From: a virus
Reading direction: 5' to 3' (one strand)
IMG/VR virus record: IMGVR_UViG_3300022602_000192
Location: 1 to 41,487 of that record
DNA length: 41,487 nt
Shown: piece after piece, positions 1-41,487 of the stretch
Numbering within the stretch: the stretch's first letter is position 1
How the letters are laid out: every line of letters starts with the position of its first letter
Program-made: the position numbers and the translations under genes
The notes under the pieces: model-generated
Databases searched by the model: none
The model's input: only the letters and a program-made list of their open reading frames with translations
Told to the model about the DNA's origin: nothing

Positions 1-2
1 AT

Positions 3-2921
3 GTTTATGATGCTCCTTTAGCCAGTTACGGTAGTCCAGGCGACTACGCAGTTGTAGCATGTTCAGCCGCTACAAACACAAACATCCTATGGTTTAAGAC
101 ATACAACACAGCCAATGATGGTACAGGCGGTACAACTGTTGCGGCAAGTAACAGCGCATGGGTTCAAGTTGGTACAACAGCTTGGGTTAAATCATGGCCA
201 ACAGTTACTTCAACAGCGGCTAGCCCAACGCTAACTAGCGGTGGTACTATGTTAATTAACACAATTACTGTTACTAATGCAGGTACAACACTAGCAACAC
301 TAGCAACAGCAATTAACGGAGCAAGTATCGCTGGCGTTACAGCCAGTGTACAAAACGGTTTCTTAAACATCTATTCAACAGGTGTAGCAGTTGTTATTGC
401 ATCAGGTGGCGGTAACCCACAGAATTTAACAACATTAGGTATCACAGCTGGTACATACCAAGCTCCGACACTAACTATAGCTCCACATTATCAAGTTCCA
501 CAATATGGCAACTACAGCAACGGTACTTACACAGGTACTAGTGGTTATCCAACAGGTAGCTTGTGGATCAAAACAACTACAGTTAACCTAGGTGCTAACT
601 TTAATATTCAATATTATAACGGTACGACTGCTAGCTGGATCCAACAACCGATTACACAGTTATATGCTAACAATCAATCAGCAATGGCTGCCTTGGATGC
701 AACAGGTGGTGGTGCTAATATTCCAGTTGGGCAAGTTTATATCAAGTATAATGACACAGAAACTAGTCCAGCACTGGCAAACTACAAGATTTATCAGCGT
801 ACTTCATCTGGTAATACTGTAGTTACTTCCAATATTATTACAGCCAGCACATTTACATCAGGTTCTAACACAATTGCCGCACTGTCATCAAGTCAAGTTG
901 GTAGTTCTACATTAACATCAGCACCGTTAGTTAGTAGCAATGCTGTTACATTTACTGCAACTGGCAACGCCATAAATGATGCACAAGCATTTGTTGCCGC
1001 ATTTAACGCTGCCGCACAGAATCTAACTAACGTTTTAGCAAGTATTAATGCTAATAATCAAATTGTTATCACACATACACAAGGTGGTGATATTCGTTTA
1101 ACTGACGGTACTAACACTCCTATTAAGGCAGCGTTTACTACTGGTGGTACACTAGGTTTAAGCAATTTTTACAATGATCCAAGCTCAACAGGTAGCGATG
1201 GAAAGTATTTGATTTCAGCCTGGGCAAACACAATTTCAGTTACAAGCGGAACAGCACTAGTAACTCCAAGTGCTACTGCTCCTACAACAACGCCAGCAAA
1301 TGGTACATTATGGTATGACACAGTTTTAACTGATCTAGACATTTTGATTAATGATGGCACACGCTGGAGAGGTTATTGCTCAACAGCAGGTAAAGTAGTT
1401 GTTAACCAAGGTGTTGGCTATGTTAATGCCGCAACTACAACAGATATTAATGGTCCTATTATTTCTGCTACTCAACCAACTACAAACTCAGCAGGCGCAA
1501 GTCTACAACACGGTGACTTATGGTTAAACTCAAGCAATACTGAAGCATGGCCAACATTGTACAAGTGGAATGGATTGACAAAGGCATGGGTATTAGTTGT
1601 TAACTCAGACCATACAACACAAAATGGTATTATTTTTGCTGATGCACGTTGGTATGATGATAGCACTAACTCAGCTAGTGCAAAAACAGGTGCCGCAACT
1701 CCACAGACTATTGCAGGTGCTACAACAGGTACATTGATTACTAGCGACTTTGTTGACTTTGATGCTCCTAATCCAGCACTATATCCAAAAGGTATGTTGC
1801 TATGGAACACACGTCGTTCAGGATTTAATGTTAAGAAATATGTAACTGGCTATGTTAACACAGCCGCTCAAAATACAATTATGTCTGGTTCTCCTTACAT
1901 GACTTACTACTATCCAGATCGTTGGGTAACAGCAAGTCCTAATGATTACTTAGGAGTGGGACAATTTGGACGTAAATCACAACGTGCAGTTGTAGTTGCG
2001 GCATTGAACGGTTTGATTCAATCTAATCAAAACATTCGCAACGAAGACAGCATTACATTTACACTATTAAGTTGCCCAGGATACATCGAAACGCTAAGTT
2101 CACTAGTTAGCTTTAACACTGGACGCGGATTGTTATCATTTATCGTAGCAGATGCTCCAGCACGTTTAACACCAGATGCGACTAGCTTGAACGCATGGGG
2201 TAAAAATGTTAACAATGCAACAGGTGACGGCGAAGCAGGACTAGTAACAACAGATGCTAACACAGCAGTTTACTACCCATGGGCAGATACTACAGACTTG
2301 TATGGTAACAATATTGTTGTTCCTCCAAGCCATGTAATGTTGCGTACAATCGCCCTAAGTGATAATGTTTCTTACCCATGGTTTGCACCAGCTGGTGTAC
2401 GTCGTGGCGGTGTTACAAATGCTAGCTCAGTAGGTTATGTTGTTGGACAAACTGGCACATACTTACCAGTAGCATTGAATACTGGACAGCGCAATACACT
2501 CGCCAACGTTCAAGTTAACCCAATTACTTACATTGGTGGAACAGGACTAGTAGTTTATGGGCAGTACACACGTTCATTAGTGGCTAGCTCATTGAATCGT
2601 ATTAACGTAGCACGTTTAGTGATTTACTTACGCTATCAATTAAATGCGATTGCTAAACCATACATTTTTGAACCAAACGATACGATCACTCGTAACGAAA
2701 TGAGAAACCAAGTTGAACAGTTATTGCTCAACTTAGTTGGTGAGCGCGGTATTTACGACTACCTAGTAGTGTGCGATACTTCAAACAACACACCAAGCAG
2801 AATCAATGCTAACGAGTTGCATGTTGATATTGCAATTGAACCAGTTAAAGCAGTTGAATTTATTTACATTCCACTACGCTTAGAAAACACAGGCGCTATT
2901 GCTGGTTTAGGTAGCAAATAA
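3..2921 (+). CDS. gp18: Tail sheath protein gp18, 5' end outside window
   Basis: This is the contractile tail sheath subunit, which polymerises around the tail tube and shortens at injection. The reading frame is open to the left edge of the window, so the first ATG at 249 is internal and the true start lies upstream; about 972 residues are visible. The last ~300 residues carry the conserved sheath core: a stretch ending with NRINVARLVIYLRYQL, EPNDTITRNEMRNQVEQLL and a beta-rich end (HVDIAIEPVKAVEFIYIPL) typical of sheath C termini. The upstream part is a long Thr/Ala/Gly-rich region with repeated 'NGTLWYDT / HGDLWLN' style beta modules, making the protein much longer than T4 gp18 (659 aa). 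gp19 follows after 14 nt, the usual sheath-tube order. The family call is strong; the role of the insertion is unknown. Confidence 0.93.
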   Translation, partial: VYDAPLASYGSPGDYAVVACSAATNTNILWFKTYNTANDGTGGTTVAASNSAWVQVGTTAWVKSWPTVTSTAASPTLTSGGTMLINTITVTNAGTTLATLATAINGASIAGVTASVQNGFLNIYSTGVAVVIASGGGNPQNLTTLGITAGTYQAPTLTIAPHYQVPQYGNYSNGTYTGTSGYPTGSLWIKTTTVNLGANFNIQYYNGTTASWIQQPITQLYANNQSAMAALDATGGGANIPVGQVYIKYNDTETSPALANYKIYQRTSSGNTVVTSNIITASTFTSGSNTIAALSSSQVGSSTLTSAPLVSSNAVTFTATGNAINDAQAFVAAFNAAAQNLTNVLASINANNQIVITHTQGGDIRLTDGTNTPIKAAFTTGGTLGLSNFYNDPSSTGSDGKYLISAWANTISVTSGTALVTPSATAPTTTPANGTLWYDTVLTDLDILINDGTRWRGYCSTAGKVVVNQGVGYVNAATTTDINGPIISATQPTTNSAGASLQHGDLWLNSSNTEAWPTLYKWNGLTKAWVLVVNSDHTTQNGIIFADARWYDDSTNSASAKTGAATPQTIAGATTGTLITSDFVDFDAPNPALYPKGMLLWNTRRSGFNVKKYVTGYVNTAAQNTIMSGSPYMTYYYPDRWVTASPNDYLGVGQFGRKSQRAVVVAALNGLIQSNQNIRNEDSITFTLLSCPGYIETLSSLVSFNTGRGLLSFIVADAPARLTPDATSLNAWGKNVNNATGDGEAGLVTTDANTAVYYPWADTTDLYGNNIVVPPSHVMLRTIALSDNVSYPWFAPAGVRRGGVTNASSVGYVVGQTGTYLPVALNTGQRNTLANVQVNPITYIGGTGLVVYGQYTRSLVASSLNRINVARLVIYLRYQLNAIAKPYIFEPNDTITRNEMRNQVEQLLLNLVGERGIYDYLVVCDTSNNTPSRINANELHVDIAIEPVKAVEFIYIPLRLENTGAIAGLGSK

Positions 2922-2935
2922 TTAGGAGATATTAA

Positions 2936-3562
2936 ATGGCAATCGCGGCACTATCAAACTTTACAGTACCCTTAGCTTCAAACCAAAGCTCAGCAACACA
3001 AGGCATGTTAATGCCAAAGTTGAAATACAGATTCCGTATTTCATTTGAAAACTTTGGTGTAAGCACTCCTACAACAGAACTTACAAAACAAGTTTCTGAA
3101 GCGGCTCGTCCACAAGTTAAATTTACTGATCAAATTATTGAAATTTATAACAGCAAGATTCACTATGCAGGCAAACCGGCTTGGGAACCAATCGCAATTA
3201 AATTGCGTGATGATGTAACTGGTGCAGTATCTAAACTAGTTGGTGAGCAGAATCAGAAACAATTTGACTTTTTTGAACAAAGTTCAGCGGCAGCGGCGGG
3301 TGATTACAAATTCACAATGCGTATTGAAATTCTCGATGGTGGTAATGGTTCACAAACTCCTAACGTTCTCGAAACATGGGAATGTTATGGTTGCTATGTT
3401 GAATCTACAAACTGGCAAGATTTAAAATATAGTGAGCAAGGTCCAGCTATGATCGATCTAAGCATACGCTTTGATAATGCTGTACAAACTGCTCCAGTTC
3501 CAGCTATTGGAAGTCCAACTCCTGTAATGGCAGCTCCAGGCAAAAACGCATTAGGTTCATAA
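2936..3562 (+). CDS. gp19: Tail tube protein gp19
   Basis: This is the major tail tube subunit that forms the inner DNA conduit. It has 208 residues. The tube-fold motifs are visible: KLKYRFRISFENFG near residues 27-40, RPQVKFTDQIIEIYNSKIHYAGKPAWEPI at about 59-87, and TWECYGCYVESTNWQDLKYSEQGPAMIDLSIRFDNA near the end (the two longer motifs are given by their key residues in order). The length is slightly above T4 gp19 (163 aa) because of a Pro/Ala-rich tail after residue 180. The start is supported by an AGGAG ribosome site 7 nt before the ATG. It sits directly after the sheath gene and is closed by an intrinsic terminator. Confidence 0.93.
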   Translation: MAIAALSNFTVPLASNQSSATQGMLMPKLKYRFRISFENFGVSTPTTELTKQVSEAARPQVKFTDQIIEIYNSKIHYAGKPAWEPIAIKLRDDVTGAVSKLVGEQNQKQFDFFEQSSAAAAGDYKFTMRIEILDGGNGSQTPNVLETWECYGCYVESTNWQDLKYSEQGPAMIDLSIRFDNAVQTAPVPAIGSPTPVMAAPGKNALGS

Positions 3563-3566
3563 TAAT

Positions 3567-3586
3567 AAACCCACTTAGGTGGGTTT
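3567..3586 (+). terminator. Intrinsic terminator after gp19
   Basis: An 8-bp perfect stem, AAACCCAC with GTGGGTTT, closes a TTAG tetraloop just after the gp19 stop codon. The stem ends in TTT and is followed by TATTATG, so the U tract is short. Confidence 0.75.
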
Positions 3587-3625
3587 TATTATGACTAATC
3601 ATTAACTGCGCACTTTATCTTTTAA

Positions 3626-3632
3626 ATAAATA
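3626..3632 (+). promoter_or_regulatory. T4-type late promoter element, leaderless spacing
   Basis: The sequence ATAAATACTATT precedes the ATG at 3638. It matches the T4 late -10 element (TATAAATA) and leaves 5 nt before the start codon. In T4 the start site lies about 6 nt past the element, so transcription would begin at or next to the A of the ATG. No Shine-Dalgarno sequence is present. Confidence 0.65.
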
Positions 3633-3637
3633 CTATT

Positions 3638-4648
3638 ATGGGATTTACAGCCGACAATCATTTAAAGTCTGATTCGACCACGTTTCTACGTGATCAGCGC
3701 CATGCCGCGACTTTATTCAATTCGGATCAGTTTAGGCTAGCTCCTAAATTTGGATTTCAGTTTCATGTAGCATTTGGTATTAATCCAGGAGCACTACAAA
3801 ACATTAATATTCTACAGCGTCATGGTTTAGAAATTAACTTGCTGGTAAAGAGTGTAGCACTACCTAACTATACTGTTAAAACAGAAACACTTAATCAATA
3901 CAATAGAAAAAAAGTAGTTCAGTATTTTCATACACCGGGCGAAATAGATATTAAATTCCACGATGACAACATGGGTTTAATAAATCAGCTATGGCAAAAC
4001 TATTACAGTTATTACTATGCTGATCCGTTGTCAGCTAAAACCACCGAAGCATATAATAGAAATGCTACAAAAAGATTTAAGTATATTCCAACAGCTTATG
4101 GATTAGATAATGGCAGCACTGATCCATTCTTTAGATACATATCAATTTACCAAATGGCACGACATGAATATGTAAAATATACCCTAAGAAATCCTATTAT
4201 TACCAGTTGGAATCATAACAGAGTAGATTATGCTGATACTAAGACACGTGAATTTGATATGAAAATTATGTACGAAGCTGTAAGCTATGATGTTGGAGCA
4301 ATCAATCCTGAGCTAGATACTGCTGGTGGAGTTGAAGGATTTAGCGAAGCATGGTACGATAATTTCCCAAGCCCCTTACAAGGTATAAATCCAGATCCAT
4401 CAGTAGTTGACCCAAGTTTTGTGCAAGCTCTTGATGTTGAAGCAGCCAAGGGATCATTTTTAAACGCTGTTGTTGATCAGATTGCTAGTGCTCAAAACAC
4501 TATAGATGCAAATCCTACATCTCCATCCCCGCTAACAAATTCAGGAACAACATCGTCATCAGCTGGTGGAATTTCGGGGGTCACCTTTCCACAAAATAAT
4601 ACTGACACAAGTACAACTGCTACAACTTCAGGAATTAGGGTCAATTAA
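3638..4648 (+). CDS. Tail-tube-like virion protein (possible tube initiator/junction protein)
   Basis: This 336-residue protein was not recognised by name, but it has the layout of the tail-tube fold: LLVKSVALPNYTVKTETLNQ at about residues 68-87, a beta segment GEIDIKFHDDNMGLINQLW at about 107-125, and TREFDMKIMYEAVSYDVG near 205-222. The C-terminal ~90 residues are Ser/Thr/Pro-rich and look disordered. Its place between gp19 and gp4 and its tube-like strands suggest a baseplate-tube junction protein (T4 gp48/gp54 role) or a tube terminator; that is inference. It starts right after a late promoter element with no ribosome site, and its stop overlaps the next start (TTAATGG). Confidence 0.6.
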   Translation: MGFTADNHLKSDSTTFLRDQRHAATLFNSDQFRLAPKFGFQFHVAFGINPGALQNINILQRHGLEINLLVKSVALPNYTVKTETLNQYNRKKVVQYFHTPGEIDIKFHDDNMGLINQLWQNYYSYYYADPLSAKTTEAYNRNATKRFKYIPTAYGLDNGSTDPFFRYISIYQMARHEYVKYTLRNPIITSWNHNRVDYADTKTREFDMKIMYEAVSYDVGAINPELDTAGGVEGFSEAWYDNFPSPLQGINPDPSVVDPSFVQALDVEAAKGSFLNAVVDQIASAQNTIDANPTSPSPLTNSGTTSSSAGGISGVTFPQNNTDTSTTATTSGIRVN

Positions 4649-5013
4649 TGGTTACTGGAAATTTACCTTTATCACAGAGTAATGCTACTGATGTAAAAGT
4701 AGTGTTTGACAATTATTTTACCAAGCAGGTAAGTTTTCCAGCGGCAGAAATAGATGCTACTGTGGCATTTTTTGTTAAGCGAGGTTTTGATACAAGTAGT
4801 GCTAATTCTACATCAATCATATTATTAAATCAAGCTAGGATTGAAAATGTCAGTGTGTTTAGTTTATTAGATAAACTAAAAGGATTAACTGATACACAAC
4901 TTAGTCAAGTAATTACGCAAGTACTAAATTCTTACAGAGAAAAAACTAGTTTACTAGGTTATAGAACTGCTATTACTACTGATACATTCGAAGCCCGCAA
5001 CATCCTAGTCTAA
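4648..5013 (+). CDS. Small conserved T4-like phage protein, function unknown
   Basis: A 121-residue protein whose ATG overlaps the stop of the preceding gene by one base. It contains a helical pattern (DATVAFFVKRGFDTSSANST, then SIILLNQARIENVSVFSLLDKLKGL), which resembles a short protein that I associate with structural clusters of cyanophage-type T4-like phages, though I cannot name it. The position between tail and head-completion genes and the translational coupling suggest a virion or assembly role. No catalytic motif is seen. Confidence 0.7.
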   Translation: MVTGNLPLSQSNATDVKVVFDNYFTKQVSFPAAEIDATVAFFVKRGFDTSSANSTSIILLNQARIENVSVFSLLDKLKGLTDTQLSQVITQVLNSYREKTSLLGYRTAITTDTFEARNILV

Positions 5014-5014
5014 T

Positions 5015-5443
5015 ATGTCTAAATTTGCTCGTGGCAAGTTCACTATGAAACATCCCGAAAAATATGTTGGAACTAAAACACCGACATATAGAAGTAGCTG
5101 GGAATGGAGCTTTATGAACTTTTGCGACACTAACGAAAATGTTGCAAAATGGGCTAGCGAAGCTGTACAAATTCCTTACGTAGATCCGCTGACAGAGCGT
5201 CATACAGTTTATGTACCAGATTTTTTTATCCAGTATGTAGATAAAAATAATAAGATGCATGTTGAATTAATTGAAATTAAACCTGCTAGTCAAACTATAT
5301 TAGAGCGTGTGGGTAAAAATAAATTCAACCAAGCACAGTTTGTTAAAAATCAAGCTAAATGGGCTGCCGCTAGTATGTGGTGTAAACAACAAGGTATCAA
5401 GTTTAGAATTCTTAATGAAAATGATATCTTTAGTCAAATCTAA
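5015..5443 (+). CDS. gp4: Head completion protein gp4 (TnsA-endonuclease-like fold)
   Basis: This 142-residue protein matches T4 gp4 (gp50), which is needed to finish filled heads before tail joining. Visible motifs are the N-terminal GKFTMKHPEKYVGTKTPTYR (start of the family signature), SSWEWSFMNFCD at about 30-41, KWASEAVQIPYVDP at about 49-62, and YVPDFFIQYVD, followed by ELIEIKPASQT. The PDF..ELIEIK arrangement resembles a PD-(D/E)XK nuclease core. It lies 2 nt after the previous stop in a head/packaging run and is followed by gp16. Confidence 0.88.
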   Translation: MSKFARGKFTMKHPEKYVGTKTPTYRSSWEWSFMNFCDTNENVAKWASEAVQIPYVDPLTERHTVYVPDFFIQYVDKNNKMHVELIEIKPASQTILERVGKNKFNQAQFVKNQAKWAAASMWCKQQGIKFRILNENDIFSQI

Positions 5444-5457
5444 GCATAAGTAATATT

Positions 5458-5940
5458 ATGACTAAACGATTAGAAGAGGTTCTCAATCTTCCCGAAAGCA
5501 AAAAGATTGTCAAGGACGAAGAAAAGAAAAAAGCTAAAGCTGAAGTGGCTCAGCCCTTTCTTCGCGATATGGCAGAATATGATAAAATCTCTGCGGCACT
5601 TCCACAAGTAAAAGGGCTAGGAGATTTAGGCGATAGCGAACTAGACGAACTTGCCAAAAAAGCCACAGAAGCTTATGAAGATATTATGGACTTAGGTATG
5701 AACGTTGAAGCACGTTACAGTGGACGCTTATTTGAAGTAGCCGCTAGTATGTTAGGCAACGCTATTCAAGCTAAAACTGCTAAACTAGATAAAAAGTTAA
5801 AAATGATCGATTTGCAAATTAAAAAGCAAAAATTGGATCAGGAAGCTAACAATTCAGATGACGGTGTTACCCTACAGGGCGACGGTGTTATTATTACAGA
5901 TCGTAATAGCTTGTTAGAGAAATTGAAGAATTTAAAATAA
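5458..5940 (+). CDS. gp16: Terminase small subunit gp16
   Basis: This 160-residue, strongly helical and charged protein is called as the DNA-recognition subunit of the packaging motor. The central part (YDKISAALPQVKGLGDLGDSE followed by a long helix around ARYSGRLFEVAASMLGNAIQ, given in separate pieces) is the oligomerising helical region. The C terminus (GVIITDRNSLLEKLKNLK) resembles the gp16 tail thought to contact the large subunit. Order and size fit: it sits between gp4 and gp17, as in related phages. Sequence identity to T4 gp16 is low, so part of the call rests on context. Confidence 0.8.
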   Translation: MTKRLEEVLNLPESKKIVKDEEKKKAKAEVAQPFLRDMAEYDKISAALPQVKGLGDLGDSELDELAKKATEAYEDIMDLGMNVEARYSGRLFEVAASMLGNAIQAKTAKLDKKLKMIDLQIKKQKLDQEANNSDDGVTLQGDGVIITDRNSLLEKLKNLK

Positions 5941-5943
5941 ATA
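5937..5943 (+). promoter_or_regulatory. Late promoter element overlapping gp16 stop
   Basis: ATAAATA overlaps the gp16 stop codon and lies 18 nt before the ATG at 5962, giving a short leader that contains a weak AGGA ribosome site. Confidence 0.55.
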
Positions 5944-5961
5944 TAGTACTAGGACTAGACT

Positions 5962-6594
5962 ATGAAATCATTTAAAGAATACTTAACAGAGAGCAAAAAA
6001 CAGTACGAATTCAAACTGAAAGTTGCTGGCGACCACGCTAAAGATGCTGTAGAGCAAATCAAAGCTTCGTTGGCGGAATTCCATGTTAGCGCAGTATCAA
6101 AGGGAGTAACAACTCCAATCTCAGAACGCCAAAACGAGTTTCCTGAGCATAAAAATACAGCTATGACTGTGTATGATATTGTAACAGATTATCCAGCTAC
6201 AAGCCAACAAGTTCGTGATAGAGTTTGTACAGGGTTGGGTGTAACACACAATCATATCAAAGTCCGTAGCATGTACGAAGAACTTGAAGATCAAATCAAT
6301 CACGAGCATGATGAGCGTACACACAAAGCTCTAGTAGGTAAAGAACAAGATCCTAGCAACAACAGCAATCTAGTCAATGACGATCACAAATATAATTTGC
6401 TAAAAGAATTAGGCAAAGAAAAACATCAAGGTACACAAATCAAAGGATATAACGATCAGATCCTAGCCAAGGATGTACCAGGGCTTGCTCCAGAATATCG
6501 CAAAGAAAAACAAGCAAAGATGGAAACATCACATGCTAGTATTATTGGAACAAAACAAAACAAGATTACTGATCCAATGAAGGGAGCAAGATAA
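5962..6594 (+). CDS. Putative capsid-targeted internal/core protein
   Basis: A 210-residue, highly charged, Lys/Glu/His-rich protein. Its first residues, MKSFKEYLTES, closely resemble the T4 capsid-targeting sequence of the internal proteins and Alt (MKTYQEFIAEA), including a gp21-type cleavage site (LTE before S11). Residues ~15-100 form a possible alpha/beta domain (KYEFKLKVAGDHAKDAVEQI, 'VYDIVTDYPATSQQV'), and the rest looks disordered. By analogy it would be loaded into the prohead core and cleaved by the prohead protease. The enzyme role, if any, is unknown. It overlaps the next gene by one base (TAATG). Confidence 0.6.
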   Translation: MKSFKEYLTESKKQYEFKLKVAGDHAKDAVEQIKASLAEFHVSAVSKGVTTPISERQNEFPEHKNTAMTVYDIVTDYPATSQQVRDRVCTGLGVTHNHIKVRSMYEELEDQINHEHDERTHKALVGKEQDPSNNSNLVNDDHKYNLLKELGKEKHQGTQIKGYNDQILAKDVPGLAPEYRKEKQAKMETSHASIIGTKQNKITDPMKGAR

Positions 6595-7700
6595 TGAATT
6601 TAAAAGATTTAATCGCAAAGATGGATTCTATTGAAGAAGGCACTGAAATTCAAACTGATGAATGTGGCGCAATGCCAAGTGCTGTTATTAGTGCAGGTCC
6701 ACAAGGGCAACAAGACAACGTATCAATGAGTGTTAATGTTCAAGGTCAGGGCGAAGGCGGCCTTCGTAGCATTATGAATATTCTACGTGATATCGAGAAA
6801 GGTGAACAACATAGCGATCACGATCAACATGGACATGACGAGCCAATTATGGGAATGGATATGGAAGGACAAAGTGATGATAGTCCTTTAACTACCGCTC
6901 CAAATGACATCGGAGTTGAGGAACAACAAGCCGGTGACGAAGGCGACGATCAAGAAGAGTGGGGAAATTCAGCACACGGCGGTTCTGCACATCATACACA
7001 TGGTATTGAAGCTGTAACATTTTCAGGTGACGATTTAAATAGTAAAGGTAAAAGTAGTCCTGTTATGCGTGCCCCAGGTACAAATACACTACGCGAGCCA
7101 ACAAATGTTAGCGAAGAACTAGTAAGTCGTTTAAGTCAAATGTACCAGGCTATTAAAGAAGAACGTACGGAAGAAAAGAACGAAAAGGGTGAAGTTACTA
7201 AATGGAAAGAAGAAACTCCATGGCGCAAAGCTACTAACAAAGATGGTCGCGGTAAAGTAACTAACATGAGCGATAAAGCTCGCCGTGAAAGTGAAAAAAT
7301 GGCCGAGAAAGAAACAGAAGTAGATGAATCAGCCAAATGGCGCGATCCTAAATACAAAGGTCAGTTGTTCACACAGAAAAAAGGCGACAGTGACGATTAC
7401 GATCATATAGATTATGGATACGGTATGAAAGAAAGACCTAAAAAAGATCCTGGTCAAAAACGCTCTACGTTTGACAGAGATACAGTTTGGACTGATCCAT
7501 TAGATACTAGAAGTAATTTGCATAAAGATCACAACGATCCCGAAACCTGGGGTCATGGTAGTATTTCAGGTAAAGGAAGTACAAAAGGCAAAATTACAGC
7601 CGATAGAAGAAAGCATATGAAAAATAATATTCAAGGAAGTTTAGGACAACACCATACTCCTAACTTGCCAGAACAAACGGTTAAGTTTCGTCGCAGTTAG
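6594..7700 (+). CDS. His/Gly/Asp-rich virion-associated protein, unknown function
   Basis: This 368-residue acidic to highly charged protein has no recognised domain. The N-terminal MNLKDLIAKMDSIEEG is an amphipathic segment similar to those on other internal proteins of this phage group and ends in an IEE site that could suit the prohead protease. The middle has His-rich clusters (HSDHDQHGHDE at about 77-87 and HGGSAHHTHG at about 132-141). The end has short direct-repeat-like phrases (WKEETPWRKA, WRDPKYKG) and is polar throughout, so likely disordered. It is coupled to the preceding capsid-targeted protein and ends at a strong terminator just before gp17. A scaffold or internal head protein is the best guess. 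Confidence 0.6.
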   Translation: MNLKDLIAKMDSIEEGTEIQTDECGAMPSAVISAGPQGQQDNVSMSVNVQGQGEGGLRSIMNILRDIEKGEQHSDHDQHGHDEPIMGMDMEGQSDDSPLTTAPNDIGVEEQQAGDEGDDQEEWGNSAHGGSAHHTHGIEAVTFSGDDLNSKGKSSPVMRAPGTNTLREPTNVSEELVSRLSQMYQAIKEERTEEKNEKGEVTKWKEETPWRKATNKDGRGKVTNMSDKARRESEKMAEKETEVDESAKWRDPKYKGQLFTQKKGDSDDYDHIDYGYGMKERPKKDPGQKRSTFDRDTVWTDPLDTRSNLHKDHNDPETWGHGSISGKGSTKGKITADRRKHMKNNIQGSLGQHHTPNLPEQTVKFRRS

Positions 7701-7720
7701 CACCCTGTCCAAGGTGCCAA

Positions 7721-7746
7721 ATAGACCCTTCGGGGTCTATTTTTTT
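7721..7746 (+). terminator. Intrinsic terminator before gp17
   Basis: A perfect 8-bp stem (ATAGACCC/GGGTCTAT) closed by the very stable TTCG tetraloop is followed directly by six T. Only 14 nt separate the T run from the gp17 start codon, which forces gp17 to have its own promoter or depend on read-through. Confidence 0.9.
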
Positions 7747-7748
7747 GA

Positions 7749-7755
7749 TTAAATA
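7749..7755 (+). promoter_or_regulatory. Late promoter variant at gp17 start, leaderless spacing
   Basis: TTAAATA lies between the terminator and the gp17 ATG at 7761, with 5 nt (AACAT) in between. It differs from the ATAAATA consensus of this genome at one base. No Shine-Dalgarno sequence fits in the remaining gap. Confidence 0.5.
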
Positions 7756-7760
7756 AACAT

Positions 7761-9362
7761 ATGGCAAAAAGTCTCGACGGGGTCTTAACAAAAAAGGCTC
7801 ACACTAAAGAAAAGTTTACAGAACAGCAGGTTCAGGACTTGCTAGCCTGTGCTGACCCCACAACTGGTTATCACTACTTCAGTAAAAACTTCTTTCATAT
7901 CCAGCATCCTGTTAAAGGTAAAGTTAAATTTGAGCCTTACGAATACCAGGAACGACTACTAAACGCATATCACGATTATCGTTTTAATATTAATATGCTA
8001 CCACGTCAAAGTGGTAAGACTACGTGTGCATCAGCATACTTGTTATGGTACGCTATGTTTCATCCGGATCAAACTATTCTAATTGCCGCACACAAATACA
8101 CAGGCGCACAGGAAATTATGCAACGTATCCGCTATGGATACGAACTATGCTCGGATCACATACGTGCAGGTGTAGTAAACTATAACAAAGGTTCAATGGA
8201 GTTTGAAAATGGATCAAGAATTGTATCAGCTACTACTACCGGTAATACTGGTCGTGGTATGTCAATTTCCCTACTATACTGTGACGAGTTTGCATTCTTG
8301 CAACCTAACATTGCTACAGAATTTTGGACATCAATCAGCCCTACACTAGCAACTGGTGGACGTGCGATTATTACTAGCACACCTAATTCAGACGAAGACG
8401 AGTTTGCTATTATTTGGAAAGAAAGTCAGGATAAATTTGACGAACACGGCAACACTCGCGAGGACGGATTAGGGCGCAACGGATTCCACGGATTTAAAGC
8501 AGAATGGTGGGAACATCCGGATCGCGGAGAAGAGTGGAAAAAGACTGAAATGGGACGTATTGGTGAAGAACGTTTCCGTCGAGAATATGGGTGCGAATTC
8601 TTAGTCTATGACGAAACTCTTATCAACAGTCTTAAATTAATCGAACTAGTAGGCAGAGAACCCCTGTTCAAGATGGGTCAAGTGCGATGGTATAAGAAAC
8701 CAGAACCTGACAAAGTTTATCTTGTTGCCCATGATCCTAGCCTAGGTACAGGTGGCGACTATGGTGCTATACAAGTGTTCGAAATGCCTAGTATGGTACA
8801 GGCAGCAGAATGGCAACACAATATTACACCGGTACAGGGGCAAGTTAAAATACTGCGTGATATATTAAAATATATCCAAGACGAAATAGGTGCTGAAAAT
8901 TACTCAAACATTTACTGGAGCGTGGAAAATAATACCGTGGGTGAAAGTGCCCTAGTTGTCATAGACAATTTAGGAGAAGAAACTTTCCCAGGATTTATGC
9001 TGTCAGAAGTAGGACGTAAAGGGCATGTACGCAAGTTTCGCAAAGGATTTAATACAACACACGGATCAAAAATAGCGGCTTGTGCCAAGGCAAAATTCCT
9101 CATAGAAGAGGACAAAATGACAATTAATAGCCGTCCTTTAATATCTGAACTTAAAACTTATATTGCAAAAGGTGTAACTTTTACAGCTAAAGAAGGACAG
9201 CATGATGACTTAGTAGCATCACTATTATTAGCTGTACGCATGAGCGAAGTGCTAGCAGAATGGGATCCTGAAGTATTTGAGCGTCTTAAAGTGACTAGCA
9301 ACTGGGCAATAGATCCAGATTTTGAACCACCGTTGCCCATATTCATCTCATCGGGTATCTGA
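7761..9362 (+). CDS. gp17: Terminase large subunit gp17
   Basis: The packaging motor ATPase and headful nuclease, 533 residues. The ATPase domain shows Walker A (PRQSGKTT, about residues 81-88), Walker B (LLYCDEF, about 171-177) and the coupling motif ITSTPN (about 204-209). The RNase H-like nuclease domain shows HDPSLGTGGDYG with Asp near 325 and 333, YWSVENNTVG, and HDDLVASLLLA near the C terminus. The length is a little under T4 gp17 (610 aa). It stands alone behind a terminator and a late-type element. All key residues are present, so it should be active. Confidence 0.97.
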   Translation: MAKSLDGVLTKKAHTKEKFTEQQVQDLLACADPTTGYHYFSKNFFHIQHPVKGKVKFEPYEYQERLLNAYHDYRFNINMLPRQSGKTTCASAYLLWYAMFHPDQTILIAAHKYTGAQEIMQRIRYGYELCSDHIRAGVVNYNKGSMEFENGSRIVSATTTGNTGRGMSISLLYCDEFAFLQPNIATEFWTSISPTLATGGRAIITSTPNSDEDEFAIIWKESQDKFDEHGNTREDGLGRNGFHGFKAEWWEHPDRGEEWKKTEMGRIGEERFRREYGCEFLVYDETLINSLKLIELVGREPLFKMGQVRWYKKPEPDKVYLVAHDPSLGTGGDYGAIQVFEMPSMVQAAEWQHNITPVQGQVKILRDILKYIQDEIGAENYSNIYWSVENNTVGESALVVIDNLGEETFPGFMLSEVGRKGHVRKFRKGFNTTHGSKIAACAKAKFLIEEDKMTINSRPLISELKTYIAKGVTFTAKEGQHDDLVASLLLAVRMSEVLAEWDPEVFERLKVTSNWAIDPDFEPPLPIFISSGI

Positions 9363-9368
9363 TAAATA
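9362..9368 (+). promoter_or_regulatory. Late promoter element after gp17, leaderless spacing
   Basis: ATAAATA begins on the last base of the gp17 stop codon, and only 4 nt (TAAC) separate it from the ATG at 9373. No ribosome site is visible. Confidence 0.6.
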
Positions 9369-9372
9369 TAAC

Positions 9373-11568
9373 ATGAACAAGAATTTGAATAAAATCGCAC
9401 AGGATCTTTACGGGAAAATCGAGACTCGCTTTCCTAACATCAAGATCGGTGACGAAAATGCTGAAGTATTGAGCAAGAAAACAGATATCCCCGAAGCACG
9501 TTTCTTTGAGTTTGAATACGAAGAAGCGGGAGAAAAATTAGGGACGATTGCTATTACGCTAGATGAGGAAGATGGCATCATCGTACAAATCAGTGGAAAA
9601 CTTGCTGACAGCAAGCACTATGGAGCATTTAGATTTATTCGTAGTTTTAGACAGTTTGCTAAAAACCGCCTGTTAAAATTCCATGTACAGAATATTGGCA
9701 AGGATCATCTAGACAAACGTGATTATAATTTTCAAGCGAAACCTAAGGAAGAACCAGTTATGCAATCGCAACAACCTGTAATGGAAAGCAAGATGTACGG
9801 CAATGCTCGTATGAGTTATCAAGACTTGGGCGAAGCTCGTCTAGTTATTAAACACAGTCAACCTGTTAATCCAGAAATTGCCGCAGGACGTACAATGCAC
9901 ATTGACAGTATCTATGTTGAAAATGCAGATGGTGAGCGTTTTAAATATCCTTTCAAACATCTTAACGGTGCTCGCGCAATGGCCGAACATCTAAAGCATG
10001 GCGGCAATCCTTATGACAATATCGGCAAGCACATTTCAAGTTTGTCAGAAGAACTATCACAATTACGCAAGTTCAAAGGTTATGTTACACGCAATGACAC
10101 ATTAGCAGAAGCAATGAATGACATTACTCCTCGGGTGATGGAACGCATAGAAGAAATTAAAAAAGAAGTAGCTGGACTACAACGTCCAACATATTACGAA
10201 GTGTTTGCTGAATCATTTGCATCACGCGAAGAGCAAATAATTCCAGAAGATGTTATGAGCGACTGGATTGATCGTTTGACAATCCGTACATTCAATGAAG
10301 ATTTAAAAACAGCATTTCCATATATCTTCCGCTTAGTAGACGAAACTACTATTCCTGTAAAAGAATTATCACCTGACGATTTATTAGATGAAAATCATCA
10401 CAATGACGATGATGAAAATGAAAAAATTGAACACTTGATGCGCAAATATCATTGGAGTCGCCAAGAAGCCATAGAGCACTTGCACTACAATGAACATGAT
10501 CCTAAAGACTATGAAGACATGGAAGAAGCACAGTTTGAATCATTCTTAGATAGTATAATGAATGAAGACGAAGCAACTGCTACAGGATCTAACAACTTGT
10601 TTGTGTCAGATATTGCAAGACGTTCACAAGCAATGGATCAACTAAAACAGTTACTAGCAGGTGGACTACAACCCGGTGTTGATGGTATTAATGCAGTGGC
10701 TAGCTTAAAGGGCATTATTGACAGTGAGCAGTTTACTGAAAAATATCTGAAAGGTTTGTCTGACAATGATGATGTTGGTACTGCAATTAAATTATACCTA
10801 AAAGACATCGCTGATGGCAATATACAAGAACCATTTGCACCTAAAGCAAAAGAAATCGCACAACAAATACTAGCCAGTAAAGAATTAGACATAGCACCAT
10901 CAACTCCAGTTGGTGGCACAGACATGCCAGCAGATGCAGGTGCTCCACCAGCTCCAGAAGGTGAAGTTCCTCCAGCACCGGGTGGTGAAGTTCCTCCTCC
11001 AGAAGGTGAAGTTCCTCCAGCACCGGGTGGTGAAGTTCCTCCTCCAGCACCACCCGTAGCAGAAAGCATGGGCAAACTTAAAGCTAAACTAATCAAAGTA
11101 TTTGAAGCTGGTGCAAGTTTAGATACTGAATTAGATTTTGGACATCGTGTAATGACGCTAGGTGAAGCTATGAAGGCATGCGGTGTGGATATGAGCCCAC
11201 AACAGTCAGGTAGCGTAGTAGATGAGATGATGGATTCTATTTCTGGATTCTTTAACCCAGAAGAAAAAAACTTTACAATTGGCGGTATGCGAGCCAAGAT
11301 TAGAGTACTAAAAGATTTTAAAAATGGTGTTTATAAAAATGCCAAACCACAAGATGTAAAAACAGTTATTGGCATGATTGACAAATTGGATCCATCTGCT
11401 CCTGTACAAAAATCACATGGTGGCGAATTGGATCATATCCGTCACTTAGCAGGAGCACAGCAAGGTAATCCACAGGATGTGCATGTCACTATTGGCAAAG
11501 AATCACAGGTTATGCCTGAAAATTCAATCAAGAATATTTTGAGCAAACTTGATAGTTTAGGAAAATAA
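9373..11568 (+). CDS. Large virion protein with Pro/Glu-rich repeat linker
   Basis: 731 residues from the ATG at 9373. An in-frame ATG at 9322 lies inside gp17 and before the promoter element, so it was not chosen. The N-terminal third has an alpha/beta look (RFFEFEYEEAGEKLGTIAI). The middle carries a conserved phrase seen in cyanophage-type virion proteins, GARAMAEHLKHGGNPYDNIG then SSLSEELSQLRKFKGYVTRN. Next comes an acidic helical region, a 45-bp duplicated Pro/Glu/Gly linker (10954-11043), and a globular C-terminal part (LDTELDFGHRVMTLGEAMKA). No enzyme motif was found. Position between gp17 and another structural gene supports a virion component; the exact place in the particle is unknown. 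Confidence 0.75.
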   Translation: MNKNLNKIAQDLYGKIETRFPNIKIGDENAEVLSKKTDIPEARFFEFEYEEAGEKLGTIAITLDEEDGIIVQISGKLADSKHYGAFRFIRSFRQFAKNRLLKFHVQNIGKDHLDKRDYNFQAKPKEEPVMQSQQPVMESKMYGNARMSYQDLGEARLVIKHSQPVNPEIAAGRTMHIDSIYVENADGERFKYPFKHLNGARAMAEHLKHGGNPYDNIGKHISSLSEELSQLRKFKGYVTRNDTLAEAMNDITPRVMERIEEIKKEVAGLQRPTYYEVFAESFASREEQIIPEDVMSDWIDRLTIRTFNEDLKTAFPYIFRLVDETTIPVKELSPDDLLDENHHNDDDENEKIEHLMRKYHWSRQEAIEHLHYNEHDPKDYEDMEEAQFESFLDSIMNEDEATATGSNNLFVSDIARRSQAMDQLKQLLAGGLQPGVDGINAVASLKGIIDSEQFTEKYLKGLSDNDDVGTAIKLYLKDIADGNIQEPFAPKAKEIAQQILASKELDIAPSTPVGGTDMPADAGAPPAPEGEVPPAPGGEVPPPEGEVPPAPGGEVPPPAPPVAESMGKLKAKLIKVFEAGASLDTELDFGHRVMTLGEAMKACGVDMSPQQSGSVVDEMMDSISGFFNPEEKNFTIGGMRAKIRVLKDFKNGVYKNAKPQDVKTVIGMIDKLDPSAPVQKSHGGELDHIRHLAGAQQGNPQDVHVTIGKESQVMPENSIKNILSKLDSLGK
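10954..11043 (+). repeat. Exact 45-bp tandem duplication inside a virion gene
   Basis: Positions 10954-10998 are repeated base for base at 10999-11043. Each unit encodes 15 residues built from GEVPP steps and itself contains two GGTGAAGTTCCTCC copies. The perfect identity indicates a recent in-frame duplication in a linker. Confidence 0.95.
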
Positions 11569-11570
11569 TT

Positions 11571-12815
11571 ATGAAGAAACAAATAACTGAATCTGATCTA
11601 ATTAATCTCGCTAAAGGATTGAGAGAATATTTAGGCGAAGCTGGACCAACATATAATGCAGATATACAAAACAGTCCTGCATGGAAAGCATTACAAGCAC
11701 AATATGATGCCGCTCCTGCAGGATCTCAAGCAAGAAAAGATATTGCATACAAAATGCAACAGATGCATTTGGCTAATGCCGCATCTAGTCAAGCGGCCAG
11801 TCCAGCACCTGAGCCAGTAGTTCCAGCAAACTCTGTAGTTAAACCAGATCCAGCTTGGGTTAGTAAACGTATTGGTCCTGGTTACGAAGGAGCAACATGG
11901 ACTAAACAAGCTGACGGGAAATGGTTAGCTAAAAAGTCCGATGGTACATCTGACCGAGCATATACTCCTGCTTTGATTGCTGAACTGGATAAAATGTGGG
12001 CACAACAGAAACCTAGTTCTTCAACTGGTTCAACAACTACAGCTAATACAACAGCTAATACACCTGCTAATACAACTGCTAACACTACTAGCGGAGCAGA
12101 CACAAGTCCTAAGTCAACCGCTCGAGCTTATACTAATGGCACCATCGGGCCAGGAAGTTCAGGACAGCCAGTTAAAGATTTACAAAAACAACTAGGTATT
12201 CCAGAGACTGGTGTATGGGACAAAGCAACTTCTGACAAAGTAATTGCAACACAAAAAGAAATTGGTACCAATCCTGACGGCAAATGGGGTCCGCAATCTA
12301 GAGCAAAATATGATGCATGGAAGGCAACACAACCTGCGGCAACTACTACATCAACTCAGTCAAACACTCCTGAACCATCAGACGAAATGAGACGTGACTA
12401 TGAAAGAGATACTGCGCAAAAACCTTCAGCAACAGATGCGGCACCAACAGGTATGCAAGCACAAGGTGATGACGAAGGTAACACAATAATTACTCGTCCG
12501 GACGGTAGCACTATGGTAGTTGGCCCAGATGGCAAACAAATTCCGCAGGCATCAAATCCTAATTTACCGCAAAATCAAGGTGTTGTTAATACTGTTAGAA
12601 ATTGGTTTAATAACAAGGGTGAATTCCAAAAACCAGTAGGATACCAAGGTACTACACCGGCGACAGCTGATGTAGGCGGTGGTGGAATGAAACCTGCTCC
12701 AGAAACTACCCCCGTAACAGATGGATCAGGTAAACCAACTAATGCAGTTACACGAAACGAGTCAGTTCAATATGACGATTTGAAACGAATTGTTAGTTTG
12801 ATACATTACAGATAA
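11571..12815 (+). CDS. Virion-associated protein with peptidoglycan-binding-like domain
   Basis: 414 residues. N-terminal ITESDLINLAKGLREYLGEA is an amphipathic segment with a possible prohead-protease site (LGE before A). A Thr/Asn-rich linker (TANTTANTPANTTANTT) precedes a region near residues 190-250 that looks like a PG_binding_1 module: GSSGQPVKDLQKQLGIPETG, then WDKATSDKVIATQKEIG and PDGKWGPQSRAKYDAW. Such domains bind cell-wall glycan in lysins and tail proteins. No amidase or muramidase catalytic motif is visible, so it is a binding rather than a clear lytic protein. It starts 2 nt after the preceding stop and is the last gene before the gp32 terminator. Confidence 0.6.
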   Translation: MKKQITESDLINLAKGLREYLGEAGPTYNADIQNSPAWKALQAQYDAAPAGSQARKDIAYKMQQMHLANAASSQAASPAPEPVVPANSVVKPDPAWVSKRIGPGYEGATWTKQADGKWLAKKSDGTSDRAYTPALIAELDKMWAQQKPSSSTGSTTTANTTANTPANTTANTTSGADTSPKSTARAYTNGTIGPGSSGQPVKDLQKQLGIPETGVWDKATSDKVIATQKEIGTNPDGKWGPQSRAKYDAWKATQPAATTTSTQSNTPEPSDEMRRDYERDTAQKPSATDAAPTGMQAQGDDEGNTIITRPDGSTMVVGPDGKQIPQASNPNLPQNQGVVNTVRNWFNNKGEFQKPVGYQGTTPATADVGGGGMKPAPETTPVTDGSGKPTNAVTRNESVQYDDLKRIVSLIHYR

Positions 12816-12865
12816 TTGAGTAAAATACTCATATTTTAGGCAAGATTCTTCTTGCGATACTAAAT

Positions 12866-12900
12866 AAAAGTGCGTATACTACAAAGTATATGCACTTTTT
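12866..12900 (+). terminator. Strong intrinsic terminator before gp32
   Basis: A 15-bp stem (AAAAGTGCGTATACT with AGTATATGCACTTTT, one G-T pair) closes an ACAA loop and ends in five T (12896-12900). The A-rich left arm means it could also act on the opposite strand. Confidence 0.88.
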
Positions 12901-12919
12901 GTTTTACAGGACGTAAAAC
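12901..12919 (+). promoter_or_regulatory. Hairpin in gp32 leader, possible autoregulatory operator
   Basis: GTTTTAC and GTAAAAC pair around the loop AGGAC, followed by ~35 nt of purine-rich, unstructured-looking leader (AAATAAAAAGC, then AAAGGAG) up to the gp32 ATG. In T4, gp32 represses its own mRNA by binding a leader pseudoknot plus an unstructured A/U-rich tract. The layout here is similar, but a pseudoknot partner for the loop was not found. Confidence 0.35.
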
Positions 12920-12967
12920 ATACAGGCAAATAAAAAGCAAACAAAGGCATATTAAAGGAGAAATATT

Positions 12968-13939
12968 ATGGCAACTTTGGCTGAAATTCGAGCAAAACTA
13001 AAAGCATCTGAGCAAAAAGGTTCAGGAGAAAGAACTGGGGGCGATAATTCAATTTACGCATTCTGGAACTTAAAAGAAGGTGACGAATCCGTTCTGCGAT
13101 TCTTACCAGACGGCAACACAGATAACACATTTTTCTGGGTTGAACGTGCAATGATCAAACTTCCCTTTGCAGGTATCAAAGGCGAATCTGAAAGCAAAAA
13201 CATCACAGTACAAGTACCATGCATGGAAATGTATGGCGATTCTTGCCCAATCTTAACAGAAGTGCGTCCTTGGTTTAAGGATCCAGCATTAGAAGATATG
13301 GGTCGTAAGTACTGGAAGAAACGTAGTTATATTTTCCAAGGTTTCGTTGTAGAAGACGGACTTCAAGAAAAAGAAACTCCAGAAAATCCAATCCGTAGAT
13401 TTATCATTGGTCCTCAAATTTTCCAATCAATTCGTGCCGCATTAGTGGATCCAGAGTTGGAAGACTTGCCAACTGATTATGTGCATGGCTTGGACTACCG
13501 CATGAAGAAAACATCAAAAGGTGGTTATGCTGACTACTCAACTTCAAGTTGGGCACGTCGTGAGCGTCCACTAAGTGATACAGAACAAGCCGCAGTTAAG
13601 CAATATGGCTTGTATAACTTGTCAGACTTCCTACCTAAGAAGCCAGGTGAAGTTGAATTGAAAGTTATCAAAGAAATGTTTGAAGCATCAGTTGACGGCG
13701 AGCCATATGATATGGATCGTTGGGGACAATATTTCAAACCAGCAGGTATTAGCCAGAACACAGGCGATCCTGTAAAAGCAACTCCTAAAGCAAGTGCTCC
13801 AATCGATGAAATCGATCCAGACGAAGCACCAGTAGCTAAGGCAACTCCTGCTCCAGCACCAAAGGCTGAAGCAAGTGCCGGCGGTGATAGTCGTGCCCAA
13901 GACATCTTGGCAATGATCCGTAATCGTCAAAAGCAATAA
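12968..13939 (+). CDS. gp32: Single-stranded DNA-binding protein gp32
   Basis: 323 residues. It coats ssDNA at forks and recombination intermediates. The N-terminal basic/helical segment (MATLAEIRAKLKASE) is the cooperativity domain. The core holds FWNLKEGDESVLRFLPDG and a Cys pair in VPCMEMYGDSCPI, where part of the T4 zinc site lies; a full set of zinc ligands is not obvious. Aromatic-rich segments such as KYWKKRSYIFQGFVV fit the OB fold. The C-terminal ~70 residues are Ala/Pro/Asp-rich and end in a short helix (AQDILAMIRNRQKQ), the protein-interaction tail. A clear AAAGGAG site precedes the ATG. Confidence 0.95.
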   Translation: MATLAEIRAKLKASEQKGSGERTGGDNSIYAFWNLKEGDESVLRFLPDGNTDNTFFWVERAMIKLPFAGIKGESESKNITVQVPCMEMYGDSCPILTEVRPWFKDPALEDMGRKYWKKRSYIFQGFVVEDGLQEKETPENPIRRFIIGPQIFQSIRAALVDPELEDLPTDYVHGLDYRMKKTSKGGYADYSTSSWARRERPLSDTEQAAVKQYGLYNLSDFLPKKPGEVELKVIKEMFEASVDGEPYDMDRWGQYFKPAGISQNTGDPVKATPKASAPIDEIDPDEAPVAKATPAPAPKAEASAGGDSRAQDILAMIRNRQKQ

Positions 13940-13945
13940 AAAGGG

Positions 13946-13967
13946 ATAGGGGACTTAGGTCCCCTAT
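13946..13967 (+). terminator. Intercistronic hairpin between gp32 and uvsX
   Basis: A perfect 9-bp stem (ATAGGGGAC/GTCCCCTAT) closes a TTAG loop. No T run follows, so this may be a weak terminator or an mRNA-stability element setting the gp32:UvsX ratio. Confidence 0.6.
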
Positions 13968-13987
13968 AATCATTTAGGAGATTCAAT

Positions 13988-15043
13988 ATGGCTACAAAAG
14001 CCTTCGATTTATCAAAGTTTAGAAAAACCCTAACCAAGTCAATTGATGGTTTAGGTGTAGGATTCAACGATCCTACAGATTGGGTTAGTACAGGCAACTA
14101 TACGCTTAACTATCTAATCTCAGGCGACTTCCACAAAGGAGTTCCGCTTGGCAAAGTTACTGTATTTGCCGGCGAATCAGGTGCAGGTAAGAGTTTTATC
14201 TGTTCAGGTAATCTAGTGCGTAACGCACAACAACAAGGCATTTATGTTATCTTAATCGATACAGAAAATGCACTTGATGAAGCATGGTTACATGCTCTAG
14301 GTGTTGATACAAGTGAAGAAAAATTGCTCAAACTCAACATGGCAATGATCGATGATGTGGCAAAAACCATTCACGAATTCATGAAAGAATACAAGGAAAT
14401 GACTGACCGTCCGAAGGTCCTCTTTGTCATAGACAGCCTTGGTATGCTACTAACACCTACTGATATTAATCAGTTTGAAGCGGGTGATTTGAAAGGTGAC
14501 ATGGGCCGTAAGCCTAAAGCATTAACAGCACTTGTTCGTAATTGTGTTAACATGTTTGGTAATTATAATGTTGGTATGGTATGTACTAATCATACATACG
14601 CTAGCCAAGATATGTTTGATCCAGATGATAAGATTTCAGGCGGACAAGGATTTGTTTATGCAAGTTCTATTGTTGTTGCTATGAAAAAACTCAAACTTAA
14701 AGAGGATGAGGACGGCAACAAAGTGTCAGATGTAATGGGTATTCGTGCAAGTTGCAAGATTATGAAAACTCGTTATAGCAAGCCTTTTGAAACTGTACAA
14801 ATTAAGATCCCATACGAAACAGGTATGAATCCTTACTCAGGTATGGTTGATATGTGCGAAAAAGCCGGCATATTAAAACAAGAAGGCAACCGCTTGAAGT
14901 GGGTTGACCCTGAGACAGGTGAGGAATTCAAATTCTACCGAAAAGAATGGAAAGATGATAAATTAGATATGATAATGAACAAATTTCATATCAAAACTGA
15001 AACAACAACCATTCCTGAGGAGACAGTAGAAGATGTTGAATGA
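13988..15043 (+). CDS. uvsX: RecA-like strand-exchange recombinase UvsX
   Basis: 351 residues. Catalyses ATP-dependent strand exchange for recombination-dependent replication. Walker A is GESGAGKS (about 62-69), the catalytic-site region has DTENALDE (about 91-98), and Walker B is VLFVIDS (about 144-150). The motif KISGGQGFVYASS corresponds to the DNA-binding loop 2 region. Length is near T4 UvsX (391 aa). A TTTAGGAG site lies before the start. The 3' end overlaps the next ORF by 11 nt, and uvsY follows. Confidence 0.97.
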   Translation: MATKAFDLSKFRKTLTKSIDGLGVGFNDPTDWVSTGNYTLNYLISGDFHKGVPLGKVTVFAGESGAGKSFICSGNLVRNAQQQGIYVILIDTENALDEAWLHALGVDTSEEKLLKLNMAMIDDVAKTIHEFMKEYKEMTDRPKVLFVIDSLGMLLTPTDINQFEAGDLKGDMGRKPKALTALVRNCVNMFGNYNVGMVCTNHTYASQDMFDPDDKISGGQGFVYASSIVVAMKKLKLKEDEDGNKVSDVMGIRASCKIMKTRYSKPFETVQIKIPYETGMNPYSGMVDMCEKAGILKQEGNRLKWVDPETGEEFKFYRKEWKDDKLDMIMNKFHIKTETTTIPEETVEDVE

Positions 15044-15266
15044 ACAACAAATCGGTGATATCTGGGTATTATTTTCTGACTACATTGACAAGAAACAAGT
15101 AGAAACAGTAGCAGAACGCTATGTAGAATTGCTAGCAGACTTTGGTACTACTGATAGAATTATGCAAAGTTCTATGGGTGTAGATCCTGTATTAGATCAA
15201 GCAATTGAATACTATATGGATGAGGAAAGCAAAGACGACGACGATATTGACGAATTGGAGTTTTAA
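15033..15266 (+). CDS. Small acidic protein between uvsX and uvsY
   Basis: 77 residues, unrecognised. It has a helical body (IWVLFSDYIDKKQVETVAER, then VLDQAIEYYMDEE) and a very acidic end (SKDDDDIDELEF). It begins inside uvsX with a GAGGAG ribosome site and its stop overlaps the uvsY start, so it is translationally coupled to both recombination genes. A regulatory or accessory role in recombination is inference from position only. Confidence 0.75.
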   Translation: MLNEQQIGDIWVLFSDYIDKKQVETVAERYVELLADFGTTDRIMQSSMGVDPVLDQAIEYYMDEESKDDDDIDELEF

Positions 15267-15721
15267 TGGGTTGGTATTCTGAAGTTGCGAAAGACATTTC
15301 AAACATTCCCGATGCGGCTGTTTATTTTGAAGCGGAGTTATTAGAAGCTAAAAAAGAATGCCGTATATCGGGCAATGTTGAACGTGCCGCGGCATTAATG
15401 CCCGGTATCGTTGAAGAACGTTTTGCTCAACTGCAAGAAATTGAAGCAATTTTAGAGTACCTTAATATCGAACTTCGTAGACTTAAAAGCAGTCACTTCC
15501 GCAAATACTTGGAAAATTATCAACGTGCTCTAAGCTCAAGAGATTGTGAAAAATTTGTAGAAGGCGAAGCGGATGTAGTTGACTTTGAAAAAATTATCAA
15601 TGAATTTGCCCTACTACGCAACAAGTGGTTAGGTATTACTAAAGCACTTGATCAGAAGCAATGGCAAATTACAAACATTGTGAAATTGCGTGTTGCTGGT
15701 ATGGAAGACGCATCATTATAA
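15266..15721 (+). CDS. uvsY: Recombination mediator UvsY-like
   Basis: 151 residues, almost all helical. The C-terminal region (FALLRNKWLGITKALDQKQW, then QITNIVKLRVAGMED) parallels the T4 UvsY end (W...ALDAIKSRG...HIQDMRA). The central charged helix LQEIEAILEYLNIELRRLKS with FRKYLENYQRALSS fits the coiled multimerising part. UvsY loads UvsX on gp32-coated ssDNA. Context (gp32, uvsX, uvsY, uvsW together) supports the call, although identity with T4 is low. Confidence 0.8.
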   Translation: MGWYSEVAKDISNIPDAAVYFEAELLEAKKECRISGNVERAAALMPGIVEERFAQLQEIEAILEYLNIELRRLKSSHFRKYLENYQRALSSRDCEKFVEGEADVVDFEKIINEFALLRNKWLGITKALDQKQWQITNIVKLRVAGMEDASL

Positions 15722-15725
15722 AAGT

Positions 15726-16226
15726 ATGTTTGTACGGTATAACAACGTATTGAATGATGAAGAATTAGCATATTGCCAACAACGGGTATTTAAAACAGCA
15801 ACTTGGGCATATGGTGGTTATAGTCGATCCCTCGACGATGAATTTTTTTGGAATATGGATTTAACAACCGACGAGTTTTTTACAAAACTGTTTTTTGAAA
15901 AAATTAAAAAAATTACAAACAAAAATTTTATATTAGAAAAAGTATATGCAAACGGTGCCACTTACGGACAACCTGCTCAACTCCATTCCGATGGTCGTGA
16001 ACCTAATGCGTATACATTTTTATTTTATCCAAACCCTAAATGGCAACCTTCTTGGCAAGGCGGAACATTGTTTCAAAAAGATAGTTTAAATGTAACTATA
16101 GCTCAATACATTCCAAATTCTGGAATATTATTTAAAGCAAACATATTGCATTCTGCAATTGAGCATAGTAAACAGTTTACCGGACTACGAGTCTCAATAG
16201 CATTTAAATTAAAAGAGATAAGTTAA
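15726..16226 (+). CDS. 2-oxoglutarate/Fe(II)-dependent oxygenase (no. 1 of 5)
   Basis: 166 residues from ATG 15726; an earlier in-frame start at 15690 would sit in uvsY. The jelly-roll iron site is intact: H87 and D89 in QLHSDGREP, H142 in KANILHSAIEH, and R155 in GLRVSIAFKL for 2-oxoglutarate. WQGGTLF and PNSGILFKA are typical double-stranded beta-helix strands. These enzymes hydroxylate proteins, nucleic acids or small molecules; the substrate here is unknown. The gene follows uvsY by 4 nt and is the last before a terminator. Confidence 0.85.
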   Translation: MFVRYNNVLNDEELAYCQQRVFKTATWAYGGYSRSLDDEFFWNMDLTTDEFFTKLFFEKIKKITNKNFILEKVYANGATYGQPAQLHSDGREPNAYTFLFYPNPKWQPSWQGGTLFQKDSLNVTIAQYIPNSGILFKANILHSAIEHSKQFTGLRVSIAFKLKEIS

Positions 16227-16247
16227 TTCGTCCAAAATTCAGCAAGC

Positions 16248-16279
16248 AGGCCTTAAATAATATTGAGGCCTATTTTTTT
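16248..16279 (+). terminator. Intrinsic terminator before the pre-uvsW gene
   Basis: Two AGGCCT arms (16248-16253 and 16266-16271) flank a 12-nt AT-rich loop and are followed by A and seven T (16273-16279). Confidence 0.85.
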
Positions 16280-16287
16280 CTAAATGG

Positions 16288-16316
16288 TTGCATTTTAAAA
16301 TATGTCAGCGTATACT
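16288..16316 (+). promoter_or_regulatory. Sigma-70-like promoter, leaderless spacing
   Basis: TTGCAT (16288-16293), a 17-nt spacer and TATACT (16311-16316) sit directly after the terminator. The ATG at 16324 is 7 nt past the -10 element, so the predicted transcript starts at or beside the start codon. Confidence 0.65.
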
Positions 16317-16323
16317 AACTAAC

Positions 16324-17526
16324 ATGACTACTGTAGATAATCTTTTAATAAAAATAATCGATCACCCAGATAACTATGCCAAGAATCTTTTTGCAAAAAA
16401 GGACTTTGACATACTTAATAATCTGTACAAATCCATCACGGCTAATTTCTTCATAACAGAGAATCAAGGCAGATTGCTAGTAAAAATTCTCAAAGAAAAT
16501 CAAAAGAAATTACCGGAGTTTACAGCTGATATAGACGAAGCAATTGCCGCTCCTATATGGTCAAGAACCTTTCGACATGTAGAACAGATAAAAAAATTCT
16601 ATATTGAAAAAAATCAACAAGATGAGCTGGTACTAGCTATCGAATTCACTTTTAGCTCTCAATTACGCAAAGTTATAACTGAGTTAACTAAGGCATGCGA
16701 TGGCGTTGTTTTATCAAATAATAATAAAAAATATTGGGCAGATTTAACAGAAAGAAATATTGTAAAGATTGTTGAAGCATTACGTCCGTTGAACTTTGAA
16801 ATAGATGAAACTATCAAAAATCACTACAATACCATAAAATCGTGGTCAGAAATTAATGTTACTGATCAATTTTTAATTGCCAACATGCCTGGGCAAAACT
16901 TTCAAAAACACATCACTGCTGACTTAGGTATCGAAACAGCTATCGATCAAAACATCATTGTTGACCGTAGTATGCGTTATCAGTACCAACCTGAAAATCC
17001 CAGAAAAATTGGTGAAAATTTGACTGAAATTATTGCCAACAGAACTAAAACAAAAATCTGGATAGGTAAAAATGATTACGATGTTGCATCAGTTATTGAG
17101 TCTTTGATTGAGTTAAAACGTCTTCCAGTGTTAGTTGTTTTTGATACGTTTGTCAACGACAAATATTTAGAAAATTTAGAAATACTATCTGATGCACTGG
17201 AAAAAAATGGAATTTTTGACGGCATAGGCATTTATTTTAGACTACCGAATGACAATGTTGGTACAAAGTTTAACCAACTGATTAAAGAAAAATCATACAA
17301 TAAAAATTTAGATCGAGATACAAAAGTGGCGGTAGTACAAAGTGGAAAACTTCCTAAATTTTTCTTAAAAAATGCATGGCAACCAATGAGTGTTATAGCA
17401 TTAGATACTAAGATGGGTTTACGACACGGTAAAACTAGTGTATACTCTAATTGTTGTGACTTGATAGTTGAGTGGGCAGAAAAAGAAGTTTTATTTGAAA
17501 GCAAGGTAATTGGCAAATGGCAGTAA
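16324..17526 (+). CDS. Conserved T4-like phage protein coupled to uvsW, unknown function
   Basis: 400 residues from ATG 16324 (an upstream in-frame start at 16288 lies in the promoter). No family was recognised with certainty. The N-terminal half is helical. The C-terminal half has alternating strands and helices (LPVLVVFDTFVND, DGIGIYFRLPND) and a phrase KLPKFFLKNAWQPMSVIALD that I associate with an unnamed cyanophage-type protein. It shows no Walker A or nuclease motif. The last 10 nt overlap uvsW, so it is probably a UvsW partner or replication/repair factor; that is inference. Confidence 0.75.
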   Translation: MTTVDNLLIKIIDHPDNYAKNLFAKKDFDILNNLYKSITANFFITENQGRLLVKILKENQKKLPEFTADIDEAIAAPIWSRTFRHVEQIKKFYIEKNQQDELVLAIEFTFSSQLRKVITELTKACDGVVLSNNNKKYWADLTERNIVKIVEALRPLNFEIDETIKNHYNTIKSWSEINVTDQFLIANMPGQNFQKHITADLGIETAIDQNIIVDRSMRYQYQPENPRKIGENLTEIIANRTKTKIWIGKNDYDVASVIESLIELKRLPVLVVFDTFVNDKYLENLEILSDALEKNGIFDGIGIYFRLPNDNVGTKFNQLIKEKSYNKNLDRDTKVAVVQSGKLPKFFLKNAWQPMSVIALDTKMGLRHGKTSVYSNCCDLIVEWAEKEVLFESKVIGKWQ

Positions 17527-18986
17527 GACTAGTTATTAAAGACGAAGTTAATATTAAGTTTGAAAACTTGAGTCTCGAAGCACGAAAAAAATTAGCCAAT
17601 ACATTTAAGTATGAGGATCCTACTGCTAGATATCGCCCTGCTTACAAATTAGGTCGGTGGGACGGCAAAGTCAGCATGTTTGGACTTGGAGGCAATGGCT
17701 ATCTAAGTCAACTAGAAAAATGCATGGAAATATTATATGACATGCATATTCAAATTGAAGATGTTGAAGATCAAAGAAACACAGGTAAAATTTTCTTTGA
17801 ACCAGTTACAACACAATATTGGGCAGATCAAGGTAAAGTTTGGCCAGAAGGGCATAGATTTGCCGGACAGCCTATAGTACTGCGTGATGACCAAGTAGAA
17901 GTAGTTAATAGATTTTTTGAGCATACACAAAGCCTACAAGAAGTAGCGACAGGTGCCGGCAAAACAATTATGACTGCAACACTAGCTCATTGTTGTGAAA
18001 AATATGGGCGTACCATTGTCATAGTACCTAACAAAGATTTGGTTACACAAACAGAAGAAGACTTTGTCAATGTGGGATTAGATGTTGGTGTTTATTATGG
18101 TGATAGAAAAATGCTTAATCATACACACACTATCTGTACATGGCAAAGTCTAAACATATTAGATAAGAAAAGCAAGAACTGGGATGCTGACATAGCCGTT
18201 ACACTAGCAGAATTTTTAGATGGAGTTTCTACAGTCATTGTCGATGAAGTTCACATGGCCAAGGCCGAAGTTCTTAAAAATTTGCTGACACAAAATTTAT
18301 GCAATGCACCTATTCGTTGGGGACTGACTGGTACTGTTCCTAAGGATGATTTTGAAGCACAACCTATTTTTGCATCAATTGGCCCAGTAGTAGGCGGCAT
18401 CAAAGCACACGAACTACAGGAGATGGGAATACTGAGCAATCTCCATGTAAACGTGCTACAATTAATAGATTTACCAGAATTTGGATCCTATCAAGAAGAA
18501 TTAAAATATCTTGTCACTAACAAAGACCGGATGACTTATATCAGTAAACTCGTTAAAGGCTTATCAGATTCAGGCAACACACTAATCCTAGTCAATAGGA
18601 TTGATACAGGCAAATTATTAACAGAAATGATAGACGACGCTGTGTTTATTTCAGGCGAAATTAAAGGAACAAAGAGAAAAGAGGAGTACAAGGAACATGC
18701 AACAAGTGACAATAAAATTACTGTGGCGACTTATGGTGTGGCCGCTGTGGGTATTAATATTCCTCGTATCTTTAATTTGGTTCTTTTGGAACCCGGAAAG
18801 AGCTTTGTCCGCGTTATACAATCTATTGGACGTGGTATTAGGAAAGCAGAAGACAAGGACTTCGTACAGATCTGGGATTTAACTTCGACTTGTAAATTTG
18901 CAAAACGTCACCTCACAACGAGGAAAAAATTTTACAAGGATGCCAAATATCCATTTACTTTAGAAAAAGTGGATTGGCAAAAATAA
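17517..18986 (+). CDS. uvsW: Recombination/replication helicase UvsW
   Basis: 489 residues, superfamily 2. It unwinds R-loops and branched DNA, switching replication from origin-primed to recombination-primed. An N-terminal DNA-binding region (~1-110) precedes the helicase core: Walker A VATGAGKT (about 143-150), DEVH box (about 243-246), motif III TGT (about 271-273), and motif VI QSIGRGIRKAED. Length is near T4 UvsW (about 500 aa). It overlaps the preceding gene by 10 nt, and the next start follows after 6 nt. Confidence 0.96.
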   Translation: MAVRLVIKDEVNIKFENLSLEARKKLANTFKYEDPTARYRPAYKLGRWDGKVSMFGLGGNGYLSQLEKCMEILYDMHIQIEDVEDQRNTGKIFFEPVTTQYWADQGKVWPEGHRFAGQPIVLRDDQVEVVNRFFEHTQSLQEVATGAGKTIMTATLAHCCEKYGRTIVIVPNKDLVTQTEEDFVNVGLDVGVYYGDRKMLNHTHTICTWQSLNILDKKSKNWDADIAVTLAEFLDGVSTVIVDEVHMAKAEVLKNLLTQNLCNAPIRWGLTGTVPKDDFEAQPIFASIGPVVGGIKAHELQEMGILSNLHVNVLQLIDLPEFGSYQEELKYLVTNKDRMTYISKLVKGLSDSGNTLILVNRIDTGKLLTEMIDDAVFISGEIKGTKRKEEYKEHATSDNKITVATYGVAAVGINIPRIFNLVLLEPGKSFVRVIQSIGRGIRKAEDKDFVQIWDLTSTCKFAKRHLTTRKKFYKDAKYPFTLEKVDWQK

Positions 18987-18992
18987 GGAATC

Positions 18993-19499
18993 ATGCAGAT
19001 ATTAACATTAGATAACGAAACATTCTCATTAAACAATTTACCGGAAGAAGTAGACGAAAATACTAGATTTGCAGTACTAGATAACGCAGTGCCATCAGAT
19101 CCAGATTTTTTGTTTATGCCATTAATATTCTTAGAAAGTTTTAATAGCCCAGCAATGGTTCTTAAAATTGGAGAAGATGAAGTAGCTATGCCTATTGATT
19201 GGTCGATAGCAGTAGGTGATAGTCAAAGTGGGTGTGATATTGAAATTTTACCCTTAACTAGTTTAAATGATCGTGGATTTGAAGCATTAATTTTTAACCC
19301 ATTAAGTTCGTTTAGGGTAGAGTTTAAGAAAATACAAATTGTAAATTTTTATAATGATGTCAAATGGTATTTTCCTAAAATGAAAAATAATCAATTATTA
19401 GCTACTCCTACACGATTTGGGGGGAAGCCAGATTGTGCGTATTTTGTCAAAGAAATTAGCCGTCAAAGCGAAATTATACAATTGGATAAATTATTATGA
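18993..19499 (+). CDS. Conserved small phage protein, unknown
   Basis: 168 residues, beta-rich, with no recognised domain. Strands such as SPAMVLKIGEDEVAMPIDWS and CDIEILPLTSLNDRGFEALI alternate with loops, and the protein ends in KEISRQSEIIQLDKLL. AAGGAATC precedes the ATG. It overlaps the next gene by 4 nt (ATGA), opening a run of ten tightly coupled small genes. It could be a partner of the adjacent oxygenase, but nothing in the sequence proves this. Confidence 0.7.
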   Translation: MQILTLDNETFSLNNLPEEVDENTRFAVLDNAVPSDPDFLFMPLIFLESFNSPAMVLKIGEDEVAMPIDWSIAVGDSQSGCDIEILPLTSLNDRGFEALIFNPLSSFRVEFKKIQIVNFYNDVKWYFPKMKNNQLLATPTRFGGKPDCAYFVKEISRQSEIIQLDKLL

Positions 19500-20125
19500 C
19501 ACTAAAAATTGCATACTTCCAACCAATGACTTTGGCAATTGATCATGTTCCGCCTGTTGAATTTAGTAAAATTTATGCACTTGCTGAAAATCTACATCAG
19601 CATCCGGAACTGAATGATAACAATAACAATCCTTTTATTAGTATACGTGGCGGACAGCAAATACAAGTATATCCTAATCAATTGGGTATAGATGTAGGCT
19701 GGTTAATAACGTGGTTGGAATCAATTTGCAAAGGATACATGGAAATTGTTTCTCAGCAAAGCGGCACTACTGAATTAAAATTATGTCGTCCAAAAATTGT
19801 TAGCGCATGGACTATACGTCAATTTGAGGGAGACTATCAAGAAATGCACAGTCACCCTGCCGGACATTTGAGCGGCAACATTTATATTTCAGCTCCTGAA
19901 TTTTCAGATAATAGATTATCTAGTGACGGACAAATAGCATTTAAATTACCACACGTCAAAGACGTTAGTAAATTTATCATGAATGATGTTTGGAAATATG
20001 ATCCAACTCCGGGTACAGTTATTCTATTCCCTAGTCATTTACCTCATACTGTTTATCCATGGAAAGGAGTAGGACATAGAACTGTTTTAGCGTTTGACGC
20101 AATACTAGTACCGAAGGATCAGTGA
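19496..20125 (+). CDS. 2OG-Fe(II) oxygenase, HxH type (no. 2 of 5)
   Basis: 209 residues. The C-terminal half matches the pattern of the TIGR02466-like putative 2OG-Fe(II) oxygenases: W105 region, MHSHPAGHLSGNIYIS with H118 and H120, VILFPSHLPHTVYPW with H184, and GHRTVLAFD with R195. The third position of the usual HxD is His here, a known variation in this subgroup; metal binding should be tested. It is translationally coupled on both sides (ATGA with the previous gene, TGATG with the next). Confidence 0.78.
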   Translation: MTLKIAYFQPMTLAIDHVPPVEFSKIYALAENLHQHPELNDNNNNPFISIRGGQQIQVYPNQLGIDVGWLITWLESICKGYMEIVSQQSGTTELKLCRPKIVSAWTIRQFEGDYQEMHSHPAGHLSGNIYISAPEFSDNRLSSDGQIAFKLPHVKDVSKFIMNDVWKYDPTPGTVILFPSHLPHTVYPWKGVGHRTVLAFDAILVPKDQ

Positions 20126-20403
20126 TGGGACAGCTCGAACCGGGTGCCACTTACATATATGAAAGTCCAGACGGAGGGGATAGTATCTATGCCCGCAAAC
20201 AAGGTGAAAATGACCGGATTTTAATTGGTATTAGTTATAAAAAACAAACAAGAGATGAAGAATTAAGGCAAGCACAACTTTGGCACGATATTCGAAAAAC
20301 TGCTCACACCAATGAGACTTTACAAAAAGCGATTGATCGTGTTATAATATTATACGAACTATGCAAAGAAAATAATGGCGAACAAACACATAGACCTATT
20401 TAA
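20125..20403 (+). CDS. Small charged protein, unknown
   Basis: 92 residues from ATG 20125, which overlaps the oxygenase stop as TGATG; a GTG three bases earlier is possible but less likely. An N-terminal beta segment (GATYIYESPDGGDSIYARKQ) is followed by helices (QLWHDIRKTAHTNETLQKAI). No catalytic motif is seen. The 3' end overlaps the next ORF by 29 nt. Confidence 0.65.
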   Translation: MGQLEPGATYIYESPDGGDSIYARKQGENDRILIGISYKKQTRDEELRQAQLWHDIRKTAHTNETLQKAIDRVIILYELCKENNGEQTHRPI

Positions 20404-20860
20404 AGAAATTATTCCGTTAGTTGATCTAAACGCAAGATCTGCTTGGGCTGAAGCTAGCGAAGATGAGCGTAAAGAAATTAAAGGGGATATGTATAATCTT
20501 AATCGTTATATCAGTAGTGTAAAAAGCAATAAACAAGAAGTACAAGAACATTTTATACTGACAGTAAACGAATATTATAATAAACATTGGGCTAGTCTAC
20601 AAAATCATCCCAATTTGTTGTGGCAGTTGTTGTGTATGTGTAGTTATGATGGCAAGACACAATTCTTTCACGAATGGATTCCAAATAAAAAACGTGATAC
20701 AAAAGGCGGCAAAAAAGCCAAGTTACTAGAAGAATTAATGCCAGACAGAAAAATTGATGAGATAGAATTATTAGCAAGTATCAGCACAGATAAAGAAATC
20801 AAGGACCTAGCAAGAGCACACGGCTGGGATGAGGCTACTATTGCTAAAAAATTAAAATGA
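20375..20860 (+). CDS. Possible clamp-loader small subunit (gp62-like)
   Basis: 161 residues, helical. The region FFHEWIPNKKRDTKGGKKAK followed by LLEELMPDRKIDEIELLASI resembles, at the level of pattern, the part of T4 gp62 around VPRGKRYGKWAKLVED. The NRYISSV...HFILTVNEYYNKHW stretch also looks like the phage clamp-loader A-subunit family. In T4-like phages gp62 normally lies beside gp44 and gp45, which are not here, so context does not help. The call is tentative; the alternative is a conserved phage unknown. Confidence 0.4.
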   Translation: MANKHIDLFKEIIPLVDLNARSAWAEASEDERKEIKGDMYNLNRYISSVKSNKQEVQEHFILTVNEYYNKHWASLQNHPNLLWQLLCMCSYDGKTQFFHEWIPNKKRDTKGGKKAKLLEELMPDRKIDEIELLASISTDKEIKDLARAHGWDEATIAKKLK

Positions 20861-21552
20861 TGGCACTGATAAATCAACCTTACGTTTGTCAATATTGTAA
20901 CAAAGGGTTTATGCAAGAAAAAACTCTTGCAGTACATGTCTGTGAGCAAAAACGTCGGCATCTAGCTAAATCAGAAAAACATGTAGTGTTAGGTTATGAT
21001 ACTTACAATAGATTTTATAAAACTACACAAAATAATAAAGGCGCTGACAAAACATATGATGACTTTGCTCGTAGTCCTTATTATAATGCATTTGTCAAGT
21101 TTGGTAGTTTTGTCAGCAATGTAAATCCTTTATATCCAGATAGATTTATCAACTATGTTGTTACCAGTGGAGTTAAATTAGATCATTGGTGCAGAGATGA
21201 ATTGTATGATGACTATGTTGTGCATCTAATAAAGACAGAATCAGTTGAAACCGCGCTTGAAAGAAGTATAAGTCATATGTTGAGTTGGGCCAATGACAAC
21301 AACTCACAATTTAATCATTACTTCCTATATGTTAGTTTGAGTCGTGCTACATTTGATATTAAAGACGGTAAGATTAGTCCATGGGTTGTATTAAATTCTG
21401 CCAGTGGCAAAGACATGCTAAAGAAATTTAACGATGAGCAACTAATGGCTGTCAGCGCCGTTATGGATGTTCCTTTTTGGTTGAGTAAATTTAAAAAATT
21501 ACCGGCAGATACTGAATTAGTTAAACAAGTAATCAAAGAGAGCAATATATAA
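20857..21552 (+). CDS. C2H2-like zinc-finger protein upstream of mini-DnaE
   Basis: 231 residues. The N terminus has a zinc-finger-like unit, YVCQYCNKGFMQEKTLAVHV, with C-x2-C then H and Cys/His following (HVCEQKRRH), which suggests nucleic-acid or protein binding. The remainder is a helical/mixed domain (YDDYVVHLIKTESVETALER, SHMLSWANDNNSQFNHYF) that was not recognised. The start overlaps the preceding stop (ATGATG; either Met is possible), and its stop overlaps the mini-DnaE start (TAATG), so the two are made together. A DNA-adaptor role for its partner is inference. Confidence 0.7.
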   Translation: MMALINQPYVCQYCNKGFMQEKTLAVHVCEQKRRHLAKSEKHVVLGYDTYNRFYKTTQNNKGADKTYDDFARSPYYNAFVKFGSFVSNVNPLYPDRFINYVVTSGVKLDHWCRDELYDDYVVHLIKTESVETALERSISHMLSWANDNNSQFNHYFLYVSLSRATFDIKDGKISPWVVLNSASGKDMLKKFNDEQLMAVSAVMDVPFWLSKFKKLPADTELVKQVIKESNI

Positions 21553-22121
21553 TGCCAGATATTGATTTAGACTTTGCAGATAGAACAAAAGTTTTAGGAG
21601 TATTAAGACATATAGATGCACGGCTTGATACAGATAAAAAACACAATACTGGGATTTACGTACAGAGTATACCATTTAATCCTATTACTGGTATAAGTAC
21701 TATAGATTATAAGACTGCGGAAGATCGCGGATATTTTAAGATAGATTTTTTAAATGTTAGCGTATATGAAGGTGTAAAAGATAAACAACACCTTACAAAA
21801 TTATTGGAGACAGATCCTTTATGGGACCTATTACTAGAAGACGACTTCGTCAACAAACTCTTTCACGTGAATGGGCACGGTGCTATCTTGCGACAAATGA
21901 AGCCTTCCTCGATAGAACAATTAGGCGCAGTATTAGCAATGATACGTCCGGCAAAACGACATCTGATAGGCAAGGACTGGGCCACTGTGATGAGCGAAAT
22001 TTGGACAAAACCTGAAGGCGACGAATATTATTTTAAGAAAGCACATGCCATTGCTTATGCACATGTGATTGTTGTTCAAATGAATTTAATTTGTGAGAGG
22101 TTAAGCAATGGAACGAGTTGA
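21552..22121 (+). CDS. Miniature DnaE-like protein (C-family DNA polymerase palm/finger remnant)
   Basis: 189 residues that read as a condensed bacterial Pol III alpha subunit. MPDIDLDFADR (2-11) matches the DnaE PDxDxDF palm motif with D3 and D5. HNTGIYVQSIPFNPI (31-45) matches the HAGGVVISP segment. STIDYKTAEDRGYFKIDFLN (49-68) matches the TQFDKND...KFDFLG segment with the third palm aspartate, D65. LFHVNGHGAILRQMKPSSIE (103-122) and VLAMIRPAKR match the finger segment FQLES.GM...LKP...LVALFRPG. FKKAHAIAYAHVIVVQMN matches KSHSAAYALVSYQT. The PHP domain, thumb and all C-terminal domains are absent. Polymerase activity is doubtful; a primer/DNA-binding or host-replisome-interfering role is possible. 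Confidence 0.72.
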   Translation: MPDIDLDFADRTKVLGVLRHIDARLDTDKKHNTGIYVQSIPFNPITGISTIDYKTAEDRGYFKIDFLNVSVYEGVKDKQHLTKLLETDPLWDLLLEDDFVNKLFHVNGHGAILRQMKPSSIEQLGAVLAMIRPAKRHLIGKDWATVMSEIWTKPEGDEYYFKKAHAIAYAHVIVVQMNLICERLSNGTS

Positions 22122-22764
22122 TCTTTCAAATATTGGTATTATTAAATCTCAAGCAAGTCCCGAATTAATGAAAATAGTTGGCGATGAAGTTTTTAAAATT
22201 CAATCAGATTTTTCTAAAGCAACTGCTAGGAATCATACACTAGCAGGTAATATTATACACGAATATCAATTGTTTGATTGTGTAACTGCTTTAGAAAATA
22301 AAACTAAAGAAATGGCCATGATGCATCAAGAATGCTACGGACAAAGTTATAGTACTGGATTGATGGCACATACTACAATACCTAACAAAAACAATAAACC
22401 TAATTTAAAATTAAACAGTGCATGGGTAAATTTCCAGCAAAAGGGAGAATTTAATCCAATACATAATCACACAGGATTATATAGTTTTGTATTATGGTTT
22501 AAGGTTCCCTATCATGACGATATAGAAACATCAGCAGGCCCAGGAAGGTTATCTAAAAATAATCTTTCAGGAAAATTTAGTTTTGAGTATGTAAATATTT
22601 TAGGATATATACAGAGCGCCCCTATCGCTGTTGATAAAAAATGGGAAGGACAAATGTTATTGTTTCCGTCGTTGCTAAATCATCAAGTATATCCCTTTTA
22701 TAGTAGTAACAAATACAGGATAAGTATTTCAGGTAATTTATTTTTAACCTCGGAAGAAAAATGA
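22108..22764 (+). CDS. 2OG-Fe(II) oxygenase-like protein, HxH type (no. 3 of 5)
   Basis: 218 residues. SAWVNFQQKGEFNPIHNHTG carries H119 and H121. MLLFPSLLNHQVYPF carries H192, and KYRISISGNLF carries R204. The pattern equals that of the oxygenase at 19496, with HxH in place of HxD, but the two differ widely in sequence. It begins 14 nt inside the mini-DnaE gene and overlaps the next oxygenase by 4 nt. Substrate unknown. Confidence 0.75.
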   Translation: MERVDLSNIGIIKSQASPELMKIVGDEVFKIQSDFSKATARNHTLAGNIIHEYQLFDCVTALENKTKEMAMMHQECYGQSYSTGLMAHTTIPNKNNKPNLKLNSAWVNFQQKGEFNPIHNHTGLYSFVLWFKVPYHDDIETSAGPGRLSKNNLSGKFSFEYVNILGYIQSAPIAVDKKWEGQMLLFPSLLNHQVYPFYSSNKYRISISGNLFLTSEEK

Positions 22765-23396
22765 ACATAGAATATTTTGAAACCCCAATTCCCCACATTA
22801 TTATTAGAAATGTATTTGATGAAAACAATCTTAAAGGTGTTTGGAAAGAACTAGATTTTTTAACTGATTCTAATAAACTATTACCTCCAGAACAATCTAG
22901 ATCTGCTAAAAAGTTTGGAGTAGTATTAAAGAAAAATCATGCAATATATTTAGAAGATGTTTATAAGTCTGCAAGATTCTCAAATATTTTTAATGCCACA
23001 CAATCCAGTGTTTCTAAAAAAATTATTCAAGAAATAATGTCTAAGCACCCTGTTTTTAATTGGTTTAAAAATGTTAATAATGAATCTATTTTAGTTAGCT
23101 ATTATGAAAATGATGATCGATATCTGCCTCATGAAGATAGCTCAGTCTATACAATACTCATAAATTTTTATAAAGAACCAAAAGCGTTTACTGGAGGCGA
23201 TCTTACTTTAGGAACTTCAGGTTATACAATTCCTTTAGAAAATAATAGAATGATTATTATTCCAAGTTGGGCTACCCACGGAGTTACTCCTGTTAAATTT
23301 ACAGATAATTATACACCTATGTCGGGTATGGGTAGATACACGATTAGTATATTTTCTTTTATTGAAAATAAATTACCGCCTGAGGAAACAAGATGA
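22761..23396 (+). CDS. 2OG-Fe(II) oxygenase, prolyl-hydroxylase-like (no. 4 of 5)
   Basis: 211 residues. SYYENDDRYLPHEDSSVYTI holds H124 and D126. The sequence FTGGDLTLG is a typical jelly-roll strand, IIIPSWATHGVTPV holds H173, and GRYTISIFSF holds R192. All cofactor ligands are present. The layout resembles prolyl-4-hydroxylase-type enzymes found in T4-like marine phages. It is coupled by ATGA overlaps on both sides. Confidence 0.85.
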   Translation: MNIEYFETPIPHIIIRNVFDENNLKGVWKELDFLTDSNKLLPPEQSRSAKKFGVVLKKNHAIYLEDVYKSARFSNIFNATQSSVSKKIIQEIMSKHPVFNWFKNVNNESILVSYYENDDRYLPHEDSSVYTILINFYKEPKAFTGGDLTLGTSGYTIPLENNRMIIIPSWATHGVTPVKFTDNYTPMSGMGRYTISIFSFIENKLPPEETR

Positions 23397-23962
23397 AAGA
23401 TATTGTAATATTAGACGATGTTATACCGCCACGCTATCAAGATTATATTGAGGAATTTTTATTAGATAATAGGCAAATGGATTGGCACCTAGTAAAAAAT
23501 TTAACTGCGCAGACAGGTAGCAAAGAATTAGGAAATGTTGGTTTTAGTGTACAATGTATAACAGATGGTGAAGATCATGGTGCATTAGCATTTGTGTTAA
23601 GGGGGTTGTGTTATTCTGCATCTGCTAAATTTGGCCATGATTTTAAAAACATTATGAACGCTAGAGCATTCCTACAAACACCAAACGGCACTCCTAAATC
23701 ACTTCCAGCGTTTCACGTAGATCACCCTAAACCACATACTGTGTTATTGTATTATGTAAATGATTCCGATGGCCCGACAATGATAGCAAAGCAACGATAC
23801 CCATTTAGTCATCCTAATATTACAGGACTTAAAAATGCAGAAATTCTAATGGAAGTAGAACCTAAAAAAGGAAGAGCTGTGTTGTTTAACGGTGCATATT
23901 TTCATGATAGTAGCGTACCGTCTACAAATTTAAGATGTGTCGTTAATTTTAATTTGACTTAA
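23393..23962 (+). CDS. 2OG-Fe(II) oxygenase (no. 5 of 5)
   Basis: 189 residues. LPAFHVDHPKPHTVLLYYVN holds H108 and D110, the conserved strand TVLLYYVNDSDGPT follows, GRAVLFNGAYFHDSSVP holds H171, and LRCVVNFN holds R181. This arrangement (YYVN...G.T, V.P..GR...F.....H....P....R...N) is standard for phage 2OG oxygenases. It ends the rightward run and overlaps, tail to tail, the leftward gene at 23959. Confidence 0.87.
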   Translation: MKDIVILDDVIPPRYQDYIEEFLLDNRQMDWHLVKNLTAQTGSKELGNVGFSVQCITDGEDHGALAFVLRGLCYSASAKFGHDFKNIMNARAFLQTPNGTPKSLPAFHVDHPKPHTVLLYYVNDSDGPTMIAKQRYPFSHPNITGLKNAEILMEVEPKKGRAVLFNGAYFHDSSVPSTNLRCVVNFNLT

Positions 23963-24333
23963 CGAACTTTACGAACGAGTTGGACTGATTTACGCTTAAC
24001 TCGTTTTAGTGTAAGATTCATTAGGTTTACAACAGGACCTAAAATAATACGTGTATCTTTACTGTTGAATGTTTTAATAGCGTATGAGTAGGGAAATATT
24101 TGTTCCCTACAGAAAATATTAATAGGAAACTGACGATTGCTTTCCCACCACCAAATTTCACCTATTTCTAAAAACGCTGTTTTTTCTTCAGGGGTACGTA
24201 GGGCATTAAGGTCGTAAAAACTAGTCACGTATTGATCCTGGTTAATAACAATTCCTACGTATTCATTGCCTCCGTAGTTCAGGACACTGATAAATGGTAA
24301 GTTTTGTTCGATATCGTCTCTTAGTTTTGCCAT
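23959..24333 (-). CDS. Conserved T4-like phage protein, unknown (leftward)
   Basis: 124 residues. The central phrase EIGEIWWWESNRQFPINIF, then a Phe/Tyr-rich stretch and IILGPVVNLMNL, is one that I associate with an unnamed protein of cyanophage-type genomes. The C terminus is strongly basic (LKRVKRKSVQLVRKVR), suggesting nucleic-acid contact. It is the only leftward gene in the first 38 kb, and its start codon overlaps the rightward late element at 24332, so the two divergent genes may compete. Confidence 0.78.
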   Translation of the reverse strand: MAKLRDDIEQNLPFISVLNYGGNEYVGIVINQDQYVTSFYDLNALRTPEEKTAFLEIGEIWWWESNRQFPINIFCREQIFPYSYAIKTFNSKDTRIILGPVVNLMNLTLKRVKRKSVQLVRKVR

Positions 24334-24338
24334 AAATA
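24332..24338 (+). promoter_or_regulatory. Late promoter element before virion gene
   Basis: ATAAATA lies 22 nt before the ATG at 24361 and overlaps the start codon of the divergent leftward gene. The leader carries only a weak AAAGG site. Confidence 0.55.
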
Positions 24339-24360
24339 CTACTATTAAAGGTTTCCGTTA

Positions 24361-25464
24361 ATGCAAAAAGTTCAAAGTTATTTATACCCTAATAGAGTTA
24401 TACTATTGGCTGATTTGGCGGGATTCACTGTGGAGAACAGAACTGTGTACGCAAGAACAATAAAAATTTATCAAGGTATCGATAATGTCATACAATTTGA
24501 CATACAGAATGCCGATCAAAAACATATCGATTTGACTACCTTGACAAATCTCAAAGTGAACATCATGGATGCTGGTGGCAAGGCTCTTGCTACTAGTCCT
24601 TACAATATGAGTTTGTTAACAAGTGCGACAGCAACAGGCGTAACTGTGAACGCTACTAGCGGAAAAAGTACAACAACAACGATTACAATTCCAACAGCCA
24701 ATATTTTGGGAAACGGATTCGCTGTTAATTATTTAATTAGTGGAACTAACATATCTGGACCAGTAACGGTAAGTGCCGTAAATGCAGATATTGATTCGGC
24801 TACTACTACATTAACTGTAACTTTTGCCAGCCAAACAGTAGCAGGTGCTACAGGTGTGAGTATTTCTAACGTCATTAAAGGACTAGCGAAAATTACTATT
24901 CCTTATGCAGATACTGCATCTTTATCGGCTCAGTATTTGACTTATAGTGTCACAGCTACTGATAACTCAGGAAATACAATTATACTTTATGCTGATAGTC
25001 AATTTGGTGGAAGCGGTAAGATACAGTTCCTAACCAATGCAACACCGCAAGCAAGAAAATCGATAACTTATGATAGTTTTGTAGGCGAAATTAATTTTAT
25101 GGGGAACGTTACGCAACATACACCTGCTATTCCTTGTAAATTCTACGAAGCGCAACCTACTCAAAGTATGAACTTTAGTGTTGTGCTTAATGGGTTTATT
25201 GGTAAAGTTTGGGTAGAGGCGACTGAAGACATGACTATTGCTGTTAGTTCGTGGACCAATGCTCCTCAACTAGTTACAGCAACTTACAATACTGCAACTA
25301 CAACAACTATACCATTTAATAATCTATCAGTCACCAGTACAGGCGGGCAGTATAACTACATGCGAGTTTGTTGGCAATATCCAGATGTTTGGCAATATGG
25401 TAGCCAACAAAATCCAACCCTTGTCTACGGTGCAGTTACCAAAGTAGTTGCAAGTTCTAACTAA
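24361..25464 (+). CDS. Virion structural protein, cyanophage type
   Basis: 367 residues. The N terminus (MQKVQSYLYPNRVILLADLA followed by KIYQGIDNVIQFDIQNADQK) is a signature I associate with an unnamed virion protein of cyanophage-like phages. The middle is Thr/Ser/Gly-rich beta structure (ITIPTANILGNG, LTVTFASQTVAG). The end (YNYMRVCWQYPDVWQYG) is aromatic. It is likely a tail or fibre-associated protein, flanked by a late promoter and then the gp61 promoter. Confidence 0.75.
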   Translation: MQKVQSYLYPNRVILLADLAGFTVENRTVYARTIKIYQGIDNVIQFDIQNADQKHIDLTTLTNLKVNIMDAGGKALATSPYNMSLLTSATATGVTVNATSGKSTTTTITIPTANILGNGFAVNYLISGTNISGPVTVSAVNADIDSATTTLTVTFASQTVAGATGVSISNVIKGLAKITIPYADTASLSAQYLTYSVTATDNSGNTIILYADSQFGGSGKIQFLTNATPQARKSITYDSFVGEINFMGNVTQHTPAIPCKFYEAQPTQSMNFSVVLNGFIGKVWVEATEDMTIAVSSWTNAPQLVTATYNTATTTTIPFNNLSVTSTGGQYNYMRVCWQYPDVWQYGSQQNPTLVYGAVTKVVASSN

Positions 25465-25477
25465 AATCTGCTATAAT
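25448..25477 (+). promoter_or_regulatory. Extended -10 sigma-70-like promoter for gp61
   Basis: TTGCAA (25448-25453), an 18-nt spacer and TGCTATAAT (25469-25477), which is an extended -10. The gp61 ATG at 25483 begins 5 nt after TATAAT, again predicting a leaderless mRNA. The -35 lies inside the end of the upstream virion gene. Confidence 0.7.
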
Positions 25478-25482
25478 TAGAC

Positions 25483-26448
25483 ATGAGTCTAATTGCGGAT
25501 ACACTATTACAATATCTTCCGGGCAAACGTAAACATACTCCAAGCGGTTGGATAGGGTTTAATGCTGTCTGCTGTGATGACAAAAGACAGCGTGGTGGAT
25601 TTATTGTCAACGGCGGCGATGCTGTTAGTTATCATTGTTTTAATTGCGGATTCAAATGTTCATGGCAACCAGGTCGCCATATCAGCAAGAAGATGAATCA
25701 ATTTATGCGTGATTTATCTATACCCGATGATGTTATTAGCCAACTTAGGCTAGAAGCACTTAGACTAGATCAAAACAATACCGCAGAAGTCCGCTCAATA
25801 GTTCCTAAATTTGATATCAGGGCATTGCCCATGGACAGTCAATTGATTACAGACTTGCTAAACGATCCTCCAGAAAAACTTATACCTGTATTAGAATACA
25901 TGGTTAGTAGAAAAATTTATCCTGAAGATTTTCCTTTCTATTGGACTCCTAAAGTTGGATTTAGCAACAGACTTATTATTCCATTTTTGTTTAATAATGA
26001 AATTGTAGGGTGGACTGCCCGAGCTGTTAATGATGCTACTCCTAAATACTTGTCAGAGCAACAGCCTGGTTATGTGTTTAATTTAGATCGTCAGCGGAAT
26101 GATAGAGAGTTCGTAATTATTAGCGAAGGTCCCTTCGATGCGCTAAGTATTGACGGATGTGCTTTGCTTGGAGCAGAGATTAAAGATAGTCAAAATTGGT
26201 TACTAAAACAACTAGGCAAAGAAATTGTACTAGTCCCAGACAGAGATGAAGCAGGTAAAGCAACCTTAGAGCAAGCCTTAGAATTAGGTTGGGCGATTAG
26301 TATGCCTGATTGGCCCAAGGGCATTAAAGATATTAATGATGCTGTGGTTAAACTAGGTAAACTAGCTACCATGTGGTTAATAATATCTGCTAAAGAATCA
26401 AACAATCTTAAGATACAATTGAGAGCAAAAAAATGGTTCAACGAATAA
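25483..26448 (+). CDS. gp61: DNA primase gp61
   Basis: 321 residues. Makes RNA primers for lagging-strand synthesis with gp41. The N-terminal zinc-binding region has Cys30/31 and CFNCGF (C52, C55). The TOPRIM domain has VIISEGPFDALS with Glu215 and VLVPDRDEAGK with D253 and D255. Length is close to T4 gp61 (342 aa). Helicase gp41 is two genes downstream. The 38-residue ORF starts inside its end. Confidence 0.95.
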   Translation: MSLIADTLLQYLPGKRKHTPSGWIGFNAVCCDDKRQRGGFIVNGGDAVSYHCFNCGFKCSWQPGRHISKKMNQFMRDLSIPDDVISQLRLEALRLDQNNTAEVRSIVPKFDIRALPMDSQLITDLLNDPPEKLIPVLEYMVSRKIYPEDFPFYWTPKVGFSNRLIIPFLFNNEIVGWTARAVNDATPKYLSEQQPGYVFNLDRQRNDREFVIISEGPFDALSIDGCALLGAEIKDSQNWLLKQLGKEIVLVPDRDEAGKATLEQALELGWAISMPDWPKGIKDINDAVVKLGKLATMWLIISAKESNNLKIQLRAKKWFNE

Positions 26449-26549
26449 TTAACTTTATTTTATCACCGTGGCGAATGTGGCAAGAACGCCGAGCATTTAA
26501 ACGTCGACTGGAAGAATTGCGGAAACGTGATCCTTTTATTTACAAATGA
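26433..26549 (+). CDS. 38-residue basic protein between gp61 and carbamoyltransferase
   Basis: A very short gene overlooked by a length cutoff. ATG 26433 overlaps the last codons of gp61, and TGA 26547-26549 overlaps the next start as ATGA. It encodes an amphipathic, aromatic and Arg-rich peptide, beginning MVQRIINFILSPWRMWQERR and ending in RKRDPFIYK. The perfect coupling on both sides and a composition I associate with small proteins of related phages support it as real. A hydrophobic first helix suggests membrane or protein association; function unknown. Confidence 0.75.
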   Translation: MVQRIINFILSPWRMWQERRAFKRRLEELRKRDPFIYK

Positions 26550-28015
26550 TTAGTTGGGGCATATCCGGTAACAGCCACGATGCGGCACTGGCCGTATTTC
26601 TTGACGAGAAATTAGCATTTGCTAGCCATAGCGAAAGATTTAGCAGAATAAAAAATGATAGAGATCTCAATAGGGACATAGTTGCTTATGCTAAACGTTT
26701 TGGTTCTCCTGATAAAATTTATTGGTATGAAAAACCATTCAAAAAAACACTACGCCAATTATTTGCAGGGCAAGGATGGAAGCGCAGAGATAACGATATT
26801 GACATTTATATGGCTCGATATGAGATTGATGCTCCTATTGTTTATACTGATCATCATCATAGTCATGCGGCCGCTGGATACTATACAAGTGGATTCAATG
26901 ATGCATGTGTCTTAGTCATAGACGCAATTGGCGAGTTTGAAACCATGACCATATGGCAAGGCGCTGGAACTAAACTTAAGAAATTATGGAGCAGGAGTTA
27001 CCCACATAGCGTTGGACTTTTTTATTCTGCCATGACTCAACGTATAGGATTGAAACCCAACGAAGATGAATACATTACAATGGGTATGGCAGCTTATGGA
27101 GAACATAAAGACTATCTCCATTCTATGATGACAGACTTCATCAAAGACAGCGAAGAATTTAAGTTTAAGAAAAATCTACACAGAGGATGTCAGGATTGGC
27201 GGCCAGATTTAACTGTCGCTGACAGTTTTGAAATAGCGGCTAGTACACAACTAATGTATGAAATCTTATTCCGTAGTGCATTAGAAAAAGCAAAATCGTT
27301 GTCTAAGAGTAAAAATCTAGTACTCATGGGAGGATGTGCATTAAACTGCCTAGCTAATAGGTTTACTGGGGTTTACTTTGACAAAACGTGGATTTATCCT
27401 AATCCCGGAGATGCAGGTAGTGCCATTGGAGCAGTACTAGCACATAACCCGCATTGGAAGGATTATACTGATTGGAGTAATAATTTCTTAGGATACGATA
27501 TGGGTTATCGGACAACTGATGAAGAAATTGTTAGCTATTTAGAAGATCATAAAATATGTGGTGTTGCCCGTGGACCAGCAGAGTTCGGGCCACGTGCATT
27601 AGGCAATAGAAGTTTATTAGCAGATCCCCGCGGAGAAAATATAAAGGACCAAGTAAATGCAATCAAACAACGACAACAATTTAGACCATTTGCACCAGCG
27701 ATACTCGAAGAGCTTGTTGATGAGTATTTTATTATGCCTCGTGGCTGGAGTGATAGTAGGTATATGCAAGTTGTCGCTAGTTTACGGAATCCTGAGCTTT
27801 ATCCTGCTGTCGTGCATCGTGACGGAAGTTCACGTGTACAGACTGTTCCGCAAGATGGAAGTGCTTTCAGAAAACTCTTAGAACTTTGGTATGCTCGAAC
27901 TGGATGCCCTATGTTGTTAAACACCAGTCTAAACATTAAAGGACAACCAATGGTTAATGATCATACCGATGCTCGAAACTTTGAACGCCATTACGGTGTT
28001 AAAGTGTTTAATTAA
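26546..28015 (+). CDS. Carbamoyltransferase (NodU/CmcH family)
   Basis: 489 residues. Transfers a carbamoyl group from carbamoyl phosphate via ATP to a hydroxyl group. The N-terminal Kae1-like domain shows GISGNSHDAALAVF, ERFSRIKND, DHHHSHAAAGYY with its metal-binding His cluster (about 102-109), and DEYITMGMAAYG. MGGCALNCLAN and NPGDAGSAIGA complete it. The C-terminal domain shows RGPAEFGPRALGNRS and RPFAPAIL. All signature parts are present. It sits between primase and helicase genes, unusual for a small-molecule tailoring enzyme, so a DNA or nucleotide acceptor is worth considering. Confidence 0.92.
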   Translation: MISWGISGNSHDAALAVFLDEKLAFASHSERFSRIKNDRDLNRDIVAYAKRFGSPDKIYWYEKPFKKTLRQLFAGQGWKRRDNDIDIYMARYEIDAPIVYTDHHHSHAAAGYYTSGFNDACVLVIDAIGEFETMTIWQGAGTKLKKLWSRSYPHSVGLFYSAMTQRIGLKPNEDEYITMGMAAYGEHKDYLHSMMTDFIKDSEEFKFKKNLHRGCQDWRPDLTVADSFEIAASTQLMYEILFRSALEKAKSLSKSKNLVLMGGCALNCLANRFTGVYFDKTWIYPNPGDAGSAIGAVLAHNPHWKDYTDWSNNFLGYDMGYRTTDEEIVSYLEDHKICGVARGPAEFGPRALGNRSLLADPRGENIKDQVNAIKQRQQFRPFAPAILEELVDEYFIMPRGWSDSRYMQVVASLRNPELYPAVVHRDGSSRVQTVPQDGSAFRKLLELWYARTGCPMLLNTSLNIKGQPMVNDHTDARNFERHYGVKVFN

Positions 28016-28016
28016 A

Positions 28017-28025
28017 TGTTACAAT
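28017..28025 (+). promoter_or_regulatory. Extended -10 element before gp41
   Basis: TGTTACAAT fits TGn-TATAAT with one mismatch. The gp41 ATG at 28033 follows 7 nt after it, so the transcript would be leaderless. A -35 match is weak (TGTTAA, 27997-28002, 17-nt spacer). Confidence 0.45.
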
Positions 28026-28032
28026 AGAATAT

Positions 28033-29466
28033 ATGCCACAAAATACAGATTACGGTTACGATATACAAAAATTATACTTAGAAATGATGCTAGCAGATGC
28101 GGCAACATTTGTTCGTTGTCAAAGCATTTTTGATGCAAGTCTATTTGATAGACGACTACAAGCACCTGCAGAATTTATGAACAAGTATGTTGAGGATCAC
28201 AATGTCATGCCCACACAAGACATTGTAAATGCCGCCACAGGCAGTGATTTTAAGGTTTCAACAGACTTACGTGAAGAACATTTTGATTGGTTGCTAACAG
28301 ACTTTGAAACATTTATTCGACACAAGGGTTTAGAAAAAGCCATCTTGGAATCAGCAGACTTGCTTGAAAAAGGTGAGTACGGTCCGGTGGAAGAAATGAT
28401 TAAAAAAGCAGTACAAGTGGGCTTAACCAAGGACATGGGTACTGATTATTTCTTAGATCCTCGGGCTCGATTAATGCGTATCAAGGACAATAACGGACAG
28501 GTGTCTACTGGTTGGAAAGCCATGGATGACAAATTGTTTGGCGGTATGAATCGAGGTGAGTTGAATATTTTTGCTGGCGGATCGGGTGCTGGAAAATCAC
28601 TATTTTTAGCAAATTTAGGTATCAATTGGGCGTTAGCAGGACTTAATGTTGTATACCTAACATTAGAACTTTCAGAGGAACTAGTGTCTATGCGTATGGA
28701 TGCAATGGTAACTGGAATGGCCACTAGAGAGATTTTTAAGAACATCGATGACGTCGAAATGAAAGTTAAGATGGTAGGTAAAAAATCTGGTTCTTATCAG
28801 GTAAAATACATGCCAAGTGGTAAAACTGCCAATGATATCCGCAGTTATTTAAAAGAGTATGAAATCAAAACTAATCGCAAAGTTGACGTATTGTTAGTTG
28901 ACTATTTAGACTTGCTAATGCCGCAATCGAAGAAAATTAGTCCAGCAGACTTGTTTATTAAAGACAAATATGTATCCGAAGAATTGCGAAATTTAGCAGT
29001 AGAAAAGAACTGTGTGTTTGTAACTGCGGCACAGTTGAATCGTGGTGCTGTTGAAGAAGTTGAGTTCGATCACAGTCATATCTCGGGCGGTTTAAGTAAG
29101 ATTCAAACAGCAGATAACGTGTTTGGTATCTTTACGTCACGTGCTATGCGTGAACGTGGGCGTTATCAAATTCAGCTGATGAAAACTCGCTCATCGAGCG
29201 GTGTTGGTATGAAGATTGATTTAGAATTTAATATCGACAGCCTACGCATCACTGACTTGGCTGAAGAAGAAGGTTATGGAAATCATAACAGTCAAAGTGC
29301 AGGATCAACATTGCTCAATAGCATCAAGCAACGTCAAACTGTTAATGCATCAACTGGTGAAATAACTGATCCAATGGCAGGTGTTGCTGTACCAAAAGTC
29401 AAGGCTAATGTCGAGTCTAGCAAGCTAAGAGAACTACTCAACAACTTGCCTGGCGACGATATCTAA
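28033..29466 (+). CDS. gp41: Replicative DNA helicase gp41
   Basis: 477 residues, DnaB-like superfamily 4. It unwinds the fork as a hexamer and partners with gp61. An N-terminal helical domain (~1-130) precedes the RecA-like core: Walker A GGSGAGKS (about 182-189), a glutamate segment LTLELSEELV, Walker B VDVLLVDYLDLL, and TAAQLNRG plus HISGGLSKIQTAD downstream. Length matches T4 gp41 (475 aa). All ATPase motifs are intact. Confidence 0.96.
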   Translation: MPQNTDYGYDIQKLYLEMMLADAATFVRCQSIFDASLFDRRLQAPAEFMNKYVEDHNVMPTQDIVNAATGSDFKVSTDLREEHFDWLLTDFETFIRHKGLEKAILESADLLEKGEYGPVEEMIKKAVQVGLTKDMGTDYFLDPRARLMRIKDNNGQVSTGWKAMDDKLFGGMNRGELNIFAGGSGAGKSLFLANLGINWALAGLNVVYLTLELSEELVSMRMDAMVTGMATREIFKNIDDVEMKVKMVGKKSGSYQVKYMPSGKTANDIRSYLKEYEIKTNRKVDVLLVDYLDLLMPQSKKISPADLFIKDKYVSEELRNLAVEKNCVFVTAAQLNRGAVEEVEFDHSHISGGLSKIQTADNVFGIFTSRAMRERGRYQIQLMKTRSSSGVGMKIDLEFNIDSLRITDLAEEEGYGNHNSQSAGSTLLNSIKQRQTVNASTGEITDPMAGVAVPKVKANVESSKLRELLNNLPGDDI

Positions 29467-29500
29467 GCATTTTTTAGACAAAGAGATAAGTACGTATATA

Positions 29501-29944
29501 ATGGAACTCTATCACTTACGCTCAATTGATGACCCTTTGGCTCGAGTAGTCAAGGATGACCCAGTACGTCCTCATATTCCATTAGAACAGCGCATCAATG
29601 ATGCCGCTGAGATTCTGATCCTTAAAGCCGGAGAAGAGATTCTAGCGGCTACTTGTTTGCAATGGCTAGCTGATATTCCTAAATCTGAAGAAGATTTAGT
29701 CAATATGAGCAAAGAGAAAAATACCGCAGTATTTTACACTATTTGGAGTTACAGTCCAGGTGCAGGACAAACTCTAATTAAAAAAGCCGCAGAATGGATC
29801 TTAGGTGAGCATAAAGATGTTAAAAACATCGTTACACTAAGTCCACAAACTCCTATGGCCCGCAGATTTCATTTAAAAAACGGCGCTACAGTACACAAAG
29901 AAAACGAAACTACTGTTAATTACCGTTACTACCACAAAGAGTAA
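29501..29944 (+). CDS. GNAT-like protein resembling malonyl-CoA decarboxylase core
   Basis: 147 residues. It has an AVFYTIWSYSPGAGQTLIKK segment followed by IVTLSPQTPMARRFHLKNGA, and an upstream PVRPHIPLEQRINDAAEILI segment. These mirror the order of motifs in the malonyl-CoA decarboxylase catalytic GNAT domain (HPAVPL..., AIFYSIS...GL...LIKRV, TLSPIPGF). The similarity is by pattern only. It may be an acyltransferase-fold protein without the decarboxylase activity. Location right after gp41 is typical of conserved phage unknowns. Confidence 0.5.
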   Translation: MELYHLRSIDDPLARVVKDDPVRPHIPLEQRINDAAEILILKAGEEILAATCLQWLADIPKSEEDLVNMSKEKNTAVFYTIWSYSPGAGQTLIKKAAEWILGEHKDVKNIVTLSPQTPMARRFHLKNGATVHKENETTVNYRYYHKE

Positions 29945-29950
29945 AAACGG

Positions 29951-29978
29951 GTAAATACTAGTTATATAGGACTAGTAT
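29951..29978 (+). promoter_or_regulatory. Late promoter variant overlapping a ribosome-site hairpin
   Basis: GTAAATA (29951-29957) is a late-element variant. The sequence ATACTAGT (29955-29962) pairs with ACTAGTAT (29971-29978) over an 8-nt loop (TATATAGG) that contains the only ribosome-site-like bases before the ATG at 29983. If the start site lies downstream of 29957+5 the left arm would not be in the RNA, so the hairpin may act only in longer transcripts. Confidence 0.4.
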
Positions 29979-29982
29979 TGCC

Positions 29983-31062
29983 ATGAGCAAAAGTGTACAC
30001 AGCGTTAAATTAATCCCCTATGATTCAGTAGATTTAGATAGATTATCGTACACCAACGGCGATATAGTTTACGATGTAACAAATGGTTGTCTTCGTATAA
30101 TGGACGGTGTTACACAAGGCGGAACTAAAATTGCTAGCCAACCGTTTGTAACTAATTCATTAGCCGCATACGCTACAACTTCTACACTTTCTACCGCAAT
30201 TTCTACAGAAGTTACCAACAGAAATAATGCAATCAGCACAGCGTTAAATTCGTATGTAACAAGTTCAAGTTTAACCACGACATTAAGTTCTTATGCAACT
30301 ACAGCAAGTTTAAGTTCATACGCTACTCTTACAACTCCAACATTTCAAACGTATATCGACGGTAGTGCAACATTTACCGCATTTGCGTCTCCTACATCAC
30401 TGAAAATCGGAGGCGAATCAGTTACAAGTGGGCAGTTGTTTAGCTATACCAGTGCCAGAAGTGCTACTAATCTAAATATCCAATTTGCTAACAATCTCAG
30501 CGGAGGTGCCGGTTCGTCACTTTACGCTGGTATGTTCATGAACGCTGGTGATAATACCACTGTGAGGATTGGTGACTTTGCAGGTACCAGTCAAAATATT
30601 AATATTGGTTACCAAAGCAAAGCAGGACAGATAATTAATATAGGTACTAATCTAACTGGGGGTACTGGAACTCAAGTTATGAATATTGGCACTAATAATA
30701 CCGGTATTACTCAAACTTTCGGTATGGCGAATTTTACTGGAAATAATTCAACTGTTGGAATTGGACAATTCAGTGGAACTAATCAAGCGATAACTATCGG
30801 AGGACCGGGTGCTGGTATTAATCAAATTATTAACATTGGCCAAAGTGCTGGGGCAGGGCAATATATCTTCCTAGGAGCATATCCTGCCGCAAATCAAACT
30901 ATCAATATTGGAAGCTCTGGTGGAACTGGGCAAACTATTAGTATTGGTGAAAATTCTGGAGCAGGGCAAACTATTAGTATTGGCAGCACGACCGGTATTA
31001 CAAAAATTAACGGTATAAACATCAAAACATTTGCAATAGCAATGGGTGCCGCGTTAAGTTAA
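29983..31062 (+). CDS. Fibre-like virion protein with glycine-rich INIG repeats
   Basis: 359 residues. N-terminal LSYTNGDIVYDVTNGCLRIM resembles fibre base domains. A Ser/Thr-rich coiled region (ATTSTLSTAISTEVTNRNNA) follows. The C-terminal half has many short repeats of INIG-x3-GAGQ type (IINIGQSAGAGQ, TINIGSSGGTGQ, TISIGENSGAGQ), a beta-helix or triple-beta-prism signature of tail fibres. The very end, KTFAIAMGAALS, parallels the next gene's end. Probably a receptor-facing or decorating fibre. Confidence 0.75.
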   Translation: MSKSVHSVKLIPYDSVDLDRLSYTNGDIVYDVTNGCLRIMDGVTQGGTKIASQPFVTNSLAAYATTSTLSTAISTEVTNRNNAISTALNSYVTSSSLTTTLSSYATTASLSSYATLTTPTFQTYIDGSATFTAFASPTSLKIGGESVTSGQLFSYTSARSATNLNIQFANNLSGGAGSSLYAGMFMNAGDNTTVRIGDFAGTSQNINIGYQSKAGQIINIGTNLTGGTGTQVMNIGTNNTGITQTFGMANFTGNNSTVGIGQFSGTNQAITIGGPGAGINQIINIGQSAGAGQYIFLGAYPAANQTINIGSSGGTGQTISIGENSGAGQTISIGSTTGITKINGINIKTFAIAMGAALS

Positions 31063-31064
31063 CG

Positions 31065-31071
31065 ATAAATA
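31065..31071 (+). promoter_or_regulatory. Late promoter element
   Basis: ATAAATA preceded by CG, 19 nt before the ATG at 31091, with a CAAGGAC ribosome site between them. Confidence 0.6.
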
Positions 31072-31090
31072 TAGGCAAGCAAGGACAAAT

Positions 31091-32128
31091 ATGGCAAATA
31101 CGCAGATATTATTAAGAAGAGATACAGCCGCAAACTGGGCAAGTGTTAACCCCATATTAGGTCCCGGTGAACTTGCTATAGAGCAAGATACACAGCTTTT
31201 TAAATTTGGTGATGGTGTAACACGTTATAACAGTTTACCACGCCCTGCGGTCTATGCAACACCAACGGCAGCCAGTGCGTTAACTGGTACAAGTTTACCA
31301 TTAAATATCGTTTCTAGTTCGTTAACAACTGTAGGCACACTTAGTTCGTTAACTGTAAATGGAGCAATGACTGTTACTAGTCCTAACGTTATTTCTGGAA
31401 AAATATCAAACGCTACTTTTGCCGACAGCGCCGGTACTGCTAGCACAGCTGGATCTGCTACTACTGCTACTACCGCTTCAACTGTAGCAGGACCAATTGG
31501 CGGAACTGACAATGCTATCGTATTTTTGAAAGCTAATAATACCTTAGGATTCATACCTAATCCTGGAGCGGCAACAGGAGTGTTTTTAGAGTGGACAGGC
31601 AGTGCATTTAGCTGGGCAAATAGTCCAGCACCTAGTGCTAGCACAATATCAGGAACTACATTAAACAGCACTATTGTTAACAGTAGTTTAACCGCAGTTG
31701 GTACTATTGCTACTGGAGTATGGAATGGTACACCAATAAGTATATCATACGGTGGAACTGGGGCAACTTCAGCTAGCGCCGCATTAACAGCATTAGGTGC
31801 GGCACCTGCGGCAGGATCTACAAGCATTACAACAATTGGTACACTATCATCTTTAACTATTAGTGGTACCACAGACGGCAGTTATAGCAATAGCACAGGA
31901 TTTGGAACAATTACGACACAAGGCGGTGTTTACATGGCAAAAGGTGCTTATGTAGGTACTACTATTACTGTAGCAGGCACTACTGCATCTACAAGTTCAA
32001 TTACAGGCGCCCTAACAGTAGCAGGCGGTGTCGGTGTTGCAGGCAACGTTAATGTTGCTGGAAATTTATATGTTGGCGGGTCAAGCATTAAATCTTTAGC
32101 TCTTGCTTTCGCTGCCGCTATGAGCTAA
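31091..32128 (+). CDS. Fibre protein with tropism-determinant-type N terminus
   Basis: 345 residues. The N terminus, MANTQILLRRDTAANWASVN followed by GELAIEQDTQLFKFGDGVTRYNSLP (pieces shown separately), is the common phage fibre/hyaluronidase N-terminal module seen in many fibre proteins (Mtd_N type). The rest is low-complexity Ser/Thr/Ala/Gly beta repeats (TVGTLSSLTVNG, TIGTLSSLTISG, ITGALTVAGGVGVAGNV). The C-terminal KSLALAFAAAMS resembles the preceding gene's tail. A host-binding fibre is the most likely role. Confidence 0.8.
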   Translation: MANTQILLRRDTAANWASVNPILGPGELAIEQDTQLFKFGDGVTRYNSLPRPAVYATPTAASALTGTSLPLNIVSSSLTTVGTLSSLTVNGAMTVTSPNVISGKISNATFADSAGTASTAGSATTATTASTVAGPIGGTDNAIVFLKANNTLGFIPNPGAATGVFLEWTGSAFSWANSPAPSASTISGTTLNSTIVNSSLTAVGTIATGVWNGTPISISYGGTGATSASAALTALGAAPAAGSTSITTIGTLSSLTISGTTDGSYSNSTGFGTITTQGGVYMAKGAYVGTTITVAGTTASTSSITGALTVAGGVGVAGNVNVAGNLYVGGSSIKSLALAFAAAMS

Positions 32129-32131
32129 AAG

Positions 32132-32138
32132 ATAAATA
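32132..32138 (+). promoter_or_regulatory. Late promoter element for the 1853-aa gene
   Basis: ATAAATA lies 4 nt after the fibre stop codon and 19 nt before the ATG at 32158, with an ACGGAGAA ribosome site in between. Confidence 0.62.
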
Positions 32139-32157
32139 TAAAACCACGGAGAATTAA

Positions 32158-35100
32158 ATGGCAAAAGCACAACTTAGACAGTACGTTTTTAACGCTACAT
32201 CTGGTACTATCGAAGTACCTGGAAAATTCGATTTACAGCAATTTTTAGTAATTACAGACACTACTAAAAACATTATTCTATACAATTTTGCTGACAATAC
32301 ATTTGTAGGAACTACTGTATCTTTTACAAGATTAAACGACAACAACTTCACAAATGCACTAGATAATACTGATGGAACAACAATTCTTCAATTGAGTTCT
32401 GCGGCTATTGCATTGATTGCGGCTAACGGTATTACTAGCAGTGATACACTACAAATTTTATACGAACAGCCATTCCAATATACACGTATGCCAGAAGCTG
32501 GAACAGATGCTTTTGAACGTATTCGTGTTGCCGCTCCGCAGTCATTACTAGATGCTGACTTTGAATATGGTATGCAACCCACTAAGTGGTTGACTATCAG
32601 TCAGCAACGTGCTTATCCTGCAATTTATGAAATTCCTGGTACAGATTTAACAGTAACAGCCGCTACTACAGACGCATCTGTAGCAGAAGGTGGTACAGCA
32701 ATTAATGAATCTTTGATCACTATTACAACATCAGTGGCACATGGTTATACAGCAGGTTCACCTATTACAATTCGTGGTTTTAATAGTGCCTATACCGGCT
32801 TTGACCGTGCTGAAGGTTCATTTGTTGTTTATACAACACCTAGTGCAACTACATTTACTTACTATGCAAAAGGTAAAGTAGGTTATAACAATAACGATAA
32901 CATTTATACACCTTTTATTCAATTACGTCAAGGTGGATTCTACACAGGATCTAACGTTAACGCGATTATTTCTACAACAGCAACAGCTACAGCATCGGGA
33001 ACTAACTATGTAACTGTAGTATCATCAACTGGTATGACCAGTGGTGCTCCTATTACATTTAGTACAGTTCAAACTAACGCAGTTGCAACACAATCAACAA
33101 GTTTAGCTGGTGTACAAAACAACAACTACATCACAGTTGGATCAACTATTGGTATGTATGCTAACATGCCATTATTGTTCTCTGGTACAAGTTTTGGCGG
33201 ATTGACTTCGGGTACAACATATTACGTACAAACTATTGTTGATAGTCGTACATTAACAGTTGTTACTACTAGCAGTGGATCAACTAATCCAACATTAACT
33301 GCCGCAATCGGCGGTAATATGTATGTAGTCGGTGGAGCCAGCTTTGGTAACATAGTTTCTGGTACACAATATTATGTTAATACTGTTGTAAACGGTACAA
33401 CAATTACTATTTCAAATAACATTGTTTATTCAACAAACATTACAGCAACAAACGCAACCAACAACTATGTAACATTTGGTACAACTGCTAACATGACAGT
33501 AGGTGAAGCAGTTGTTACAGGCGGTTCTGGTAGCTTTGGTAATTTGACTACAAGTACCACATATTATGTTCTACAAATTATTGATAGTCGTAACGCAATT
33601 TTAACAGCAACATCTGGTAGCACAGTACCGTTTGCAGTTTCAACAGCAACTGGAACATTTGGAGTAACAGTTGGTGCAAACTTAACGTTGACAACAGTTT
33701 CGGCAGGATTCTTAGCCGCAATATCTGTTAATGCTCCAACATTTACAGTTGATGCAGGACATAGTTCAGCACCTTCATACACAGCAACATCTACTTCTAG
33801 TACGCTAGTCGGATCTACACTAACTGTTGGTGGTACAATTACTGGTACATTTGCAATTGGTCAAGGCTTATCAGGTAGCGGTGTTCCGAGCGGTGTAACG
33901 ATTACTGGTTCGGCTGCTAATGGCGGTGGTACTGGTTCCGGCGGATCTGGTACATACACAGTTACATATACTGGTAACCTTAGCACTGCGAACCTTTCAA
34001 GTGGCCAGACCATCAATGGCATGGGTACTCCAGCTACTATCACAGTTAACACAACAAGCCCACATGGATTTACCCCAGGCGATACTGTTAACATTCTTCA
34101 AACTAGTGAAAGCAACTACAACAACCATATTTTAGCTAGCGGACCATATTTTGTTGAAACAACCCCTTCAAGCACAACATTTACCTATACATCTCGTGCA
34201 AACGGTATTATTACAGTCGGTTCTGGTATCATAGCCCAGTTATATGCCCGTCCAGATAGCTTCTATTCACATCGTCCGTTTGACGGCGGTGTGCAATTAG
34301 GTACAGGTTTACCAGCACATGGATCGCAAGCGATTCGTATGAGCAAGAAGTACATTCGTTACCAATCAGGTAAAGCGATTAACTTTAACACTGGTTTGTT
34401 AATGGCTCCAAACTATTTTGTACGTACTGTGACCAGCAATACAACAGTATATCAAACAGGTGTTTCTATTGCGGCAGTTACTAGCACATCAGGTGTTATT
34501 ACCGTGCAATCAGGTACTTACGTACAAGGAAGTCAGATTACAATTTCTGGTTCAAGTAACACAACTTATTTGCCAAACGGTATTTACTTTATCATGACTG
34601 GTGGTACAAGCGTAACATCAATCACTATCAGTACCAGTTATTTTAATGCAGTAAACGCGACTCCTGCAACACTAGTTGTTGGTTCTGTAACTGCTACAGC
34701 AACAGTTTATCCAGCAATTACAGTTGTAACAGACGACGTAGATCACGGATGTCAAGTTGGTGCTACGGTTACACTCAGCGGTGTGTTGACTCCAGGTTAT
34801 AACGGCACATATACTGTATCGGGTATTATTGACGAGCGTACTATCGTTGTAAGTGCTCCAAACAGCCTGCAAGCTAGTTCAGGCGTAGCAGGTGCTGTAG
34901 TTACAGATCCTTGCTTATTGAGTATTAACTACTGGACAGGTGCTACTGTGCGTTCAGGAACATTCGACGAGCAGAACGGTGTATACTGGGCTTACGATGG
35001 ACAAGTAGTGTATGTAGGACGCCGTAGTTCTACATTCCAATTAGCCGGTACTGCTACAGTAGTAGTCGGTTCAGGTCAAATTATTGGTATTAACACACGT

Positions 35101-37719
35101 TTCACAAGCCAGCTATGGGCAGGTGATCGCATTGTTATCCGCGGTATGACTCACTTGGTAACACAAGTTGTTTCAGATACGCTAATGTACGTTAACCCAC
35201 AATATCGTGGCGCCGCATCGGTTAGTGGTATTAAGATTACCAAAACAATCGATCGTATGATTCCACAAAGTCAGTGGAACGTAGACACAATGGACGGATC
35301 TAATGGTCCTAAGAACCCAAGCGGATTCCAAATTATCCCAACAAAGATGCAGATGGTTGCTATGCAATGGACATGGTATGGTGCTGGATTTATTGACTGG
35401 ATGATGCGTGGACCAGAAGGTAAGTATGTAACTGTACACCGTCTACGTAACAACAACTTAAACAACGAAGCTTGGATGCGAGCTGGTAACTTGCCAGTAC
35501 GCTACGAAGTGCAAAACGAAAGTGCTCGTACAAACACAGTAGGTTCAACTACTGGTACTGGTACAGCAGGATACAGTTTAAGTGCTAGTGATACAGTAAT
35601 GACAGTACAGGATACTACACAGTTCCCAGTACCGGCAGCTGGTTATTCACAGGCTGTACTAGTTGACAATGAAATTATTACATACACAGGTAAAGTCAAC
35701 ACATACGCTACAGCCACAGCGGCTACACTGATCAGTGCAACTGGTACGATTGGTACAGTTTCAGGTAGTGGTCCATACACAGCTACAATTACTGGTATGA
35801 CATCTACAACTGGTCTAGTAGCAAGTACAAGTATTATTACTGCTGTAGCAGGCGTAGTAGGTACACTAGGGTCAGGTGTTGTAACCGTTACTGCTATCAA
35901 TAGCGGTACTAGTATCAACATCAGCTCAACAGCCGTAATTACTGCGGGCGCAATTACTAATATTACTGCACAAGTAGGTTTATCATCAACTACATCGGGA
36001 TATTCATCAGCATATGGTCCGGTAGTAGTTGCCAGCACAGCAGGTATGGCTATTGGCCAACCAATTGTGTTTACTAACCCTTATGCTAATACGATTGGTA
36101 ACCTAAACAACAACACCACATACTTTATTCTAAGTATTGGTTTGTACAGTGGTAGCCCAGCTATTACATTGTCAAACAGCTATAGCAACTACGGTAGCAA
36201 TATTTCAATGCCACAGTTAAGTGCTACAGCAGTAACAACACTAGGTTACATGTATACTAATGCACTGACCGGTCTAAGTCGCGCACAACCAATCAGCCCA
36301 TGGGCATCAGGTGGACAACGCACATTTACAGCAGGTTCTGCATCAACTCATACAACAACTGGTGTTATCTTAATCAATGGTACTGCAAGTCCGATCGTAA
36401 GTCACTGGGGTGCGGCGTTTATTGAAGACGGTGGATTCGACGGCGACCGTTCGTACATTTTCAACTATTCACAGCCTAACGTTAACATTTCAACTAAGAA
36501 AACTACAGCGTTTGCTATTCGTCTAGCACCTAGCGTATCAAATGCATTGCCAGGCGATTTAGGACAACGTGAACTTATCAACCGTGCGTCATTCCTATTA
36601 CAAACACTAGAATCTAGTGCGGGTAGTGGTGCTGGTAACGCGGCGCTGGTTATTGAAGGTATTATTAACCCAAGCAATATGCCATCAATCAGCAACATTC
36701 AGTTTGCATCAATGAACTCAGTGGCTAACCCAACTGGACAACCAAGTTTCAGTCAAGTTGCTCCAGGTAGCTCAATGGTGTTCCAGAACGCTGTCAACAA
36801 CTTCTTAAATACACCAATCTACATTGCCGCTAACACAACTGCATTGCCGTTAACTTCAAACCCAGCAACAGCTAGTTCTGGTTCAGTAGCTGTTAGTGAC
36901 GACGTATCATTCCCAACTTCGACTGCCAGCTTGTATGGATTGACTCGTGTATCAGCACTAGTAAATACAACTAGTGTTTTCACAAGTACAATTTCAGTAG
37001 GTACTACAGCAACTATTTCAGCTGGTTCAATCAGCGGTACAACACTAACAGCTACTACAGTCAGTGCTGGTACACTAGCAGTTGGTATGGTTCTAACAGG
37101 TACTAATGTAACTACAGGCACATACATTGTGGCATCTATTGGTGGCGGTACTGGTTCAGGTTCAACATGGACAGTAAGTATCAGTCAAACAACACCGTCA
37201 ACGTCAATCACAGCTACAGCACAACAAGCAAGTATTACATTTACAAGTGGTAGTGCTATTGCAACAGGTAGCCTAGTAACTGGTGGTACTATTCCATCTA
37301 ACACATATATTACTGGACAGATAAGTGGTACAACAGGTGGTACAGGTGTGTATAGTCTAGTTAACTTAGCTGGTACAAGCATTACTGGTGGACAAAACCC
37401 AACTGGTACAACCTACTATGCTGTGACTCTAAACCAAGCTACATTGGCAGCAATTCCATTAATCCAGAACGGTACACAGGCCAACTTTAGTCGTTCAACA
37501 TACGCACTACCAGGTGAAACTGTGTTCTCATACATTAATGCGCCAGCTAACAAAGACTCATTGGATTTGAGCTCATTCAAAGAATTGACTAACACTCCAA
37601 TCGGTGGACGTGGCTGTTATCCAAATGGTTGTGATATCTTGTTTGTTAATGCTTACATTACACAAGGATCACCAATTAACCAGAACTTAGTTCTACGTTG
37701 GGGTGAAGCTCAAGCGTAA
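32158..37719 (+). CDS. Giant virion structural protein, 1853 residues
   Basis: The largest gene in the window. The N-terminal ~170 residues form a conserved start (MAKAQLRQYVFNATSGTIEV, TRMPEAGTDAFERIRVAAPQ). Next comes a long region of related beta modules with the phrase G-x-FGNL-TSGTTYYV-x-IVDSR. A conserved block near residues 1030-1120 (KMQMVAMQWTWYGAGFIDWM, then RGPEGKYVTVHRLRNNNLNN) looks like a signature of large cyanophage-type structural proteins. The C terminus ends in NAYITQGSPINQNLVLRWGE. It probably belongs to the tail or baseplate periphery. An ACGGAG site and late element precede it, and a terminator closes it. Confidence 0.82.
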   Translation: MAKAQLRQYVFNATSGTIEVPGKFDLQQFLVITDTTKNIILYNFADNTFVGTTVSFTRLNDNNFTNALDNTDGTTILQLSSAAIALIAANGITSSDTLQILYEQPFQYTRMPEAGTDAFERIRVAAPQSLLDADFEYGMQPTKWLTISQQRAYPAIYEIPGTDLTVTAATTDASVAEGGTAINESLITITTSVAHGYTAGSPITIRGFNSAYTGFDRAEGSFVVYTTPSATTFTYYAKGKVGYNNNDNIYTPFIQLRQGGFYTGSNVNAIISTTATATASGTNYVTVVSSTGMTSGAPITFSTVQTNAVATQSTSLAGVQNNNYITVGSTIGMYANMPLLFSGTSFGGLTSGTTYYVQTIVDSRTLTVVTTSSGSTNPTLTAAIGGNMYVVGGASFGNIVSGTQYYVNTVVNGTTITISNNIVYSTNITATNATNNYVTFGTTANMTVGEAVVTGGSGSFGNLTTSTTYYVLQIIDSRNAILTATSGSTVPFAVSTATGTFGVTVGANLTLTTVSAGFLAAISVNAPTFTVDAGHSSAPSYTATSTSSTLVGSTLTVGGTITGTFAIGQGLSGSGVPSGVTITGSAANGGGTGSGGSGTYTVTYTGNLSTANLSSGQTINGMGTPATITVNTTSPHGFTPGDTVNILQTSESNYNNHILASGPYFVETTPSSTTFTYTSRANGIITVGSGIIAQLYARPDSFYSHRPFDGGVQLGTGLPAHGSQAIRMSKKYIRYQSGKAINFNTGLLMAPNYFVRTVTSNTTVYQTGVSIAAVTSTSGVITVQSGTYVQGSQITISGSSNTTYLPNGIYFIMTGGTSVTSITISTSYFNAVNATPATLVVGSVTATATVYPAITVVTDDVDHGCQVGATVTLSGVLTPGYNGTYTVSGIIDERTIVVSAPNSLQASSGVAGAVVTDPCLLSINYWTGATVRSGTFDEQNGVYWAYDGQVVYVGRRSSTFQLAGTATVVVGSGQIIGINTRFTSQLWAGDRIVIRGMTHLVTQVVSDTLMYVNPQYRGAASVSGIKITKTIDRMIPQSQWNVDTMDGSNGPKNPSGFQIIPTKMQMVAMQWTWYGAGFIDWMMRGPEGKYVTVHRLRNNNLNNEAWMRAGNLPVRYEVQNESARTNTVGSTTGTGTAGYSLSASDTVMTVQDTTQFPVPAAGYSQAVLVDNEIITYTGKVNTYATATAATLISATGTIGTVSGSGPYTATITGMTSTTGLVASTSIITAVAGVVGTLGSGVVTVTAINSGTSINISSTAVITAGAITNITAQVGLSSTTSGYSSAYGPVVVASTAGMAIGQPIVFTNPYANTIGNLNNNTTYFILSIGLYSGSPAITLSNSYSNYGSNISMPQLSATAVTTLGYMYTNALTGLSRAQPISPWASGGQRTFTAGSASTHTTTGVILINGTASPIVSHWGAAFIEDGGFDGDRSYIFNYSQPNVNISTKKTTAFAIRLAPSVSNALPGDLGQRELINRASFLLQTLESSAGSGAGNAALVIEGIINPSNMPSISNIQFASMNSVANPTGQPSFSQVAPGSSMVFQNAVNNFLNTPIYIAANTTALPLTSNPATASSGSVAVSDDVSFPTSTASLYGLTRVSALVNTTSVFTSTISVGTTATISAGSISGTTLTATTVSAGTLAVGMVLTGTNVTTGTYIVASIGGGTGSGSTWTVSISQTTPSTSITATAQQASITFTSGSAIATGSLVTGGTIPSNTYITGQISGTTGGTGVYSLVNLAGTSITGGQNPTGTTYYAVTLNQATLAAIPLIQNGTQANFSRSTYALPGETVFSYINAPANKDSLDLSSFKELTNTPIGGRGCYPNGCDILFVNAYITQGSPINQNLVLRWGEAQA

Positions 37720-37727
37720 AGCAAAAC

Positions 37728-37755
37728 AAAAAGCACTGGCAACAGTGCTTTTTTT
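37728..37755 (+). terminator. Intrinsic terminator after the giant virion gene
   Basis: An 11-bp stem (AAAAAGCACTG/CAGTGCTTTTT) closes a GCAA (GNRA) tetraloop, and seven T end it. The next start codon is only 11 nt downstream. Confidence 0.92.
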
Positions 37756-37766
37756 ACGGGAAAAAT

Positions 37767-38015
37767 ATGTACCCCAAGGATTACTTTCCGGATCTGCATG
37801 GGTTCGAATACATAGCTGACATAACTTGGCCTAATTATGGTCAAGCGCAGTTAGATTGGATCTCGGGCATACTAGATGTAGAACAGTGGTTGTTGCACTA
37901 TGCAGGAGCCAAGTATGATCGTTGGGCATGGCACCGCGCCGTTGAGTGCTATCATATAGGTGTGGCTTTCAAGTACGACAAGCATCGTACACTGTTTTTA
38001 TTGACTTATAGTTAG
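37767..38015 (+). CDS. Small aromatic protein, unknown
   Basis: 82 residues, rich in Trp, Tyr and His (YIADITWPNYGQAQLDWISG, YDRWAWHRAVECYHIGVAF). No family was recognised. A weak ACGGGAAAAAT sequence precedes the ATG. It is directly behind a strong terminator, so it needs its own promoter or read-through; no clear promoter was seen. Its 3' end overlaps the convergent metalloprotease gene by 4 nt. Confidence 0.6.
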   Translation: MYPKDYFPDLHGFEYIADITWPNYGQAQLDWISGILDVEQWLLHYAGAKYDRWAWHRAVECYHIGVAFKYDKHRTLFLLTYS

Positions 38016-38677
38016 GCTAGCCCTACTTCTCGTCCTACAACGTCTAGTTGTGTATTAGCGCCTAGTTTAAATCCAGGATTACGTTGATTGGCACGAATTT
38101 TACGTGCAGAGTCTGATGGGTGAGTGTTTTGTTGTGCGCTGGTATAGAAATTGGCCTGCCCAGTTTGTGTGTCTAGCTCGCCTTTGGGCACATCGCTAGT
38201 GGGATCCGGATTGGGTATTTCTTGTGTGTGCTTTTGCTGGCTGACCCATTTGAACACTTCTGCACCGGTATAGCCCAGTCTAGTGGCCAGCTTGACACCA
38301 TAGTCATCAGCGTCATATTCATCCTGGTACAAGGCAGCTCTATTGGCCTGTGTGGGTCTGAAATCTCGAGGTTTGCCAAATCGCTCGTTGTGATCTTTAG
38401 CTAGATGTCCCAGTTCATGTCCGATTATAACTGCCAGTACAGAGTCGGGAGCGCCGGCAAATATGCCCGGATCAACTCGCACTATTTGTGCTTGATTGCC
38501 CCAAGCACTGGTATCGTTGGCAGTGATGCCGGGCGATAGTGCTATGTGAGTAGTTGAAAACAGCATACGATCAGGGCCCATGGCTGATATCAAACGCCAT
38601 AGGATCTTCTGGCAACGTGCCAGTAGTTGTTGATCAGATTCTACGGCTTCAGTAAGGGCAAATTCTTTGTATCGCAT
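38012..38677 (-). CDS. M48-like zinc metalloprotease with capsid-targeting-like N terminus
   Basis: 221 residues from the ATG at 38677; a longer frame to 38722 would run through the promoter and so was rejected. Zinc ligands are HELGH (H87, H91) with catalytic E88, and a downstream DEYDADDYG supplying E120. THPSDSARKI near 185-194 matches the C-terminal HP..R motif of M48 peptidases. There is no membrane segment. The first residues MRYKEFALTEA resemble the T4 capsid-targeting sequence, with an LTE cleavage site before A11. It could be packaged with the DNA and act in the infected cell or in particle maturation; this is inference. Confidence 0.82.
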   Translation of the reverse strand: MRYKEFALTEAVESDQQLLARCQKILWRLISAMGPDRMLFSTTHIALSPGITANDTSAWGNQAQIVRVDPGIFAGAPDSVLAVIIGHELGHLAKDHNERFGKPRDFRPTQANRAALYQDEYDADDYGVKLATRLGYTGAEVFKWVSQQKHTQEIPNPDPTSDVPKGELDTQTGQANFYTSAQQNTHPSDSARKIRANQRNPGFKLGANTQLDVVGREVGLA

Positions 38678-38681
38678 CACG

Positions 38682-38688
38682 TATTTAT
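38682..38688 (-). promoter_or_regulatory. Leftward late promoter element, leaderless spacing
   Basis: On the minus strand ATAAATA is followed by CGTG and the metalloprotease ATG (4 nt gap). A terminator lies just upstream, so this element must drive the gene. No ribosome site is visible. Confidence 0.62.
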
Positions 38689-38703
38689 TCGCGAAGCGGC
38701 AGC

Positions 38704-38773
38704 AAAAAAATTTAGCTCGCAAAGCGGTAAGCAGATTTTTAATAGGCGAAGCCCAGCGGAAAAACGCGAGCTA
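38704..38773 (-). terminator. Leftward long-loop terminator
   Basis: On the minus strand TAGCTCGC (38773-38766) and GCGAGCTA (38720-38713) can pair across a ~45-nt structured loop, with AA and seven T at the end (38710-38704). The left arm overlaps the stop codon of the 38771 gene. The long loop makes the call moderate. Confidence 0.55.
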
Positions 38774-38992
38774 GCGTTCTGATGACTGCACCCGCTCACA
38801 TATACCAGCAATTAACCTTGCCCTCTCTGCTTCATCAACCTCTGATGCATTAATACGCTCGATGTCCTCTATGGCCAACTCCAGTGCTTCTACCCTAAGC
38901 TCAGCACGATAAGCACGGTTACGCAAATTTGTAGCATCTAGTACTGATAATATGCCGCTGATGAGTCTGGGTAAAATTGAGTGTGTGTCCAT
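38771..38992 (-). CDS. Small helical protein, unknown
   Basis: 73 residues from ATG 38992 (an in-frame ATG at 39022 would give 83, but it lies upstream of the leftward promoter). It is nearly all helix (LRVEALELAIEDIERINASE, EAERARLIAGICERVQ) and could form a coiled coil. The N-terminal ILPRLISGILSVL is hydrophobic. No function was recognised. A TATAAGTA element sits 4 nt before the start, so the mRNA is probably leaderless. Confidence 0.6.
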   Translation of the reverse strand: MDTHSILPRLISGILSVLDATNLRNRAYRAELRVEALELAIEDIERINASEVDEAERARLIAGICERVQSSER

Positions 38993-38996
38993 ATCG

Positions 38997-39008
38997 TACT
39001 TATAAATA
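38997..39008. promoter_or_regulatory. Overlapping divergent late promoters
   Basis: The plus strand has TATAAATA (39001-39008), identical to the T4 late consensus, facing the gene at 39032. The minus strand has TATAAGTA (39004-38997), facing the gene starting at 38992. The two share 4 bases, so RNA polymerase cannot occupy both at once. Confidence 0.6.
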
Positions 39009-39031
39009 TGTATAGGGGACAATGAGAAATT

Positions 39032-39430
39032 ATGAGAATCAGTGAAATCACACTAACACCACAAGCTCGAGTGGCCAACTCACAAGTAGTACAGCCTAAC
39101 AGTCAAGGATGGGTTCATGCGTTCAGTAAGTATGGTCCTGTAGTAGAGCAAGTGGCACTGGAAATCATGTCAGGGCATGTGTCGCAAGCGTTTGTTACAG
39201 CGGCTACTACAGCACTGCAAAACGTGCCTTTACCCGGTGGACGTACACTAAACGATATTCCTACGATAAACGGTGTATGGACTGTGCAAAACGCTATTAG
39301 CTTGTTATGGACTTTGGTTAAGAGTGCAGGAGCATTAGCAGTATTTTTAGCCACATATTCAGGCGGTATGGATCCTGATGAAGATCGTGTGCTCAAGCAA
39401 CGACAAGCCCAAATGGGTCCTAGCGCCTAA
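39032..39430 (+). CDS. Small virion-type or accessory protein, unknown
   Basis: 132 residues. The N terminus MRISEITLTPQARV looks like short targeting segments on other proteins of this phage group. The middle has two hydrophobic helices (VSQAFVTAATTALQNVPLPG, LLWTLVKSAGALAVFLATYS), the second long enough to span a membrane. The end is charged (DPDEDRVLKQRQAQ). A late promoter lies upstream; an AGGGGA sequence 13 nt before the ATG is a poorly spaced ribosome site. Confidence 0.6.
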   Translation: MRISEITLTPQARVANSQVVQPNSQGWVHAFSKYGPVVEQVALEIMSGHVSQAFVTAATTALQNVPLPGGRTLNDIPTINGVWTVQNAISLLWTLVKSAGALAVFLATYSGGMDPDEDRVLKQRQAQMGPSA

Positions 39431-39440
39431 GAAAAATTGT

Positions 39441-39469
39441 GCGCAAAAAAATTTGCTGGAGTACTTACA
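39441..39469. repeat. Spaced repeat copy A
   Basis: GCGCAAAAAA, 10 nt, GTACTTACA. The same two words with the same 10-nt spacing recur at 39974-40002. This copy lies between convergent genes. Confidence 0.6.
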
Positions 39470-39472
39470 CTT

Positions 39473-39655
39473 TTAGCGAAAATACTCTACGCAAGCACAA
39501 ATGACTGTTAACACTAGACAAGCATATAACCATCCAAAACGCTCAGAGTGTGTCATTGGCGGGTTTATAGCGTAGTAACAGTCGTAATCTGGGTCGTAAC
39601 GATATAGCTTACCGTTACGTTCTATATACTCATTGTAGGGATCGTTAGTAGTCAT
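39473..39655 (-). CDS. Small single-pass membrane protein
   Basis: 60 residues from ATG 39655; the longer frame to 39670 needs a TTG start. The N-terminal part is polar (TTNDPYNEYIERNGKLYRYD), and the end is one hydrophobic helix (GWLYACLVLTVICACVEYF), so a tail-anchored protein with its N terminus in the cytoplasm is likely. Only 17 nt separate the start from the preceding terminator, so any promoter there is compact. Function unknown; a lysis or superinfection role is a guess. Confidence 0.55.
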   Translation of the reverse strand: MTTNDPYNEYIERNGKLYRYDPDYDCYYAINPPMTHSERFGWLYACLVLTVICACVEYFR

Positions 39656-39672
39656 GTATATAGTTATCAAGC

Positions 39673-39695
39673 AAAAAGGACTGCTAGAGTCCTTT
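39673..39695 (-). terminator. Leftward intrinsic terminator
   Basis: On the minus strand AAAGGACT pairs with AGTCCTTT over a CTAGC loop, and the right arm runs into five T (39677-39673). Confidence 0.8.
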
Positions 39696-39715
39696 GTGAG
39701 TGGGGTAAATGTTGA

Positions 39716-39892
39716 TTAACGGTGGATTCTAACGACTGTTAATAGACCATTTGCGCCCGGGATTCCTTCAATACGGATACCGCATACAGCGTATGACGTG
39801 GCGGTTCCTACTGCTGTTGGATCATACTTAACAGTTTTAAACCAATTTCTTAAGTAATCGATTTCTGTAGTGTGTAGATATGGTGTAGACAT
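39716..39892 (-). CDS. Small protein with strong ribosome site, unknown
   Basis: 58 residues from ATG 39892, chosen because AAGGAGCGAAC lies 4 nt before it; the frame extends to 39979 but without a ribosome site. The sequence is mixed beta (YDPTAVGTATSYAVCGIRIE, LLTVVRIHR). No family was recognised. The ribosome site is complementary to hairpin loops encoded at 40119-40183. Confidence 0.6.
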   Translation of the reverse strand: MSTPYLHTTEIDYLRNWFKTVKYDPTAVGTATSYAVCGIRIEGIPGANGLLTVVRIHR

Positions 39893-39921
39893 GCTGTTCG
39901 CTCCTTGTTTTGCATATAGTA

Positions 39922-39928
39922 TATTTAG
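39922..39928 (-). promoter_or_regulatory. Leftward promoter element before the 39716 gene
   Basis: On the minus strand CTAAATATACT contains a late-type CTAAATA (39928-39922) and an overlapping sigma-70-like TATACT (39923-39918). Either would give a leader of about 20-25 nt with the GGAG site. Confidence 0.4.
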
Positions 39929-39973
39929 CGGCGTTTTGTGCAAAATGGGTCCTACAGGATTAAAAACTATGTT

Positions 39974-40002
39974 GCGCAAAAAATATAAAAGAAGTACTTA
40001 CA
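39974..40002. repeat. Spaced repeat copy B
   Basis: GCGCAAAAAA, 10 nt, GTACTTACA, matching copy A at 39441-39469. It lies upstream of the leftward gene at 39892. Together with the next 220 nt it makes up the only long gene-free stretch in the window. Confidence 0.6.
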
Positions 40003-40099
40003 GTTTTGAGTGGTGAAAAAGACCTCGGTACCCATGCGCTACTAGCTAGCTTAGAATAAAATAAAACACTAAGCCTGGCCCCCACCTCTCCTCGAGAAT

Positions 40100-40151
40100 A
40101 AAAAAATCCCCTGACCAACCGGGAGCGAATCGGAATTATGAGTCAGGGGAT
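40100..40151 (-). terminator. Leftward intrinsic terminator after the AAA+ gene
   Basis: On the minus strand ATCCCCTGAC pairs with GTCAGGGGAT (10 bp), followed by seven T (40106-40100). The 26-nt loop holds one of the two ATTCGCTCC mini-hairpins. Confidence 0.8.
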
Positions 40152-40183
40152 ACACCAACGAACAACTAGTGGGAGCGAATCAC
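40119..40183 (-). ncRNA. Paired mini-hairpins with anti-ribosome-site loops (hypothetical)
   Basis: Two hairpins on the minus strand carry the same 9-nt loop, ATTCGCTCC, on different but complementary 3-bp stems: GTG/CAC (40183-40169) and CCG/CGG (40133-40119). UUCGCUCC is the exact complement of GGAGCGAA in the ribosome site of the 39892 gene. They fall in the 3' region of the AAA+ transcript, the second inside its terminator. Whether a separate RNA exists is unknown. Confidence 0.3.
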
Positions 40184-40222
40184 CGTCGTCCTTACCAGTA
40201 TGCTAAGGAGTATTATCGTTCT

Positions 40223-41101
40223 TTATCGTGCCCCTCGCATACAAGTAACCTCTGCTACAGCCTTCCACTTGTCCGGAAAGCTCACACGCAAGTCTGCTAC
40301 CTTAAGTACTGTACGCAGGCTAAGCTCGCGCATACGATGCTTGTTAGCATCTACAAAGTCTACGACTTCTAGCTTGGCCCAGTCCTCTAAGTCATAGCTA
40401 TCTAACATGCCACACTCAGTGACTACCTGCTTGATCCTGAGTACCTTCTCGCGCTCTGTGTCAATAGTAAGGTCCAAGTAGTGACAGCGTGACTCTAGTG
40501 CTTCTAAGTGATCCTGTAGCTTCTTGCTCTTAACGTGATCGAACTTGATGTTGGTAATAAAGATAGCACCGCCTTTGAACTCGAATGAGTTGGGCACACC
40601 TTCTGAACGTAGTAAGCGTGAGTCAGTGTTCCAATGGATCATACGCTTCTTTGATGTATCCAGGGCTGCCTTTAGGATGTTCAAACTTAGATCATCTAAC
40701 AGTACAGAGTCACAGTCATCAAACACTAGGATTGACTTCTTGTCTGAATACTCATAGAGCTTAGAGTACAGGCCAATGGCACTCATAGCACCTTTGACTA
40801 CTTCGTACTTCTTCAGCTTCTTGTCGTCTGCGATATCAGCAAACACATCATGCTTGCTCAAGACCTTTTCAACCCCAAAGGATTTACCTACACCTGGGGG
40901 CCCTGTTACGATCATAGCACGTACATCGCCCTTCTTAACCGCACGGGTCATGTCGTCTAAGATCTCGAAACGATCACGCAGGCGGTTCAGGATCTGCTCA
41001 TCCGTTTCCTGGCTGATGTCTTTGACAACGGGTGCTGTTTCTAACGATTTATGTTCTGCTTGCAATGCCATAAGCATCTTTGAAGTTACAACCTTAGTCA
41101 T
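40223..41101 (-). CDS. AAA+ ATPase
   Basis: 292 residues. Walker A is GPPGVGKS (about 67-74), Walker B is ILVFDDCDS (about 124-132), and a sensor-1-like Asn occurs in AIFITNI. Helical N- and C-terminal regions flank it. It resembles a single-domain AAA+ unfoldase or loader-type ATPase, but no substrate-recognition domain was identified. The codon composition is more GC-rich than that of the left-hand genes. An AAGGAGCG ribosome site lies before the ATG, with an extended -10 element upstream, so it is probably expressed early. Its exact role is unknown. Confidence 0.82.
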   Translation of the reverse strand: MTKVVTSKMLMALQAEHKSLETAPVVKDISQETDEQILNRLRDRFEILDDMTRAVKKGDVRAMIVTGPPGVGKSFGVEKVLSKHDVFADIADDKKLKKYEVVKGAMSAIGLYSKLYEYSDKKSILVFDDCDSVLLDDLSLNILKAALDTSKKRMIHWNTDSRLLRSEGVPNSFEFKGGAIFITNIKFDHVKSKKLQDHLEALESRCHYLDLTIDTEREKVLRIKQVVTECGMLDSYDLEDWAKLEVVDFVDANKHRMRELSLRTVLKVADLRVSFPDKWKAVAEVTCMRGAR

Positions 41102-41124
41102 TCGCGCTCCTTATTTAAAAAGTA

Positions 41125-41133
41125 ATTATAACA
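41125..41133 (-). promoter_or_regulatory. Extended -10 promoter for the AAA+ gene
   Basis: On the minus strand TGTTATAAT is a perfect extended -10 (TGn plus TATAAT). No good -35 was seen. The leader of ~18 nt includes AAGGAG, so this is an ordinary leadered transcript. Confidence 0.6.
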
Positions 41134-41135
41134 TA

Positions 41136-41155
41136 GCTAGGGCCTAAGCCCTAGC
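41136..41155 (-). terminator. Hairpin after the right-edge gene
   Basis: An 8-bp stem (GCTAGGGC/GCCCTAGC) closes a loop that reads TTAG on the minus strand. It is followed by the AAA+ promoter rather than a T run, so termination may be weak. Confidence 0.5.
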
Positions 41156-41163
41156 CTTTTGAA

Positions 41164-41484
41164 TTAATCCATCCTGCTACCAGCATAGGCTCGCAAGCCC
41201 AACTGGGTCAAGTACTCGGCGTAGGCATAGGCGCCTGCTTCTTTGACTGAAATACTCTGTGTAGGAATGCCTGCTGGATCCCACATGCTGAGACATTTGG
41301 GTTTGTAGTCCTTACGGAAGCCTGCGGCAATTAATTCTTTTGCCTGCGCTGAGTTAGTACGGTCGACGTATACATCAACCCAACCAAAACCGCAAGCATC
41401 GCGCTCGCCTACCTTTGCGTACATCTCAAGTCCTGCTTGCTCTGCTACTCGCTTGCCTGCACGGATCAATTCTGCTGTTACCAT
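41164..41484 (-). CDS. Small phage protein at the right edge, unknown
   Basis: 106 residues if it starts at the ATG 41484; the frame may continue beyond the window, so the start is uncertain. The sequence is alpha/beta (GKRVAEQAGLEMYAKVGERD, GFGWVDVYVDRTNSAQAKEL) with a final Ala/Gly/Tyr-rich part (EAGAYAYAEYLTQLGLRAYA). No family was recognised. It is leftward and GC-richer, like the AAA+ gene downstream, and is probably in the same early region. Confidence 0.6.
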   Translation of the reverse strand: MVTAELIRAGKRVAEQAGLEMYAKVGERDACGFGWVDVYVDRTNSAQAKELIAAGFRKDYKPKCLSMWDPAGIPTQSISVKEAGAYAYAEYLTQLGLRAYAGSRMD

Positions 41485-41487
41485 AGT

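What the first reader, a model, noticed from the sequence alone, without database searches (positions are those of the whole stretch)
21552..22121. A 189-residue miniature DnaE that keeps the three palm aspartates
Seen: segments matching DnaE in order - PDIDLDF (D3, D5), HNTGIYV, KIDFL (D65), LFHVNGHG...LRQMKPSS, VLAMIRPAKR and KKAHAIAYA. Known: in E. coli DnaE D401, D403 and D555 form the palm active site, and a thumb of ~80 residues lies between them. Here the gap is ~60 residues, so the thumb is gone, as are the PHP, tau-binding and OB parts. Inference: it could be a degraded polymerase reused to bind primer-template DNA, nucleotides or the host clamp/replisome. T4-like phages use the unrelated gp43, so a C-family fragment is unexpected.
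Basis: partly seen in the sequence, partly recalled or inferred. Interest (0 to 1): 0.78.

Follow-up and report, generated by a model that had tools for sequence, protein, structure and literature searches.

The report
Half of a split miniature phage polymerase
This small viral gene makes one half of a stripped-down DNA-copying enzyme whose other half, in related viruses, is encoded far away on the genome; the arrangement was described in 2021, I found no test of its function, and this window adds a new member.

Summary
It is a C-family (DnaE) palm plus shortened fingers: phrog_11778 "DNA polymerase", E 6e-67; profile and fold comparisons also lead to Pol III alpha. It does not look degraded: D3, D5, D7, K63 and D65 are identical in 76 of 76 distinct relatives and dN/dS is about 0.06-0.13 in unsaturated pairs. 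In relatives a second gene, 11-224 kb away, encodes the missing palm half with GxGRGS (63 of 63) and stops just before the position where this protein starts at MPDIDLDF. Of 13 named records, 13 have the C half, 12 the N half, 13 a family B polymerase. Iyer et al. 2021 (PMC7824862) already reported this split minimal Pol III, so it is a new member of a known kind. Loss of the distal fingers, the neighbourhood counts and a 141-kb phage with both halves were not in the passages I read. Activity is inferred; the window is a fragment without its own N half.

The parts
21552..22121 (+). C-terminal half of the split miniature Pol III alpha (189 aa): catalytic DxDxD strand, third Asp strand, shortened fingers, final helix
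   Evidence: ORF; phrog_11778 E 6e-67; profile; AlphaFold and VIA-align
21558..21572 (+). Codons of D3, x, D5, x, D7 (= E. coli D401, D403, D405)
   Evidence: 76 of 76 distinct relatives keep D3, D5, D7; positions
21744..21746 (+). Codon of D65 (= E. coli D555), third metal-binding Asp, in KIDFL
   Evidence: 76 of 76
21945..21956 (+). R132-P133-A-K135 motif of the fingers (DnaE RPGP, here RPxK)
   Evidence: R132, P133, K135 in 76 of 76
20857..21552 (+). Upstream C2H2-type gene, phrog_11058, function unknown; its last base is the first base of the polymerase gene
   Evidence: 58 of 60 listed C-half records are in the list for this gene; found upstream, at distances from overlap to 8.7 kb, in 76 of 77 IMG/VR loci with room
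25483..26448 (+). Toprim-domain primase-like gene (neighbourhood)
   Evidence: PF13155; found in 48 of 48 IMG/VR loci with over 5.5 kb downstream
28033..29466 (+). DnaB-type helicase (neighbourhood)
   Evidence: PF03796; found in 40 of 40 loci with over 7.5 kb downstream
12968..13939 (+). gp32-like SSB (neighbourhood; below Pfam cut-off)
   Evidence: PF08804 E 6e-5
13988..15043 (+). UvsX/RecA-type recombinase (neighbourhood)
   Evidence: PF00154
15266..15721 (+). UvsY-like recombination mediator (neighbourhood)
   Evidence: phrog_231 E 1e-15
17517..18986 (+). UvsW-like helicase (neighbourhood)
   Evidence: PF04851 and PF00271; name by gene order in PAC2

Best explanation
The ORF encodes the metal-binding half of a two-chain, miniature C-family DNA polymerase. 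The partner gene, elsewhere in the genome (seen in relatives, not in this 41-kb fragment), supplies the first part of the palm with the GxGRGS phosphate-binding motif. The C half supplies D3, D5 and D65 and a shortened finger region. The two chains assemble without covalent joining into one palm: N half about E. coli 273-393, C half about 401-784. The pair lacks PHP, thumb, distal fingers, HhH/clamp region and OB. It most likely acts as an accessory polymerase beside the phage's family B polymerase, for example in short gap filling, repair or recombination synthesis, with positioning provided by phage replisome proteins. Shown: homology, complementarity, co-occurrence and conservation. Inferred: assembly, catalytic activity and the job.
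For: C half in phrog_11778. A second Pol III piece in each of 4 complete phage records, over the PF07733 cut-off in 4 of 4, in phrog_11127. The N-half profile hits E. coli DnaE 319-393 at E 7e-5. Its model aligns to E. coli 273-393, and the nine entries listed at Z 2 or more are all Pol III. The C-half model aligns to E. coli 400/401-784. N halves stop right after an EF(L/F) tail; 57 of 63 have the same 35-residue tail length. GxGRGS 63 of 63; D3, D5, D7, K63, D65 76 of 76. Both halves in 59 of 60 listed C-half records, which include GenBank/RefSeq duplicates, and PolB in 13 of 13 checked. dN/dS about 0.06-0.13. Neighbours: primase-like and DnaB genes downstream of the C half; gp44-type clamp loader 0.9-1.6 kb downstream of the N half in 4 of 5 annotated N-half regions fetched, the fifth (RAS14) having only hypothetical proteins. 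A DnaQ-type exonuclease lies within 5 kb of the C half in 6 of 13 related genomes.
Against: No biochemistry. The distal fingers with YQEQ and LRRAMGKK are absent and no second finger piece was found in 13 genomes, which may cripple dNTP binding. The GRGS loop of the N-half model is below pLDDT 50. Foldseek has no match at E 0.001 or better (best 0.07 for N, 0.012 for C), and VIA Z of 8-10 is in the range where unrelated folds can also score. The N half's first 60 residues have no assigned counterpart. The window's own N half is unseen. A PolB is also present in relatives, so the enzyme may be redundant. For DnaQ, 4 of 13 related genomes have no match at E 0.01 and one is below cut-off. In XacN1 no primase or helicase is annotated within 6 kb of the C half.
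Confidence: 0.66

Rival explanations
1. A catalytically dead remnant kept as a DNA-, nucleotide- or clamp-binding subunit.
For: Thumb and distal fingers missing; a PolB is present in relatives, with both motifs DxNSLYP and DTDS in 5 of 6 genomes looked at.
Against: Metal ligands D3, D5, D65 and the N-half GRGS motif are identical throughout, down to 32% (C) and 27% (N) identity to the alignment's first sequence; a dead binder would be expected to lose metal ligands.
Confidence: 0.14
2. An active nucleotidyltransferase that is not a template-directed polymerase, for example adding one or a few nucleotides to ends or to another acceptor.
For: The pol-beta-type palm core is kept while thumb and distal fingers, which grip template and incoming dNTP in Pol III (recalled), are gone.
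Against: The family sits with primase, DnaB helicase and clamp loader genes; RPxK and KKxHAxxYA finger elements are retained.
Confidence: 0.12
3. The pair is the main replicase of these phages and PolB the accessory enzyme.
For: Regular occurrence with primase-like and helicase genes and of the two halves together.
Against: PolB is present in 13 of 13 named records and 2 long IMG/VR contigs, with both catalytic motifs in 5 of 6 genomes looked at; in Atu_ph07 only the first was seen in the frames examined. The mini-enzyme ends before the clamp-binding and OB regions.
Confidence: 0.05
4. The halves are joined into one protein by a split intein or by RNA trans-splicing.
For: Some cyanobacterial Pol III genes are split by an intein (PMC3919608, passage); another phage DnaE is interrupted by a LAGLIDADG gene at this spot.
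Against: N halves end 0-2 residues after the EF(L/F)+1 tail and C halves start at, or up to about 20 residues before, the DxD motif, leaving no room for intein parts; no Rfam RNA in the window.
Confidence: 0.03

Closest known systems
Split minimal DNA polymerase III alpha of group 2.2 jumbo phages (Iyer et al. 2021, PMC7824862; passages, section 3.4.1)
   Same: Short C-terminal Mg/template-binding protein and separate N-terminal NTP-binding protein in distant genes, beside a family B polymerase, no PHP
   Different: This window is a fragment of an IMG/VR virus, 33-53% identical to the listed named phages; N half and PolB are not in the fragment. Finger deletion, C2H2 neighbour, DnaQ proximity and a sub-jumbo member were not found in the passages read
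phrog_11778 (C half) and phrog_11127 (N half)
   Same: E 6e-67 for the window protein; N halves of four named phages E 8e-46 to 2e-87
   Different: PHROGs only labels both DNA polymerase
Bacterial DnaE (Pol III alpha)
   Same: Palm and proximal fingers, D401/D403/D405/D555 equivalents
   Different: Two chains; lacks PHP, thumb, distal fingers, HhH/clamp region, OB (about 360 aa in total against 1160)
Microbacterium phage Krampus gp56/gp57
   Same: Phage DnaE encoded by two genes
   Different: Adjacent genes; the cut lies between PHP and palm, and the polymerase chain is 767 aa with full palm, finger and HhH matches
Lysinibacillus phage LC76P1 DnaE
   Same: Coding sequence broken at the same place, directly at the DxD motif
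   Different: PHP-bearing enzyme interrupted by a LAGLIDADG gene in between, perhaps a mobile intron (Rfam negative)

Membership tests
Split minimal Pol III alpha of group 2.2 jumbo phages | Standalone C-terminal half starting at the DxD motif, about 190 aa | tested here: met
Split minimal Pol III alpha of group 2.2 jumbo phages | Separate N-terminal half with GRGS motif in the same genome | tested here: inconclusive
   Window is a 41-kb fragment without it (G000); present in 12 of 13 named records and 2 of 16 IMG/VR contigs, the other 14 being 40-154 kb pieces
Split minimal Pol III alpha of group 2.2 jumbo phages | Family B polymerase in the same genome | tested here: inconclusive
   Not in the fragment (G000); in 13 of 13 named records and 2 of 16 IMG/VR contigs
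Split minimal Pol III alpha of group 2.2 jumbo phages | No PHP domain | tested here: met
   No PHP in the window protein; 0 of 13 related genomes (11 named, 2 IMG/VR) at E 0.01
Bacterial DnaE | Three catalytic Asp (D401, D403, D555) | tested here: met
   D3, D5, D65, 76 of 76; absolute conservation in C family stated in PMC3919608
Bacterial DnaE | Asp at 405 (DnaE groups; Asn in PolC per PMC3919608) | tested here: met
   D7, 76 of 76
Bacterial DnaE | GRGS palm motif in the same chain | tested here: not met
   ORF begins after it; carried by the partner in relatives
Bacterial DnaE | PHP domain | tested here: not met
Bacterial DnaE | Thumb | tested here: not met
   26 against 108 residues between D5 and H31 equivalents
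Bacterial DnaE | Complete fingers (YQEQ, LRRAMGKK) | tested here: not met
   25 against 113 residues; PF17657 matched only within positions 28-95 of 166 at the C-half genes
Bacterial DnaE | HhH, clamp-binding and OB regions | tested here: not met
   Model aligned only up to E. coli 784; no HhH or OB family in the Pfam scan
DNA polymerase (activity) | Primer extension in vitro | not testable with these tools
   -

The most novel reading that the evidence does not exclude
A minimal two-chain polymerase that works without thumb and without the distal-finger segment of other C-family enzymes, so that assembly of the active site from two separately encoded chains is itself the control step. The split may have arisen when a homing intron or endonuclease gene broke an ancestral phage DnaE at the conserved DxD motif, the site occupied by a LAGLIDADG gene in phage LC76P1.
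Probability: 0.15. Interest if true: 0.75.

Novelty: new member of a known kind. Interest (0 to 1): 0.52.

Why it matters
A palm active site split across two genes, stripped to about 360 residues and kept under purifying selection in a broad group of phages, asks how little of a C-family polymerase is needed for catalysis. Iyer et al. used it as a model of an ancestral Pol III. It is directly testable: two ~20-kDa proteins, one mixing experiment. A working pair would give a minimal, separable polymerase.

Tried and rejected
Degraded or repurposed remnant: rejected as first choice because catalytic residues are invariant and dN/dS is low. In one search dS was saturated (infinite) for 4 of the 9 window pairs and near saturation (dS 3.0) for a fifth; those ratios are not used. 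Split intein: no residues available for intein parts. PHP supplied in trans: no match in 13 of 13 genomes. Distal fingers supplied in trans: PF17657 matched at the C-half gene in 10 of 13 genomes, plus one weak hit inside the GAP32 terminase gene, nothing else at E 0.1. Main replicase because PolB is dead: both PolB motifs seen in 5 of 6 genomes looked at; Atu_ph07 showed only the first in the frames examined. The search for related loci with the Phosso N half found nothing; with an IMG/VR N half it found 189. Rfam found nothing in the window (gathering threshold) or around the LC76P1 interruption (E 0.1); ARAGORN found no tRNA in the window. No joint model of the two chains was made because the folding tool takes single unaltered proteins. 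Families absent from the VIA lists are not excluded by them.

Searches for prior description: paper searches, and find-passages in PMC7824862 (plus its section 3.4.1 whole), PMC3919608, PMC12926913, PMC5259590, PMC13282480, PMC11242549, PMC6102473. I saw no biochemistry of the pair in these; most subscription papers and all bioRxiv preprints are not held.

Rows dropped and selection: 97 C-half ORF hits were reduced to 76 distinct proteins and 95 N-half hits to 63 (identical proteins and overlapping loci removed; N termini trimmed to a nearby Met by rule). Alignment A2 is the window plus 64 of the 65 IMG/VR C halves, A3 is 52 N halves (L113 plus 51 of the 52 printed), A4 21 of the 76, A5 19 of the 63. 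Searches listed 40 and 60 of 63 records, one search listed 60 of 146, one search listed 60 of 61. Of the 13 named records, 12 were chosen because they matched the C half and one (RAS14) because it matched the N half, so co-occurrence is tested mainly for the other half and PolB. The Python locus tests cover the 80 loci.

Full report
Observation. The ORF at 21552-22121 (+) is real, 189 aa, starting MPDIDLDF. PHROGs assigns it to phrog_11778 "DNA polymerase" (E 6e-67), with a second match to the 1190-position DNA polymerase family phrog_405 (E 6e-7). Single-sequence matches to Pfam (PF17657, E 0.14, below cut-off) and to the PDB (E 0.5) are weak; 3 of 21 family members reach PF17657 at E 0.01. 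A 21-sequence profile finds Pol III alpha chain 5lew_A (M. tuberculosis DnaE1, recalled) at E 0.0023, with E. coli chains at E 0.6 or worse.

Structure. AlphaFold2 on 65 window and IMG/VR sequences gives pLDDT 87.9, pTM 0.74, with strands at 3-6 and 63-66 that carry D3/D5 and D65. Foldseek's first 11 rows are DNA polymerases of the C family (one, 9qpc, by my reading of its numbering), at weak E-values (best 0.012, none at 0.001 or better). VIA-align 2 places residues 1-187 on E. coli 400-784, Taq 461-841 and PolC 971-1296, Z 8.6-5.3 over the first 14 rows; the next row has Z 3.5. The gaps fall in two places: the thumb (26 residues here against 108 between equivalent sites) and the distal fingers (25 against 113), which in E. 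coli contain YQEQVM (686) and LRRAMGKK (708). I could not measure distances between the three Asp.

It is half of a pair. tblastn finds the protein in 63 phage records; of the 60 listed, 56 are over 280 kb (groups of RaK2, 121Q, GAP32, PA5oct, Atu_ph07 and others) and four are 86-141 kb. Searching four complete genomes for the Pol III NTPase domain (PF07733) and phrog_405 revealed a second, separate Pol III piece in each. Its genes encode 169-188 aa. They belong to phrog_11127 "DNA polymerase" and match PF07733 above its cut-off in 4 of 4. A 19-sequence profile hits E. coli DnaE 319-393 at E 7e-5. The model (pLDDT 83.2, pTM 0.58; the GRGS loop 138-142 below 50) aligns over residues 61-170 to E. 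coli 273-393, the nine entries listed at Z 2 or more being all Pol III; residues 1-60 have no assigned counterpart. In E. coli the sequence runs FLN(391-393)-PERVS-M399-P400-D401. The phage N half stops after EF(L/F) plus one residue, rarely one or two more, and the C half starts at MPD (in the named phages up to about 20 residues before the motif), so the cut is at one place and the two halves are complementary.

Conservation. Among 76 distinct C halves D3, D5, D7, H31, G34, P41, Y53, K63, D65, W91, P118, R132, P133, K135, H165 and Y169 are identical in 76. Among 63 distinct N halves the G-x-G-R-G-S motif is identical in 63, and 57 have the same 35-residue tail length. dN/dS is 0.06-0.09 for four window pairs and 0.08-0.13 for other pairs with unsaturated dS; five of nine window pairs were saturated or nearly so. 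D7 corresponds to E. coli D405, which PMC3919608 gives as absolutely conserved in DnaE groups and Asn in PolC (passage seen), so the fragment is DnaE-like.

Co-occurrence. Of 60 listed C-half records (some are GenBank/RefSeq duplicates), 56 are also among the 60 listed N-half records, and 3 of the remaining 4 have the N half by profile. The exception, PP728206, is an unverified 109.5-kb record of a genus with about 345-kb genomes. Across 13 named records, 12 of them picked as C-half hits, the C half is in 13, the N half in 12 and PolB in 13. Of 16 longer IMG/VR contigs, the two over 200 kb have N half and PolB; the 14 others (40-154 kb) have neither. The halves lie 11-224 kb apart by record coordinates in 14 genomes. 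The pair also occurs in a circular 141-kb record, Alishewanella phage Slicko01, so it is not confined to jumbo genomes. PHP has no match in 13 of 13 genomes. PF17657 matches the C-half gene in 10 of 13 genomes, only within positions 28-95 of 166, plus one weak hit inside the GAP32 terminase gene.

Neighbourhood. In the window the gene follows gp32-like SSB, UvsX, UvsY-like and UvsW-like genes and precedes a Toprim primase-like gene and DnaB helicase. Among 80 IMG/VR loci, the C2H2-type gene (phrog_11058) was found upstream in 76 of 77 with room, from overlapping to 8.7 kb away, primase-like in 48 of 48, DnaB in 40 of 40. In XacN1 no primase or helicase is annotated within 6 kb of the C half. 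In 121Q, RaK2, SCTP-2 and XacN1 a gp44-type clamp loader gene lies 0.9-1.6 kb downstream of the N half; the RAS14 region has only hypothetical proteins; in Slicko01 a replication factor C gene lies near the C half. A DnaQ-type exonuclease passes the cut-off in 8 of 13 related genomes, within 5 kb of the C half in 6; there is no match in G001, G002, SCTP-2, Slicko01 or the window, and Phosso is below cut-off.

Mechanism. Most likely the two chains associate into one palm: N half holds the triphosphate through GRGS, C half holds the metals and part of the fingers, giving an accessory polymerase beside PolB. Homology, complementarity, co-occurrence and conservation are shown; association, catalysis and role are inferred. 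The absent distal fingers leave room for a nucleotidyltransferase that is not a normal polymerase.

Prior knowledge. Iyer et al. 2021 (PMC7824862; [quoted passage not shown] The CBB paper (PMC5259590, passage) noted a truncated 172-aa Pol III alpha and a Pol III epsilon-like protein; the AP-J-162 and Atu_ph07 papers mention Pol III subunits (passages). One phage record carries an HHpred note on the C half as Pol III alpha. A 2026 jumbo-phage review has no occurrence of DNA polymerase, PolIII, Pol III or split in its main text. I therefore score it as a new member of a known kind for which I found no functional test.

Noticed in passing
L209:2804-7350 (Lysinibacillus phage LC76P1, OP172811): A PHP-bearing phage DnaE is interrupted directly at its DxD catalytic motif by a LAGLIDADG gene: the first frame ends FLNPSRVSLAD and the next conserved frame begins TIDIDF. 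This is the spot where the jumbo-phage enzyme is split. Rfam finds no intron there.
   Followed up: partly
L207:2474-5825 (Microbacterium phage Krampus): DnaE encoded by two adjacent genes cut between PHP (gp56) and palm (gp57).
   Followed up: partly
NC_042013 (W01), PP408249 (W03), OQ508956 (W05): The PolB matches fall in two separate open frames, suggesting that PolB itself is split or interrupted; the Atu_ph07 paper lists two DNA polymerase genes, gp276 and gp277 (passage).
   Followed up: no
window 15690-16226, 19496-20125, 22108-22764, 22761-23396, 23393-23962: Three genes match PHROGs labelled 2OG-Fe(II) oxygenase best and two match phrog_274, labelled DNA endonuclease V; 19496-20125 matches both, so the phrog_274 label looks doubtful and five related oxygenase-like genes may surround the polymerase half.
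   Followed up: partly
window 26546-28015: Nol-like carbamoyltransferase gene between the primase-like gene and DnaB helicase.
   Followed up: no
L005-L008, L108, L109; L198, L200: Directly downstream of the N half lies a small gene with a conserved NA(R/K)GD segment, then a GroES-like gene (annotated chaperonin in 121Q, head morphogenesis in RaK2; the likeness is my reading); function of the first is unknown.
   Followed up: no
window 16288-17526: 412-aa ORF upstream of the UvsW-like gene with no Pfam or PHROGs match at E 0.001.
   Followed up: no
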